A stretch of 60,000 bases of DNA from contig LDXX01000004.1 in the NCBI GenBank assembly GCA_001442925.1, positions 1 to 60,000 of the forward strand. The letters are read 5' to 3'. Within the stretch, counting starts at the first letter, position 1. Each line of letters begins with the position of its first letter. The notes beneath the pieces were generated by a model that saw only the letters and a program-made list of their open reading frames with translations, was not told where the DNA came from and did no database searches. The position numbers were made by a program, and so were the translations under genes. This stretch comes from Candidatus Kryptonium thompsonii (GTDB lineage Bacteria > Bacteroidota > Ignavibacteria > Kryptoniales > Kryptoniaceae). Shown one piece after another: positions 1 through 60,000 of the stretch.

Positions 1-421
1 AATATGCCAAAACAAAATCTCGTAAATATCAACCATTAAAACTTTAAATAACCGAGAAGATGTTAAATTGAATTTTCACTGTGTCAAATAAAATTTTTCA
101 AAACAACATCCATAGGCTCACTGCAAAAACAAACAAATTTGGAAAAAATGTTAAGGAGCTATATCAACCGTGGGTTTAATGGAGAGGTTCGTTGCGGTGA
201 GCTATATAATGTGGACTTTTCTTTAATCTATAATAAAAGCCTCTATGCTACGATAGCGGTTAAATCACTTATCCCGAGACAATTTTTTAAATTCCGAGTT
301 ATTTTCGGATATTTTTATCTAAATATAAATAAAAAACATATCTTGCCAGGAAGGATGGATTGATTTTTAGTAAGAATTTGTTTACATCACTAACTAAATT
401 TCGCTCCCCGATGCCTTCAAA
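1..421. other. Edge region without a convincing gene
   Basis: This is the only stretch over 300 bases without a supported gene. A 74-codon frame (139-363, plus, TTG start with an in-frame ATG at 148) is open, but no Shine-Dalgarno sequence precedes it. Its product is basic and aromatic, with no motif I recognise, so it is probably a chance frame. A weak CCGA/TCGG hairpin near 295-310 is followed by a T-rich stretch. I see no tRNA, repeat array or clear promoter. Confidence 0.5.
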
Positions 422-2077
422 TTAAATCCTAAATCTCGCACAAACTCTAAAAAATCTGTAGTTGTAGACAGTTGAGCCGTATTTTTCATATTGACCGCAA
501 AATTCAAACTTTCTAAAAGTAAGCTTACCAAAAATTCTATAGTTCAAAGAAGTTGGATACTTTGGATTCTTTGCAACCGCACCAGCAATCCCAACTGTAA
601 GCCATCTTAAAAGACTTTGCTCAACATTTACCTCACCCCAATATGTCGAAAGATTATTTGGCGTCCAATAGGGCAGTGAATTAACATAAATTGAATCAAA
701 ATCTTCAAAAGAATAAAACCCGATGATTAACACCCGTGGGTTCTCCTTTAAAAGAAACAAATTGAGATAACTTCCGAATGTCTTTTTTATATTTCCATCA
801 GAATAAATTCCATAATCAAAGAGCAAACTTAAACCAAGCGAATTAAAAATTTGATTGTAAACTGCAAGCGTGAAGTTATCAACCGTAATCTTTTCACCTA
901 TCGCTTTAGCCCCTTCTCTATTTTCGCTCCTCTTGTAAGTAAACTGTGGATAAATTCTATCAAATAAATTCAAGCCAAGTGTAAATCGCCACACGGGAAA
1001 ACTTATCGCTTCATACTTGAACATCCCAGTTTCTAACTCAAGGTAATTCCCTCGACTGATGTTATACCTACCCCGAAAAACACCCCCATACCCAAACCTT
1101 TTCTCTTGAACCCTGCCATCAAAAATTTGAACCTTTTCCACATTTAAACCTATCTCCCAAAATCTGCTGAGAAAAATCTTCGCTTCAAAAGGATATGTTG
1201 CCCTTTCAAGTTTATTTGTATCCCGAAACAATTTTGTCTCACCGTAAATGTAGTTAGAATAGTTTGCTTTTATTTCTTCGCTTATTTTCTTCGCAGTTTG
1301 GTTTTGGGGATCGATTTTTAGTAAAGCCTCTGCGTAATTATTTGCCCTATCCCATTCGCCTGAGTAATAGAACAATTGAACTGCAAGCTCAAGTGCTTCT
1401 TTATGTTTCGGAAATTTTTTCAAAAACTTTTTGATTTCCCTTTTTGAATCATCAACTTTGTTATTCCAAATCAAAAGCTGACATAAAAGCCAATGATAGT
1501 TTGAACTATCTGGAAATGCACTAACAAGCTTTTTATAAAGTGGGATTGCTTTTAATTGCTGTTCGTTCCAAACATATTGTTGCGCAAGCTGAAGCATCGT
1601 TTCATAATCCTGCGGATCAAGTTCAATTATTTTCTCGTAAATCGGTATAGCATCACGAGCCCTATCGTTCCAAACATAAAGTTTAGCAAGCATTCTATAG
1701 AAAGCAATGCTGTCGGGATACATTTGCACAAGTTTTTCATAAACAGTTATCGCATCTTTTTGCCTTCCATCCCATAAATACCATTGTCCCAATTTAACGA
1801 GAACATCATAATTAGAAACACCATTTTTCAAAAGCGTCTCATAGACATTAATTGCGCCGTGCACATTTTCAGTCCAGAGATAAAGTTCCGCAAGCCGACT
1901 TGCAATTTTAAAATTGCTCGGCTCATCGTTAAAAATTTCACTATAAATTTTTATGGCTTTCTCAAGCTCACCATTTGCAATGAAAAATTCCGCCTGATTT
2001 ATCATCTGATTTTTTTGATCCTGCGAGAAAGCCACGATGAATTGAAGTGCGATTAAAATAAAAAGTAATTTCTTCAC
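422..2077 (-). CDS. TPR-repeat outer-membrane beta-barrel protein (YaiO-like)
   Basis: The product is 551 residues and starts with a signal peptide (MKKLLFILIALQF, cleavage near residue 18). Residues about 25-260 are tetratricopeptide repeats in which the first helix repeatedly ends in Y-[LV]-W-[NTD] (YLWTE, YLWDG, YVWND, YVWNE, LIWNN) followed by D-A-I-x-[VI]-Y-E. The C-terminal half (about 280-551) is rich in alternating aromatic and polar strands and ends in RFRI, like a YaiO-type outer-membrane barrel. TPR plus barrel proteins often help export or modify surface polysaccharide, which fits the LPS genes upstream. That role is inferred. It is the last gene of the minus-strand run, three bases after the nicotinate phosphoribosyltransferase stop. 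Confidence 0.75.
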   Translation of the reverse strand: MKKLLFILIALQFIVAFSQDQKNQMINQAEFFIANGELEKAIKIYSEIFNDEPSNFKIASRLAELYLWTENVHGAINVYETLLKNGVSNYDVLVKLGQWYLWDGRQKDAITVYEKLVQMYPDSIAFYRMLAKLYVWNDRARDAIPIYEKIIELDPQDYETMLQLAQQYVWNEQQLKAIPLYKKLVSAFPDSSNYHWLLCQLLIWNNKVDDSKREIKKFLKKFPKHKEALELAVQLFYYSGEWDRANNYAEALLKIDPQNQTAKKISEEIKANYSNYIYGETKLFRDTNKLERATYPFEAKIFLSRFWEIGLNVEKVQIFDGRVQEKRFGYGGVFRGRYNISRGNYLELETGMFKYEAISFPVWRFTLGLNLFDRIYPQFTYKRSENREGAKAIGEKITVDNFTLAVYNQIFNSLGLSLLFDYGIYSDGNIKKTFGSYLNLFLLKENPRVLIIGFYSFEDFDSIYVNSLPYWTPNNLSTYWGEVNVEQSLLRWLTVGIAGAVAKNPKYPTSLNYRIFGKLTFRKFEFCGQYEKYGSTVYNYRFFRVCARFRI

Positions 2078-2080
2078 TTT

Positions 2081-3226
2081 TTAAAGGGTTAAGTTTTTGA
2101 TTTGCCTTAGGACATAATTTCTTATTTCTGATGGTTCAGGTGATGGCTTTAAAACTTTTCCATTTTCAATTACCTTTTCAAGGAGTGGTCTAAAACCTTC
2201 CCTATCGAATTTCTCATTCGCTGGGACAATTACTCTTTCACCTGTGTTTTCATTTACATACACCTGTTTTTCACCAGACAATTTTCCGCGTTTAGCCATC
2301 GGTTTCCCTTCTATTTCAACTATATCCATTGCAAAGTCAAGCACGGGAGCACTGCTTATCGTTGTTCCAACACCATATGCATCAACAACCTCGTTTAACT
2401 GTTTTATTATTTCCTCATCAACTCCACCACTTACAAAAATTTTAACATTTTTAAATCCCCTTATATCAAGCTCCCATCTGACTTCTTTCAAAATTGCAAG
2501 GAAATTTCCACGCCTTGAGCTTGGGGTGTCAAGTCTAACTCCGTAAAGTTTATCTTTAAGAGCTTCAGCGATGCGAATCGCCTCAAATTTTTCATCCGTG
2601 AAAGTATCAATTAAGGCGATCCTCGGCACTTTCGGGTCAATTATTTCATCAAATGCTTTCACCGCCTCAAGTGTATCACCAAATAGAAGGATCATCGCAT
2701 GGGGCATTGTTCCACTTGCGGGTATCCCAAGAAGTTTCGCACCAACTGGAGTTGCCACTCCATCACATCCGCCAATGTAAGAACTTCTATCGATCATGGG
2801 AACTATCGCAGGATGCATTCTCCTCGCACCGAAATGAACGACAATTTTATCTCCAGCAGCAAGTTTACATCTCGCAGCTTTCGTTGCAATGCCCGATGCT
2901 TGGCATATCAACCCAAGAATTGCCGTTTCATAAACAGCAAAATCAAGATACATTCCCTCGATAGTCATCACTGGTTCATTCGTCTTAAAAACAGTTCCCT
3001 CGGGCATAGCTTTAACCGTCACAGGAAGACCTTCAAGAAGCGTCAAAACTTCATCAAGCCCAGCAAAGATTCCCCATTGATAATTTGATGGAAATTTCTT
3101 GACAACAAACTCCGCCTTAACATATTTATTTACTCCCTTTGCCTTTAAAACATTTATTGCCCTTTCAAAATATATATCTGTCACCTTGCCAGCCTTTATA
3201 TCCTCAGGGCTTGCTATGTTGAACAT
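2081..3226 (-). CDS. pncB: Nicotinate phosphoribosyltransferase
   Basis: This enzyme joins nicotinate and PRPP to give nicotinate mononucleotide, the first step of NAD salvage. The start at 3226 (MFNIASPEDI) is chosen because GGAGGTG lies seven bases upstream. A longer frame to 3277 would add a poorly conserved extension. The resulting 381 residues match the short archaeal/Thermotoga-type enzyme. Visible hallmarks are GTVFKTNEPVM, FGARRMHPA, the SGTMPHA segment with the family's conserved histidine (about residue 175), VRLDTPSSRRG and the phosphate-binding FVSGGVDEE near the C-terminus. The start overlaps the 3' end of the glycosyltransferase gene by 23 bases, suggesting translational coupling. 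Its place in an LPS cluster is probably incidental. Confidence 0.9.
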   Translation of the reverse strand: MFNIASPEDIKAGKVTDIYFERAINVLKAKGVNKYVKAEFVVKKFPSNYQWGIFAGLDEVLTLLEGLPVTVKAMPEGTVFKTNEPVMTIEGMYLDFAVYETAILGLICQASGIATKAARCKLAAGDKIVVHFGARRMHPAIVPMIDRSSYIGGCDGVATPVGAKLLGIPASGTMPHAMILLFGDTLEAVKAFDEIIDPKVPRIALIDTFTDEKFEAIRIAEALKDKLYGVRLDTPSSRRGNFLAILKEVRWELDIRGFKNVKIFVSGGVDEEIIKQLNEVVDAYGVGTTISSAPVLDFAMDIVEIEGKPMAKRGKLSGEKQVYVNENTGERVIVPANEKFDREGFRPLLEKVIENGKVLKPSPEPSEIRNYVLRQIKNLTL

Positions 3227-4376
3227 CTCGCACCTCCGTTTGTTTTGACTTAACAAGATCAAGGTATAAAGCTTCAATTTCGTTTAAATATCTTTCAAAA
3301 CTAAATTTTTCACAAACTGTTTCCCTTGCTCTTTTACCAAGCTGTTTTGCTAATTCTTTATTCTTTATCAAAAGTTTAATCTTCTCAGCGAGATCTTCAT
3401 AATTCCCTTTTTCAAAAAACAATCCATCTATTCCGTCGGAAATTATATCCAAAAATCCAGCACTTCTTGTAGCAACAACTGGTAACTCAGTTGCCATCGC
3501 CTCAACAAGTGAAAGTCCAAATGCTTCCGCATGGGATGGAGCGACAAAAATATCAATAGCACACAGAACATCTTGAACATCTTTCCTAAATCCTGTCCAT
3601 ATCGTTTTATCATTAATTCCAAGTTCTTCTGCGAGTTTCTGCAGCCCTTTGAAGTAAGACACCTCGCCAACGGTTGGTTCACCGACAACCAATAACTTAA
3701 CATTATTAAATTCATCCTTCAAAATTTTAAATGCTTTGAACAATTCTTCATGTCCTTTCCCAGGGCTGAAGCGACTTATAACACCAATTACAACTTCGTC
3801 CTCAAGATTAAATTCATCCCTTATCTTTTTGCGACTTTGCTCGCTGAACCTAAATTTTCCGACATCAACGCCTGGGTAAATAAGTTTTAACTTATTTTCA
3901 TCTATCGGTAGGTTTTGCAAAAAACCATTTGCAACATCCTTCGAAATAGCAATTACAGTGTCAACCTTTTTATAAAAAATTTTATGAAGCAAATCTTTTT
4001 TACTTACACCGACTCCAATTTGGGGATCTAAGATAAGTGCTTGATTCCCCGCTTGTAAAATAACAGCCAGTGAGACAAGCTTCAAATCGCTTGAGTTAAA
4101 AATGTGAATTATACTAAATTGTTTTTGTTTCAAAATTTTTAGTAATGTCGCCAAATTTTCAGCAAAGTTACTGCTTAAACCAACAGTTTCAATCTTTCTT
4201 TTCTCGCCATTGAAGATTTTGACCAACTCCTGAAATAATCTTCCCTTCAGATTACAAGCAATGGTTACACTATGTCCTCTCTTTATCATCTCATTCGCAA
4301 GCCGTAGAATGTTCATTTCAAGCCCACCCCAACTGAGCCTTGAGATAACATATAAAAGTTCAAGTTTGGGGTTCAT
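3204..4376 (-). CDS. GT4-family glycosyltransferase
   Basis: A 390-residue GT-B fold glycosyltransferase. The N-terminal domain has the usual SRLSWGGLEMN loop, where a sugar-nucleotide enzyme begins. The C-terminal domain has VIGVISRFSPGKGHEEL and the E-x7-E donor-binding motif (EAFGLSLVE, about residue 285), followed by ELPVVATRSAG. These are hallmarks of glycosyl transferases group 1 (GT4). No signal peptide is present, so it is cytoplasmic or peripheral at the inner membrane. Its coding end overlaps the next gene and its start overlaps the O-antigen ligase stop by 17 bases, so it is tightly coupled to LPS assembly. Donor and acceptor sugars cannot be told from sequence. Confidence 0.85.
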   Translation of the reverse strand: MNPKLELLYVISRLSWGGLEMNILRLANEMIKRGHSVTIACNLKGRLFQELVKIFNGEKRKIETVGLSSNFAENLATLLKILKQKQFSIIHIFNSSDLKLVSLAVILQAGNQALILDPQIGVGVSKKDLLHKIFYKKVDTVIAISKDVANGFLQNLPIDENKLKLIYPGVDVGKFRFSEQSRKKIRDEFNLEDEVVIGVISRFSPGKGHEELFKAFKILKDEFNNVKLLVVGEPTVGEVSYFKGLQKLAEELGINDKTIWTGFRKDVQDVLCAIDIFVAPSHAEAFGLSLVEAMATELPVVATRSAGFLDIISDGIDGLFFEKGNYEDLAEKIKLLIKNKELAKQLGKRARETVCEKFSFERYLNEIEALYLDLVKSKQTEVRDVQHSKP

Positions 4377-5559
4377 TTTGCCTTTTTAAGTTTTTATTTA
4401 CAGAGTAAACAATTCCTGAAACAAACCAGAAGCTTGTCATTATTTCAGCATCCCCAAAACTCCACTCAAACATTCCACTTACATGAAATGCGAAAAAGAT
4501 GCCAATTCCAGCAAGGATGAAGTCTCTTAACATGGGAATCGATGCAAAACTTTTATAAAAGACAAACATATCGATCAGCATTTTTATAAAAAGCCCACTT
4601 AAAACAGCAAAACCAACAATCCCAAACAACACAAGCCACATTATAAAATTATTGTGAAGATGTCCATGCCTTTCATCGGGGGCGGGATTAGGTCTAAACC
4701 TTAAATAAATTTTGTAAAGATCAATATCACCATAGCCAAGCAAAGGCTTATGAGCAAACATTCTAACACCTGTTTTCCACATCATATACCTTGCGACTGT
4801 CGTCTCAGATTTCGTCACATCTGAAAATTGAGCATATTGATATTTCAATGGAAAGAAAAAATAAAACACGGCAACAAGAAACGCCCAACCTGGCAAAAAA
4901 TATCTGTATTTTAAGAGAACAATTGCCAACAATCCTATCGAAAATCCCAACCATGCACTCCTGACAAAGGTTAAAAGAAATGTAAGATATATCGGAGCTA
5001 TGAGTAAAAGCACCAAGGCTCTCTTTTTGAAAGCTATTTCTCTGTCAAGGTATAATGGGAAAAGCAGAAGTAAAATTATCATTTTCAGCTCTCCTGCTGT
5101 CATCGAAATCTGAAAAACACCAAGCCAGTAAACATCAACTCGAAAATAGTAAACAACAAGTTCAATTATTGAAATAATCGCTGCTACAATTCCAAGTCCA
5201 AGTATCGTGCTGTAAATTCTCTTTGCATCCTTTAGGACAAAAATTGCCATATAGAAAACCGATATCAAAAGAACACGCCTCGCATGAGAAAAGGCTTCAG
5301 CCCTATACTCAGAAAAAATCGCACTTAAAATTTCAACAACGACAAAAGCGAGAAAAAATAAATCAAGCGTTGTTTTCAATCCTTTTATTTCATTACGATT
5401 TGAAAGAACCTTAAAAACGAAAAGCAATCCCGTAATGGCAAACGAAACAGATGAAACAGCGATTGAAAAAAATACACTTGCAACTTGAAGGGTTAGAAAA
5501 AGATATATTAACAAATCGTAAATTCTCGAAGAAGTTAATTTTTTAAAGTTCAATCGCAA
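4360..5559 (-). CDS. O-antigen ligase/polymerase-like membrane protein (WaaL/Wzy family)
   Basis: A 399-residue polytopic inner-membrane protein with roughly ten to twelve hydrophobic segments. A large periplasmic loop contains RPNPAPDERHGHLHNN (about residues 285-301). The H-x-H-N signature in this loop is typical of the Wzy_C/O-antigen ligase superfamily, which transfers or polymerises lipid-linked glycan on the periplasmic face. The start is a TTG (MRLNFKKL) with no good Shine-Dalgarno sequence. The gene lies 41 bases after the MsbA gene and overlaps the downstream GT4 gene. Ligase and polymerase cannot be separated from sequence alone. Confidence 0.8.
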   Translation of the reverse strand: MRLNFKKLTSSRIYDLLIYLFLTLQVASVFFSIAVSSVSFAITGLLFVFKVLSNRNEIKGLKTTLDLFFLAFVVVEILSAIFSEYRAEAFSHARRVLLISVFYMAIFVLKDAKRIYSTILGLGIVAAIISIIELVVYYFRVDVYWLGVFQISMTAGELKMIILLLLFPLYLDREIAFKKRALVLLLIAPIYLTFLLTFVRSAWLGFSIGLLAIVLLKYRYFLPGWAFLVAVFYFFFPLKYQYAQFSDVTKSETTVARYMMWKTGVRMFAHKPLLGYGDIDLYKIYLRFRPNPAPDERHGHLHNNFIMWLVLFGIVGFAVLSGLFIKMLIDMFVFYKSFASIPMLRDFILAGIGIFFAFHVSGMFEWSFGDAEIMTSFWFVSGIVYSVNKNLKRQNEPQT

Positions 5560-5599
5560 AGCTCAAGTTTATTTTTACGGAAATTAAAATCTAATGATG

Positions 5600-7480
5600 T
5601 CAGAGATTAAATTGCATTTCATAAAGTTTACGATAAAGCCCATCCTGTTTTATCAATTCGTCATGTCTTCCCTCTTGAACAATTCTACCATTTTCAAGGA
5701 CAATTATCCTATCGGCATTTCTTATTGTTGAAAGGCGATGTGCTATCACAAAAACAGTTCTGTTTTTCATCAATCTCTCAATTGCCTCTTGAACAAGGAT
5801 TTCTGATTCAGTATCAAGATTGCTGGTTGCTTCGTCAAGAATTAAAATTGGTGGGTTTTTTAGAAGTGCCCTTGCTATTGAAATCCTTTGTCTCTGCCCG
5901 CCGGAAAGCTTTGTTCCCCTTTCACCTATGAGAGTATCATACCCTTGTGGAAGTTGCATAATAAACTCGTGCGCATTTGCCGCAATCGCTGCTTCAATTA
6001 TCTTTTCCATCGGGCAATCATCAAGACCATAAGCGATATTGTTTTTAACAGTGTCATTAAATAAAATCGTCTCCTGTGTGACAATACCAATTTTATCACG
6101 CAGAGACTTTATCTTCAATAGCTTAAGATCAATCCCATCAATTAAAATCCTTCCTCTCGTTGGATCGTAAAACCGCGGAATTAAATCAACAAGTGTTGAT
6201 TTCCCAGCGCCACTGGGACCAACGATTGCAAGTATCTCACCCCTCTTAACGACAAGATTTATATTTTTAAGCACAAAATCACCATCACTTTGCCCATTAT
6301 ATGAAAACCACACATCCTCAAAGACAATTTTATCTTTAAACTCTTTAAGCTCAATTGCATTTTCAACTTCTTTTATCTCTGGCTCGATATCAAGAACCTC
6401 AAAAACTCGTTTAGCAGCTGCCGTTGATTCTTGAATTCTATTATTTACACTTGTAAGTTCCTTAACAGGTGGCATTATCTGAAATATCGCAATGAGAAAA
6501 GTTAAAAATTCGCTTGCCCTCATCGTTCCAAGCTCAAGAACTTGCATCCCCCCATACCAGATTATAACAACTCCAACGATTACGCTTAAAAATTCAGTTA
6601 TTGGGCTTGCAAGATTTCTTATCCTCACGATTTTAAGCAACGATTTAAAATATCTCCAAGTCTCCTTTTGAAACTTTTTATTTTCAAATTCCTCCATTCC
6701 AAATGCTTTCACAACTTTTATCCCCGTAATTGTCTCCTGCAAAACCGATGTCATATCCGCCATTCGTTCCTGCGTTGTCCAACTTTCCTTATGTATTCTC
6801 AAACCAAGCTTACCGATAAAATAAAGCGCAAACGGCAAAACAACCAATGATAAAAGTGTTAATCTCCAACTTAAAGAAAAAGCAATTCCAAGAAAGACAA
6901 TTATCAACAACGGTTCCCTTACAAGATTCAAAAATGTTGCAGAAATCCCAGTATTTATCACCGCAACATCATTTGTTATCCTTGAGATTAAATTTCCCGT
7001 CCTTTCGTTTGTGAAATATCCGAGCGATAGAGTATGCAAATGTCTATAAACCGCATTCCTTATATCTTTTACAAGTCCTTGTTCGGCGTAAGCCATAAAG
7101 TAAGATTGAAAATAACCAAAGACATTTTTAAGAAAGAAAGCGAGAACTATAATAAGGCAAATTTTTACCAACGCCTCAGAATGTGTCCCCGAAAAAACAT
7201 ATCTAAACAAAAATCCGAAAAACTCTTTCTTCATCGTGCCTAAAAATCCACCCTGAGAAGAACCCCCTATTTTTTCAAGCGCAGATATATAATCTTGCGA
7301 GAAGAGAGTTTCAAGAAGCGGAATGGCAAGATAAATTGAAACGCCACTAAAAATGGAAAACAAAACCGTGAAAAAAAAGGATAAAGCAAGATACTTCCAA
7401 TAAGGTCTAGCATAACTCAACACTCTTAAGAAAACTCGAAAATTATCTCTCGAGCTTATTTTCGACTTTTGATTTAACAT
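5600..7480 (-). CDS. msbA: MsbA-like lipid A/polysaccharide ABC exporter (fused TM and ATPase)
   Basis: A 626-residue half-transporter. The N-terminal ABC transmembrane domain (about 20-340) has six hydrophobic helices. The C-terminal ATPase has Walker A GPSGAGKST (about 420), signature LSGGQRQR (about 525), Walker B ILILDEAT (about 545) and switch histidine in AHRLST (about 583). The size and architecture are those of MsbA, the flippase for lipid A-core across the inner membrane, although multidrug exporters of the same family look alike. Its context next to GT2, GT4 and an O-antigen ligase favours LPS transport. Its start overlaps the end of the GT2 gene by 38 bases. Confidence 0.85.
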   Translation of the reverse strand: MLNQKSKISSRDNFRVFLRVLSYARPYWKYLALSFFFTVLFSIFSGVSIYLAIPLLETLFSQDYISALEKIGGSSQGGFLGTMKKEFFGFLFRYVFSGTHSEALVKICLIIVLAFFLKNVFGYFQSYFMAYAEQGLVKDIRNAVYRHLHTLSLGYFTNERTGNLISRITNDVAVINTGISATFLNLVREPLLIIVFLGIAFSLSWRLTLLSLVVLPFALYFIGKLGLRIHKESWTTQERMADMTSVLQETITGIKVVKAFGMEEFENKKFQKETWRYFKSLLKIVRIRNLASPITEFLSVIVGVVIIWYGGMQVLELGTMRASEFLTFLIAIFQIMPPVKELTSVNNRIQESTAAAKRVFEVLDIEPEIKEVENAIELKEFKDKIVFEDVWFSYNGQSDGDFVLKNINLVVKRGEILAIVGPSGAGKSTLVDLIPRFYDPTRGRILIDGIDLKLLKIKSLRDKIGIVTQETILFNDTVKNNIAYGLDDCPMEKIIEAAIAANAHEFIMQLPQGYDTLIGERGTKLSGGQRQRISIARALLKNPPILILDEATSNLDTESEILVQEAIERLMKNRTVFVIAHRLSTIRNADRIIVLENGRIVQEGRHDELIKQDGLYRKLYEMQFNL

Positions 7481-8228
7481 TTTGAATTTCCCAAATCTTC
7501 ATGTATGTTTGTAGTTTCGTCATAGCATGATTTAAAGAAACCATCAATCCATAAACCCCATCCGAAAACCCACGCTTTAAGATAAAATGACTCAAGAAAG
7601 CAAGAAAAGGAGCAAAAAGTATGTGATACCATTTCACCACCCTCTTTGATGCTCTTTCCTCAGCGCTCAGACTTGAATAATGATTTATCTTTTCAAAGGT
7701 GTCAAATAAATCAACATGCGTTAAATGAATTAAATCTCCCTTTAAATAACCAACTTTTCCATCAACGATGAATCCTTCGTGAACTTTTTTCGGTGTCACC
7801 CGAGCTTTCCCATTTTTGAACAGGCGTAGTTGATAATCAGGATACCAACCGCAGGACTTTATCCACTTATCAAGAAAAAAATTTCTCCTTGGAACATAAA
7901 AACCATCATATTCTGTTTCGCTTTCAAGTATGCTTTCGATTTCCTTTCTAAGCTCTGGCGAAACCCTTTCATCAGCATCTAAACTCAAAACCCAATCACA
8001 TGTTGCTTTTCCAATCGCAAACTGTTTTTGAGGAGCGTATCCTTCCCACTTTTTGATAAAAACTTTGTCCGTGTATCTTTTAGCTATTTCAACTGTTCTA
8101 TCTTTGCTTTCAGAATCAACAACTATAATTTCATCAGCCCAACTAACGCTTTCAAGACAATCAGCGATTTTTCCCTCTTCATTACCAGCGATTATCACAA
8201 CCGACAATGTCTTTCTTTTACCTTTCAT
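7443..8228 (-). CDS. GT2-family glycosyltransferase (WaaE/KdtX-like)
   Basis: A 261-residue GT-A enzyme. It has the N-terminal LSVVIIAGNEEGKIADCLESV, the nucleotide-binding EIIVVDSESKDRT, and the metal-binding DAD motif in SLDADERVSPE (about residue 85). RNFFLDKWIKSCGWYPDYQLRLF is the typical acceptor-side segment of the WaaE/KdtX group, LPS inner-core glucosyltransferases. A C-terminal hydrophobic stretch (HILFAPFLAFLSHFIL) suggests membrane association. It starts three bases after the stop of the propeller lipoprotein and overlaps msbA. Confidence 0.82.
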   Translation of the reverse strand: MKGKRKTLSVVIIAGNEEGKIADCLESVSWADEIIVVDSESKDRTVEIAKRYTDKVFIKKWEGYAPQKQFAIGKATCDWVLSLDADERVSPELRKEIESILESETEYDGFYVPRRNFFLDKWIKSCGWYPDYQLRLFKNGKARVTPKKVHEGFIVDGKVGYLKGDLIHLTHVDLFDTFEKINHYSSLSAEERASKRVVKWYHILFAPFLAFLSHFILKRGFSDGVYGLMVSLNHAMTKLQTYMKIWEIQNVKSKVENKLER

Positions 8229-8231
8229 TTA

Positions 8232-9251
8232 TTATGCGCTGAATCCTAAAACTTTTGGAATTCCAAAAACGCCATCTGGATAATCATCATTCGTCAATTG
8301 CTTCATCTTCTTCTCAAAAAGGTCATACATATAAATTTCCGCATCATTTTCAAATCCTTTGTCAAAAACTATTCTGGTATCGTCTATAAATCTAAAGTTA
8401 AAAAAACCACTTCCCGAGCTTATCTTGTAGAGATTTCTTTTTTCGACATCAAAAAAATAAATTTCCCCAGTTTTAACATTTTTCCTTTCAACCACTTCAG
8501 GTGTTATATTTACAACTCTGAAGACAAAATACATACCATCTGGACTCCACTCAAGTTGTTCTATTTTCCATTTTGTCTCAAAAATTTCAAATCTCTTAAA
8601 ACCGTCCCAAAAATAAATTCTCTTAACACCAAGCAATGAATCATTCTTTATCTCGACACTCTTTTTTCCATCTGGGGCATTTAATTTTAAATCTAAAACT
8701 TCTTCAGGAAATTCACCCTTTCTCCAGTCATACTCTTTCTCTCTTTTATAAAGCAAATCTCCTGCCGAGTCAAACCCGTAAATTTCAAGTTTAAAGTTTT
8801 CTCCCGTTTGATAGCCCCCACTTATTCTGTAAACTTCAACCGTGTCAGCATTTAGCCATCTTATCTTAACACTCCAAGAATCATCAAATGTTTTAAGCAA
8901 AGCAACTTCGCCAGTCGTTATGTCAAAAAGATAAATACGGGGATTTTTTATGCTAAAAAAACCAGCACCAACAGTTCCCTCAAAATCAGCGGTTTTGAAA
9001 AGAGCAACATTTCCAAGCGGGGAAAATTTTATCTCCCAGACGCCAGCAAATGTATCTGGCAAAATTTTCTCAATCTTATAATCGTTCAAGCTAATTCCGT
9101 AGATGCTTGGGAGCGAATCCCTTTGTGAGATAAAGTAAACATATTCATCAGATGATAAGCTATGTGCTATGGGAATTTTTTTAACTTTCCTATCGCATCC
9201 GAATATGAAAGTTGAGAGAACGATAAATAATATAAAAGTTTTAATCCTCAC
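8232..9251 (-). CDS. Beta-propeller (PD40/TolB-like) lipoprotein
   Basis: A 339-residue protein with a lipoprotein signal (MRIKTFILFIVLSTFIFGC; lipobox FIFGC, Cys19). The rest consists of WD40-like PD40 repeats, seen as WEIKFSPLGNVALFKT, LEWSPDGMYFVFR and FNFRFIDDTRIVFDKG, predicting a beta-propeller in the periplasm or on the surface. It begins with GTG inside the last codons of leuS (an 11-base overlap), so it is translationally coupled. TolB-like propellers serve as scaffolds or ligand sensors. A specific role is not visible, but the position between leuS and LPS genes suggests envelope assembly. Confidence 0.75.
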   Translation of the reverse strand: MRIKTFILFIVLSTFIFGCDRKVKKIPIAHSLSSDEYVYFISQRDSLPSIYGISLNDYKIEKILPDTFAGVWEIKFSPLGNVALFKTADFEGTVGAGFFSIKNPRIYLFDITTGEVALLKTFDDSWSVKIRWLNADTVEVYRISGGYQTGENFKLEIYGFDSAGDLLYKREKEYDWRKGEFPEEVLDLKLNAPDGKKSVEIKNDSLLGVKRIYFWDGFKRFEIFETKWKIEQLEWSPDGMYFVFRVVNITPEVVERKNVKTGEIYFFDVEKRNLYKISSGSGFFNFRFIDDTRIVFDKGFENDAEIYMYDLFEKKMKQLTNDDYPDGVFGIPKVLGFSA

Positions 9252-11727
9252 AAGCGATGCTTACAAGTTTATTTTTCACAACCACAATCTTTGAAATTTT
9301 CTTACCGCTCAGATACTTTTGAACACCAGCATCGTTTAAAACGATATTTTTAAGGGTTTCATCATCCAAGTCGATCGGGACCTTGATCCTTGCTCTTACT
9401 TTTCCATTAACTTGAGCTACAACTGTAACTTCTTCCTCCTTCAATGCCGATTCGTCAGGTTCAACCCATTTACTTCCAACGAACAAACTTTCATTTTCAC
9501 CAGAAATTTCCCACAATTCCTCAGCAAGGTGCGGGGCAAGTGGACCAAGCATTATAATAAATCTTTTCATACAATGGACGAAAACCTCTCGCGTGAGATC
9601 ATCATGAAGATTTTTATCAAATTCAGAAAGCAAATTGAAAAGTTCCATCAATGCAGCGATCGCAGTGTTAAAGTTGAATGTATCAATGTCATCCGTTACT
9701 TTCTTTATCGTCTTATGAGTTTTCCTATAAATTGCCTTCGCGTAATCCCCAAGCAAATTAAGGTCATATTTATCCCTTGGCTTTACACTTCTTAATAATT
9801 CTCTATTATCAAGGACAAAGTTATAAACCCTGTTAACAAACCTCCACATTCCATTTATACCTTCATCGCTCCAATCCCCACCCTCGTCATATCTACCCAT
9901 AAACATCAAATATAACCTGAAAACATCCGAACCATACTTGCTCACGAAATCATCAGGGTTCACAACATTACCCTTGCTCTTTGACATTTTTGCCCCTTTG
10001 TTCGTAATCGTTCCCTGATGATACAAGCTCAAAAATGGTTCATCGAATTCAATATGACCTGCATCCCTCAATGCCTTGGTTATAAATCTCGCATAAAGCA
10101 GATGCATTGTTGCGTGCTCAGCTCCACCGACATATTTATCCACTGGACACCAAATTTTTACAAGTTCCTTATCAAACGGTGCTGTATCAAGATGCGGTGT
10201 AAAGTAGCGTAGGTAATACCACGATGAATCGACAAATGTATCCATCGTGTCAGGGTCCCTCTTAGCTGGCGCTCCACACTTGGGACAAGTCGTATTTATA
10301 AATTCTTCACATCTTGCAAGGGGTGATTCACCCGTTGGTTTGAAATCAACATTATATGGAAGTAAAACTGGAAGTTGATCCTCAGGAACTGGAACCTCCC
10401 CACATTTTTCACAGTAAACAATCGGGATCGGCGCACCCCAATATCTTTGCCTTGAAATAAGCCAATCACGCAAGCGATATTTAACGGTCTTTTTCGCTAT
10501 ACCTTCCTTGCTCAAATCCTCAACAATTTTTTCCCAAGCTTCTTCGGAGTTCATCCCATTGTATTTTCCCGAATTTATCATAATTCCTGGTTCAATGTAC
10601 GCGCTTTCGAGCTCATCTTCAGGATTCGTCCCAGGTTTAAGTATAACTTTTCTAATTGGAAGGTTAAATTTCTTTGCAAACTCAAAATCTCTTTCATCAT
10701 GCGCGGGAACTCCCATAACCGCCCCAGTTCCATAGTGAATCAAAACATAATCAGCAATCCATATTGGAATTTTTTCTTTTGTCGCCGGATTAATCGCATA
10801 AGCTCCTGTGAATACACCAGTCTTTTCTTTTTCGGTTGATGTTCTTTCTATCTCCGTCTCATGGGCGACAAAGTCAAGATATGCTTGCACTTGTTCTCTA
10901 TACTCAGGCTTTGTAATCTTCTCAACAAGTGGATGTTCGGGTGCAAGGACAACATAAGTTGCACCAAAAATTGTATCTGGTCGAGTTGTAAACACAGAAA
11001 ATTTATCTCCCGTATCTGCGACCGTAAATTCAATTTCAGCCCCAATGCTTTTACCTATCCAATTTCTTTGCATAATTTTTGTCTTCTCAGGCCAGTCAAG
11101 TTTGTCAAGCCCTTCTAAAAGTTCTTCAGCATACTGAGTGATTTTGAAAAACCATTGAGTTAAAAACTTTCTAACCACGGGGGTTCCACATCTTTCACAT
11201 GCACCATCGATCACCTGTTCATTTGCAAGCACGGTGTTACAGCTTGGACACCAATTCACAGGTCCAGGTGCCTTGTAAGCGAGCCCCATTTTGTAAAGTT
11301 GCAAGAAAACCCATTGCGTCCATTTATAATACTCTGGCTTTGATGTATCTATCTCATGATCCCAATCATACATTGCTCCTATCTGTTTCAACTGCTGACG
11401 AATTACATTTATGTTCTGCTGGGTGCTGTCATGTGGATGGATACCTGTTTTAATCGCATAATTTTCAGCTGGCAAACCAAAAGCGTCATAACCGATTGGC
11501 TCAAAGACATCATATCCTTGCATTTTTTTCAATCGAGCCCATGTATCCGTCGGACCGTAATTATACCAATGCCCGATGTGAAGTTTATCAGCCGACGGAT
11601 AAAGAAACATAACAAGACAGTAAAGTTTCTTTCTCGGGTTTCTCAAATTGACCTTGTAAATCTTTTTCTCTTCCCAATATCTTCTCCATTTTTCCTCAAC
11701 TTCTTGAAAAGGATAACGAACTTGCAT
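9241..11727 (-). CDS. leuS: Leucyl-tRNA synthetase
   Basis: An 828-residue class I synthetase charging tRNA-Leu, of typical bacterial length. The HIGH box reads KLHIGHWYN (about residue 50) and the KMSKS loop reads GAKMSKSKGN (about 580). A zinc-ribbon CPSCN...CERC lies near residue 160, and the CP1 editing domain contains the TTRPDTIFGATY threonine-rich motif. A second Cys cluster (CEKCGE, CPKCGAP) sits in the leucine-specific region. A good AGGTGG Shine-Dalgarno sequence precedes the ATG. It follows the recombinase gene by 32 bases and overlaps the next lipoprotein gene. Confidence 0.97.
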   Translation of the reverse strand: MQVRYPFQEVEEKWRRYWEEKKIYKVNLRNPRKKLYCLVMFLYPSADKLHIGHWYNYGPTDTWARLKKMQGYDVFEPIGYDAFGLPAENYAIKTGIHPHDSTQQNINVIRQQLKQIGAMYDWDHEIDTSKPEYYKWTQWVFLQLYKMGLAYKAPGPVNWCPSCNTVLANEQVIDGACERCGTPVVRKFLTQWFFKITQYAEELLEGLDKLDWPEKTKIMQRNWIGKSIGAEIEFTVADTGDKFSVFTTRPDTIFGATYVVLAPEHPLVEKITKPEYREQVQAYLDFVAHETEIERTSTEKEKTGVFTGAYAINPATKEKIPIWIADYVLIHYGTGAVMGVPAHDERDFEFAKKFNLPIRKVILKPGTNPEDELESAYIEPGIMINSGKYNGMNSEEAWEKIVEDLSKEGIAKKTVKYRLRDWLISRQRYWGAPIPIVYCEKCGEVPVPEDQLPVLLPYNVDFKPTGESPLARCEEFINTTCPKCGAPAKRDPDTMDTFVDSSWYYLRYFTPHLDTAPFDKELVKIWCPVDKYVGGAEHATMHLLYARFITKALRDAGHIEFDEPFLSLYHQGTITNKGAKMSKSKGNVVNPDDFVSKYGSDVFRLYLMFMGRYDEGGDWSDEGINGMWRFVNRVYNFVLDNRELLRSVKPRDKYDLNLLGDYAKAIYRKTHKTIKKVTDDIDTFNFNTAIAALMELFNLLSEFDKNLHDDLTREVFVHCMKRFIIMLGPLAPHLAEELWEISGENESLFVGSKWVEPDESALKEEEVTVVAQVNGKVRARIKVPIDLDDETLKNIVLNDAGVQKYLSGKKISKIVVVKNKLVSIACED

Positions 11728-11759
11728 TTTCTAAGTCCACCTCAAAATTTTATTTTTGA

Positions 11760-12770
11760 TTAAAGAAGTGATAATTGTATCGCATCTGATTTTTGTGGCG
11801 GTTTTCCAAGTTTTCCCTTCTGTCTGAAATAAATCATCGCTGTTTCAATACTACCAAGTCGCAACCTTTTTTTCAACTCCTCAGGCGTTGCTCCGTTTTC
11901 AACCATTATCATCGCAGCAGTATGTTTGAGCGAGTAAGGAGTTAGTTTTCTATTTCTGCCTTTTTTAACACCTGACTTTTTTAAATACTCGTTTATGATT
12001 ATCCTTATCCCTTTATTTGTTAATCTCTCGCCAGTATTCTTAGGACCCAAACTCACAAACATCGGTTGGCTCGGTTCTACAGGCTGACGCTTACTCCTTA
12101 CAGTGAAGTAATCATGTAGTGCCTTAACAACATCATCTGGGACAGGAACAACTTCATCCTTTACATCTTTCCCCTTGCCTTGAACATAAATTATATACTG
12201 ATCATTTACAACTTTTAGATCACCGACATCGGCATTTGAAAGTTCCAGTTCACTCATCGCGCAACCAAGCATCATTTTTATCATAGCATAATCCCTATAT
12301 CCCGCCTCGTCCTTTCTTTCAACGCTTGAAAGAAGCTGATCTATCTCCTCCCAAGTTAAAAATTCTCGGCTATGGGATGCAGGTCTTTTATTCCCAGGGA
12401 TTCTCTTCGCTGGATTTTTCTCTATAACACCGATCAATTTAAGGTATTCGCAAAAACGCCTTAATGCGGTCAAATATGTTGATACCGAAACTGGGGAAAG
12501 TTTTTTTATATGCGTCAGGTAATCTCTATACCTCTGTACATCTTCCACAAGGAAACGAAATTTTTTATCAACCGCAAACCATCGTAAAAATTCGCGCAAA
12601 GCCCGCGTATAGGTTCCCTTTGTATCCTCACGCTTATTTGAAAGCTCATTTGAAAAATTTTCAAAGTGCTGCATCAACTCCTCAAACGTCATCAAAACAG
12701 GCTTGAACTCATCCTTTATCATCTTTGGCGGAAACGAAATTATTTTTTTAAAATTTACAAACTGAGCCAA
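11760..12770 (-). CDS. XerC/D-like tyrosine recombinase with a degenerate active site
   Basis: A 336-residue protein with the Xer layout: N-terminal SAM-like core-binding domain (about 27-115) and C-terminal catalytic domain (about 135-318). Aligned by eye to E. coli XerD, the nucleophile Tyr (Y314 in AMIYFRQ) and the hairpin Lys (GKGK, about 199-201) are kept. The first Arg is Ala171 (CAMSEL for LRVSEL), the H-x-x-R pair is Y279-S-L-K282, and the second His/Trp is Leu305. It is therefore probably not a normal strand-exchange enzyme; a DNA-binding role is an alternative. The start is TTG 12770 or ATG 12722; neither has a clear Shine-Dalgarno sequence. No att sites or terminal repeats are seen. 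Confidence 0.75.
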   Translation of the reverse strand: MAQFVNFKKIISFPPKMIKDEFKPVLMTFEELMQHFENFSNELSNKREDTKGTYTRALREFLRWFAVDKKFRFLVEDVQRYRDYLTHIKKLSPVSVSTYLTALRRFCEYLKLIGVIEKNPAKRIPGNKRPASHSREFLTWEEIDQLLSSVERKDEAGYRDYAMIKMMLGCAMSELELSNADVGDLKVVNDQYIIYVQGKGKDVKDEVVPVPDDVVKALHDYFTVRSKRQPVEPSQPMFVSLGPKNTGERLTNKGIRIIINEYLKKSGVKKGRNRKLTPYSLKHTAAMIMVENGATPEELKKRLRLGSIETAMIYFRQKGKLGKPPQKSDAIQLSLL

Positions 12771-12774
12771 AGAT

Positions 12775-12803
12775 TTGCAAGTTGAGAAATTTAATTTTAA
12801 ATT
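12775..12803 (+). promoter_or_regulatory. Candidate sigma-70 promoter of the CDF exporter gene
   Basis: TTGCAA (12775-12780), 17 bases, TAAATT (12798-12803). The predicted start near 12810 gives a leader of about 23 bases before the ATG. It overlaps an imperfect palindrome (12784-12806). Assigned by eye. Confidence 0.4.
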
Positions 12804-12832
12804 CTCACTGCAAAATCAAAAAGTGACTGAAA

Positions 12833-13747
12833 ATGAATGAAAAATTTAGACAAAAATTGAACCTTGTCCTGGTGATTCTGCTTGCTTTCTTCGTCTTAGA
12901 ATTAACTGCGGGATTTCTTACAAATAGCCTTGCTCTTATTTCCGATGCTGGGCATATGTTGACTGATATCTTCGCAATAACCATAAGCTTGCTTGGCTTT
13001 AAAATAGCTGAAAATCGAAACACAAAAAGCAAAACGTACGGATTCCATAGAGCCGAGATACTCGCTGCTTTTATCAACGGGATATTGTTGATGTTGATCT
13101 CTGGCTACATCTTAATCGAAGCATTTGAGCGCTTCAAAAATCCACCAGCTGTCAAGGGATTTGAGATGTTAATCGTCGCAACCGCTGGTCTAATTGCCAA
13201 CATTTTGGCGGGGATTATACTTTTTTCCGAAAGGGAAAAAAATTTAAATATGCGCTCCGCTTATCTTCATGTGATATCGGACGCGCTTGGCTCGATTGGG
13301 GCAATAAGTGCTGGGATTTTGATCGTCGTCGCTAAATGGTTCTATGCGGATATAATAGCGAGCCTTTTAATAAGCATCATAATTGCCTACAACTCGATAA
13401 GATTAGTTAAGGATTCAATCCATATCTTGATGGAAGGGACCCCATCGGATGTCAACATTGATAAAATTATAAATCAGCTTTTTGAAATTCCAGAAGTTAT
13501 AGCGGTGCACGACCTTCACGTGTGGACCTTGGCAAGTGGGAAAAACATACTAACGGCTCATGTTAGAGTTAAAGGCGAAATCGACAGAAAGAAATTAAAC
13601 ATTTTATTAACTGAAATCGAAAATGTGATCAAGGAAAGCTCAAACATTGAACATATAACAATTCAAATAGAACCAGCAACATTTGACGCTGAGCTTATTG
13701 TTCCAAATCAAATGGAAAAGCATAACCTTATTCAGCGCCAAACCTGA
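12833..13747 (+). CDS. Cation diffusion facilitator (Zn/Co/Cd exporter, CzcD-like)
   Basis: A 304-residue inner-membrane proton antiporter of the CDF family. Six hydrophobic helices cover about residues 10-195. The two metal-binding H-x3-D pairs are visible: SDAGHMLTD in helix 2 (H41, D45) and YLHVISDALG in helix 5 (about H146, D150). The cytoplasmic C-terminal domain (about 205-290) has the family's HDLHVWTLASG. No His-rich loop is seen. It stands alone on the plus strand and its last 20 bases overlap the convergent TonB receptor gene. Zinc export is the usual function; the metal cannot be fixed from sequence. Confidence 0.92.
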   Translation: MNEKFRQKLNLVLVILLAFFVLELTAGFLTNSLALISDAGHMLTDIFAITISLLGFKIAENRNTKSKTYGFHRAEILAAFINGILLMLISGYILIEAFERFKNPPAVKGFEMLIVATAGLIANILAGIILFSEREKNLNMRSAYLHVISDALGSIGAISAGILIVVAKWFYADIIASLLISIIIAYNSIRLVKDSIHILMEGTPSDVNIDKIINQLFEIPEVIAVHDLHVWTLASGKNILTAHVRVKGEIDRKKLNILLTEIENVIKESSNIEHITIQIEPATFDAELIVPNQMEKHNLIQRQT

Positions 13748-15812
13748 TTGAAACACTACCAAACCAATTCCTTGGGAGCCCTGGCTCAATATATGCATAA
13801 GGAAGTTTTCTTTCCGGGTTTATAAAAACAGAAGCAACATACTTTTTGTTCGTCAAATTGTTCACTCCGAAGACAAGAAAAATTTTAAATGATGCAATTT
13901 TAAACTCAAGTCCACTTGATATATTCACGATGGCATAATCCGAAACTTCTATTTCATTCGCATCATTTGCAAAATACTTACCAACATATAAAATTTCTGA
14001 ACCCAAAATAAACGGCTTAAAATCAAGCTTTAAATCTATGTTCCCCCACAACTTTGGTATTCCAGGGACAAATTTATTAGCGTGATCCCCAAGCTCATTT
14101 TCATATTTGATATATTTTGCATCAAGGTAAGTAAGAGCAAACCTTAAATCTGCCCACTTATTGAGATCAAGCTCACCACCAAATTCAAATCCTCTTCTTC
14201 GCGATTCACCAGCAGAGAAAAACCAACTACCATTAGCATACGGAACTATTTCGTTTTGAATTTTTATCTGGAAAATCGAGAAAGAGTATAAAAATCCCGA
14301 AACTGGGAAATTTTCAAAAACTGATGCGCCCTTAAATCCCAGCTCCCATGTTTGGGAACTCATTGGTTTCAAAAATGGATTTAAATGAACACCGCTCAAT
14401 TCTGGCGGTGGGTCAACCTCGTTAAAAGCGGGATTCTCAACGCCTCCACTTAAAGTCAAATAAATAGAGTTACTTTTGCTCACCTTAAATAAAACAGAAA
14501 ACGACGGGGTGAAATGATTTAACTTAAGAATATCTCTCTGCGTTTGTCTATTCACAGCGGAAGGGTAAATTTCACTTAAATAGCTTTGAAAATCATACCG
14601 TCCACCAAAGCTAAAAATAATCCCAGTAAATGGCTGAAACTCAAAACGAGCGAAAAAACCACCTGAACGCGCTCCTTCCCTTTTATTGGTTCGAAGAGAA
14701 TCGCCCCTATTACCATTTTTCAAACTATAAAATAAAATCGTCCCATCTTGATATGAATCATCATAACCAACAAAAACTTTGGGCTTAAAAATGGCGCTTT
14801 CATTGGAATAGATGTAAGTTAAACCAGCACCAAGAAAATATCGATTAAAATCACGAAATGTGTTCCTCTCAGAGCGTTGCAAAACTTTCGGGACGAAATA
14901 CAATCTCATCTCAAAAGTGTGGTTTTGCCTTAAAGAGCTTGTCAAATTAACTCCAATCTTCCCAACGCGGTTATACCTTCTTTCCCTGCGCTGCAGATAG
15001 ACGGAGTTAGCCTTCCCTGGATTTGATAAAAACTCATCAAATGTCAGGGGTCCAGGAATATGAAAAAGATTTGAAGCAAAACCAGTTATAATTCTAAGAT
15101 TTGCCTGCTTACCAACATTTAATCTCAAAACAGAATAAATCTGTTTCTTTTGTACTGCGCTGTTTTCTCTCCAACCATCGAAATTAGATAAGGTACCATA
15201 GATAAGAGCATCTCCGTTTTCAAAATTTCTTCCAATTTTTAAATTGGATTGAAAAAGCCCAAAACTTCCAGCAGTTGAACTTAATTCAACAAATGAACCT
15301 CTTGGTTTAACAGTTTCAAAGTTAATAATTCCACCAGATGCGTTCCCAAAAAGGGTTGAAGAATTCGAGCGTATAACTTCTACTCTTTCAACCGCAAGAA
15401 GGTCCACGAAATCAAGCGAGGTTCTCCCGTCAGGTTCTGTCTCAGGAAAGCCATCGACAAGAATTTTAATTCCGCGTATTGTTCCTGCATTCGACTTATC
15501 TCCATAACCACGAGAGCCGAAGCCCCGAATTGTTATCCTAACATCTTGGGCTCCGGCTCTGCTTTGAACAAGAACCCCAGGGACATTTAAAACATCAGAC
15601 AGCGATAACTTCCGCTTCAAACCGATATCATTAAAATCAACCATTGTCACAGCCATTGGTAAGTTCAAAACTTCTCCACCCGCACGATATGCCACGACTT
15701 CTACCTCTTCTTGCAAATAATATATCTTAACCGTGTCTTGTTGTTGCCCAAGACAAGCAAATGAACTCACCAAGAAAAACACTAAACAACTTAACAGTTT
15801 AACTTTCAACAC
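13728..15812 (-). CDS. TonB-dependent outer-membrane receptor
   Basis: A 694-residue receptor with a signal peptide (cleavage near residue 22). The plug domain (about 45-160) contains LSDVLNVPGVLVQSRAG, VRIRGFG-type VRITIRGFGSRG, a DGFPETEPDGRTSLD loop and VERVEVIRSNSSTLFGNASGG. The remainder is a 22-strand-type barrel ending WFGSVSIRFGAE. Such receptors import iron chelates, cobamides or glycans using TonB energy. The plug and the C-terminal NNLTNKKYVASV motif resemble siderophore receptors, but the substrate is not determinable. It is 14 bases downstream of the giant propeller gene, so the two are likely co-transcribed. Confidence 0.9.
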   Translation of the reverse strand: MLKVKLLSCLVFFLVSSFACLGQQQDTVKIYYLQEEVEVVAYRAGGEVLNLPMAVTMVDFNDIGLKRKLSLSDVLNVPGVLVQSRAGAQDVRITIRGFGSRGYGDKSNAGTIRGIKILVDGFPETEPDGRTSLDFVDLLAVERVEVIRSNSSTLFGNASGGIINFETVKPRGSFVELSSTAGSFGLFQSNLKIGRNFENGDALIYGTLSNFDGWRENSAVQKKQIYSVLRLNVGKQANLRIITGFASNLFHIPGPLTFDEFLSNPGKANSVYLQRRERRYNRVGKIGVNLTSSLRQNHTFEMRLYFVPKVLQRSERNTFRDFNRYFLGAGLTYIYSNESAIFKPKVFVGYDDSYQDGTILFYSLKNGNRGDSLRTNKREGARSGGFFARFEFQPFTGIIFSFGGRYDFQSYLSEIYPSAVNRQTQRDILKLNHFTPSFSVLFKVSKSNSIYLTLSGGVENPAFNEVDPPPELSGVHLNPFLKPMSSQTWELGFKGASVFENFPVSGFLYSFSIFQIKIQNEIVPYANGSWFFSAGESRRRGFEFGGELDLNKWADLRFALTYLDAKYIKYENELGDHANKFVPGIPKLWGNIDLKLDFKPFILGSEILYVGKYFANDANEIEVSDYAIVNISSGLEFKIASFKIFLVFGVNNLTNKKYVASVFINPERKLPYAYIEPGLPRNWFGSVSIRFGAE

Positions 15813-15826
15813 CGATAAAACTTCGT

Positions 15827-18800
15827 TTATTTAGAAATTATAACAGCAGGTATCTCAAGCTCCTTCACAGCGCGATTAAACTCTGGAATATCCTTTTCAA
15901 GCACTTCTCTAAGTTTATTTAATTGAACATCGAGTCGCTTTGACAAATCCTCAAAAACTTCATACATCTGCTTGGGCGGTTTCGAGTCAGCACTCGCAAC
16001 AGCGCTTGCAAGCGAAGCAAGCTTACCGTTCAACTTAACAGGATGATTTAAAAGGTCTTGTGAACTTTTTGCCTTATTTTGAGTTATTTCTCCCTCAATC
16101 GCCGTCAATTTCTCTTTTAAAGGTTTAACGAGCTTAACAACTTTCTCTTCATTTCCAGTCCCTTTCACCCTTTCAACAAATGCATCCATCTGTTTAATTA
16201 CATCTCTAATCGTGTTAACAGCCCTATTCGCATCGCTTAACCTATCCCTGATTTTTATCAAAAGATCGAATTGCTCTTTGAATTCTTCATTCGTCACATT
16301 AATCCTTGGATCTTTTTTAATTTCAAACCATTGAGTTAATCCTTTCTTTCCAACGATGAGCTTTACTTGATATCTTCCAGGAACAGCCACAGGACCTCTA
16401 ATTGTTCCACCCCAATTCCAGAAACGAATATCTTTAAGGTTTTCTGCATCTGGATAGCGCATATCCCAAACAAATCTATTCATACCAGCTTCGGCTGGAA
16501 CTCTTTGCGCTTCAGGTCCACCAGGAAACATCCCGAATTCTTCCGCAGCTGGCGTTGGTCTTTCTTCAGCAGGTTTACTTGAAAATGATTTTATCAGCTT
16601 TCCATTTTCATCGTAAAATTCAAGCTTCACCTCATCCTTCGGTTTTTCTTTAAAGTAATAGTAAACAATCACTCCATTGGGTGGATTTTGCCCAATCGAA
16701 GCACCAGGAACTCTGAAACCGCCACCTCCACGCATCCTATAAGCATCTCTCGGCTTAAAGAGATAAACATCTGAATTTGCAACCTCATCACCAAGTTGGT
16801 AAAGTGGAGTTAAATCATCGAGAACCCAAAATGAGCGTCCGTGCGTTGCAACAACGAGATCTTTTTCCCTCGCCTGGACTGCAATATCATAAATTGGGGT
16901 CACTGGTAAATTAAGTTGCAATGTTTGCCAATTTTCTCCATCATCAAATGAAACATAAATTCCATATTCGGTCCCAGCATAAAGTAACCCTTTTCGATTT
17001 GGATCAGCTCTAACAACACGAGTGAAGTGCCCATCGGGGATACCATTTACAATTTTCTTCCATGTCTTTCCATAATCCGTCGTCTTGAAAATGTATGGCT
17101 TGAAATCTCCAAGTTTATATCTCGTCGCTGCCACATAAGCTGTTCCAGCGTCAAAAGGAGACGGCTCTATTATGCTTATCAAACTCCACTCAGGCAACTC
17201 CTTCGGTGTAACATTAACCCATGTTTTCCCATTGTCAGTTGAAACATGAATAAGTCCATCATCAGAACCAGCCCATAAAACTCCCTTTTTAACAGGTGAC
17301 TCCGCAAAGGCATAAATTGTGCAATAATATTCAGCCGTCGTATTGTCTTTTGTTATAGGACCACCTGATGGACCAATTTTTGAAGTATCGTTCCTTGTCA
17401 AATCCGGGCTTATAACTTCCCAACTCATACCTTCATCTGTGCTTCTAAAAACATGATTGCCAGTTACATACAAAACATTTGGATCATGAGGAGAAATAAC
17501 AATTGGATATGTCCATTGAAAACGATATTTAATATCTTTAGCGCCACTCCCAATTGGTGACTCGGGCCAAACGCTTATGTTCTTAGTCTCTTTTGTCTTT
17601 TTATCAAATCTTGTAAGCAATCCTCCATAGCTTCCAGCATAGACTATATCGGGATTATCTGGTTTGACAGCGATGTAACCACTTTCACCACCACCAACTG
17701 GGAACCAGTCAGTTCTATCAATTCCAAAACCCGTTGTTCTGCTTGCAATTGCAACTGTCGTGTTATCTTGTTGAGCCCCGTAGATGTAATATGGAAACTG
17801 GTTATCAACAAGGACATGATAAAATTGTGCGGTTGGATAATCTTGCTCAGTCCATGTTAAGCCACCGTTAAATGTAACCGATGCACCACCATCACTCGCG
17901 TGGATCATTATATCAGGATTATTTGGATTTATCCAAAGGTCGTGATGATCACTGTGGGGTGTTCGGACAACATTAAAAGTTCTGCCACCATCAATTGATT
18001 TTAAGAATTGAACGTTTAAAACATAGACAACATCAGGATTTTTGGGATCAGCGAAAACATGCATATAGTAAAATGGTCTTTGCCAAAGTCGTTTGTCGTC
18101 ATTTATTTTTCTCCAAGTTGCGCCACCATCTTCTGATTTAAATAGTCCACCATTTTCTGCTTCGACAAGAGCCCACACAAGGTCGGGTTTTGCTGGGGAT
18201 ACCGCAATTCCGATTCTTCCCTTTATACCTTTGGGGAAACCAGGATTATTTGAAATCTCAACCCACGTTTCACCGCCATCGGTTGATTTCCAAAGTCCAC
18301 TTCCAGGACCTCCGCTTGAAAGCGTCCAGAAGTTTCTATAAACTTCCCACATCGAAGCATAAATCACGCGTGGATTTGTCGGATCAATCACAAGGTCAAC
18401 AGCTCCAGTTTTCTCATCTTTGTAAAGAACCTTTTTCCACGTCTTACCTCCATCAGTTGATTTGTAAACACCACGTTCCGGGGACGGAGCGAAAGGATTT
18501 CCAAGTGCAGCTACAAAAACAATATTGGCATCTTTTGGATGGACACGAATTTTTGAAATAACCTTTGTTTCAGCAAGCCCAAGATGTTTCCATGTTTTCC
18601 CAGCGTCTTCAGATTTATAAACCCCATCACCAATCGAGATATTATTTCTCAAACATGCCTCACCCATTCCAACATAAATCACATTTGGGTCTGATTCAGC
18701 AACCGCAATTGCACCAACTGAACTTGATTTGAAAAATCCATCAGAGATATTAACCCATGTCACGCCACCATCCGTTGTTTTCCACACTCCACCACCAGTT

Positions 18801-19027
18801 GCTCCAAAATAGTAAGTCAAAGGTTGTTCAGGGTGCCCCGCAACTGCAATTGATCTTCCACCTCTAAACGGTCCAATCTCTCGCCATTGCATCGCTCGAT
18901 ATAAACTCGTGTCATACTTTAATGTGGTCGGTTTCGAAACCTGTGCGGGTTTTTTCTGCGAAACAGCAACGGAATAAACGGAATAAAAGATCATTAAAGT
19001 TATAAAAAGCAATCTTGCAAGTTTCAT
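15827..19027 (-). CDS. Secreted sortilin/VPS10-like BNR beta-propeller protein
   Basis: A 1066-residue exported protein (signal peptide MKLARLLFITLMIFYSVYSVAVSQ). It contains many BNR/Asp-box turns of the form S-x-D-x-G-x-T-W (TTDGGVTW, SEDAGKTWK, STDGGETW, SEDGGATW, STDNGKTW), giving one or two large propellers over about residues 45-760 like the VPS10/sortilin and xyloglucanase folds. The C-terminal region (about 780-1066) has beta segments followed by charged helices. Homologues are common in Bacteroidota-like genomes and usually annotated as glycosyl hydrolase, but I see no confirmed catalytic residues. GAGGCG precedes the ATG. It lies upstream of a TonB receptor, so surface substrate capture is plausible. 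Confidence 0.82.
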   Translation of the reverse strand: MKLARLLFITLMIFYSVYSVAVSQKKPAQVSKPTTLKYDTSLYRAMQWREIGPFRGGRSIAVAGHPEQPLTYYFGATGGGVWKTTDGGVTWVNISDGFFKSSSVGAIAVAESDPNVIYVGMGEACLRNNISIGDGVYKSEDAGKTWKHLGLAETKVISKIRVHPKDANIVFVAALGNPFAPSPERGVYKSTDGGKTWKKVLYKDEKTGAVDLVIDPTNPRVIYASMWEVYRNFWTLSSGGPGSGLWKSTDGGETWVEISNNPGFPKGIKGRIGIAVSPAKPDLVWALVEAENGGLFKSEDGGATWRKINDDKRLWQRPFYYMHVFADPKNPDVVYVLNVQFLKSIDGGRTFNVVRTPHSDHHDLWINPNNPDIMIHASDGGASVTFNGGLTWTEQDYPTAQFYHVLVDNQFPYYIYGAQQDNTTVAIASRTTGFGIDRTDWFPVGGGESGYIAVKPDNPDIVYAGSYGGLLTRFDKKTKETKNISVWPESPIGSGAKDIKYRFQWTYPIVISPHDPNVLYVTGNHVFRSTDEGMSWEVISPDLTRNDTSKIGPSGGPITKDNTTAEYYCTIYAFAESPVKKGVLWAGSDDGLIHVSTDNGKTWVNVTPKELPEWSLISIIEPSPFDAGTAYVAATRYKLGDFKPYIFKTTDYGKTWKKIVNGIPDGHFTRVVRADPNRKGLLYAGTEYGIYVSFDDGENWQTLQLNLPVTPIYDIAVQAREKDLVVATHGRSFWVLDDLTPLYQLGDEVANSDVYLFKPRDAYRMRGGGGFRVPGASIGQNPPNGVIVYYYFKEKPKDEVKLEFYDENGKLIKSFSSKPAEERPTPAAEEFGMFPGGPEAQRVPAEAGMNRFVWDMRYPDAENLKDIRFWNWGGTIRGPVAVPGRYQVKLIVGKKGLTQWFEIKKDPRINVTNEEFKEQFDLLIKIRDRLSDANRAVNTIRDVIKQMDAFVERVKGTGNEEKVVKLVKPLKEKLTAIEGEITQNKAKSSQDLLNHPVKLNGKLASLASAVASADSKPPKQMYEVFEDLSKRLDVQLNKLREVLEKDIPEFNRAVKELEIPAVIISK

Positions 19028-19112
19028 CTCAACGCCTCAATTTGTTTTTGAAGATTTTCAAAAAATTTTGACGAATTAGCAATGGAAAAATGTTTCAAAC
19101 GCCCCACCCCTT

Positions 19113-20207
19113 TCAAGTCTGAAACCTGAATAAGATAACATCCCCATCTTGAACTATATATTCTTTTCCTTCAAACTTCACAAGCCCATGTTCTCTAAGC
19201 GCATGTTCCGAACCATATTTTACCAGTTCATCCCACCGCATGATTTCAGCCTTTATAAATCCTTTTTGAAAATCTGAGTGAATCTTACCAGCTGCCTCAT
19301 AAGCAGTTGTTCCCCTTTTGACAGCCCAAGCTCTAACCTCATTTTCATTTCCAGTGAAAAAAGTTATAAGATCAAGCACCTCATAACCAGCTTTCACCAC
19401 TTTATTTAAACCAGGTTCATCAAGTCCAAGCTCTTTTAAAAATTCCCTTCTTTCCTCCTCGGTTAATTGAGCAAGTTCTGCCTCAAGCTTTGCACATATG
19501 ACAAGAACAGGGACTCCCTCACTTTGAGCTATCTTTACAACCTCATCAACATATTTATTTCCCTTCAAACCCGCTTCGTCAACATTTGCGACATAAATGA
19601 AACGTTTGTTCGTAAGCAAGTGAAGTTCATCAATTAACGCTTTATCCTCTGGATGAAATTTAAATGAACTTGCAAACTTCCCATTGTTTAAATGAGAAAG
19701 TAAATCCTCATAAATTGAAAGCTGATGCTGAGCTTTTTTATCTCCACTTCTTGCGATATTTCTAATTTTTTCAATTCTTCTCTGAATCGTTTCAATGTCC
19801 TTCAAAATTAACTCCATCTCAACAATCTCAATATCACGTCTGGGATTAACATCGCCGTTGACATGCGCTACATTCTCATCCTCAAAACATCTCACAATGT
19901 GGATTATCGCATCGACCTCACGAATATGGGCAAGAAATTGATTTCCAAGACCTTCACCCTTGCTCGCTCCTTTGACAAGCCCAGCAATATCAACAAATTC
20001 AATAACAGCTGGCGTCACCCCACGCTTGGGATTGAAAACCTTTCCAAGCAATTTTAATCTTTCATCAGGAACAGGAACAACGCCAAAGTTTGGATCGATT
20101 GTACAGAAGGGATAATTTTCCGCAGGGACGCTTGAAAATGTGAGTGCATTAAAAAGCGTTGACTTACCAACATTGGGCAAGCCAACTATACCACATTTAA
20201 ATCCCAT
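19113..20207 (-). CDS. ychF: Redox-regulated ribosome-binding ATPase YchF (Obg family)
   Basis: A 364-residue member of the universal YchF/OLA1 family, which binds ATP and the 70S ribosome. It shows the G1 loop GLPNVGKST (residues 9-17), FVDIAGLVKGAS (G3, about 73) and the family's altered G4, NVDE in place of NKxD, which explains the ATP preference. The C-terminal TGS domain includes RGTTAYEAAGKIHSDFQKGF. Length is standard (E. coli 363). It lies 21 bases downstream of the charged hypothetical gene. Confidence 0.95.
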   Translation of the reverse strand: MGFKCGIVGLPNVGKSTLFNALTFSSVPAENYPFCTIDPNFGVVPVPDERLKLLGKVFNPKRGVTPAVIEFVDIAGLVKGASKGEGLGNQFLAHIREVDAIIHIVRCFEDENVAHVNGDVNPRRDIEIVEMELILKDIETIQRRIEKIRNIARSGDKKAQHQLSIYEDLLSHLNNGKFASSFKFHPEDKALIDELHLLTNKRFIYVANVDEAGLKGNKYVDEVVKIAQSEGVPVLVICAKLEAELAQLTEEERREFLKELGLDEPGLNKVVKAGYEVLDLITFFTGNENEVRAWAVKRGTTAYEAAGKIHSDFQKGFIKAEIMRWDELVKYGSEHALREHGLVKFEGKEYIVQDGDVILFRFQT

Positions 20208-20228
20208 AAGAACTTTTTATATGAAGTT

Positions 20229-20768
20229 TCAATAATTCTCCTCATCATCAAAATAATCATCTTCATCAGCTGGGAATTCGATGTCTCTACTGGTTTTCAT
20301 ATTCATGCCCCGCATTATCTCAGAGAGAAACGAAAGATATGCTCTTGGGTTTTCCTTTGACATCTGAAGTTTGATTGTCTCAATCAATCCTTCAATTGCA
20401 TTTATAATATCCTTGCTCGAATAATTCAAATCATTCTCTTCAATGTGCTCCCCAATCTTCGAAACAATATTCCAATGTATCACATCAGCATCCTCAGTTA
20501 ACTCATCCCTCACCTCTTGAAGAAGCGTCTCAAACGATTTAGACTTAATCACATGAACCAAGTCTTTCAGAGAAGAAACAAGATAACTGTCCGTCAATTT
20601 ATCACCTTGATTCTCAAAAATTTTATCAACTTCATAAATTGCATATTCAATCACGGGCAAAATCTCAATCGATCTCTCATCTAACTCTTTAAGCTTACGA
20701 CCTTTTCGAGCAGGAGTTTTTTTCTTGCTCTCTTTCTTTTGTAAAGATTTTTTGCCTGCACGACTCAT
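20229..20768 (-). CDS. Hypothetical protein with basic N-terminal and acidic C-terminal tails
   Basis: A 179-residue protein I do not recognise. The first 30 residues are dominated by Lys/Arg (KKSLQKKESKKKTPARKGRK), the middle (about 35-160) is predicted helical with regular hydrophobic spacing, and the last residues are strongly acidic (ADEDDYFDDEENY). The charge segregation suggests binding to nucleic acid or ribosomes with self-masking, but that is inference. There is no signal peptide or membrane segment. AGAGGTGAAGG lies just upstream of the ATG. It sits 21 bases before ychF, a ribosome-associated ATPase, which may hint at a related role. Confidence 0.7.
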   Translation of the reverse strand: MSRAGKKSLQKKESKKKTPARKGRKLKELDERSIEILPVIEYAIYEVDKIFENQGDKLTDSYLVSSLKDLVHVIKSKSFETLLQEVRDELTEDADVIHWNIVSKIGEHIEENDLNYSSKDIINAIEGLIETIKLQMSKENPRAYLSFLSEIMRGMNMKTSRDIEFPADEDDYFDDEENY

Positions 20769-20820
20769 GACTTACCTTCACCTCTTTTAACTAAATTTTT
20801 AACTTCGCAACCCAATTTAA

Positions 20821-21912
20821 TTACTTTTTGAGATATTCAAAAATTATCTTTCCTATCAGCGTATTATCTCCAAATCCCGCAAAAGCACCAGCCCCAGGCC
20901 CAAAGGCAAAAACTGGAACCATTATCCCAGTATGATTTTTCGTAACAAATTTCCCTTCAACTTTTTTATCATTAACAGAACCGCCAACAAGCGCATAACC
21001 ACCGGTTTCATGATCCGCAGTAACAATTACAAGCGTATTTCCATCCTTTTGAGCAAAATCAAGAGCAACACCAATTGCATCATCGAAGTCAGCCATCTCT
21101 TTCAAAATTTGTTCACTGTTATTGTCATGACCTGCCCAATCAATCTGTGAACCCTCAACCATCAAGAAAAATCCGTCTTTATCCTTTGATAAAAATTCTA
21201 TCGCCTTCTTCACCATCTCCGCAAGCGTCGGCTTTCTATCCGGTGCATAAGGTGGATGATTCTCAGCGAACAAACCAATTAACTTGTTAACTTTATCTAT
21301 GTTGAGATTGTAAAATTCCTCCGGTTTTGAAATGTAGGTATATCCACGTTTCTTCATAACTTCAATTAAATTTTGCCCATCTTCTCTCCTTCCACCCTCC
21401 GACTTAGGTAAAAACCATCCCCAACCAGAGCCAAGATAAATATCTGCGTTCGCCTCCTTTGCAATCTGCTCTGCGATCTCAATTTGCATATTTCTATTCG
21501 GAACATGAGCTACAAACGCTGCCGGGGTTGCATGAGTTATCGCACAAACGACAACAATCCCCGTTGATTTTCCAATTTTACTAGCATATTCAAGAACAGT
21601 TTCCCTTTTCTCACCATTACAATCAATCCCAATGCTAACATTCTTCGTCTTATATCCAGTGCTCATCGCAGTTGCCCCAGCTGCCGAATCAGTGATATAT
21701 TCATCGCATGAATGCGTAGTTAAAAGACCCACAACTTTCATCTTTTCAAGATTTAACTGACCTTTGAAAGTTTTACCAGCGCTTATCTGCGCAAGACCCA
21801 TACCATCTCCAATCATCAAAATTATATTTTTCGGTTTGACCAATTGCTGCGCATACAAATTCAGCGCAAAAATTAACAAAAATAAAAGGAGCAAAAGCCT
21901 AAAGCGTCTCAT
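20821..21912 (-). CDS. phoA: Alkaline phosphatase (PhoA family)
   Basis: A 363-residue exported phosphomonoesterase (signal peptide ending near residue 22). Metal and catalytic features are all visible: GDGMG (D36), nucleophile Ser76 in DSAAGATA, EGSQIDWAGHDN, TADHETGGY, and the C-terminal zinc histidine in NHTGIMVPV. It is shorter than E. coli PhoA (about 450 mature residues) but similar to compact bacterial alkaline phosphatases. It is one base from the CYTH gene upstream. No Pho box could be identified. Confidence 0.93.
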   Translation of the reverse strand: MRRFRLLLLLFLLIFALNLYAQQLVKPKNIILMIGDGMGLAQISAGKTFKGQLNLEKMKVVGLLTTHSCDEYITDSAAGATAMSTGYKTKNVSIGIDCNGEKRETVLEYASKIGKSTGIVVVCAITHATPAAFVAHVPNRNMQIEIAEQIAKEANADIYLGSGWGWFLPKSEGGRREDGQNLIEVMKKRGYTYISKPEEFYNLNIDKVNKLIGLFAENHPPYAPDRKPTLAEMVKKAIEFLSKDKDGFFLMVEGSQIDWAGHDNNSEQILKEMADFDDAIGVALDFAQKDGNTLVIVTADHETGGYALVGGSVNDKKVEGKFVTKNHTGIMVPVFAFGPGAGAFAGFGDNTLIGKIIFEYLKK

Positions 21913-21913
21913 T

Positions 21914-22432
21914 TCATTTCTCGTTTTGTTTTTGAAGTAAAAGATCAGAATACGAAACCTTTATAAAGTCTTCCTGCTTTAAAGCAAATTTGTTTATCAA
22001 AAACTTCATCAAATCTTCAGATTGTTTTTCATCGCCACTATAAATTACCTCAAACTCAATAAAATTTCCAAGCCCAGAAACATTATCAATATGAATTCTT
22101 GCGTTCTTGAAAATATAAACCTTCCTTCTCTTCTCAACGATTACCTTAATACCCCAAGCCTTCACAAGCAAATTCTTTAAATTCGCCGAATCGCTTAACT
22201 TAACAACTTCATAATCGCTCCACCTCTCAAACCCATCCTCAACCCTGTGATAAAAGATAAGCTCCGCAAACCCCGAATCAAATTCTCTCAATTTCAATCT
22301 TCCATTTTTGACATTAAAATAAGTATCAACCTGAAAAAATTCACCTTCAAAGATTGCTCCAATCTCAAGAGCGACTTTCTCCGCAGCGGAAAGATTATTT
22401 ATCCTTGCTTTTACTTCTAAATTTCTCGGCAT
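21914..22432 (-). CDS. CYTH-domain protein (class IV adenylate cyclase/triphosphatase-like)
   Basis: A 172-residue single-domain protein of the CYTH superfamily, which acts on triphosphorylated substrates in a beta tunnel. The N-terminal metal-binding signature is E6-V-K8-A-R10 in NLEVKARI. Further charged tunnel strands are VDTYFNVKNGRLKLRE, KVIVEKRRKVYIF, and RIHIDNVSGLGNFIEFE, the last matching the conserved D-x-x-x-x-L-G-x-F-x-E-x-E motif. Members include class IV adenylate cyclases, thiamine triphosphatases and inorganic triphosphatases, and I cannot choose among them. It is cytoplasmic and sits between GHL10 and phoA. Confidence 0.85.
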   Translation of the reverse strand: MPRNLEVKARINNLSAAEKVALEIGAIFEGEFFQVDTYFNVKNGRLKLREFDSGFAELIFYHRVEDGFERWSDYEVVKLSDSANLKNLLVKAWGIKVIVEKRRKVYIFKNARIHIDNVSGLGNFIEFEVIYSGDEKQSEDLMKFLINKFALKQEDFIKVSYSDLLLQKQNEK

Positions 22433-22447
22433 TTGGAAAGATTTTGT

Positions 22448-24328
22448 TTACTTTAAAAGTGAAACCTTTTGCGATTTTGAAAAAACTATTTTCCCATTTT
22501 TAAAAGCGTTCATCCTACATAGATAAATACCGCTTGCAACCTCATTACCTTTCTCATCTTTCCCATCCCAATAAATTTGATATACACCGCTTCGATGAAA
22601 CCCTAAAGTAATTTTCTTCACTTCTCTTCCCATAAGATCAAAAATTCTCACATCGACAAAAGATGCCTCTGGAACGCTATATCTAAAATTAACTACTGAA
22701 TTAAACGGATTCGGATATCCTGGGGAAAGGGTATATTCCATCACTATAAATTCAACACCGACACGCGTAATGACTGAGCCTGATGGTTGACTTTCATTTT
22801 TCAATCGATCAAGCGATGTCACAACATAAGTATAAATTTTCGACGTATCAGGTATTTTATCAGTGTAAATGTTAACGGATAATGCAGATGGAACAATTGC
22901 TATTATATTTGCCGGATCACTTATATTGACCATTCCATCTCCCTCGCTTCTGTAAACAACATAATATGCAGGTTTTTCACCATCACTTGCCGGCTCCGGA
23001 TTAGACCAAACAAGTTGCCAAACATCCGAAGATATCTTCCTTATCGACAATCCAATAGGTGGATTAGGTGGGATGCTATCCTTCCAAGGCATCGGTGGCA
23101 CAATGGAAAAGGTTTTATACTGATTTAACTTCAACGAATCGATGTAATTTTTCACATTTGTATACCTGAAAATAATGTTGCCCTTTGTCGCTATACTTCT
23201 CGTAAAATTTATTTCATCCGAAACCTCGCTGTAAGGATTATCTCCATAAATTCCAATGTAAACATGCTTGCCCCACATATTTGCGTTCCAATCCTGCGCT
23301 ATAACCCTGAAATCATAATCTGAGCCGATGTCCCAATAAACTTGCGGTGCATGATAATCAATGATCCCAAGTTGTGCCCACTTTCTTGGGTCGCTTCTAC
23401 CATCGCGATAAACATCGAAAAACGCTTGATTTATCGGGAGCAACCAACCTTTGTATATTCCTGGCGTCGTCGTGCCAACCTTAACCCACGGTTTTAATTT
23501 TTTAACTGTGTCATAGACTGCTCTTACAAATCTTTCAATCGAAAGGCGTGCGAAATCATCCCTTGACAAGCCATATGGATTCCCATTTACAGTATCGCTT
23601 CTATTGGAAAAGTAATAATTGAACGAATCACCATAAGTGTAAGCTCCGGGAAAACGAATGTAGTCGAAATGAATTGCGTCAATATCATAATTTTTTACAA
23701 GTTCAACGACGACGCTCACAAGATAATTTCTCACAAAAGGATTTGCAGGATCAAGCCAAATAAGTTTATAACCATTTCCTGAGATCAGCCACTCACCCTG
23801 TGAATTTTTTGCGAAAAGTTTAGTATTCCAACGGTTATTTTCATCAATTGCAATATGCCTTGGCTGTGAAATAGCTAAACGATAGCTCGTGTCAGGCAAT
23901 GTTAAAAGATTATAAACATTCATCCATGCATGAACCTCAATCCCATATTGTTTCGCTTTTTGAATTAGATATTTCAACGGGTCGTAAAACTGCGGTGGAT
24001 TTTCCTTTGTTCCAGGCGGCGTGCCGAGATTTGGATATAATGTTCCATCTTGATCTACCATCAAAGGTGAGGTAAGGAATGAAGCCCATGGAACTAAACT
24101 TGATTCATAATACGCTTGACCGCGTGCGAGCACTTGGAAAATTATAGCGTTAAATTTCCCATATCTTGCAAATTCAACGATCCCATCAAGCTCCTGTTTC
24201 TGTTGAGAAGCCAGATTAGAAAGAGGAAAGTCAAGACGACTCGCCGCAACCCACAATCCCCGAAATTCAAATTTTGGCTGCGCAACTATTGAAACGGTAA
24301 ATAAAAAAATAAAGTAAATGTGCTTCAT
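22448..24328 (-). CDS. GHL10-family glycosidase with FN3 and C-terminal sorting-type domain
   Basis: The start is taken at ATG 24328 (MKHIYFIFLF); a GTG six bases earlier is also open. The product (626 residues) has a signal peptide and a DUF187/GHL10 TIM-barrel domain (about 22-400), with EFRGLWVAASRLD, VHAWMNVYNLL, AIHFDYIRFPG and YHAPQVYWDIG. This is followed by a fibronectin-III-like region (about 410-515) and a C-terminal domain beginning SPGYPNPFNSVVNF (about 530) and ending in SGIYLCRM and a short basic tail. The YPNPFN domain is FlgD-like and serves as a type IX-style sorting signal in many FCB bacteria. A secreted or surface polysaccharide hydrolase is likely. Confidence 0.86.
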   Translation of the reverse strand: MKHIYFIFLFTVSIVAQPKFEFRGLWVAASRLDFPLSNLASQQKQELDGIVEFARYGKFNAIIFQVLARGQAYYESSLVPWASFLTSPLMVDQDGTLYPNLGTPPGTKENPPQFYDPLKYLIQKAKQYGIEVHAWMNVYNLLTLPDTSYRLAISQPRHIAIDENNRWNTKLFAKNSQGEWLISGNGYKLIWLDPANPFVRNYLVSVVVELVKNYDIDAIHFDYIRFPGAYTYGDSFNYYFSNRSDTVNGNPYGLSRDDFARLSIERFVRAVYDTVKKLKPWVKVGTTTPGIYKGWLLPINQAFFDVYRDGRSDPRKWAQLGIIDYHAPQVYWDIGSDYDFRVIAQDWNANMWGKHVYIGIYGDNPYSEVSDEINFTRSIATKGNIIFRYTNVKNYIDSLKLNQYKTFSIVPPMPWKDSIPPNPPIGLSIRKISSDVWQLVWSNPEPASDGEKPAYYVVYRSEGDGMVNISDPANIIAIVPSALSVNIYTDKIPDTSKIYTYVVTSLDRLKNESQPSGSVITRVGVEFIVMEYTLSPGYPNPFNSVVNFRYSVPEASFVDVRIFDLMGREVKKITLGFHRSGVYQIYWDGKDEKGNEVASGIYLCRMNAFKNGKIVFSKSQKVSLLK

Positions 24329-24406
24329 AATCACATCAATTTGTTTTATTGCTTTAATTTAACCCAAGCCACCCCAATTCTGCAAGAGAGAAAAATATAG
24401 GTGCAA

Positions 24407-24628
24407 CTATTTCAACTTAAACTTTTTGATTTGCTCTCGTATCCAATCCCAATCGGGATTTCCATAATTGAAAAAACATTTGAAATTATCTTTTAACCAG
24501 TCATATACATCGATTTCAAGATATTCTCTAAATACATCAACAAGATCGTCCATCGATATATCTCCAGGCACCTCATACTCTTGGACTGCATCCTCAAGAA
24601 ATTCTTTTACTATCTCTCTGTCTATCAT
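24407..24628 (-). CDS. Small acidic protein of the restriction module
   Basis: A 73-residue product I do not recognise. It is very acidic (19 Asp/Glu against 10 Lys/Arg) with the basic residues gathered at the C-terminus, and it has four Trp. There is no helix-turn-helix signature, which argues against a classical restriction controller. GAGGGAG close upstream of the ATG is a good ribosome-binding site, and the gene begins 20 bases after the HNH endonuclease stop, so it is most likely translated from the same transcript. Roles as an inhibitor, chaperone or DNA mimic are guesses. Confidence 0.6.
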   Translation of the reverse strand: MIDREIVKEFLEDAVQEYEVPGDISMDDLVDVFREYLEIDVYDWLKDNFKCFFNYGNPDWDWIREQIKKFKLK

Positions 24629-24648
24629 AACTCCCTCTTTTTATGGGT

Positions 24649-25257
24649 TTATTTTGACTCCCTAAATTTGCGATCTGGTCTTTTTATATGGCTATTTATA
24701 CCATATTTATCGTAAACATCAAAAATCTCTTCGCAGAATTTGATCATCCTTTTATCATTTTTTTCTAATGCTTCCTGGTATAACCTAATTAGAAATCTTT
24801 TCCCGAACTCTGTTTGGGAATAATTCTTTTTAAGGAGATTATGCTCTGAACACAAAGTTTGGCCATTCTCTATCGTGTTAGTGCCACCTTTATCAAGTGG
24901 AATTTTATGATCTGCGTGTATCTCTACCCCATCTTCCTTGCCACGCCCACAAACAATACATTTATATCCATCTTTTTTGAAAATTGCTTCTTTCACATCC
25001 GGGGGAAAATCGTGCAACTCCTTTTTCTGAATTAAGTCAGGATCATACTTGTAAACCCCCTTTCTCACTTTTATTAAAAAACCCTCCTGATATAGTCTGC
25101 GAATTCCTCGCCAAATATCCCTTGGCTTCCTACCATATAATTTCAAATACTGTTCCTCTACCCAATCAACAACAGGTCCATGCTGTAATTCCTTTTTAGG
25201 ATGTTTCCGAAAATACTCCATTATTAAGTCACTAATCGTTTTTTTCGCTTTAGCCAT
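24649..25257 (-). CDS. Winged-helix/HNH endonuclease, likely type II restriction enzyme
   Basis: A 202-residue protein. Residues about 5-75 form a winged-helix-like domain (ISDLIMEYFRKHP, DIWRGIRRLYQEGFLIKVRKGVYKYDP). Residues about 90-145 are a zinc-ribbon HNH nuclease with C100-x2-C103, the D116-H117 catalytic pair in HADHKIPLDKGG, N131, and C136-x2-H139. HNH enzymes of this type occur as stand-alone nucleases or restriction enzymes. Its start overlaps the methyltransferase stop by eight bases, which strongly suggests the restriction partner. The N-terminal domain probably supplies sequence recognition. The target site is unknown. Confidence 0.82.
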   Translation of the reverse strand: MAKAKKTISDLIMEYFRKHPKKELQHGPVVDWVEEQYLKLYGRKPRDIWRGIRRLYQEGFLIKVRKGVYKYDPDLIQKKELHDFPPDVKEAIFKKDGYKCIVCGRGKEDGVEIHADHKIPLDKGGTNTIENGQTLCSEHNLLKKNYSQTEFGKRFLIRLYQEALEKNDKRMIKFCEEIFDVYDKYGINSHIKRPDRKFRESK

Positions 25258-26074
25258 TTATTTTACTCCCTTTGTCTATTTCCAATTTGAGCTGGTTTAT
25301 TTGTGCCTCTTTTATAAGTCTATTCTTAGCGAGCTCACAATAATTTTTATCAATTTCAACCCCAATCCCTTTTCTATTAGTTAAAACACAAGCAATTAAA
25401 GTTGAACCACTTCCAAGAAAAGGATCAAGCACAGTATCACCAACGAAACTGAATAACTTTATACATCGTTTGGGTAATTCCACAGGAAATGGCGCCGGAT
25501 GGCCAATCCTTTTTTTACTCTCGCCCATAAAATTCCACACTCCATTAGTCCACTCTATAAACTCCTCTTTACTAATGTCTGATTTCCCACTACCACTAAT
25601 CTTTTTCCATCTTTCTTTGTAAAGAACAACGATAACCTCAACTGGGGCAATAACAAAAGGTGCTGAAGCAGAAAGCCATGAACCCCACGCGGTTCTTTTT
25701 GAAATATTCTGTTCGTTCCAGATGATTGTAGAGTGATACTTCCATCCCACACGCTTTGCAATTGTTACAATATCAGCATAAACACTTTGCTGACCTCCTT
25801 TATTTTTATCAAGCGGTATGTTCAAACACATTCTACCATCAGGTTTGCTAACCAAATAAGCTTTCTCAAGCCACTTCTCAGAAAATTCAAGATATTTTTC
25901 ATAAGGGATATCATCCTTGAAAGAGTTATAATTTATATCAACATTGTAAGGGGGCGAAGTCACGATTAAATCTATCGAATTTGGGGGTATAATCGATGTA
26001 GTTAAGAAATCATCATGAATTATCACTATATCCCCCTTCTCAAAATAAATCTTTCCTCTTTGAGAGCTTCCCAT
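25250..26074 (-). CDS. DNA methyltransferase, probably N4-cytosine (beta class)
   Basis: A 274-residue SAM-dependent DNA methyltransferase. The catalytic motif IV is T-S40-P-P-Y43 (SPPYNVD), typical of N4-cytosine enzymes, although some N6-adenine enzymes share it. It precedes the SAM-binding motif I LDPFLGSGSTLIACV (about 220-234), so the motif order is that of the beta class. A GVEIDKNYCELAKNRL motif follows. It should protect host DNA from the HNH enzyme encoded immediately downstream with overlapping ends. No Shine-Dalgarno sequence is seen at this ATG, and the candidate promoter at 26104-26132 is close upstream. Confidence 0.9.
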   Translation of the reverse strand: MGSSQRGKIYFEKGDIVIIHDDFLTTSIIPPNSIDLIVTSPPYNVDINYNSFKDDIPYEKYLEFSEKWLEKAYLVSKPDGRMCLNIPLDKNKGGQQSVYADIVTIAKRVGWKYHSTIIWNEQNISKRTAWGSWLSASAPFVIAPVEVIVVLYKERWKKISGSGKSDISKEEFIEWTNGVWNFMGESKKRIGHPAPFPVELPKRCIKLFSFVGDTVLDPFLGSGSTLIACVLTNRKGIGVEIDKNYCELAKNRLIKEAQINQLKLEIDKGSKING

Positions 26075-26103
26075 GAAGTTAATTTAACGCCTGTTTTTTA
26101 TTT

Positions 26104-26132
26104 AAGTTATAAAGGCACCAATAAAAAATCAA
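26104..26132 (-). promoter_or_regulatory. Candidate promoter of the restriction-modification module
   Basis: On the minus strand, TTGATT (26127-26132), 17 bases, TAACTT (26104-26109). It lies at the very end of the GIY-YIG gene and about 30 bases before the methyltransferase ATG. It would let the module be expressed independently of the upstream nuclease operon. Assigned by eye. Confidence 0.45.
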
Positions 26133-26524
26133 ATGTATCGATTAAATCCAATCCCCTTAATCAAACTTTCAAACTTTTTCTCGTCATCCACATAAAACAA
26201 ATGCCCAAGACAATTGCAATCTGAACTACCGAACCCCTTCACCGCTTTAAAGCCGAAAATCGACATCTTTCTTGCGGTTTCATGCTCAAAAGCACCATCA
26301 GAATAAAATACCTTTTTAATCTCCACCCCCTTGCTGTTCAAAAGATAATCAATATGCCAAAACAACTTCTTTTTCTTTAACAAATGCCTTTTTATCCTAT
26401 GTTCAAAATTTAACTTGGCAGACCCAACATAAGCATAATAGCCGGAGCTAAACTTCACAACACCCAATTTCCCAACGACTTTATTAACTTCCCTCTTAAC
26501 AAAAATTAACAAAATATATATCAT
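26129..26524 (-). CDS. DUF123 GIY-YIG-like nuclease-domain protein
   Basis: A 131-residue stand-alone DUF123 protein, a GIY-YIG variant. Family landmarks are GYYAYVGSAKLNFEHRI, KRHL, FWHIDYLL, and the C-terminal GFGSSDCNCLGHLFYV. In other organisms this domain is fused to or encoded near endonuclease III or repair nucleases, and its biochemical activity is poorly defined. Its ATG overlaps the AddA-like stop by four bases (ATGA), so it is translationally coupled to the helicase-nuclease. This ties it to double-strand break processing by context only. Confidence 0.82.
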   Translation of the reverse strand: MIYILLIFVKREVNKVVGKLGVVKFSSGYYAYVGSAKLNFEHRIKRHLLKKKKLFWHIDYLLNSKGVEIKKVFYSDGAFEHETARKMSIFGFKAVKGFGSSDCNCLGHLFYVDDEKKFESLIKGIGFNRYI

Positions 26525-29500
26525 ACCTCACTCCCAATACATCTTCCGCCTCTAAAATATCCACAATAATTGCAATGCTCTTTGAAATCAGAAGAAATTG
26601 AAACACCCGAATCTAAATCCATCCTTTTTATGTCTGCGACAAACTTCTTAATTCTACCCTCAACTTCCACTAATGTCTCGTTCGTATGTGTGATTTCAAT
26701 AGGTGAATCAGGAAACTTCGTAAACAAAATATAAGAACGAAAAACTTTTTGCTTAGGACAAAGCTTGCTCAAAAGGTAGGAATATATGCTAAGCTGAACC
26801 TCATATTCTTTTCTCCTCACATCGATCTCGTCAAGGCTAATATCATCGGTTTTGAAATCAACTATCTCCCACTCACCATTCACCTTATATAATCTATCAA
26901 TTCTCCCAATTAGATACGCATCTTCAAATTTCATGGTTATCCCATACTCCGTATGATATTCCTCAGCTGAAAAAACTCTTTTACCAAACTCCGAGTTCAA
27001 AACTCTTTTAACCTCACTAATAACATAATCCCAAAGAGCTTTCGCCTTTTTCTCATTTGAAATCCCATTCTCACGAATTACAAACCAAGCAAGATCACCG
27101 AGTTTCTCTTCATCAAACTCACCTCTCCATCTTTCAAGGATCTGATGAACAATTCTACCTTTAACCGTCCCAACAATCTCATCCTTAAAATCGTCTTCAT
27201 AAGGCACCGAAGCGATGTCTTCAAAACCCTCATCGAGAACAAATTCTTTCCTCGGCTCAGGAAGCCCAAGCCGAAACTTCAAATAAAACTTCATTGGACA
27301 GAGCGAAAATGTTTGCAACTGCGTGGCTGCGAAAAATTCACCGTAAGGTTTAGATTCAAGCGGTTCAACGAAAATCTTATCCTCGTCAATATCAACATCA
27401 ACCGAACTTTTAAAAGAACTAACAACAGGCTCAGTGAAATCATGAGTATGCCTGTAAACCTTAACCTTTACAGTATAATCCAATTCTCCTTTATCTTTAA
27501 ATGTTATCCTTGTGGGAATCTTAACCTCGGGAATATAATCGATTTTATCCCTCACATCAAGAGCGCTCAAAACCCAATCAAGATATGTATCCTCACTCTT
27601 AGCGCCGTAAGCTCCAGAAATTATCAACATATCCCTTGCCCTTGTCATCGCAACATACAGAACTCTTTTCTCCTCCGCTATTGTCTTATGATTTCTTATG
27701 AGCCGATGAACGGAATTAATCGGCAATCCCTGCGCATCCCCTTCAACTTCATTTTCATTTCTATACCTGATCCCAAGACCAATCCCATAGTCAACATCAA
27801 TGTTATATCTTTCCCTCGAACGAACCTTAAACTTTTTGCCAAGGAATGGCAAAACGACAACGGGAAACTCAAGTCCCTTCGCAGCATGAATCGTCATTAT
27901 CTGCACAGCATTGATCCCAACTTGAACACTTGCTTGACCCTCTCGTAGATGTTCTTCCGAAAGGAATTTAAGTTGCTCAACGAAGTCATAAAGATTATTT
28001 AATCCCCTCGACTCGAAATCTCTGGCGATATCGATTAACTTCTGAATGTTTGCAATTATTTGATCTCCCCTCCGCATCGGCAAGACCGAACCGTTATACA
28101 TAGTGTTTTTAATTATCCTCTGAATTAAAGATGGGATCGATATCCTGTTTGCAACTTTCAAATCATCTGTTAAAATTTCAACAGCATATCTTAACCTATC
28201 CGATGGCACTGGCTCACTTGTCCGATTTACATAATCACGCACCTTTTCCCAGAAGTTTAAACCTTGACCATAAACTGAAACTTTGAAGATTTCCGCATCG
28301 CTTACGCCGAAAAACGGCGAGCGTAAAATCCCAACAAGTGCAACTTCATCATTTGTGTTGACAAGAAACTTTAAATAATTCATGAAATCGTAAATCTCCT
28401 GCGTCTGATAAAACCCAATCCCACTTGAAACTATGTAAGGAATTCCCAACTCAATAAAAGCGTTCTCAAGCGGTTTCAAAACATCTCTATTTCTTATCAA
28501 AACAGCGATGTCCCCAGCTTCAACCCTGCTTCTTTCACCATTCTTATAAACATATACATCCTCATCCTGAAGCAAACTTAAAATCCTCCTTCCAACAAAC
28601 CTCGCCTCTTCAAGTTCATCGGAACTACCATCTTTACTGTCATCTTTCTTTACGACAAGAATTTCAACAACGCCATCATCGTCAACTTCCCTTCCAACAA
28701 TAATTGGCTTGTACTCAACTTCATGAACGCTTATCCTCTCACCCATAATTTTGCTAAACACATGATTAACAAATCCCGCAATCCCCTTCAAAAGCCGAAA
28801 ACTTTCCCCCAAATATATCTCCTCCCCATCCTCTCTGCTTCGAATTTCCCTCCTCGTCCTGTCAAAAACCTCAACATCCGAACCCCTAAATCCATATATA
28901 CTTTGTTTATCATCTCCAACCACAAAAAGTTTTATCTTTTCTAGAAAATCCTTTATCAAACTCTTCACGATCTCATACTGCAAATAATTCGTGTCTTGAT
29001 ATTCATCGATCATTATGTATTTAAACCTCTTTGAAAGCTCACTTCTAACATCTTCATTCCTTTCAAGCAATTCCCTGACCTTCAACTGCAAATCTTCAAA
29101 GTCAAGATATCCATTTTGAATTTTAAAGCCTTCGTATTCACGGACTATCTCGTCATAAAGTGAAATTATCAACCTTGTATCACCAACATATTGACGGTGA
29201 AAATTTTTAAACTCATCAAACCTGTCAATATATAAATCTCTTACGTCGTTATAAACCCTTTTTAAAATTTCAAGCACCCGCAAAGCCTCTGCTTGCACCT
29301 CTGGTCGTCTGCCACTTAGCAATTTTTCAACCTTACTTCGCAATTTCAATTCATCTGTAAAAATTATTTCGGAAGCAGCATTAAAAACTTGGTATGCGGT
29401 TGCGATATCACCACTTTCCATCGCATTTTCAAACTGGGAAGCGAACCCACGAAATTTAATGCTTGAATCAGTAGCTTCGTAAAAAATATGCCCAACCAAA

Positions 29501-30216
29501 CTCCTAAAGATATTCACCATCCTGCTTCCCTCAAAAACCTTAAAAACATATCCAAAAATTTTATCTTTCCACATATCAATTATCTCGTCATCGCTTTTGA
29601 CCAAATAAATATCTCGCTTGACCTTCTCAACAAGCTCTCTTGAAGAAACGATCTTTTTTATGAACTTATAAAAGTTGTTTATCCCCATACGATCAACTAT
29701 ATCCAAAAGCTGAGCTGACTTTTCATCTCTTTGAGCTAAAAACTTTTTAATCCTATCCTCAGTGATTATATCAATCACTCGATCCCGCTCCGCTCCTTCA
29801 AGCACAGTGAAATTAGGATCGACCCCCGCTGATACGGCAAACTCCCTGAGAATTCTCGCACAAAATGAATGAATAGTCCCAATCACAGCGGATGGCATAG
29901 CATCTCTTAACTTCTCAAACTTTCTCAACTCGTCGATATCATTTGCATCCATTGCCTCTTTTATCCTTTTCTCTATAGCTTCCGTCGCTCTCTTTCTCAG
30001 TTCGCTTCCAGCCTTTTCAGTAAAGGTTATAACCACGATGCTTTCAACGATATCGCTGAAATCATCAGTTGGAGCTGGAACAGAATTGATAAGCTCTTCA
30101 AGCGTCTTGATGTATTTTTCAATTAAAACTGTCGTCTTGCCAGAACCTGCGCTTGCGGTGACAGACAAATGTTTTGATGATTTTACAGCTCTTTCCTGTG
30201 ATTCGGTTAATCTCAT
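26521..30216 (-). CDS. addA: AddA-like UvrD-family helicase-nuclease with Fe-S-type cysteines
   Basis: The start at 30216 (MRLTESQERAV) is chosen because it forms an ATGA overlap with the upstream exonuclease and follows AAAGGA; the frame stays open to 30264. The 1231-residue product is a superfamily 1A helicase: Walker A ASAGSGKTT, Walker B YIMIDEYQDT, VVGDDKQSIYGFRGSD, and motif V IMTIHAAKGLEFP. The C-terminal PD-(D/E)XK nuclease has GRIDRLY and the EIVDFKTD core. Unlike B. subtilis AddA, it also shows Cys973 and a C-x2-C-x7-C tail (1215, 1218, 1226), the usual Fe-S staple. It should resect DNA ends with the AddB-like protein. Confidence 0.9.
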   Translation of the reverse strand: MRLTESQERAVKSSKHLSVTASAGSGKTTVLIEKYIKTLEELINSVPAPTDDFSDIVESIVVITFTEKAGSELRKRATEAIEKRIKEAMDANDIDELRKFEKLRDAMPSAVIGTIHSFCARILREFAVSAGVDPNFTVLEGAERDRVIDIITEDRIKKFLAQRDEKSAQLLDIVDRMGINNFYKFIKKIVSSRELVEKVKRDIYLVKSDDEIIDMWKDKIFGYVFKVFEGSRMVNIFRSLVGHIFYEATDSSIKFRGFASQFENAMESGDIATAYQVFNAASEIIFTDELKLRSKVEKLLSGRRPEVQAEALRVLEILKRVYNDVRDLYIDRFDEFKNFHRQYVGDTRLIISLYDEIVREYEGFKIQNGYLDFEDLQLKVRELLERNEDVRSELSKRFKYIMIDEYQDTNYLQYEIVKSLIKDFLEKIKLFVVGDDKQSIYGFRGSDVEVFDRTRREIRSREDGEEIYLGESFRLLKGIAGFVNHVFSKIMGERISVHEVEYKPIIVGREVDDDGVVEILVVKKDDSKDGSSDELEEARFVGRRILSLLQDEDVYVYKNGERSRVEAGDIAVLIRNRDVLKPLENAFIELGIPYIVSSGIGFYQTQEIYDFMNYLKFLVNTNDEVALVGILRSPFFGVSDAEIFKVSVYGQGLNFWEKVRDYVNRTSEPVPSDRLRYAVEILTDDLKVANRISIPSLIQRIIKNTMYNGSVLPMRRGDQIIANIQKLIDIARDFESRGLNNLYDFVEQLKFLSEEHLREGQASVQVGINAVQIMTIHAAKGLEFPVVVLPFLGKKFKVRSRERYNIDVDYGIGLGIRYRNENEVEGDAQGLPINSVHRLIRNHKTIAEEKRVLYVAMTRARDMLIISGAYGAKSEDTYLDWVLSALDVRDKIDYIPEVKIPTRITFKDKGELDYTVKVKVYRHTHDFTEPVVSSFKSSVDVDIDEDKIFVEPLESKPYGEFFAATQLQTFSLCPMKFYLKFRLGLPEPRKEFVLDEGFEDIASVPYEDDFKDEIVGTVKGRIVHQILERWRGEFDEEKLGDLAWFVIRENGISNEKKAKALWDYVISEVKRVLNSEFGKRVFSAEEYHTEYGITMKFEDAYLIGRIDRLYKVNGEWEIVDFKTDDISLDEIDVRRKEYEVQLSIYSYLLSKLCPKQKVFRSYILFTKFPDSPIEITHTNETLVEVEGRIKKFVADIKRMDLDSGVSISSDFKEHCNYCGYFRGGRCIGSEV

Positions 30217-30983
30217 AATCCTTTGGTGTTTCCAATGTTTTTTGGATTTAAAAATTGCTCCCACCTGAAAAATAACTCCGCTTCAGCAATTATATCATAC
30301 ATGCAGTATTGCGCTATTTCTTTAAATCTACCTTCGTTGAAAAGTTGATTTATATCATGACCAGTTATTCCATGCGATTTCGGACTTTCTATATTGAAAA
30401 CTTTGCAGTAAAAATCAAGCGAAAATTTTCTCGTCAATCCGAAAAATGTAAACTCCTCAAGCAAATCAATATGCGGTTCACGCTTTGTCCTGTTATATTC
30501 CATTAGATCACGGCTCGGCTTTATGCCAAGTATTGCAGACCTCAACATCAAAAACGGACAATCAAACCCACGACCGTTAAATGTTATAAATGTCTTAAAC
30601 TTCGAAATATATCCCCAAAACTTTTGAATTATCTCAGCCTCACTTCCAGAAATGAATTTTATCTTCACTTTGTCTTTCCTCGATTCATCCGAAGCAAAAA
30701 CATTTATCACCTTATCAATTTCATATTCCCATTCCTCTTTCTCGTTCGCTTGATAAAGCACCACACCTTGTGACGAATCAACATTTAACATTCCAATTGC
30801 CACAACTTGTGCAGTCAACGGATAAAGATTTAACCTCTCTATCACCTTCGCTCGTTCTTTTTCACGCTTTTCTTCACTCTCTTCTTCCTCCGCAAATTTC
30901 ATCAAATATTCATATTGAACATCGTCAAAAACATCAATCGGGAAACCAGATGTTTCAATGTCAAACAAAACACGCCCCTTCAT
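30213..30983 (-). CDS. DEDD 3'-5' exonuclease, PolB-exonuclease-like
   Basis: A 256-residue RNase H-fold exonuclease of the DNA_pol_B_exo2 type. Motif I is D8-I-E10-T in LFDIETSG. Motif II is FNGRGFDCPFLMLR (about residue 136), with the family's N-G-x-x-F-D-x-P. Motif III is YCMYDIIAEAELF (about residue 221), with the tyrosine of DEDDy enzymes. It should remove nucleotides from 3' ends. It is sandwiched between the AddB-like and AddA-like genes (3-base gap and ATGA overlap), which suggests that it trims ends in the same reaction. That functional link is inferred. Confidence 0.85.
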   Translation of the reverse strand: MKGRVLFDIETSGFPIDVFDDVQYEYLMKFAEEEESEEKREKERAKVIERLNLYPLTAQVVAIGMLNVDSSQGVVLYQANEKEEWEYEIDKVINVFASDESRKDKVKIKFISGSEAEIIQKFWGYISKFKTFITFNGRGFDCPFLMLRSAILGIKPSRDLMEYNRTKREPHIDLLEEFTFFGLTRKFSLDFYCKVFNIESPKSHGITGHDINQLFNEGRFKEIAQYCMYDIIAEAELFFRWEQFLNPKNIGNTKGL

Positions 30984-30986
30984 CTC

Positions 30987-33900
30987 TTAACCCCAGCTTT
31001 TTATTTGAACCCCGAATTTAACCTCATTAATTCTACAAATTTCAATATACGGGCAGTTGCCACATATGCTCTGCAGAGATTCATCATGTTCCGTTAAATT
31101 GAACTTACCTTCAATGATTCCATCCACAAACTGATTCGCTTTACCAACCGCTTCATCAATCTTTTGCTTGAATATTTCCTTATTGAAATAATTACTTTCT
31201 CTACTTCTCCTAATTTTTTCCTGAATTAACACAGCCTTACTTTTAACATCACGCCGAACAATATAATTATATCCCCCAATTCCTTCTAACTCTCTCTCCT
31301 TCAGTTTAAAAATTTCCTCAGCAATTTTTATATAAAGCGGAATTTGAAGATGAATCCCTTTCTCAATTTGCTCCTGATTCACATAACCACTGCCCGTCTT
31401 GTAATCGTAAACTATGAACTCATTATTAGCGACATCAATTCTATCAATCTTTCCTTGAATTTTTACCCTCCCAAGTTCAATTGGGTCATTGATTGAAAGT
31501 TCTCTATCGCTATTTCTTCTTGCACCAACCTTTGGACCAAATGCAACTTCAAAATAAGTTGGCTTGAAATTTAAACTCATATTTTGTTCATTCTTGACAA
31601 AAGCAACAACGCTTCTCTCAAGCTCCCTAACCTCAATTTCCCAAAGTGGATGGCTTATCTCAAACTCACGAACTTTCTTTTTGGCTATTTCTTTGATCAA
31701 GGAGAGTGCACCATCAACATCATCACGAACAAGTTTTCCTGTCTCACGCCACCTCGTGTAAAACTCGTAAAGAACCTCATGGTAAAGGATTCCACGCTCA
31801 ATCGGAGTGAGAAGTTCCTCTATCTCCTCAACGCCTTTTAACCCGAGAACTCTTTCAACGAAATACCTATATGGGCACTTACCGTATGTCTCAATCTGTG
31901 AAATTGAAAAAATCTTCCTTTCATGCTCCCCAAGCTTTCTTCTCTCTTCTTCATAAACTGGTTTCACAATGCCCTCATATTCAAGATAGTCCCCCTCATG
32001 AGTTTCACTTCTGCTTATGTTTATTCTGGAAATATCAAAAACACGCTTGAGGCTATCCCCATAATTTTCAACAAGCTTTGAAAATTTTCGCTCAATGAAA
32101 TCAAATGAGTTTAAATTTTCAGAGTTAAACTTTAAAAATCTACCGTAGCGCTCATAAAGTTCATCCGCTGAATAAATCCAATCTTTAAAAGCGGACGAGT
32201 CAACAGTTTCAAAGTCTATCACCTGTTCAAGTGAGTCAATAAATCTTGATCTGACAAGCTCATTATCGTTATCAGTTCTTGGATATGTCATATAAAGATG
32301 TGATTTGAAATTCACAGCGCCTTGGTAGAAAAGATATCGTTCGTCAAGTTTGTGCATCTTTCTTGTCTTTCTTAAACCCTCGCTTAAAAAAACTTCTGGC
32401 TCATATACTGAAGGGAATTCGGTGTCCACAAGCCCAGCAATTATCATCACATCGAAATTTAATCCTCTTGTTTCCTCAAGCGTTGTGACATAAACTCCGT
32501 AACCAAATTTTTGCCTTATGTTATAACGAGCCCTCGGGAGCGCCCTTTTTATTAAGTCGACATAATACTTCAGACCATACTTCTCCCTTCGTCTCATATT
32601 AAATTCAAAAACTTCAAGAAGTTCATCCAGTGTTTCAATAAACTTCTGATAAGCTCTTGCATCACGCTCAATCTCATCGTGAGTTGCAATTTTTCTCGGA
32701 ACCTTTAAAATTTGCTCATTAACTTTAAGATCGGCAAGAATTCCATAAAGATTATCTCTGAACTCCGACGGCGTCATTGGTTTGTTAAACTTATCAACAA
32801 CCTTAACCATAAGATCTTCGAAATCGAATAATGCACTTTCAAAAATCTCCTTTTCCTTTTGAATTTGCTCATACTCATCTTGATCATTGGTCATTTCAAG
32901 CTTTGATTTTAATATCTCAATTCTCCTTTTAACTCTCTCATACCAAACTTCCCTGCCATTTTTAATCTTGAGCTCCTTTGAAACTATATAAATGTTTTCC
33001 GCTTTTAATTCCCTTCCAACAACGGATGAAAAATCAAAGTAAGGACTCATCAAAACTTTTATTATATCGTTTATCCGATAATCATTGATTGGGATCTCAA
33101 GTAGTGAAACTATCGAAGAAACAAGGGGAGAACGCTCAAGATAAAATCTATCCGTGATGTTTGCAGGAATTCCATAGATAGCAAAAATTTCCCTGAAAAG
33201 ATTTGTATATTTATCAGGTCTGTAAGTAGCTACACAGATTTTGCTTAAATCTATATCTGGTCTTTCGCTGACAATTTTTTTAATCACCCGTGCTATCGTT
33301 CTGACCTCGTCGATTCTATCACTTGCCTCAATAAGCGTCACATATCCCTTCGCATCATACTTGCCTTTAAAATTTGAACCGATGTAATTGAAAAGATACT
33401 TATTTAAATGCCTCGCAAATTTATCGTTCTCCGTTTTAGGTCTCACCTCATACCTTTTAAATCCAGCGTCCACGAGCCTATTATAACATTCATCAAGGTG
33501 TCCGAAAAGGTTGTTATTTTTTTCAAAGTAGTCAAAAAAGATGACGGTTGATAAATCATGAACCTTTGTTAAGATCTTTATCAAATTTGTCTCAGGCAGA
33601 CGAAACATCGAAAAACCTTCAATGAAAACTAAATCAACATTGTAAAATGCGCTTCTGAAAATTGAGTTAACATTCTCCCAATTTAATATATCGTTCAACT
33701 CTTTGAAAATCCCAGGAACATCGATAAAACCATTGCTCATTAGAAATCCCTCATACCGTTCATAAATCCTCACAAGATCCTGAAGTTTTATCCTGTCCTC
33801 GATCTTTTCAACTTTCTCAATTTCTTCATACAACTTTGCTGGATAAATTCCATCTTCTTTTAGTCCAATTATGGTATCGATGATCCTATTTAAAGTTCCT

Positions 33901-34265
33901 CTTGGAAGTTCCTTTTGCCCCACCTGCCCAGGTGGTTTGAAATATGTAAGCTCATCAATTATATCTTCAATTGCAATTTGAAATAAAAGAGATTGAATTG
34001 TTTCTGATATCAGGCGCTTTGGTTTTTCAAGATTAGCGCTGTAATATAATCTTCGCGCAAAAAGTTCAAGCGTGAAAAGATTAATCTCTGGCATAACCCC
34101 ATTATTAGAAAACTCAAGCAACTCCCTTCGCAATTCCCTTATCTTTCTTCGCGTCGGAACGATATAAACAAAGGTATCAAATTTTCCAGCCCTTATTCTG
34201 CGCTCTATTTCTTTTTTTATATCCGCTACCCTCGTCCCTGGGGGAAAGCTCAAAATTACGCTCAT
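30987..34265 (-). CDS. addB: AddB-like helicase-fold/PD-(D/E)XK Fe-S nuclease
   Basis: A 1092-residue protein with the AddB layout. The N-terminal part (SFPPGTRVADIKKEI) lacks a Walker A G-K-[ST], so the helicase fold is probably inactive. The middle (about 150-760) resembles the non-translocating helicase body, with LEETRGLNFDVMIIAGL near residue 600. The C-terminal nuclease has Cys796 (KCPYRYF), ILYHEVLYEF, GKIDRID, VYDYKTGSG and Cys1068-x2-Cys1071-x5-Cys1077, the 4Fe-4S staple of AddB nucleases. It would pair with the AddA-like protein to process double-strand breaks. It lies 60 bases downstream of carA. Confidence 0.83.
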   Translation of the reverse strand: MSVILSFPPGTRVADIKKEIERRIRAGKFDTFVYIVPTRRKIRELRRELLEFSNNGVMPEINLFTLELFARRLYYSANLEKPKRLISETIQSLLFQIAIEDIIDELTYFKPPGQVGQKELPRGTLNRIIDTIIGLKEDGIYPAKLYEEIEKVEKIEDRIKLQDLVRIYERYEGFLMSNGFIDVPGIFKELNDILNWENVNSIFRSAFYNVDLVFIEGFSMFRLPETNLIKILTKVHDLSTVIFFDYFEKNNNLFGHLDECYNRLVDAGFKRYEVRPKTENDKFARHLNKYLFNYIGSNFKGKYDAKGYVTLIEASDRIDEVRTIARVIKKIVSERPDIDLSKICVATYRPDKYTNLFREIFAIYGIPANITDRFYLERSPLVSSIVSLLEIPINDYRINDIIKVLMSPYFDFSSVVGRELKAENIYIVSKELKIKNGREVWYERVKRRIEILKSKLEMTNDQDEYEQIQKEKEIFESALFDFEDLMVKVVDKFNKPMTPSEFRDNLYGILADLKVNEQILKVPRKIATHDEIERDARAYQKFIETLDELLEVFEFNMRRREKYGLKYYVDLIKRALPRARYNIRQKFGYGVYVTTLEETRGLNFDVMIIAGLVDTEFPSVYEPEVFLSEGLRKTRKMHKLDERYLFYQGAVNFKSHLYMTYPRTDNDNELVRSRFIDSLEQVIDFETVDSSAFKDWIYSADELYERYGRFLKFNSENLNSFDFIERKFSKLVENYGDSLKRVFDISRINISRSETHEGDYLEYEGIVKPVYEEERRKLGEHERKIFSISQIETYGKCPYRYFVERVLGLKGVEEIEELLTPIERGILYHEVLYEFYTRWRETGKLVRDDVDGALSLIKEIAKKKVREFEISHPLWEIEVRELERSVVAFVKNEQNMSLNFKPTYFEVAFGPKVGARRNSDRELSINDPIELGRVKIQGKIDRIDVANNEFIVYDYKTGSGYVNQEQIEKGIHLQIPLYIKIAEEIFKLKERELEGIGGYNYIVRRDVKSKAVLIQEKIRRSRESNYFNKEIFKQKIDEAVGKANQFVDGIIEGKFNLTEHDESLQSICGNCPYIEICRINEVKFGVQIKSWG

Positions 34266-34325
34266 TGCGTGAGAAATTTTGTTTAACCTCTGAAAAATTT
34301 AACCTGTCTCAAAATAAAAACAAAA

Positions 34326-35417
34326 TCAGTATTTCAAGCTTTCTATCATTCTAACAAAATCTTTAAAAACATAACTGCTATCATGAGGTCCCGGCGATGC
34401 CTCCGGATGATATTGAACTGAAAAGGCGGGAAAATTTTTTAATCTCATCCCCTCAACTGTTCCGTCATTTAAGCTTATATGAGTGATCTCCACATCTTTC
34501 TCTTTCATTGAATCGGGATCAACGGCGAAACCATGATTTTGTGAAGTTATCTCAATTCCACCTGAGATTAAATTTTTAACGGGATGATTCGAACCTCTGT
34601 GCCCAAATTTCATTTTATATGTTCTACCTCCAATTGCAAGAGCAAGAATTTGATGCCCAAGACAAATCCCAAGGATTGGCTTTCGACCAATAATTTTCTT
34701 TACATTTCTCACGGCATAAGTTAAAGCAGATGGATCACCAGGTCCGTTTGAAAGGACAACCCCATCTGGGTTCAAAGATAAAACATCATCCGCATCGGCG
34801 TTTGCTGGAACAACAAAGACATCGCAACCAAGGTTTTTCAAACTTCGCATAATGTTAAGTTTTACACCGAAATCATATATGACCACAAAAAATTTGCTCC
34901 CATCATCTTTATTAAAAAAGAAACTTTCATCAGTTGTTACAGAACTTGCCAGATCAAGCCCGCTCATTTTCGGTACCTCCCTCGCTTTCGCTATCAAACT
35001 TTGATCACACAAGTCAACCGTAGATATAACGCCACGCATCGCGCCCTTGTCCCTTATCTGCCTCACGAGAAATCTTGTGTCAACATCCGCAATCCCAACC
35101 ACACCATGTTTTCTTAGGTAATCTTCAAGCGAGCCCACCGCTCGCCAGTTGCTGTAAAACTTTGAAATTTCATAAACAACGAGACCCGCAATTTGGGGAG
35201 ATTTAGATTCAACATCTTCATAATTTACACCGTAGTTTCCAATGAGCGGATTCGTAAAAATTAAAATTTGTCCCTTGTACGATGGATCAGTTATAATCTC
35301 TTGATACCCTGTCAAAGCAGTATTGAACACAACTTCACCTCCAGCTTCGCCATCAGCCCCAAAGCTTATCCCCTCAACTACAATTCCATTTTCAAGAGCA
35401 AGTTTCGCCTTTTTCAT
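34326..35417 (-). CDS. carA: Carbamoyl-phosphate synthase small subunit
   Basis: A 363-residue glutaminase subunit that passes ammonia to CarB for pyrimidine and arginine synthesis. The N-terminal domain has [16 protein letters not shown]. The C-terminal class I glutamine amidotransferase has the nucleophile Cys in [11 protein letters not shown] (about residue 251) and the His/Glu pair in [10 protein letters not shown] (about 335). Its ATG overlaps the carB stop (35414-35417), so translation is coupled. Gene order carB-carA is reversed compared with E. coli. Confidence 0.96.
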
Positions 35418-38400
35418 TTCATTATCTCAAACTTTATTTCTGTATGATACTCTTGTAAACTTTTTATCGTTAAATTACCTTGTCTTAATTTTTTTATCGC
35501 TTCGACCGCGCTTAAACCAGCTGAAAGAGTTGTGACAAATGGAATTTTATATTTAACCGCATTCCTACCAATCGCAAATTCATCAAATCTTGAAGCCTCG
35601 CCAAGCGGTGTGTTTATTATAAAGTTTATCTTCCCCTCCCTTATGTAATCGACGATATCAGGATGTCCCTCATTCACCTTATAAACTTTTTCAGCATAAA
35701 TTCCGTTTGACCTTAAAAATTTCGCAGTCCCATCCGTTGCAATTATCTTAAAACCAAGATTGACAAACTCGTTGGCGATTTTAAGAACTTTTTGATTCTT
35801 ATCCCTGTCGTTAACACTTATCAAAACAGCTCCAGATGTCGGCAAAAGATTTCCCGCCCCAATTTGAGCCTTCGCAAAAGACTCCCCAAATGAGTAAGAC
35901 AAACCGATGACCTCACCAGTCGACCTCATCTCAGGACCGAGAAAAACGTTTACATTTGGAAATTTTGAGAATGAAAAGACGGGCGCTTTACATGCTTTAA
36001 TCCTGAGATTTCTAAAATTGAAATCGTAAAGCCCAAACTCATCGATCACAGCGTCAGAACTTTTGACAAGGAGCTTAGTTGCAATTTTAGCAAACGGTAT
36101 CCCTGTTGCCTTACTTATGAACGGAACTGTCCTTGACGAGCGAGGATTTGCCTCAAGAACATAGACCACACCATCTTTTTCTGCAAATTGAATGTTTATT
36201 AAGCCAACAACTTTCAACGCAAGAGAAATTTTCTGAGTGTACTCAATCATCTTTTCAATCGTATCATCTTCAGCCATAATTGGCGGGAAAATGCAGGAAC
36301 TATCGCCAGAGTGAATCCCAGCTTCTTCTATATGTTCCATTATCCCCATAACTAAAACTCTCTCACCATCGCATATCGCATCGACATCATATTCAAATGC
36401 ATCCTCAAGAAATTGATCTATCAAAATAGGGTTCTCTTGAGAGATTTTAATTTCATTTTTCAAATAATCAACCAACGAATCTTTCGAGTAAATTATCTTC
36501 ATCGCTCTCCCGCCGAGAACATATGATGGACGAACAAGCACAGGGAATCCAATCATATTGGCAATTTCAACAGCTTCGTCAATTGTCCTAGCGTAACCAC
36601 AAGCTGGATAATTAATTCCAAGTTCATCAAGCAACTTCGTGAATTTACCTCTGTCCTCAGCTATATCTATGCTTTCGGGGGATGTGCCGAGAATTTTTAC
36701 ACCGTTTGCCTTGAAAACCTTTGCAAGTTTTAAAGGAGTCTGACCGCCGAAACTAATTATAACCCCATCTGGCTTTTCAAGTTCAACTATGTTCATAACA
36801 TCTTCAAAAGTTATCGGCTCAAAGTATAACCTATCGGCAGTATCATAATCTGTCGAAACCGTTTCAGGGTTGCAATTTATCATTATCGTTTCGTAACCCT
36901 CCTCCTTTAAGGCAAATACAGCATGAACATTTGCATAATCAAACTCAATCCCTTGCCCAATTCTATTTGGTCCGCTTCCGATGATTAAAACTTTTCTTTT
37001 GTCCGTTGGGATCGATTCATTTTCGAGATCATAACTTGAGTAAAAATAAGGAGTATAAGATTCAAATTCAGCAGCGCAAGTGTCGACTGTTTTATAAACT
37101 GGAATAATGTTAAGTTTTTTTCTTAAATCCCTTATCTCGCTTTCCGTTCTCCCCCAAATAAAAGCCAGCTGTTTGTCAGAAAAGCCATTTTTCTTCGCCC
37201 TTAAAATAATCTCTCTCGCAAGCGATGGATTTTCGTCGGCAAGTTTAAAAATGTCGGGTATTTTTCTCAACTCGTTTTCTATCTCAACTATCTCCCTCAA
37301 ATTATAAAGAAACCATCTGTCAATTTTGGTCAGTTCGTAAACCTCGTCAACGCTCATGCCAGACATAAAAGCATATCTTATCCAAAAGATGTTGTCCCAT
37401 TTATTTTGTTTTAACCTTTCAACAATTTTTCTTTTCAATGCCCCATCGCCTTCAAAATTTTGTATCTCATCCTTTCCGTCGCACCCAAGCCCAAATCTAT
37501 CAATCTCAAGCGACCTTATCGCTTTTTGAAATGCCGACTTGAAATTTCTCCCTATAGCCATCACTTCGCCAATCGACTTCATCTGAACTCCAAGCGTATC
37601 ATCAACTTCTTTAAATTTTTCAAAATCCCATCTTGGTATCTTGACAACGCAATAATCGATCGATGGTTCAAAGGATGCAAGTGTTTTCTTCGTTATATCA
37701 TTCGGTATTTCATCAAGCGTATAACCAAGAGCAAGGAGCGTCGCTATTTTCGCAATTGGGAAACCCGTCGCTTTGCTTGCAAGGGCTGAACTTCTGCTAA
37801 CGCGTGGATTCATCTCGATGACAAATACTTCGCCATTTTCAGGATGAATTGCAAATTGAATATTTGCCCCACCAGTTTCAACCCCAATTTCACTCATTAT
37901 CATCTTCGCATAATCCCTAAGTCTCTGATATTCCTTGTCTGTTAATGTCTGCGCAGGTGCAACTGTGATTGAATCACCCGTATGAATTCCCATTGGATGA
38001 AAATTTTCAATTGAACAAACGACAATAAAATTATCTTTTCTATCGCGCATCACCTCAAGCTCATATTCCTTCCAACCGATCAAAGATTGTTCGATCAAAA
38101 CTTTTCTGATTGGACTTTCTATAAGTGCTTTCTCAAGTTTCCTTTTTAAATCATCGAAATCATACGCCACCGCGCCGCCAGTTCCACCGAGCGTAAAACT
38201 TGGCCTTAAAATCAACGGGAAACCAATCCTTTCAGCAAACTTCAAACCATCTTCAACAGTTTTAACGAAAGCGCTCTCGGGGACCTTGAGACCTATTTTC
38301 TCCATAGACTTTTTAAAAAGTTCCCTATCCTCCGCCTTTTTTATCGCCTCAATGCTCGAACCGATAAGTTTAACGCCATATTTTTCAAGAATTCCAAGCT

Positions 38401-38704
38401 CATGAAGTTGAACCGCAAGGTTTAAGGCAGTTTGACCCCCGAGCGTGGGAAGAAGCGCATCTGGCTTTTCTTTCTTGATAATCTCTTCGAGAAAATACGG
38501 GGTCAACGGCTCAAGATAGGTTGCATCTGCAAATTCGGGATCAGTCATTATCGTGGCAGGATTATTATTGACAAGTATAACCCTCAAGCCATGATTTTTA
38601 AGAACTTTACAGGCTTGAGTCCCCGAATAATCAAATTCACAGGCTTGACCCACTACGATTGGACCGCTCCCGATGATGAGGACGGATTTTATATCAGTTT
38701 TCAC
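35414..38704 (-). CDS. carB: Carbamoyl-phosphate synthase large subunit
   Basis: A 1096-residue enzyme slightly longer than the E. coli protein (1073). It has two ATP-grasp halves beginning [20 protein letters not shown] and [19 protein letters not shown], each with [10 protein letters not shown] or [10 protein letters not shown] nucleotide loops, and a C-terminal MGS-like regulatory domain (about 960-1096) with [13 protein letters not shown]. The start is GTG at 38704, with GGGAAG just upstream; an ATG two bases earlier is out of frame. A good sigma-70 promoter lies about 30-55 bases upstream. I see no PyrR- or Arg-box. Confidence 0.97.
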
Positions 38705-38731
38705 ATCTTCCCTGCCTAAAATTTTTCCTCA

Positions 38732-38760
38732 AATATAATAATTCGAGAAAACCAATGCAA
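38732..38760 (-). promoter_or_regulatory. Candidate carB-carA promoter
   Basis: On the minus strand, TTGCAT (38755-38760), 17 bases, TATATT (38732-38737). The predicted start is near 38725, giving a leader of about 20 bases before the carB GTG. Nothing downstream separates carA from the nuclease operon except a 60-base gap, so this promoter may also serve those genes. Confidence 0.55.
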
Positions 38761-38833
38761 ATGGATAGACACCAAAATTACTACCTTATAGAAAATTTGT
38801 CGCATCTCAACATAGCTTTTCATCAACCCAAAA

Positions 38834-39514
38834 TCATTTCATCAAATCGAGGGTATGTTTTACTCCTACCGCAATAAGCAGAGTTCTCAATTTAATTTCT
38901 TCTGTTCTGTAAATCGCGGTTTCATTTATTTTAAAAAGGCCGAGGGAATACTTTATATCAAAAAAGGGCACTATTCTCCCAAGATTAAATTCAACCCCAG
39001 AACCGAGGTCAATTCCAATATCAGAGGAAACCACAGCCCCTGATATCGACATTATCTTTACCATATCCCAATCCACAGCTTCAAATTCATATTTAATTTC
39101 ACCACTTAACCATATCGATGGTTCAACACCAAACAATAAGTATGGCTTCACAATACCTGTTGAACGGAACCTTACTTTAGCTAAAATTGGAGCATTAAGG
39201 TAGTTCAATTTAACTGTTATCTTTCTTACTCCATTATTTGAATAGACCCCTCTTCGTTGTGAAACGCCTATTCCGGCTTCAACTTCTAAGATATCTGAAG
39301 ATGTTACCCCTAAGGCTACACCACCCTCAATTCCAATCCCAAAATTTTGCTTTACCCCATCTGGAAGTCCTTTCACACTCAAACGCCCTAAAGATAGCCC
39401 AATTCTACCCCCTATCTTTATTATTTCCGGGTTTATCTCTTGTGCTTTCGCAAACTGCATTAGAGCAATTGTTACAACCATCAAAACCACTATGGCTACT
39501 TTCTTCCATAGCAT
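38834..39514 (-). CDS. Outer-membrane beta-barrel protein
   Basis: The start is placed at ATG 39514 (MLWKKVAIVVLM), which begins directly with a signal peptide and has GGGG about eight bases upstream; the frame is open to 39544. The product is about 226 residues. After the cleavage site (AKAQ) it has alternating strands with glycine- and aromatic-rich turns (KIGGRIGLSLGRLS, YLNAPILAKVRFR, VKPYLLFGVEPS, FFDIKYSLGLF), matching the small PorT/OmpW-like barrel families of FCB bacteria. The YLLFG-EP and DIKYSLG segments are typical. The ligand is unknown. It appears monocistronic, with its own promoter at 39598-39626. Confidence 0.78.
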   Translation of the reverse strand: MLWKKVAIVVLMVVTIALMQFAKAQEINPEIIKIGGRIGLSLGRLSVKGLPDGVKQNFGIGIEGGVALGVTSSDILEVEAGIGVSQRRGVYSNNGVRKITVKLNYLNAPILAKVRFRSTGIVKPYLLFGVEPSIWLSGEIKYEFEAVDWDMVKIMSISGAVVSSDIGIDLGSGVEFNLGRIVPFFDIKYSLGLFKINETAIYRTEEIKLRTLLIAVGVKHTLDLMK

Positions 39515-39597
39515 TTTAATACCCCATTTAAATTTTTTTACCACTCAAAAACCATGGTGAGGCACAATAAATTTCTTCATGTTTTTGTTGCCAGAAA

Positions 39598-39626
39598 AAG
39601 TTAATAAACAAAAATACAATTGTCAA
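39598..39626 (-). promoter_or_regulatory. Candidate promoter of the outer-membrane barrel gene
   Basis: On the minus strand, a perfect TTGACA (39621-39626), 17 bases, TAACTT (39598-39603). The predicted start is near 39590, about 75 bases before the ATG. Confidence 0.5.
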
Positions 39627-39629
39627 GCG

Positions 39630-39695
39630 AAATAACCCCCTTGCGTTAAGGAAGTTATACTAAACTCTTAAAAGCTCACTAATTGTGGGTTATTT
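39630..39695 (-). repeat. Inverted repeat downstream of rpsT
   Basis: Nine-base arms AAATAACCC (39630-39638) and GGGTTATTT (39687-39695) are perfect complements separated by 48 bases. The interior has a smaller CCTT/AAGG hairpin (about 39639-39651). It starts two bases after the rpsT stop, reading along the minus strand, and ends at the next promoter. It may be an mRNA 3'-end structure or a protein-binding site. It lacks a long U tract, so I do not call it a terminator. Confidence 0.4.
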
Positions 39696-39697
39696 TC

Positions 39698-39970
39698 TTA
39701 TGATTGGGCTTTCACTATAGGAAAATTATTAACAAATTGTGCAAGTTTGGATTTATAAGATGCTGCTCTGTTTCTGTGGATAATTCCTTTGGCAGCAAGC
39801 TTATCAAGTATTGAATAAACTTTTTTGAGCATAAGCTCGGCCTCTTCTTTTGTCGCGGCCGTTTTAACCTTTTTAATAAATGTTTTCATCATCGACTTAT
39901 AATGCTTGTTTCGCGCTCTTCTCTTTTCAGATTTTCTCAATCTCCTTTCGGCTGACTTAAGATTCGGCAT
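39698..39970 (-). CDS. rpsT: 30S ribosomal protein S20
   Basis: A 90-residue basic helical protein matching S20 (E. coli 87). It has the N-terminal MPNLKSAERRLRKSEKRR, RNKHYKSMMKTFIKK, and the C-terminal GIIHRNRAASYKSKLAQFV. It binds 16S rRNA early in 30S assembly. It lies 34 bases downstream of the initiator tRNA gene with no promoter I can find between them, so both may come from one transcript. No Shine-Dalgarno sequence is seen. Confidence 0.96.
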   Translation of the reverse strand: MPNLKSAERRLRKSEKRRARNKHYKSMMKTFIKKVKTAATKEEAELMLKKVYSILDKLAAKGIIHRNRAASYKSKLAQFVNNFPIVKAQS

Positions 39971-40004
39971 TTGAGCAAATTCTATTAATTTTTAAAAATT
40001 TTTG

Positions 40005-40077
<73 letters not shown>

Positions 40078-40095
40078 GTGATTTTTGCGGATATA

Positions 40096-40124
40096 AATAT
40101 AATAAACTCAACCATAAATTTCAA
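40096..40124 (-). promoter_or_regulatory. Candidate promoter of tRNA-fMet and rpsT
   Basis: On the minus strand, TTGAAA (40119-40124), 17 bases, TATATT (40096-40101), with 18 bases to the tRNA 5' end. It is back to back with the plus-strand promoter at 40147-40175. Confidence 0.6.
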
Positions 40125-40146
40125 ATTAAACTCGACCAACTAAAGT

Positions 40147-40175
40147 TTGACAATTTTCACCAAAATTTTTATCTT
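40147..40175 (+). promoter_or_regulatory. Candidate promoter of the 40207-54518 gene run
   Basis: TTGACA (40147-40152), 17 bases, TATCTT (40170-40175), close to the sigma-70 consensus. The predicted start is near 40182, about 25 bases before the first ATG. Confidence 0.6.
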
Positions 40176-40206
40176 TTAAAGCAGTCTAAATTTAACCAAG
40201 AGATTA

Positions 40207-40935
40207 ATGAGACTTAAAGATAAAGTTGCAATCATAACAGGTGCATCACGCGGGCTGGGAAAAGCAATAGCGGAATCCTTCGCTCGCGAGGGCGCCTTAA
40301 TCGCAGTATGTTCAAGAACAAATGAAATCTTCACAGTCGCTGATCAAATCAAAACTACATGCTCGAGCTGTTACGCTGGAAAACTTGATGTCGCAAATTA
40401 CAATGAGGTCAAGGAATTCGTCGAAGCTGTTCATAAAAAGTTTGGGAGAATAGATATACTCGTAAATAACGCAGCAATACTTGGGGAGAGAACAAACATC
40501 GCTGATTACCCAATTGATGTGTGGGAAAAGGTGATCAACATTAACTTAAATGGTGTTTTTTACTTTTCACACGAGGTCGTTAAATATATGATGACACAAG
40601 GAAACGGAAGCATAATTATGGTAAGTTCGAGCGTTGGACGAAAGGGAAGAGCAAGATGGGGAGCTTATGCAGTCTCAAAATTTGGAGTTGAAGGACTCGT
40701 TCAAGTCCTTGCCGATGAACTTAAAGATACAGGCATAAGGGTTAACTCTGTAAACCCAGGTCCACTTGCAACAAAGATGCGAAAGCAAGCTTACCCAAAT
40801 GAAGACCAATCAAAACTAAAAAAACCAGAAGAGATCGTTGATATTTTCATATACTTAGCCTCCGACGAATCCAACGGTATCACAGGAATGCAATTCGACG
40901 CTCAAGATTTTAAACTAAATGAAATAAAGAAATGA
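40207..40935 (+). CDS. Short-chain dehydrogenase/reductase (FabG-like)
   Basis: A 242-residue classical SDR. The cofactor loop is TGASRGLG (11-18), followed by the structural NNAAI, active-site Ser in MVSSSVG (about 141), and Y-x3-K in YAVSK (about 153-157). CSRT at the end of beta-2 suggests NADP preference. The closest recognised group is 3-oxoacyl-ACP reductase-like enzymes, but substrate specificity cannot be read. Its stop overlaps the peptidase start (ATGA), so the two are coupled. Confidence 0.88.
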   Translation: MRLKDKVAIITGASRGLGKAIAESFAREGALIAVCSRTNEIFTVADQIKTTCSSCYAGKLDVANYNEVKEFVEAVHKKFGRIDILVNNAAILGERTNIADYPIDVWEKVININLNGVFYFSHEVVKYMMTQGNGSIIMVSSSVGRKGRARWGAYAVSKFGVEGLVQVLADELKDTGIRVNSVNPGPLATKMRKQAYPNEDQSKLKKPEEIVDIFIYLASDESNGITGMQFDAQDFKLNEIKK

Positions 40936-42719
40936 GTCGAAAATTACTTCTTCTTGCAATTAGTGCTTTATTTTTCTTTTCGTGTTTTTATCCAAGATCA
41001 ACTTCACCACAGATTGACGAAAAGGACCTATTCAAACATTTAAAACACATAGCCTCAGATGAGCTTGAAGGAAGAAGAGCTGGAACAAGGGGAGCTGAAC
41101 TTGCCAGTAATTACATAGCAAATTATTTCAAAAAATTTGGATTGAAACCCGCTGGAGATAATGGAACCTACTTTCAATATTTCGATTTCGTCAGCGATGT
41201 CAAAATGGGTGATTCAAACTTTGTAAGCTTCAAAACAAACAGCGAAGAAATTAAACTAAATTTTAAATCGGATTTCATTCCACTTCCTTTCAGCGAATCT
41301 GGAAAAATTAAAAGCGATGTAATTTTCGCTGGCTACGGTATAACTGCCCCAGAACAAAACTATGATGATTACGAAGGAATTGACGCACGTGGAAAAGTTG
41401 TAATAGTCCTAAAAGGAACACCAGATGGCTACAAAGCACATTCCCCGTTTGAAAAATACCTATCCATTAGATATAAAGTTAGCAACGCTCAATCAAAAGG
41501 CGCTGCTGGCGTTATCTTAGTTGATCCATTTTCAGAAAAATTTGAGAAATTCACATATGATTATTCCGCAGGAAAGGCGGGCATTCAAGTTATTGAAGTC
41601 AAAAATAGCGTAATTGACAAATTATTCAAAGCGTGCGGATACGATTTCAAACTTTATGATATCGTTAAAAAAATTTACGATTCCCAGAAACCCAATTCAT
41701 TTCCCATAAAAAATTTAAATGCTGAAATTCAAACGGATGTTCGCTATATCAAGTCAAAGGTTGCAAATGTCATAGGTTATATTGAAGGTTCAAATCACGA
41801 ATTAAAGAACGAATATATCATAATCGGTGCACATTACGATCATCTCGGCTGGGGCGGACAGGGTTCGCTTATCCCTGATACAGTTGCAATTCACAATGGT
41901 GCCGATGATAACGGTTCTGGAACTGTTGGTTTGCTTGAACTTGCGGAATATTTTTCACACAACAGGAAAAAACTTAACAGAACTTTGGTCTTTATAGCCT
42001 TTACAGCTGAAGAAGAGGGAACAATTGGTTCAGGATATTATGTAAAAAATCCAGTTTTCCCGCTTGAAAATACAATCGCCATGATAAATATGGACATGAT
42101 CGGACGAATGAAGGAAAATAAGTTGACAATATATGGCGTTGGAACAAGCCCTATATGGAACGAGATAATTGAAAGATTGAACTCTGAATTTAAATTTGAA
42201 CTAAACCTTGTAAAAGATGGATACGGTCCAAGCGACCATGCACAATTTTATTCAAAAAATATCCCGGTGCTTCACTTCTTCACGGGAATACATGGGGATT
42301 ATCATAAACCAAGCGATGATTACGACAAAATAAACTACCAGGGACAAAAAAAGATTCTCGACTTTATCGCAAGTTTGACTCTTGAACTTGACAAATCTAA
42401 AGAGAAACCACAATTCGTCAAGGTGGAAACACCACAAAGGAGCGCGCGTGGATTTAGGGTGACACTTGGCGTCGTCCCCGATTACTCCGAGGAAGTTCAA
42501 GGTATGAAAGTTAGTGATGTTCGTCCAGGAACCCCAGCGGAGAAAGCTGGGATTAAACCTGGGGATGTGATTATAAAGCTTGGTGAAAGGGAAATTAAAA
42601 ACATTTACGATTATACCTATGCACTTGGTGATTTCAACCCTGGCGATGAAGTTGAGGTAATTATTTTAAGAAATGGAGAAAAATTGAGCTTTAAAGTAAA
42701 GTTTGAAGAGAGAAAGTAA
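40932..42719 (+). CDS. M28-family zinc aminopeptidase lipoprotein with PA and PDZ domains
   Basis: A 595-residue lipoprotein (MSRKLLLLAISALFFFSC, lipobox Cys18). A PA domain (about 125-225) is inserted into the M28 fold. The two-zinc site is visible: His in GAHYDH (about 299), bridging Asp in GADDNGSG (about 325), Glu pair in TAEEEG, Asp in MDMIGR (about 387), and a C-terminal His in FFTGIHGDYHKPSDD. A C-terminal PDZ domain (about 505-595) has RPGTPAEKAGIKPGDVI. It probably trims peptides in the periplasm or on the surface. Confidence 0.92.
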   Translation: MSRKLLLLAISALFFFSCFYPRSTSPQIDEKDLFKHLKHIASDELEGRRAGTRGAELASNYIANYFKKFGLKPAGDNGTYFQYFDFVSDVKMGDSNFVSFKTNSEEIKLNFKSDFIPLPFSESGKIKSDVIFAGYGITAPEQNYDDYEGIDARGKVVIVLKGTPDGYKAHSPFEKYLSIRYKVSNAQSKGAAGVILVDPFSEKFEKFTYDYSAGKAGIQVIEVKNSVIDKLFKACGYDFKLYDIVKKIYDSQKPNSFPIKNLNAEIQTDVRYIKSKVANVIGYIEGSNHELKNEYIIIGAHYDHLGWGGQGSLIPDTVAIHNGADDNGSGTVGLLELAEYFSHNRKKLNRTLVFIAFTAEEEGTIGSGYYVKNPVFPLENTIAMINMDMIGRMKENKLTIYGVGTSPIWNEIIERLNSEFKFELNLVKDGYGPSDHAQFYSKNIPVLHFFTGIHGDYHKPSDDYDKINYQGQKKILDFIASLTLELDKSKEKPQFVKVETPQRSARGFRVTLGVVPDYSEEVQGMKVSDVRPGTPAEKAGIKPGDVIIKLGEREIKNIYDYTYALGDFNPGDEVEVIILRNGEKLSFKVKFEERK

Positions 42720-42740
42720 AATTAACAAAAAGGAGGCAAA

Positions 42741-43217
42741 ATGAATCCTGAAGCAAAAAAGAAAGCCTTGAGGATGATCACTTACGGTCTTTATATTTTG
42801 ACTTCAAAATCTGGAGATAGATATTCAGCAGGAACTGTTAACTGGTTAAGTCAGTCTTCCTTTGAGCCACCGCTTGTTATGGTAGGGGTTAAACGGGATT
42901 CCGGATTGCATAGCACAATTTCAGAAAGTGGTGTTTTCGCAGTCAACATACTTGCATCAGATCAAAAGGAAATCGCTTCAGCGTTCTTTAAACCAACAAG
43001 CGTGGAAAATGATAAGATAAATGGTTATAGATTTGAACAAGGCGAAACCGGTTCTCCGTTACTTGTCGACCTTCCGGCATTTTTTGAGTGTAGGGTGGTT
43101 GATAAAGTCGAAAGAGGAGATCATACAATTTTTGTTGGAGAGGTGATCAACGCTGGTGTGAGAAAAGAAGCAAAACCACTTGTTATGTGGGATACTGGCT
43201 GGTTTTACGGAGGATAA
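42741..43217 (+). CDS. Flavin reductase-like FMN-binding protein
   Basis: A 158-residue split-barrel flavin reductase domain protein, with MITYGLYILTSKSGDRYSAG, TVNWLSQSSFEPPLVMVGV (the FMN-phosphate region), and HTIFVGEVINAGV. Such proteins bind FMN and exchange electrons with NAD(P)H or iron-sulfur partners. GGAGG lies seven bases before the ATG. It is followed by CBS and ferredoxin genes, each with a strong ribosome-binding site, forming a small redox-looking subcluster. Confidence 0.85.
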   Translation: MNPEAKKKALRMITYGLYILTSKSGDRYSAGTVNWLSQSSFEPPLVMVGVKRDSGLHSTISESGVFAVNILASDQKEIASAFFKPTSVENDKINGYRFEQGETGSPLLVDLPAFFECRVVDKVERGDHTIFVGEVINAGVRKEAKPLVMWDTGWFYGG

Positions 43218-43238
43218 AAACAAAATGGAGGTGCTGTC

Positions 43239-43691
43239 ATGAAGACAGCGGGCGATATCATTAAAGGTAAACCACTCTATTTTGTAGAGAGTGGTTCTTC
43301 AGTGCTTGATGCTGCAAAGCTTATGGCTGAAAAAAATATCGGTGCGGTTCTTGTGCTTTCAAAAGATGGGAAATTTCTCGGCATTTTCTCCGAACGGGAT
43401 CTACTGAAAAGGGTCATAGCGAAGGGATTAAATCCAGCTGACATAAAAATCGACGATGTTATGACTCATGAAGTTATGATCGCATTTGAAAATGAATCTT
43501 ATGAAGAATGTCTCGCGAAAATGAAAAAGGCTCAAATAAGACATCTTCCCGTTGTTGATAAAAACAACAACTTGCTGGGTATGCTTTCGCTTCGCGATCT
43601 TATGGATATCTCACTTGATGAAAAAACGGAAAAAATCGAACTTCTCCACAGCTACATTTACTATAGACCACCATTCGAAGAAAGTAAATAA
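43239..43691 (+). CDS. CBS-domain pair protein
   Basis: A 150-residue protein consisting of two CBS motifs: about 8-68 (VLDAAKLMAEKNIGAVLVLS, GIFSERDLLKRVI) and about 72-130 (YEECLAKMKKAQIRHLPVVD, GMLSLRDLMD). CBS pairs bind adenine nucleotides and act as energy sensors. GGAGGTG precedes the ATG. A perfect 9-base inverted repeat lies 31 bases inside the coding sequence (43270-43296). Confidence 0.92.
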   Translation: MKTAGDIIKGKPLYFVESGSSVLDAAKLMAEKNIGAVLVLSKDGKFLGIFSERDLLKRVIAKGLNPADIKIDDVMTHEVMIAFENESYEECLAKMKKAQIRHLPVVDKNNNLLGMLSLRDLMDISLDEKTEKIELLHSYIYYRPPFEESK

Positions 43692-43711
43692 AAACAAAAA
43701 AGGGAGAAAAC

Positions 43712-44152
43712 TTGCCAGTAGTCAAGTTTGAGCGTGAAGGCAGAAGTATTGAAGTTCCGAAAGGTGCAAACTTGAGAAAATCTGCCCTAAAGGCGGGAAT
43801 AAATGTTTACAAAGGTATAAATCAAATCCTCAACTGTCAAGGACATGGGCTCTGTGGAACATGCAGGGTTGAGATAATTCAAGGTGATAAAAATGTTAAC
43901 TCGAAAACACCGATGGAGGAGTGGGTTTTAAAAGGTAAATTTCTAATTGCCCACAAAGTTAAACCAAACCTTCGGCTTTCCTGTCAAGTTAAGGTTGATG
44001 ACGATATCGTCGTCCTGACAATGCCTGAATATGAAATTGATAAAGAAGAAACGATAGAAAGAGTTAAAATTTTTGCAGTGGTGACACTTTTTGCCTTGCT
44101 TTTCCTTGTGGGACTTGCGTTTATTGTTTTGGACTTCATCGGCAAACTCTAA
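43712..44152 (+). CDS. [2Fe-2S] ferredoxin with C-terminal membrane anchor
   Basis: A 146-residue protein that begins with TTG after AAGGGAG. Residues 1-115 are a plant/vertebrate-type ferredoxin with the cluster Cys pattern C-x5-C-x2-C in NCQGHGLCGTCRVEI (about 43-51) and a distal Cys in RLSCQVK (about 93). After a charged linker, residues about 118-142 are a single hydrophobic helix (IFAVVTLFALLFLVGLAFIV). Stand-alone ferredoxins normally lack such an anchor, so this one would hand electrons to a partner at the inner membrane. Confidence 0.88.
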   Translation: MPVVKFEREGRSIEVPKGANLRKSALKAGINVYKGINQILNCQGHGLCGTCRVEIIQGDKNVNSKTPMEEWVLKGKFLIAHKVKPNLRLSCQVKVDDDIVVLTMPEYEIDKEETIERVKIFAVVTLFALLFLVGLAFIVLDFIGKL

Positions 44153-44182
44153 ACATTTAAAAATTAAGAAGGCTTTAAAAAA

Positions 44183-45058
44183 TTGAAAATTTTACTCACC
44201 GGCGGAAGTGGTTTTCTTGGCTGGAATTTTTGTAAAACCTTACGATTCAAGCATGAGATCACCGCTTTTTACTTCCAACACGAATTATTCCTTGAAAAAT
44301 GTAATTTCTATAAAATTGACATCAGAAATCGTGATGAGGTTTTTGAAGCGGTAAAAAAAATCCAGCCCGAAGTGGTTGTTCACACAGCTGCTATCACGAA
44401 TGTTCAAATTTGTGATCAAGACCGCGACCTTGCTTATTCTGTAAATGTTGAGGGAACTAAAAACTTGCTTGACGCAAGTGCAGAGGTTGGGGCAAAATTT
44501 GTTTACATCTCGACCGATCTTGTATATAGTGGTGATGGAAGTTTCTTCACGGAAGATACTAAGCCGGAACCCAAAAGTTACTATGCTCAAACAAAACTCG
44601 AAGCCGAAGAGATAGTTAAATCATACGATAATTACATAATTCTTCGTCTCGCCCTGATGTATGGATGGGGCAATGTTTTCACAAATTCGTTTTCCGATTG
44701 GCTTCATACTGAATTGAGAGCAAAAAGAAAAGTTAAGGTTTTTGCAGATCAATTTAGAACACCAATTTATGCGGTTGACGCAGTTATGGCGATAGATGAA
44801 TTGATTTCAAAAGATATCAAAAATGATATCTTTAATCTTGGTGGTCCCGAAAGGATATCAAGATATAACTTTGCATTAAAATTTGCGGACGTCTTCGGGT
44901 ATCCACAAGACTTGATCATCCCAGTGCCGATGGACTCGGTTAAAACCTATCTGGCTGGTGCTAAAGATTGTTCTCTCAACATAAGTAAAATTCAATCTGT
45001 GTTAAGCTTTAAACTTAAAAATGTAGATGAAGGATTGAACGCAATGAAGCGAAGTTAA
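44183..45058 (+). CDS. RmlD-like NAD(P)-dependent sugar-nucleotide reductase
   Basis: A 291-residue extended SDR, starting with TTG. It has GGSGFLGWNF (nucleotide loop, 7-16), VVHTAAITNVQICDQD, the active-site segment YISTDLVYSG, and Y-x3-K in YYAQTKLEAEE. These match dTDP-4-dehydrorhamnose reductase and its relatives. No other rml genes are nearby, so the exact substrate is uncertain. A methionine adenosyltransferase regulatory subunit-like role is less likely. Confidence 0.82.
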   Translation: MKILLTGGSGFLGWNFCKTLRFKHEITAFYFQHELFLEKCNFYKIDIRNRDEVFEAVKKIQPEVVVHTAAITNVQICDQDRDLAYSVNVEGTKNLLDASAEVGAKFVYISTDLVYSGDGSFFTEDTKPEPKSYYAQTKLEAEEIVKSYDNYIILRLALMYGWGNVFTNSFSDWLHTELRAKRKVKVFADQFRTPIYAVDAVMAIDELISKDIKNDIFNLGGPERISRYNFALKFADVFGYPQDLIIPVPMDSVKTYLAGAKDCSLNISKIQSVLSFKLKNVDEGLNAMKRS

Positions 45059-45082
45059 ATTTACAATAAAGTTTGATTATCT

Positions 45083-45871
45083 ATGGCTTCCTTAAGTGGC
45101 AAAACAGTTATAATAACAGGGGCATCAAGCGGAATAGGAAAAGAGACAGCAAAAATTTTTGCAAAAGCAGGCTGTAAAGTTGTGCTTGCTTCACGAAATC
45201 TTGATAACTTGAAAAAAGTTGAAGAAGAAATTCGAAATCTCAATCCAAATGTCGTTGCCATTCAAACAGACGTCGGCGATTTTCGCTCACTTGATAACCT
45301 TATTGAACAAACTTTGAAAACCTTCAATAAAATCGATATTCTTATAAACAACGCTGGTTTCGGAATTTACGGTTGGTTCCACATGACTCCATTTGAAGAT
45401 ATTGAAAACATAATGCGTGTCAACTTCCTTGGCTCAGCTTACTTAATTCACAAAGTTTTACCCTTGATGATTGAGCAAAGAGATGGGATAATAGTCAATA
45501 TCTCATCAGTCGTGGGGAAAAGGGGGGTATCTGGAATGGGAATATACTCCGCAAGCAAATTTGCTCTCACCGGGTTAACAGAAGCCCTTAGAGTTGAATA
45601 TAAAAAATTTGGAATTCACTTTATAGGAGTGCATCCCGGAACCACTGACACAAAATTTTTTGAAAATGCAAGGTATTATGGAACGGACAGAATGCAAGGG
45701 AAATTTATGATAATGTCAGCAGAAAAAGTTGCAAAGGAAATTTTTAAAGCGGTTGTGAAAAAGAAAAGGGAAATTGTGTTAACACCGCTGGGAAAATTAA
45801 CAGTTTGGATAAATAAGTTTGCTCCTTCATTTGTCGATTTTATGATGAGCAAGGTCATAAAGATAACTTGA
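45083..45871 (+). CDS. Short-chain dehydrogenase/reductase (DltE/YqjQ-like)
   Basis: A 262-residue classical SDR. It shows TGASSGIG (12-19), NNAGFGIYG, VNISSVVGKRG and catalytic Y-S-A-S-K (about 158-162), and it continues into a C-terminal hydrophobic/basic tail (GKLTVWINKFAPSF) suggesting membrane contact. Relatives are annotated as oxidoreductases of unknown substrate. It is followed 29 bases later by an acyl-CoA dehydrogenase, which could hint at lipid metabolism. Confidence 0.85.
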   Translation: MASLSGKTVIITGASSGIGKETAKIFAKAGCKVVLASRNLDNLKKVEEEIRNLNPNVVAIQTDVGDFRSLDNLIEQTLKTFNKIDILINNAGFGIYGWFHMTPFEDIENIMRVNFLGSAYLIHKVLPLMIEQRDGIIVNISSVVGKRGVSGMGIYSASKFALTGLTEALRVEYKKFGIHFIGVHPGTTDTKFFENARYYGTDRMQGKFMIMSAEKVAKEIFKAVVKKKREIVLTPLGKLTVWINKFAPSFVDFMMSKVIKIT

Positions 45872-45957
45872 ATTTTTAAACACATAGGGTTAAATTTTTT
45901 ATGAAAAAACTTTTGTTCGAAATTTTAAAACTGCACAACAAAATTAAAGGTGCCACC

Positions 45958-47742
45958 ATGTCAACACTTGAAACCTACACTAAAGGGGGTAGTTTCTTAA
46001 TTCAAGAAAGCTCACCTGAAAATACCTTTACTCCAGAAGATTTCACAGAACAGCACAAAATGATTTCTCAAACTGCAAATGAGTTTGTTGAGAAAGAAGT
46101 TTTGCCCAAAATTGAAGAAATTGAAGAGCAAAATTGGGAAGTTACACTTTCACTTATGCGAAAAGCGGGGGAAATTGGACTTTTAGCGGTTGATATCCCA
46201 GAAGAATATGGTGGACTTGGGCTTGACAAAACAAGTTCAATGCTTGTCGCTGAAGAAATCGGCAAAGCAAGTTCATTTGCTGTTACACACGGAGCACACA
46301 CTGGGATTGGGACATTACCGATAGTTTATTTTGGGACGGAGGAACAAAAGAAAAAATATCTTCCAAAATTTGCAACAGGCGAACTAATCTCTTCATATGC
46401 TCTCACCGAACCAAATGCTGGCTCCGACGCACTTTCAATAAGAACAACTGCAACATTGAGCCCGGATGGCAAATATTATATCTTGAATGGAAACAAAATT
46501 TTCATCACGAACGCTGGAATAGCTGATGTTTATATCACCTTTGCAAAAATTAACGGTGAACATTTTACGGGTTTCATACTTGAAAAAAATTTCGAGGGGA
46601 TCTCGCTTGGCAAAGAAGAAAAGAAAATGGGGATAAAAGGCTCTTCAACAAGGGCGTTGAATCTTGATAATGTGAAAGTCCCGATTGAAAATGTGCTTGG
46701 TGAAATAGGTAAAGGACACAAAATTGCATTTAACATTTTAAACATCGGGAGATTCAAACTTGGAGCTGCTGTGATCGGCGGGGCAAAAGCAGTTATAACT
46801 GAATCAGTTAAATACGCAAAGCAAAGAAAACAGTTTGGCAAGTCGATATCTGAGTTTGGGCTTATAAAACATAAAATCGGGGAAATGGCTATAAGAACAT
46901 TTGTCGGTGAAAGCATGGTTTACAGAACCGCAGGTTTGATAGACAACATACTTTCGGGAATTGATAAATCCGATCCGAAAGCAAATGAGTTAGCATTGAA
47001 GGGAATTGAGGAATATGCAGTTGAATGCTCAATAATAAAAGTTTACGCTTCGGAAATACTTGATTATGTTGTTGACGAAGCCGTTCAAATCTTCGGTGGA
47101 TATGGATATATAGAAGAGTATCCAGTTGCCCGTGCTTATAGAGATTCGAGAATAAACAGGATCTTTGAAGGGACAAATGAAATAAATCGCCTTGTGATAA
47201 CTGGGATGCTCTTAAAACGAGCTATGAAAGGTGAGCTCCCGTTGATACCAGCAGCGCAGAAATTAACAGATGAAATAATGGGGATCGGTGTGCAAGAAGA
47301 AGAGGCAACCGGAATATTTGCTGAGGAGAAAAAACTTCTGAAATCAGCTAAGAAAGCCGGTTTATTTGTGGCTGGACTCGCCGTGCAAAAATACATGACA
47401 AAGCTTGAAGACGAAGAAGAAATCATTGGGCGCATAAGTGACATAATCATGGAAATTTATGCGATGGAAAGTGCAATTTTAAGGGTTGAGAAAATGCTTG
47501 CGCGAGGCGGAAAGAACAAAACAGACATATATATCGACATCGTAAAAGCCTTCGTGAATGATTCGATAATTCGCGTTGAAACATACGCAAAAGAACTTCT
47601 CTCAGCCATAGCTGAAGGGGACATGCTTAGAACCTACTTGACTGCCCTGAGAAGGTTAATAAAGCATATTCCTATCAATACAATTTCGCTAAGAAGGAAA
47701 ATCGCTGACCATTTGATTGAAATGGAACGATATGCCCTGTGA
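45958..47742 (+). CDS. Acyl-CoA dehydrogenase
   Basis: The start at ATG 45958 (MSTLETYTKGG) is preferred because AAAGGTG lies six bases upstream; the frame is open back to 45901. The 594-residue FAD enzyme has YALTEPNAGSDA (FAD/substrate loop), GIKGSSTRAL, the QIFGGYGYIEEYP motif, and the catalytic Glu in RIFEGTNEINR (about residue 403). Compared with the usual 380 residues, about 170 C-terminal residues are added, as in long-chain-type FadE/VLCAD proteins. It oxidises acyl-CoA in beta-oxidation. No other beta-oxidation genes are close by. Confidence 0.92.
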   Translation: MSTLETYTKGGSFLIQESSPENTFTPEDFTEQHKMISQTANEFVEKEVLPKIEEIEEQNWEVTLSLMRKAGEIGLLAVDIPEEYGGLGLDKTSSMLVAEEIGKASSFAVTHGAHTGIGTLPIVYFGTEEQKKKYLPKFATGELISSYALTEPNAGSDALSIRTTATLSPDGKYYILNGNKIFITNAGIADVYITFAKINGEHFTGFILEKNFEGISLGKEEKKMGIKGSSTRALNLDNVKVPIENVLGEIGKGHKIAFNILNIGRFKLGAAVIGGAKAVITESVKYAKQRKQFGKSISEFGLIKHKIGEMAIRTFVGESMVYRTAGLIDNILSGIDKSDPKANELALKGIEEYAVECSIIKVYASEILDYVVDEAVQIFGGYGYIEEYPVARAYRDSRINRIFEGTNEINRLVITGMLLKRAMKGELPLIPAAQKLTDEIMGIGVQEEEATGIFAEEKKLLKSAKKAGLFVAGLAVQKYMTKLEDEEEIIGRISDIIMEIYAMESAILRVEKMLARGGKNKTDIYIDIVKAFVNDSIIRVETYAKELLSAIAEGDMLRTYLTALRRLIKHIPINTISLRRKIADHLIEMERYAL

Positions 47743-47775
47743 ATCTTTAACAAAAAATAGAGAATTTGGGCGACG

Positions 47776-48816
47776 GTGATAGTTGTGGAGAAATTGAAAT
47801 TTTTAGCTTTACCTGTTTCAATTTTTATCGTTAGCATAATTGCTGGGATAATTTTTGAAAAAGTTATTCTTGGAAGGCTTCAGAAAATTGCGGAGAGAAC
47901 AAAATGGGAAGGCGATGATATTATAATTGCTTCGCTTCGAAAATGGATAACTTTCTGGTTCGCCCTTGCGGGTTTATATATCGCCTGCACAACCTTACCG
48001 ATAACACCTAATTTACTGTTCCTTCTACAAAAAGTTGTAATGGTTTTATATATTCTCTCCGTCACGATCGTCATTGCGAATATTAGCGTTGGCTTTATCA
48101 ACATGTACAGCAAAAAAGCTCAGGATGTGCTCCCATCGACGAGCTTGTTTGTGTACCTGACACGAATTATAGTTTTCATAATAGGCATATTGATAATACT
48201 GCACTCATTGGGTATATCAATCACACCGATTTTAACAGCACTTGGCGTTGGGGGTCTTGCTGTTGCTTTAGCTTTGCAAGACACACTCTCAAATCTATTC
48301 GCCGGATTGCACATTATACTAACAAGACAAATAAAGCCCGGAGATTACATAAAACTTGAAACTGGTGAGGAAGGATATGTCGTTGATATAACATGGCGAA
48401 ACACAACGATAAGAGAACTGCCAAACAATTATATAATTATCCCAAATTTAAAGCTTGCCCAAGCAATTGTTAAAAACCACTATCTGCCAGATAGAGAAAT
48501 TTCCGTTACCGTTCAGCTTGGCGTAAGCTACGACAGTGACCTTGAAAAAGTTGAAAGGGTAACCATCGAAGTTGCAAAGGAAGTGATGATGGAAGTTCCC
48601 GGTGGAATCCCTGAATTTCAGCCTTTTATCCGATATCATACCTTTGGAGATTTCAGTATAAACTTTACCGTTATCATGCGGTGCAGAGAATTTACAGATC
48701 AATATCTGATAAAACATGAATTCATAAAAAGATTACATAAACGCTATAAAGACGAGGGAATTATCATTCCATTCCCGATAAGAACAGTTTATATAAATAA
48801 GGAAAACGAATCTTAA
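47776..48816 (+). CDS. MscS-family mechanosensitive channel
   Basis: A 346-residue inner-membrane channel starting with GTG. Four hydrophobic segments are visible (about 5-25, 50-75, 82-108 and 120-155). They are followed by the pore helix and hinge GVGGLAVALALQDTLSNLFAG (about 155-175), then the MscS beta domain with KPGDYIKLETGEEGYVVDITWRNT and NYIIIPNLKLA. It releases solutes under hypo-osmotic shock. The number of helices indicates a slightly extended MscS-like subfamily. Confidence 0.92.
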   Translation: MIVVEKLKFLALPVSIFIVSIIAGIIFEKVILGRLQKIAERTKWEGDDIIIASLRKWITFWFALAGLYIACTTLPITPNLLFLLQKVVMVLYILSVTIVIANISVGFINMYSKKAQDVLPSTSLFVYLTRIIVFIIGILIILHSLGISITPILTALGVGGLAVALALQDTLSNLFAGLHIILTRQIKPGDYIKLETGEEGYVVDITWRNTTIRELPNNYIIIPNLKLAQAIVKNHYLPDREISVTVQLGVSYDSDLEKVERVTIEVAKEVMMEVPGGIPEFQPFIRYHTFGDFSINFTVIMRCREFTDQYLIKHEFIKRLHKRYKDEGIIIPFPIRTVYINKENES

Positions 48817-48825
48817 ACGCTCAAT

Positions 48826-49281
48826 ATGAATCAAGCAGAAATCAACGCTGAGAAGTTCAAATTTAAAATACAGGTACAGGTTAGAAGTTTTGATCTTGAC
48901 TCTTACGGGATAGTTCATAACTCGGTTTACCTTAAATATTTTGAGATTGCAAGAACGGAATATATAAGACAAGCGCTAGGAATTGATCCCGGTCGCTTTT
49001 TCACAGATTTTTACTTTGTGCTTGCAAAAAATGTTTGTAACTATATCACACCGGCAAGATTCGATGAAATACTCGACATATACACACGAGTTACCAGAGT
49101 TGGTAACTCAAGTTTTGAGATGGAATATTTGATTGAGGAATCAAAAACGAAAAGAACTGTCGCAACAGGTGAAACTGTAATCGTTTTACTAAATCGTGAA
49201 ACATTTAAACCAGAACCCATTCCTGAAAGCGTTCGAGAATTAATTTTTAAATTTGAAGGAAATACCGTGCTCACAAAATAA
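48826..49281 (+). CDS. Hotdog-fold acyl-CoA thioesterase (YbgC/4HBT-like)
   Basis: A 151-residue hotdog protein. It has the catalytic 4HBT-type motif D-x-D-S-Y-G-I-V-H-N (about 22-32), YLKYFEIARTEYIRQ, and the Arg-containing second strand ITPARFDEILDIYTRVTRVG. It hydrolyses acyl-CoA or acyl-ACP thioesters. In other bacteria YbgC sits in the tol-pal locus; here it lies between mscS and trpE, so its pathway is not indicated. Confidence 0.88.
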   Translation: MNQAEINAEKFKFKIQVQVRSFDLDSYGIVHNSVYLKYFEIARTEYIRQALGIDPGRFFTDFYFVLAKNVCNYITPARFDEILDIYTRVTRVGNSSFEMEYLIEESKTKRTVATGETVIVLLNRETFKPEPIPESVRELIFKFEGNTVLTK

Positions 49282-49296
49282 AAATAACTGTGAATT

Positions 49297-50796
49297 GTGC
49301 TTCTCCCTTACGAAACCTTCAAACTTTTAGCCGAAAATGGCAATGTGATACCTGTTTACGAATCGCTTCTTGCGGATACGGAAACCCCAGTGTCAGTTTA
49401 CATGAAAATAAAAGATAAAAGCAATTTTTCTTTTTTACTTGAAAGCGTTGAAGGGGGAGAAAAAATCGCAAGATACTCGTTCATTGGATTGCGTCCCTTT
49501 ATGCTTTTTGAGGCTAAAGGAATGAACTTCAATCTTAAAATTTTTGATGACAAATTTTCATTTGTTGAAAATGTGGTTAAAAATGAAGCACATCCACTCA
49601 AAGCACTAGAAAAGATTTTTTCGTTATTCAGGTCTGTTAGCACAGAAGATCTTCCGAGATTTACATGCGGAGCCGTTGGATATTTTGGATATGAAAGTGC
49701 TTCGCTTATTGAAAAGATACCCCACGCTAAGATCGATGATATCGAGGTACCAGATATACTTTTGATGTTTTTTGATTCCCTTCTTGTGTTCGATAACTTA
49801 AAAAGGAAAATTTTTTTAATTTCAAATGTTTATAAGAATGGCAAAGAAAGCGAATCAGAATTAAAAGATAAATATTACACAGCGCTTGGGAAAATAGTTG
49901 AATTAAAATCGCTCTTGAAAAAAAGAGTTAACCCTGAAATCTCAAAAGTTGAAATTGAGGACGAATTTAAGTTTAACATGACGAAGGAAGAATTCATTGA
50001 AAAAGTTGAGCAAGTGAAAAGATACATTATAAATGGCGACATCTTTCAGGCTGTGATCTCACAAAGAGGTGAGAGAAGAATTGAAGGTGATCCGTTCGAT
50101 ATATATAGAATGCTTAGAGTTGTAAATCCGTCGCCGTATATGTATTTTTTAAATATGGAAGACCTTAAAATTATAGGTTCATCCCCTGAACTTTTGGTTA
50201 GGGTTGAAAACAAAATCGTTGAGACAAGACCGATAGCAGGAACCAGAAGAAGAGGAAAATCGCTTGAAGAAGATGCTAAACTTGAAGAGGAGCTTTTAAA
50301 TGATGAAAAAGAAAAAGCTGAACACTTAATGTTGGTCGACCTTGGTAGAAATGATATTGGAAAAATAAGTTATTTTGGCACAGTTAGAGTTGATCAATTT
50401 ATGATTGTTGAAAAATATTCACATGTTATGCACATTGTTAGCAACATAAGCGGAAAGTTAAGGGATGATGTGTCCCCGATAGAGGCACTTTATGCGTGTT
50501 TTCCGGCTGGAACTGTAACCGGCGCCCCAAAGATAAGAGCCATGGAGATAATAGCAGAGCTTGAGCCAACAAAAAGAGGAATTTACGGCGGAGCGATCGG
50601 ATATATTGATTTCTCCGGAAACATCGACTCATGCATAGCGATAAGAACAATTATAATGAAAGGAAATAAGGCATTTTTTCAAGCTGGCGCAGGTATCGTT
50701 TACGACTCAATACCAGAGCGAGAATATCAAGAAACGCTTGATAAGCTTGCAGCAACATTTAAAGCTGTTGAGTTGTTGAGTGAAAATCAAATGTGA
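49297..50796 (+). CDS. trpE: Anthranilate synthase component I
   Basis: A 499-residue chorismate-utilising enzyme that makes anthranilate. The N-terminal tryptophan-binding motif LLES is present ([11 protein letters not shown], about 46-49), which favours TrpE over PabB. The catalytic domain has [36 protein letters not shown], and [16 protein letters not shown]. It starts with GTG and has no clear ribosome-binding site. It is followed six bases later by trpG. The rest of the trp operon is not in the window. Confidence 0.94.
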
Positions 50797-50802
50797 ACTA
50801 CC

Positions 50803-51372
50803 ATGATTTTAATTATCGATAATTACGATTCGTTTACATATAATCTCGTCCAGTATCTCGGAGAGCTTGGAGTTGAAATGGAGGTCGCAAGAAACGATGC
50901 TATAACAATTGACGAGATAAAACAAATGAAACCCGACGCTATAGTTATTTCACCGGGACCATGCACTCCCTATGAAGCTGGAATTTCAATCGATGTTATA
51001 AAACAATTCCATAAATCAACGCCAATCCTTGGCGTTTGTCTTGGGCATCAGGCAATTGGAGTGGCATTTGGCGGGAAAGTTATAAAAGCACCTACCGTAA
51101 TGCATGGAAAAGTTTCTGAGGTCTACCACAATAATTCATCTATATTTTCAGGCTTGCCCAATCCATTTAAAGCAACTCGTTATCATTCGCTGATTGTGGA
51201 TAAAAATACATTGCCTGATTCACTTGAGGTAACTGCATGGACGAAAGATGGAATTATAATGGGGTTAAAACACAAAGAATTTCCAACATTTGGAGTTCAA
51301 TTCCATCCCGAATCAATTATGACAGAATTCGGTAAAGAGATTTTAAAGAATTTTATCTACCGAAAATTTTAA
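50803..51372 (+). CDS. trpG: Anthranilate synthase glutaminase component
   Basis: A 189-residue class I glutamine amidotransferase. It has [31 protein letters not shown], catalytic Cys in [10 protein letters not shown] (about 80), and His/Glu in FHPESIMTE (about 168-170). It supplies ammonia to TrpE, encoded just upstream. Small TrpG proteins often also serve PabB for folate synthesis. Confidence 0.94.
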
Positions 51373-51390
51373 ATAAACCCCACACAAAAT

Positions 51391-52077
51391 ATGACGGATA
51401 AAATCCTAAAGGACGAGCAAATATGGTTTGAAAGCAGGCAAAGGGATATATGGAGAATATTTAGAATAATGGCTGAATTCATCGAAGGTTTTGATCAAAT
51501 GACAAAGCTTGGACCTTGCGTTTCAATTTTTGGCTCAGCACGAACAAAACCCGGACACAAATATTACGAAATGGCTCGTGAGGTTGCAAAAGAACTTGTA
51601 AAATCGGGATTTGGAATAATAACTGGCGGTGGGCCTGGAATTATGGAAGCAGCAAATCGTGGAGCAAAAGAGGCTGGAGGTTTATCCGTTGGGATTAACA
51701 TAGAACTTCCACTTGAGCAAAAATTTAATCCGTATGTTGACATCGGAATTGAGTTTAGGCACTTTTTCGTCAGAAAGGTTATGTTTGTAAAATATGCACA
51801 GGGTTTCGTCGTCCTGCCGGGTGGATTTGGAACGCTTGATGAATTTTTTGAAGCTGTAACATTAATTCAAACTGGAAAAACAACTAGATTTCCCATAGTT
51901 CTTATGGGAAGCGAATATTGGGAGGATCTAATAAAATGGCTTAGAAACAAAGTTCTCGCCGAGGGAAATATATCACCTGAAGACCTGAATATATTTGAAC
52001 TTACGGATGATCCGAAAGAAGCAGCAAGGATAATAACTGAATTTTATCAAGAAAATGTTGTTTCACCGAACTTTTAA
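51391..52077 (+). CDS. LOG-family protein (cytokinin riboside 5'-monophosphate phosphoribohydrolase-like)
   Basis: A 228-residue Rossmann-like LOG-family (TIGR00730) protein. It has VSIFGSARTKPG, ITGGGPGIMEAANRGAKEAGG, RHFFVRKVMFV and the P-G-G-x-G-T-x-x-E motif PGGFGTLDEF (about 142-151). Such enzymes hydrolyse nucleoside 5'-monophosphates to release the base, although older annotation calls them lysine decarboxylases. The physiological substrate in bacteria is often unclear. Confidence 0.9.
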   Translation: MTDKILKDEQIWFESRQRDIWRIFRIMAEFIEGFDQMTKLGPCVSIFGSARTKPGHKYYEMAREVAKELVKSGFGIITGGGPGIMEAANRGAKEAGGLSVGINIELPLEQKFNPYVDIGIEFRHFFVRKVMFVKYAQGFVVLPGGFGTLDEFFEAVTLIQTGKTTRFPIVLMGSEYWEDLIKWLRNKVLAEGNISPEDLNIFELTDDPKEAARIITEFYQENVVSPNF

Positions 52078-52104
52078 ACTAAACTTTTTAATTTTTAGAT
52101 TTCT

Positions 52105-52833
52105 ATGCTTCGACTTGAGAATTTAACTAAAAAATTTGGCGATTTCGTCGCCGTTGATAATCTAACTCTTGAGGTTAAATCTGGTGAGTTTTTCGGTTTT
52201 CTCGGTCCAAATGGTGCGGGCAAAACAACAACGATAAAAATGATCGCCGGTTTAATCCAGCCAACGAGCGGGAAAATTTTTATCTGTGGCATCGACGCAC
52301 TGAAAGAACCTGAAAAGGCAAAGAGTTATCTTGCGTATGTCCCGGATCAACCGTATATGTATGACAAATTAACAGGACGTGAATTTTTGTACTTTATCGG
52401 TGGGCTTTTCAAAATGGATAAAATAGAAATAAAAAAGAAAATCGATTTTTGGGTTCAACATTTTGAAATTGAAAAATGGATAGATAGAAGAATTGAGGAA
52501 TATTCGCAAGGGATGAAACAGCGGGTTATAATCGCATCCGCATTGCTTCACGACCCGAAGGTGATAGTAATCGATGAACCGATGATTGGACTCGACCCAA
52601 GAAGCGCAAGAATTGTAAAAGACACCCTGAAACAGAAATCAAAGGAAGGTGTGACAATCTTCATGTCAACCCATTCAATTGAAGTCGCTGAAGAACTCTG
52701 CGACACGATCGGGATCATAAAAGATGGGAAATTAATTGCAAAATTTGATGCGGAAGATATCCAAAAGTTTAAGCAAAGCCAAGATGGTAGATTTGAGTCT
52801 CTCTTCATTGAACTAACGAAAAGCGAAAGTTAA
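52105..52833 (+). CDS. ABC exporter ATP-binding protein
   Basis: A 242-residue ATPase with Walker A GPNGAGKTT (about 35), signature YSQGMKQRV (about 134), Walker B VIVIDEPMIGLDP (about 152) and H-loop STHSIEVAEE. These features fit the CcmA/ABC-2 type exporter group. The permease gene begins 14 bases downstream, so the pair forms one transporter. The substrate is unknown. Confidence 0.9.
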   Translation: MLRLENLTKKFGDFVAVDNLTLEVKSGEFFGFLGPNGAGKTTTIKMIAGLIQPTSGKIFICGIDALKEPEKAKSYLAYVPDQPYMYDKLTGREFLYFIGGLFKMDKIEIKKKIDFWVQHFEIEKWIDRRIEEYSQGMKQRVIIASALLHDPKVIVIDEPMIGLDPRSARIVKDTLKQKSKEGVTIFMSTHSIEVAEELCDTIGIIKDGKLIAKFDAEDIQKFKQSQDGRFESLFIELTKSES

Positions 52834-52847
52834 ATTTTTTAATAGAA

Positions 52848-54518
52848 ATGCGGGAAATTTTTTTCATCTTGAAATTTAAACTTCTTTTTATTTTTAAAAC
52901 CGCTCTTGATTCAAAGTGGGGCGCTGTTTTAAAAGAACTTGCATCAGTAGCCGTTTTCACGGGGTTTGCACTATCGACTTTCATTTCTTCAAACTACGCA
53001 ACCGCATATCTTTTATCTGAGGCTAAAATTGGACTTTTTCTTTTTCATAGAATCTTATCAATGTTGCTTTTCATCCTGTTCGTTCTCGTCAGCTTGGGAA
53101 ATATGATCGTTGCGTATTCCACACTTTACAAAAGTAAAGATATTGAATTTTTCCTTACAACACCGATAAAACCGATAAAAATTTACACTGTTAAGTTTCT
53201 TGACAATTTCTTTTATAGCTCGTCAACCATGTTCATCTTTATTTTTTCAATTTTGCTTGGCTATGGAAGTTATCTTGGAAAGCCGTTGCATTTTTATCTT
53301 TTTTCATTCTTCGGTGTTATAGTCCCATTTATGCTTATGTCTGCATCTCTTAGCATAATAATTCTGATGCTAATCTTAAAACTGTCGAAAAAAATTGATA
53401 TAAGGAGACTTATTTTTCTCGCTGGTTTAACTTATGCGGTTTGCATTTATCTTTATTTTAAGAGCACGAATCCGACGAAATTGTTCACAGAGGTAATGAA
53501 GTATTATCCATACATTGATCAATATTTTGCGCAACTTGATCCATCACTTGCCCTTTACCTTCCCAACCATTGGGTTGCCGAGATATTTTATTTTAGTGTA
53601 CGTGAAAACTCTGAGATGGTTTTAAAATATTTTCTAATTTTAATATCAGCAACCATTGGAATGCTGTTGATCAACTTTAGCGTTGCACGAAAACTTTACT
53701 TTGAAACACTTTTCATCGCTTTCGATTTAAAAAATAAGTTCAGGAAAAAATTTGAACCAGAATTTTTGAAATTTGAAAAGAAATCAATATTTCATCCGCA
53801 GATAGAGGTTCTCATGAAGCGTGATTTAAAAATGTTTCTAAGGGAACCAAGCCAATGGGTTCACTTTTTAATAATGGTCTTGCTTGTTTTGATATTTATT
53901 TGGAGCTTAATTAACATGCGACTTTACAGAGTTGAAACCCAACTTCTATCCCTTGCCTTTGCATCTATCTTTTCGTTTAACATCTTTTTGATCGCTTCAA
54001 TTGTGATTCGTTTTGTTTACCCCTTAATCTCACTTGAAGGTATGGGCTACTGGACGATTAGGTCATCCCCTGTTAAATTAACACGGCTTTACATTCATAA
54101 ATTTATAATCTCGTTCTTTCCGATTTTGATAGTTTCCGAAGCGATATCATACTTTTCCGTCTTTCCATTTGGCAAAGATCGAAACATTGGGCTTTTAATG
54201 GCTATTATTTCGCTTTTCATTGCGTTAACTTATGTGTCGCTTGGACTTGGGATGGGAGGATATTTCGCAAATTACACCGAAAAAAGCCCAGTTCGCATAG
54301 CTTCGTCAAGGGGGGCGACAATCACACTTCTGCTTGGGCTTGTACTAATTTCAATTTTTATGGGAATTATATTCGTTCCAATAACTTTTTATTTTCAATC
54401 TTTAAAATTTAACACGGAATTCTTCACATCGGCAATTTTAGGGGCACTTTTTACATCAATTGCAATTTCAGTGCCGTTCAACTTGCTTGGTTTAAAAAGC
54501 ATGAAGAGGGATTTTTGA
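52848..54518 (+). CDS. ABC exporter membrane protein
   Basis: A 556-residue integral membrane protein with about ten to twelve hydrophobic segments in two clusters (about 25-215 and 255-550), separated by a short cytoplasmic segment (about 295-340) with PQIEVLMKRDLKMFLREPSQW. This resembles the coupling region of putative ABC-2 exporters. It pairs with the ATPase just upstream. The last bases are followed by the tRNA-Arg promoter. Confidence 0.85.
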   Translation: MREIFFILKFKLLFIFKTALDSKWGAVLKELASVAVFTGFALSTFISSNYATAYLLSEAKIGLFLFHRILSMLLFILFVLVSLGNMIVAYSTLYKSKDIEFFLTTPIKPIKIYTVKFLDNFFYSSSTMFIFIFSILLGYGSYLGKPLHFYLFSFFGVIVPFMLMSASLSIIILMLILKLSKKIDIRRLIFLAGLTYAVCIYLYFKSTNPTKLFTEVMKYYPYIDQYFAQLDPSLALYLPNHWVAEIFYFSVRENSEMVLKYFLILISATIGMLLINFSVARKLYFETLFIAFDLKNKFRKKFEPEFLKFEKKSIFHPQIEVLMKRDLKMFLREPSQWVHFLIMVLLVLIFIWSLINMRLYRVETQLLSLAFASIFSFNIFLIASIVIRFVYPLISLEGMGYWTIRSSPVKLTRLYIHKFIISFFPILIVSEAISYFSVFPFGKDRNIGLLMAIISLFIALTYVSLGLGMGGYFANYTEKSPVRIASSRGATITLLLGLVLISIFMGIIFVPITFYFQSLKFNTEFFTSAILGALFTSIAISVPFNLLGLKSMKRDF

Positions 54519-54536
54519 TGGGTTTCAACAAAAAAT

Positions 54537-54565
54537 TTGAAAGAAAAAATTTTTATTCGTATATT
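54537..54565 (+). promoter_or_regulatory. Candidate tRNA-Arg promoter
   Basis: TTGAAA (54537-54542), 17 bases, TATATT (54560-54565), with the tRNA 5' end 12 bases further on. The boxes match those of tRNA-fMet exactly. Confidence 0.6.
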
Positions 54566-54577
54566 TAAAATGCACTT

Positions 54578-54651
54578 GCGCCCGTAGCTCAACTGGATAG
54601 AGCGTCTGGCTACGGACCAGAAGGTTGGGGGTTCGAGTCCCTCCGGGCGTG
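54578..54651 (+). tRNA. tRNA-Arg (ACG)
   Basis: A 74-base cloverleaf with acceptor GCGCCCG, D-arm GCTCAACTGGATAGAGC, anticodon ACG in TCTGGCTACGGACCAGA, and T-arm GGGGGTTCGAGTCCCTC. Position 1 G pairs with T at 72. CCA is not encoded. The wobble A is presumably converted to inosine. Confidence 0.95.
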
Positions 54652-54667
54652 CTAAAATTAACTTAAT

Positions 54668-55003
54668 CTATTTTTCCTCTCCCCCTTCACCTGCTGATAA
54701 TCCTAAATCACCGAAGAGCATCATTCTTGCCTTTTCAGACATCATGCTTGGATTCCATCTCGGTTCCCATACGACGACAACATCAGCATCTTTTACACCT
54801 GGGATCTGAAGCAACCTTTCACGCACCTGTTGACTTATGAATGTATGAGCAGGGCAACCAGGAGCCGTAAGGGTCATCTTAACTCCAACCCAATCATCAA
54901 TGATTTTAACTTCATATACAAGCCCAAGATCAACTATATTTATCGGAATTTCAGGATCATAGCATTCCCTGAGAGCTTCATATACCTGTTCTTCTGTTAC
55001 CAT
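54668..55003 (-). CDS. MIP18/SufT-like iron-sulfur assembly protein
   Basis: A 111-residue DUF59 protein, with CYDPEIPINIVDLGLVYEV and LTAPGCPAHTFI, whose conserved Cys is typical of SufT/MIP18-like proteins. These help mature iron-sulfur proteins. It is slightly longer than usual at the C-terminus (MMSEKARMMLFGDLG). It stands between tRNA-Arg and the hypothetical gene. Iron-sulfur clients in this window would include the AddA/AddB-like nucleases and the ferredoxin. Confidence 0.88.
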   Translation of the reverse strand: MVTEEQVYEALRECYDPEIPINIVDLGLVYEVKIIDDWVGVKMTLTAPGCPAHTFISQQVRERLLQIPGVKDADVVVVWEPRWNPSMMSEKARMMLFGDLGLSAGEGGEEK

Positions 55004-55060
55004 GGTTCTTAACTAATTTTGTTTTTCTTAAATATAGCAATCCGATGGGACTTTTGAAAA

Positions 55061-55588
55061 TTATTTACCCTTTCTCTTTTTCTTTTCGGGCTTCACCGTT
55101 GTCTCATAGAGTTCAAGTTTCTCAAGCATTTGAATCGTTTTATTTATCTGGTCGCGAAGCTCCGTAAATGAAGAGATGATTTTATTTATTTCATCATGCG
55201 GCAAATCTGTTTCCGTCGAAACTTTTGCAAGCAAACTCTCCAAACCAACTCTCATTTTATTATAACTTTTTAAAAATGCTTCCTTAAGTAATTTAGGAGT
55301 CAATTTAACGGAGCGAAATTTAACCCTTGGACCCGTGCCATAAATCCCAACCTGCATAAGAATCTTCTCAACGCTTTCAGGAAGATCATAGTGAGATGTC
55401 CCAATAGATTCAATCACTTCAAACTTTCTGCTTCTTTTCAACATATTTACAAAATCTAAAAAGGAAGGAAGTGGCGTGGTTTTATAATGGTATTTTATAG
55501 TCAAATAAATTTTTCTCGCTGGAACAAGAATTTCATCATCTTTAGAAATTATCTCTTCAACTATTTTCATTAATTTTCTGGACGACAT
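55061..55588 (-). CDS. Hypothetical protein with basic C-terminal tail
   Basis: A 175-residue protein I do not recognise. It has no signal peptide or membrane segment. Residues about 1-75 look like a winged-helix-like fold (LVPARKIYLTIKYHYKTTP, KFEVIESIGTSHYDLP), residues 105-165 form predicted amphipathic helices, and the end is KPEKKKRKGK. Its ATG lies two bases after the UgpC-like stop, so it is co-transcribed. Functional links to that ATPase are unclear. Confidence 0.6.
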   Translation of the reverse strand: MSSRKLMKIVEEIISKDDEILVPARKIYLTIKYHYKTTPLPSFLDFVNMLKRSRKFEVIESIGTSHYDLPESVEKILMQVGIYGTGPRVKFRSVKLTPKLLKEAFLKSYNKMRVGLESLLAKVSTETDLPHDEINKIISSFTELRDQINKTIQMLEKLELYETTVKPEKKKRKGK

Positions 55589-55590
55589 CT

Positions 55591-56700
55591 TTACCTATAT
55601 AAAATAGATTCTTCGGTATCTTTATCAAAGAAATGTGCTTTCCTTACATCAATCACAAGCTCTTTATAAATTCCAGTTTGTGGTTCTTCATGAGCAGGAA
55701 TTCGAGCGACACATTGAGCCGTTGCTGTTGCAAAATAAAGATAAACTTCATTTCCCATCGGCTCAACAACATCTACAAAAACATTTACTCTTTCACCGCT
55801 TGGCACTTGAGTATAAATTGGGTCATATATATGCTCAGGTCTTATCCCTAAGATCACATCCTTGCCGACATAATTTTTTAGTTTGTCATGATATTCTTGT
55901 GGTATCGATAATCTAAGTCCATTGTTATTTTCGATAAATTTTAAGCCATCTTCGTGAACTATTTTCCCTTCAAGGAAGTTCATCGATGGACTGCCGATGA
56001 AACCTGCAACGAACTTATTTTTTGGGAAGTTGTAAAGATTTAAAGGTGTATCTATTTGCTGTATTATTCCATCTTTCATAACCACAATTCTATCCCCCAT
56101 CGTCATCGCTTCAACTTGATCATGCGTTACATAAATCATGGTTGCGCCAAGTTTTTGGTGAAGTTTTGAAATTTCCGTTCTCATCTGAACTCTAAATTTT
56201 GCATCAAGATTGCTAAGGGGCTCATCAAAAAGAAAAACCTTTGGATTTCTAACAATAGCTCTTCCAACTGCAACGCGTTGTCTTTGACCCCCGGAAAGCT
56301 CCTTTGGTTTCCGATCAAGTAAATGTTCAATGTTTAAAATCCTGGCTGCTTCTTTAACTCTTTTGTCGATTTCGCTTTTGGGATATTTACGAAGTTTCAA
56401 ACCGAAAGCCATATTTTCATAAACCGTCATATGCGGATAAAGGGCGTAATTCTGAAAAACCATCGCTATATCCCTATCCTTCGGTGGGATGTCGTTGACA
56501 ATTTTGTTATCAATGTAAATATATCCACTTGTGACATCCTCAAGTCCTGCTATCATTCTCAAAGTTGTGGTTTTGCCGCAGCCAGATGGTCCGAGGAGAA
56601 CCATAAATTCACCATCTTTAACTTCAAATGTTGCGTCCTTCACTGCAACAACATTATTGGGGTAAATTTTGCTTACATTTTCAAGTTTAACCTCCGCCAT
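55591..56700 (-). CDS. MalK/UgpC-type sugar ABC transporter ATPase
   Basis: A 369-residue ATPase of the carbohydrate-uptake group. It has Walker A GPSGCGKTT (about 37), Q-loop MVFQNYALYPHM, signature LSGGQRQRVAVGRA (about 134), Walker B VFLFDEPLSNLDAK, H-loop THDQVEAMT, and a C-terminal TOBE-type domain (about 240-369) with LGIRPEHIYD. AGGAGGTG precedes the ATG. No binding protein or permease lies nearby, so it probably energises transporters encoded elsewhere, as MsmK-like ATPases do. Confidence 0.9.
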   Translation of the reverse strand: MAEVKLENVSKIYPNNVVAVKDATFEVKDGEFMVLLGPSGCGKTTTLRMIAGLEDVTSGYIYIDNKIVNDIPPKDRDIAMVFQNYALYPHMTVYENMAFGLKLRKYPKSEIDKRVKEAARILNIEHLLDRKPKELSGGQRQRVAVGRAIVRNPKVFLFDEPLSNLDAKFRVQMRTEISKLHQKLGATMIYVTHDQVEAMTMGDRIVVMKDGIIQQIDTPLNLYNFPKNKFVAGFIGSPSMNFLEGKIVHEDGLKFIENNNGLRLSIPQEYHDKLKNYVGKDVILGIRPEHIYDPIYTQVPSGERVNVFVDVVEPMGNEVYLYFATATAQCVARIPAHEEPQTGIYKELVIDVRKAHFFDKDTEESILYR

Positions 56701-56718
56701 CCTGTTTACACCTCCTGA

Positions 56719-57999
56719 TTATGATTGGATATTTTTTAAAATTTCGTAAAAATTTGGAAAAGAAATTTTCACACATTCAGGGTCATCTATAACCGTCTCA
56801 CCCTCAGCAATTAAACCAGCTATTGAAAAAGCCATGGCAATTCTATGATCGTTGAAAGTTTGAATTAAGGTGCCCTTAAGCTTTTTTCTCCCCTCAAAAG
56901 AAAATCCATCATCATATTCTTCAACATCAACTCCCATATTTCTGAGATTGCTGACAATTGCCTTTATTCTATCGCTTTCTTTGTTTCTTAAATCACCCGC
57001 ATCCCGAACTTCAAAAACCCCTTCAGCAACTGTCCCAGCAATTGCAAGTACGGGAATCTCATCAATTATGCTCGGTATCAAGTCACCTGAAAGAGTTAGG
57101 TTTTTAAGATTTATTTCTTTTCCGGACTTTACAATCACATCTCCGAGTTGTTCATTTGCTACTTCCCTAACATTTTCAAGTTCAATCACTGCACCCATTT
57201 TTCTAAGAACATCTATAAAACCAGTTCGCGTTGGATTTAAGCTCACATTTTTCACAACTACATAAGAATTCGGAATGATTGAAGCAGCAACAATAAAGAA
57301 TGCGGATGATGATATATCTCCGGGAATTAAGTAATACTTATTTTCAATTTTTATCCCCGGCTCAACCTCAATTATTTTTTTGCCATTTTCGGATGATACT
57401 TTTAAACCAAGTAATCTTTCTGTATGATCTCTTGTTTGAATTTTTTCTATGATCTTAGTTTTACCTTCGGCATGAAGCCCGGCGAATATGATGCAAGATT
57501 TCACTTGTGCGCTTGGAATTTCAAGTTCATATTCGATTGAATTTAGATTTTCGACAGCATAAATTTTCAACGGTGCTGTGCCGTTTCCAGTCGCCTCAAT
57601 TTTTGCCCCCATCATTCTAAGTGGTTTGATAATTCTCATCATTGGACGCCTGCGTAGGGAATCATCACCGGTTATTTCAGAATTAAAATTTTGTCCAGCA
57701 AGTATGCCCGAAAGAAGGCGAATCGTCGTTCCCGAATTCCCGGCATAAAGAGTTGAATTTGGCTTTTGGAAATTTTTAAAACCTCTGCCTTTTATCTTTA
57801 GTTTTTCCGAGAGCTCAATATCAACACCGAGTTCTTCAAGGCAAGCTAATGTTCGCAATGTATCATCAGATATAAGAAAGTTTTCAATGATGTTTTCCCC
57901 GTTTGAAAGCGCAGAGATAAGTGCTACGCGATGAGAAATTGATTTATCGCCAGGGGAATGAATTATCCCTGTAACTTTGCTTGCTTTTTTAATTTTCAC
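56719..57999 (-). CDS. aroA: EPSP synthase (3-phosphoshikimate 1-carboxyvinyltransferase)
   Basis: A 426-residue shikimate-pathway enzyme. It has PGDKSISHRVALISAL, GNSGTTIRLLSG (about 87-98), RPMMRIIKPLRMMGA, GDISSSAFF, RNKESDRI and FNDHRIAMAFSIAG. The GNSGTT segment is the form found in many Gram-positive-type enzymes; E. coli has GNAGTA. The start is GTG at 57999 with no strong Shine-Dalgarno sequence. It feeds chorismate to TrpE, encoded elsewhere in the window. Confidence 0.95.
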   Translation of the reverse strand: MKIKKASKVTGIIHSPGDKSISHRVALISALSNGENIIENFLISDDTLRTLACLEELGVDIELSEKLKIKGRGFKNFQKPNSTLYAGNSGTTIRLLSGILAGQNFNSEITGDDSLRRRPMMRIIKPLRMMGAKIEATGNGTAPLKIYAVENLNSIEYELEIPSAQVKSCIIFAGLHAEGKTKIIEKIQTRDHTERLLGLKVSSENGKKIIEVEPGIKIENKYYLIPGDISSSAFFIVAASIIPNSYVVVKNVSLNPTRTGFIDVLRKMGAVIELENVREVANEQLGDVIVKSGKEINLKNLTLSGDLIPSIIDEIPVLAIAGTVAEGVFEVRDAGDLRNKESDRIKAIVSNLRNMGVDVEEYDDGFSFEGRKKLKGTLIQTFNDHRIAMAFSIAGLIAEGETVIDDPECVKISFPNFYEILKNIQS

Positions 58000-58032
58000 T
58001 TGTCTTAAAATCCATATTTGTAACTTAACACA

Positions 58033-58069
58033 AAGATAAAAACAAAGGGGTTGCTAACGCAACCCCTTT
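58033..58069 (-). terminator. Rho-independent terminator after the histone-tail-like gene
   Basis: Perfect 11-base arms AAAGGGGTTGC (58044-58054) and GCAACCCCTTT (58059-58069) enclose a four-base loop. Read on the minus strand, the hairpin is followed by GTTTTTATCT. It begins about 20 bases after the stop of the 58088-58312 gene, so it should end the gpmI transcript. This is the strongest terminator in the window. Confidence 0.85.
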
Positions 58070-58087
58070 AGTAAATCACATCAAGAT

Positions 58088-58312
58088 TTAACTTCCAGTT
58101 TCACCTGCACCTCCGGCGGCTTCCTCAACAGCTTCTTCCTTCTTTTCTGATATCCCCAATTTTGCCTCCAGAGCCTCTACCCTTTTAACAAGATCCTCAA
58201 CTTGCTGTTGTAAAGATTTAAACTTCGTGTCAACATAGTTTTTTGAAACACCACCCGCCTTAGCCGGGGCTTTCTTGGCAGGCTTTTTTGCTGCTTTCTT
58301 TGCCTTCGCCAT
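58088..58312 (-). CDS. Small histone-tail-like coiled-coil protein
   Basis: A 74-residue protein in three charge blocks. The first 20 residues are Lys/Ala/Pro-rich (AKKAAKKPAKKAPAKAGG), like histone H1 or AlgP tails. Residues about 26-55 form a heptad coiled coil (SLQQQVEDLVKRVEALEAKL). The end is acidic and Gly-rich. It resembles small DNA- or polymer-binding proteins, but no family is certain. TTAGGAGGGCG before the ATG is a strong ribosome-binding site, and a strong terminator follows. It lies 32 bases after gpmI. Confidence 0.75.
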   Translation of the reverse strand: MAKAKKAAKKPAKKAPAKAGGVSKNYVDTKFKSLQQQVEDLVKRVEALEAKLGISEKKEEAVEEAAGGAGETGS

Positions 58313-58344
58313 ATTAACGCCCTCCTAATTAGTTTTGATTTAAA

Positions 58345-59904
58345 TTACTTTGCAAAATACGGCACTTTCTCAAGCAATAAAATTTCTCCATCCATTTCCG
58401 GCGGAATCGGAAGATTCATGATGGTAAGTATCGTCGGAGCTATATCGCCAAGCTTCCCATCTTTTTTCAATTCACCTTTATATTCATCCATAACAAGTAT
58501 AAACGGAACTTGATTTGTTGTATGTGCTGTGTGTGGTTCGTTTGTTTCAGGATCAATCATTTTTTCAGCGTTTCCATGATCAGCGGTTATTATCATAACA
58601 TAATTGTTTTTCTTAGCCGAATTATAAATTCTGCCAATGCATGTATCAATTGCCTCTATCGCCTTAACAGCTGCAGGAATTACCCCTGTATGACCAACCA
58701 TATCTGGATTTGCAAAGTTTAAAACTATAAGGGCATATTTATTTTTCTCCATCTCCTCAATAACTTTATCCGTAACTTCAAAAGCGCTCATCTCAGGCTT
58801 CAAATCGTAAGTTGCAACCTTTGGGGAAGGGATCAAAATCCTATCTTCGCCTTCAAATGGATCTTCTCTGCCCCCACTGAAGAAGTAAGTTACATGGGCA
58901 TACTTCTCGGTCTCCGCAATTCTCAACTGTTTAAATCCATACTTTGATATAATTTCGCCAAGAGTATTAGTCAAATAAACAGGTTTAAAAGCTATGGGAA
59001 CGTTAAAGTCATCGTTATATTCAGTCATTGTTACGAAGTGAACATTAATCTTACGGCGATTAAATTTGTCAAAGTTTTCATCTATAAATGCCCTCGTCAA
59101 TTGTCTTGCTCTGTCCGCCCTAAAATTAAAAAATATAACTGAGTCGCCATCTCTAACTTGCCCTACCGGATTTCCATTTTCATCTACAATAATAAATGGA
59201 ACAACAAATTCATCAGTTATACCTTTTTCATAAGATTTCAAAATTCCCTCTTCTGCGCTTTTAAATTTTTCTCCTTGTGCTTCCGTCATCGCTTTGTAAT
59301 ATTTTTCTGTTCTTTCCCATCTATTGTCTCTATCCATGCCATAATATCTTCCCCCGACGACAGCTATTTTTCCAACTCCAATCTCATTAGCTTTTGCTTC
59401 AAATTGTCTAATATATTCAATTGCACTTGATGGAGGTGTATCCCTTCCATCAAGAAGGGCATGAACAAAAACTTTTTTAATCCCATGCATTTTTGCAAGC
59501 TCAAGCAACGCATACAAATGTTCTATATGACTATGAACTCCACCGTCAGATAAAAGCCCAACAAGATGAAGTGAGCTATCGTTTAACTTTACATTTTCAA
59601 TTGCCCCAAGCAATGCTTCATTTTTAAAGAATTCCCCACTTTTTATCGCTTTACTGATTCTAACAATATCTTGATAAACAATTCTACCAGCTCCTATGTT
59701 TAAATGTCCAACTTCAGAATTTCCCATTTGTCCATCGGGTAATCCAACATATTCACCCGCTGCATGGAGCGCAACCCACGGATAATTTGAATAAAGAAAA
59801 TCAAAATTTGGTTTTTTCGCAAGTGCTATGGCATCACCTTCAATAGGTGTATTTTCATCACGGATTCCAAATCCATCAAGAACGATTAAAATAACTTTTC
59901 GCAT
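58345..59904 (-). CDS. gpmI: 2,3-bisphosphoglycerate-independent phosphoglycerate mutase
   Basis: A 519-residue manganese enzyme interconverting 3- and 2-phosphoglycerate in glycolysis. The alkaline-phosphatase-fold core has LIVLDGFGIRDEN, the phosphorylated Ser63 in GQMGNSEVGHLN, LDGRDTPPSSA, GRYYGMDRDNRWERT, FNFRADRARQ and TADHGNAEKM. Length is standard for the family. A TTGAAA/TATATT promoter lies upstream, and the gene probably forms a transcript with the small coiled-coil gene. Confidence 0.96.
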   Translation of the reverse strand: MRKVILIVLDGFGIRDENTPIEGDAIALAKKPNFDFLYSNYPWVALHAAGEYVGLPDGQMGNSEVGHLNIGAGRIVYQDIVRISKAIKSGEFFKNEALLGAIENVKLNDSSLHLVGLLSDGGVHSHIEHLYALLELAKMHGIKKVFVHALLDGRDTPPSSAIEYIRQFEAKANEIGVGKIAVVGGRYYGMDRDNRWERTEKYYKAMTEAQGEKFKSAEEGILKSYEKGITDEFVVPFIIVDENGNPVGQVRDGDSVIFFNFRADRARQLTRAFIDENFDKFNRRKINVHFVTMTEYNDDFNVPIAFKPVYLTNTLGEIISKYGFKQLRIAETEKYAHVTYFFSGGREDPFEGEDRILIPSPKVATYDLKPEMSAFEVTDKVIEEMEKNKYALIVLNFANPDMVGHTGVIPAAVKAIEAIDTCIGRIYNSAKKNNYVMIITADHGNAEKMIDPETNEPHTAHTTNQVPFILVMDEYKGELKKDGKLGDIAPTILTIMNLPIPPEMDGEILLLEKVPYFAK

Positions 59905-59943
59905 TTGGATGAATTTTTATTTTGAAATTTTCGCTCGAAGTAA

Positions 59944-59972
59944 AATATAAAAAATTTTACACCCAATTTCAA
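59944..59972 (-). promoter_or_regulatory. Candidate gpmI promoter
   Basis: On the minus strand, TTGAAA (59967-59972), 17 bases, TATATT (59944-59949). The predicted start near 59937 gives a leader of about 33 bases before the gpmI ATG. The boxes are identical to those of both tRNA genes. Confidence 0.6.
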
Positions 59973-60000
59973 TTAAAAAACAAAAGTTTGATAAGACTGA

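Follow-up and report, generated by a model that had tools for sequence, protein, structure and literature searches.

The window considered here is a 60,000-nucleotide stretch of contig LDXX01000004.1 from Candidatus Kryptonium thompsonii, whose genome comprises 2.59 Mb in 18 contigs. Its minus strand carries, from 34265 to 26129, four genes in the order addB, an exonuclease gene designated here as EXO, addA and a DUF123 gene, and these are followed by two neighbouring restriction-modification (RM) genes:

30987..34265, minus strand: addB, 1092 aa (Pfam, NCBIfam, PDB profile match, invariant residues)
30213..30983, minus strand: EXO, 256 aa, predicted DEDDy 3'-5' exonuclease of PF10108/COG3298 (Pfam, alignment)
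26521..30216, minus strand: addA, SF1A helicase with PD-(D/E)XK nuclease (Pfam, NCBIfam, alignment, PDB match)
26129..26524, minus strand: DUF123/COG1833 GIY-YIG protein (Pfam, alignment, dN/dS)
25250..26074, minus strand: N4/N6 DNA methyltransferase, a neighbour (Pfam N6_N4 3.4e-48; PADLOC MTase_II 4.4e-97)
24649..25257, minus strand: HNH protein, probable restriction endonuclease, a neighbour (Pfam HNH 2.5e-9; PADLOC REase_II 3.2e-8)

The four genes are tightly packed. Three bases separate addB from EXO, and addA and the DUF123 gene overlap by four. EXO and addA share a 4-base ATGA overlap when addA begins at the ATG at 30216 (MRLTESQ...), the start common to its relatives in the alignment; an upstream GTG at 30264 would instead give an overlap of 52 bases. 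The order, strand and junctions (+3/-4/-4) reported by the initial annotation are those of the ORF list, and its assignments to AddB, a DEDD exonuclease, AddA and DUF123 were confirmed by Pfam matches. A promoter and terminator scan compared with shuffled sequences (33 vs 30.7 and 4 vs 5.6) gave no excess of sites.

Judged by their sequences, AddA and AddB are an ordinary AddAB pair, because each finds its best solved relative in the Bacillus subtilis enzyme, and both predicted nuclease sites are intact. AddB is matched by the Pfam models PDDEXK_1 (1.3e-35) and UvrD_C (1.7e-12) and by the NCBIfam model addB_Gpos (6.6e-51), and its best PDB relative in a profile search is B. subtilis AddB (3u44_B, 2.7e-38). 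The protein has an inactivated SF1 helicase fold followed by a C-terminal PD-(D/E)XK nuclease. Its N terminus carries no Walker A motif, as expected for the inactivated, Chi-scanning helicase fold (PMC4824097). The Fe-S cysteines (C797, C1068, C1071 and C1077) and the nuclease residues (H829, D941, D954 and K956) are invariant in the 12 sequences aligned, and the profile alignment to 3u44_B is highly divergent around E129/F68, in the Chi recognition/latch region. AddA is matched by UvrD-helicase (1.2e-56), UvrD_C (1.9e-37) and PDDEXK_1 (1.2e-20), with B. subtilis AddA (3u44_A, 9.2e-108) as its best PDB relative. It holds the full SF1 motif set, including AGSGKT, DEYQDT, GDDKQSIY and VAMTRA, and its nuclease residues (H1024, D1107, D1120 and K1122) are intact in all aligned relatives. 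Both proteins fall below the NCBIfam equivalog cut-offs for the Gram-positive type (AddA, 393 bits against 707.65; AddB, 173 bits against 903.7), a shortfall that marks divergence from that type and does not define AddAB. Within the genus AddA and AddB are 63-87% identical to their counterparts, falling to about 30% in the sister family (f2), and they are the only PDDEXK_1 proteins of the source genome.

As in B. subtilis AddAB (PDB 3u44), there are two subunits with a single SF1A motor in AddA, an inactivated helicase fold in AddB and one PD-(D/E)XK nuclease in each. The present locus departs from that system in having its two subunit genes separated by one for a DEDDy exonuclease and followed by one for a GIY-YIG protein. 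AddA also bears four cysteines (C973, C1215, C1218 and C1226) forming an Fe-S-type signature, which to our knowledge B. subtilis AddA does not have. This signature was rejected as an oddity of the operon, as it is common in the class (families f10, f13 and f19); its second half also occurs in f11, and it was not found in f8 or f16. Two further observations concern relatives of these genes. The addA of Candidatus Chrysopegis kryptomonas JGI-23 (locus L086, 8758-12397) occupies two overlapping frames, owing to a sequencing error or a real frameshift. In the sister family, addB lies directly after rmuC (L095, 11838-16414, where PF02646 was checked; relatives L093, L094 and L096), another recombination-linked neighbour.

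The gene between the two subunits encodes a member of DNA_pol_B_exo2 (PF10108; 4.5e-22, above the cut-off). EXO carries the Exo I DxE, Exo II Nx3[FY]D and Exo III Yx3D motifs, the full DEDDy set, and the residues concerned (D8/E10, N136/F140/D141 and Y226/D230) do not vary among 14 sequences drawn from four families. In a PDB profile search it matches family-B DNA polymerases over their exonuclease regions, and its family predicts a DNase of 3'-5' polarity. An AlphaFold model built from three sequences reached a pLDDT of 36 and was set aside. Of the four genes, EXO is under the strongest constraint, with 81-94% identity within the genus and a dN/dS of 0.03-0.06; the closest named relatives are those of a Candidatus Kryptonia MAG (94%) and Ca. 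Chrysopegis kryptomonas JGI-23 (87%), and identity to the sister family is 55-58%. Relatives in Cellulophaga phages share ~30% identity with it, too little to argue for an origin in phages.

PF10108/COG3298 has been placed beside the PolB exonucleases and the PF13482 families, and PF13482, which lies near PF10108 in sequence clustering, is joined to a PD-(D/E)XK-like domain in COG2251 (PMC3985635). The COG2251 RecB-family nucleases thus resemble the present locus in combining PD-(D/E)XK-like and DEDD-type domains, although they do so in a single fused protein rather than in an AddAB operon (PMC3985635). PF10108/COG3298 proteins at large are, like EXO, predicted PolB-type exonucleases with the Pfam match and complete DEDDy residues, whereas EXO belongs to a coherent subfamily that is tied to addA or to recA-recX in part of the class. 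The literature searched yielded neither a functional study of PF10108/COG3298 nor a described association of AddAB with this family or with a DEDD exonuclease.

The DUF123 protein (Pfam, 2.7e-25) fits the COG1833 pattern of a two-part GIY/YIG motif, an Arg, a Glu and a C-terminal Cys/His cluster in place of the Asn; such a cluster is typical of COG1833 (PMC1564403). The residues Y3, Y32, G34, R43, H47 and E80, together with the cluster C103, C105 and H108, are invariant in the seven species of the genus. In a PDB search only a marginal match to I-TevI was returned (E 0.23). This is the fastest-diverging protein of the unit (49-73% identity within the genus), and its dN/dS against the closest species is 0.10; ratios taken at saturated dS are unreliable. 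In a phylogenetic tree the genus proteins form a clade apart from those of the sister family, a split that is well supported with an uncertain root, and no linkage of DUF123 to the locus was found beyond the genus. DUF123 had therefore entered the locus no later than in the ancestor of the genus, and it probably serves there in an accessory role. Its companion here is addA, whereas DUF123 elsewhere is fused to endonuclease III, as in Methanococcales (PMC1564403), or to SfsA. The SfsA-DUF123 fusions, which combine two nuclease-like domains, were seen in family f12 (L036, 679-1854, on which Pfam was run; L038, 1411-2583).

Conservation of the arrangement supports joint production of the four proteins, as the initial annotation had proposed from their tight junctions. 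The unit is complete and in the same order in each of the six species of the genus that could be read (G000-G004 and G006), and in the seventh (G005) it is broken at contig ends, yet consistent. Its surroundings vary: carAB lies upstream in G000, G002 and G003 and other genes do in G004 and in G005/G006, and the downstream side holds RM modules, a plain junction or unrelated genes. Since six species retain the arrangement while its flanks change, it is kept as a unit and not by chance. The complete set of four occurs together only in this genus. A smaller coupling extends further, for EXO overlaps or abuts addA in 18 of 18 EXO-bearing genomes of the order, including every sister-family genome with EXO (12/12). 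In these sister-family genomes addB is either several kb distant on that contig or on a different one, and any DUF123 gene sits elsewhere. In 13 EXO loci of other families, no addA was found within flanks of 1.5 kb, and among the 247 genomes of a phylum sample no order but this one has EXO next to AddA. Conserved linkage is seen for all four genes in the genus and for EXO and AddA across the order, but not for DUF123 beyond the genus.

These patterns would also suit a stable four-subunit holoenzyme in Kryptonia, in which EXO and DUF123 are structural subunits acting in cis on strands as they emerge from the motor. Translational coupling and a gene order retained in every readable species of the genus favour such an assembly, as does the coupling of EXO to AddA throughout the order. 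We nevertheless consider it improbable, given that DUF123 is absent from the locus outside the genus and that EXO occurs without AddA in several families. When larger flanks were inspected, EXO was found to adjoin recX, recA or both, often accompanied by ligT and cinA, in nine genomes (G216, G243, G058, G166, G049, G282, G143, G040 and G026) of families f4, f9, f13, f17 and f20; in G040 the RecX, RecA, LigT and CinA identities were confirmed by Pfam. EXO was near neither addA nor recA where checked in f10, f19, f11, f7 and f21. Eight EXO-bearing genomes (G049, G058, G143, G166, G216, G243, G282 and G270) gave no match to AddA at E<=1e-60, in a check confined, among end-resection systems such as AddAB, AdnAB and RecBCD, to AddA. 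Seven of these hold EXO at recA-recX and the eighth, G270, has it at a contig end; G040 and G026 combine the recA-recX placement with a recognisable AddA. Occurring as it does in genomes that lack such an AddA, EXO does not need AddAB, and its position at recA-recX in such genomes points to a recombination-associated, partner-changing exonuclease instead of an obligate AddAB subunit. No other observation speaks as strongly for the predicted role of EXO in recombination, and this placement is also the chief reason to doubt that EXO is such a subunit.

The same partner switching, between recA-recX, addA or neither, lends itself to another explanation, namely an operon of convenience in which low-level repair genes share a promoter while EXO and DUF123 perform separate jobs. 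The late joining and rapid divergence of DUF123 (49-73% identity) are in keeping with this. It is rather unlikely, however, in view of the preservation of the unit through changes in flanking genes and the repeated adjoining of EXO to recombination genes.

The account that we lean towards, as somewhat probable, is that a standard AddAB, a dedicated DEDDy 3'-5' exonuclease and a small GIY-YIG endonuclease together process double-strand ends for RecA-dependent recombination. A shared role at DNA ends, already suggested by the initial annotation, gains support from the genus-wide unit, the order-wide coupling of EXO to AddA and the presence of EXO at recA-recX elsewhere; with the protein families and their intact catalytic residues, these are all features read from sequence. 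AddAB would bind the broken end and the AddA motor would unwind it, with the AddA nuclease cutting the 3'-ended strand and the AddB nuclease the 5'-ended strand, assignments that come from work on B. subtilis (PMC4824097). EXO would digest 3'-ended single strands, and may thereby trim long 3' overhangs for AddAB loading or clear released fragments, and DUF123 may nick blocked or structured ends. The substrates of EXO and DUF123, their order of action and any physical contact are conjectural parts of this scheme. Because EXO occurs without AddA and DUF123 is linked only in the genus, both seem to be partners in the pathway and not obligate subunits. A more ambitious version appears quite unlikely: EXO would represent a recombination-dedicated DEDDy subfamily, a RecA/RecX partner in some lineages and an added AddAB subunit in Kryptonia-type bacteria, where the GIY-YIG endonuclease would complete a four-nuclease machine, in one complex, for blocked, overhanging and structured ends.

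PF10108 exonucleases and DUF123 proteins have so far been predicted nucleases without an assigned pathway. Conserved coupling to AddAB, along with EXO at recA-recX in five related families, offers them a definite place in double-strand-break recombination that can be put to the test. Escherichia coli uses the separate nucleases ExoI and RecJ for strand trimming; the present locus suggests that accessory nucleases for strand trimming can be drawn into the operon of an AddAB system.

The methylase gene begins 54 bases past the end of DUF123, and the RM pair that the initial annotation placed directly after the unit is present, as the N6_N4 methylase and HNH matches in Pfam attest. From this proximity a combined end-processing and defence island had been suggested as a possibility. 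In such an island the RM enzymes would cut invading DNA and the unit would degrade the fragments as a co-selected anti-phage system. RecBCD and AddAB do degrade restricted phage DNA, and an RM pair directly follows the unit in G000, G001, G003, G004 and G006. However, the methylase and HNH pair occurs at this slot only in G000 and G006 of the genus (about 75% identical); G001, G003 and G004 hold an unrelated methylase with an N-terminal DCD-like domain and a BsaWI-like endonuclease (Pfam-checked in G003), and G002 has neither system. No stable association of the unit with one defence system was found across the genus. In PADLOC the core proteins had no dedicated defence family match beyond generic UvrD helicase models; Gabija was rejected, as the AddA matches were to generic GajB UvrD models. 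A defence island is thus very unlikely, and of the overall reading first proposed it is the conserved end-processing unit that stands. With one of two unrelated RM systems or nothing at this slot, the RM module is a replaceable neighbour and not part of the unit. The slot itself (24649-26074; L086-L089 and L092), with alternative type II RM systems or none, suggests a hotspot of RM exchange. Its second methylase has an N-terminal match to Dev_Cell_Death (PF10539, 8e-11 to 8e-12), a domain familiar from plants and unusual on a bacterial methylase, and is coupled to the BsaWI-like endonuclease (1.1e-30) in three loci:

L088, 12612-14439: Dev_Cell_Death methylase and BsaWI-like pair
L086, 12932-14783: Dev_Cell_Death methylase and BsaWI-like pair
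L089, 5444-7349: Dev_Cell_Death methylase and BsaWI-like pair
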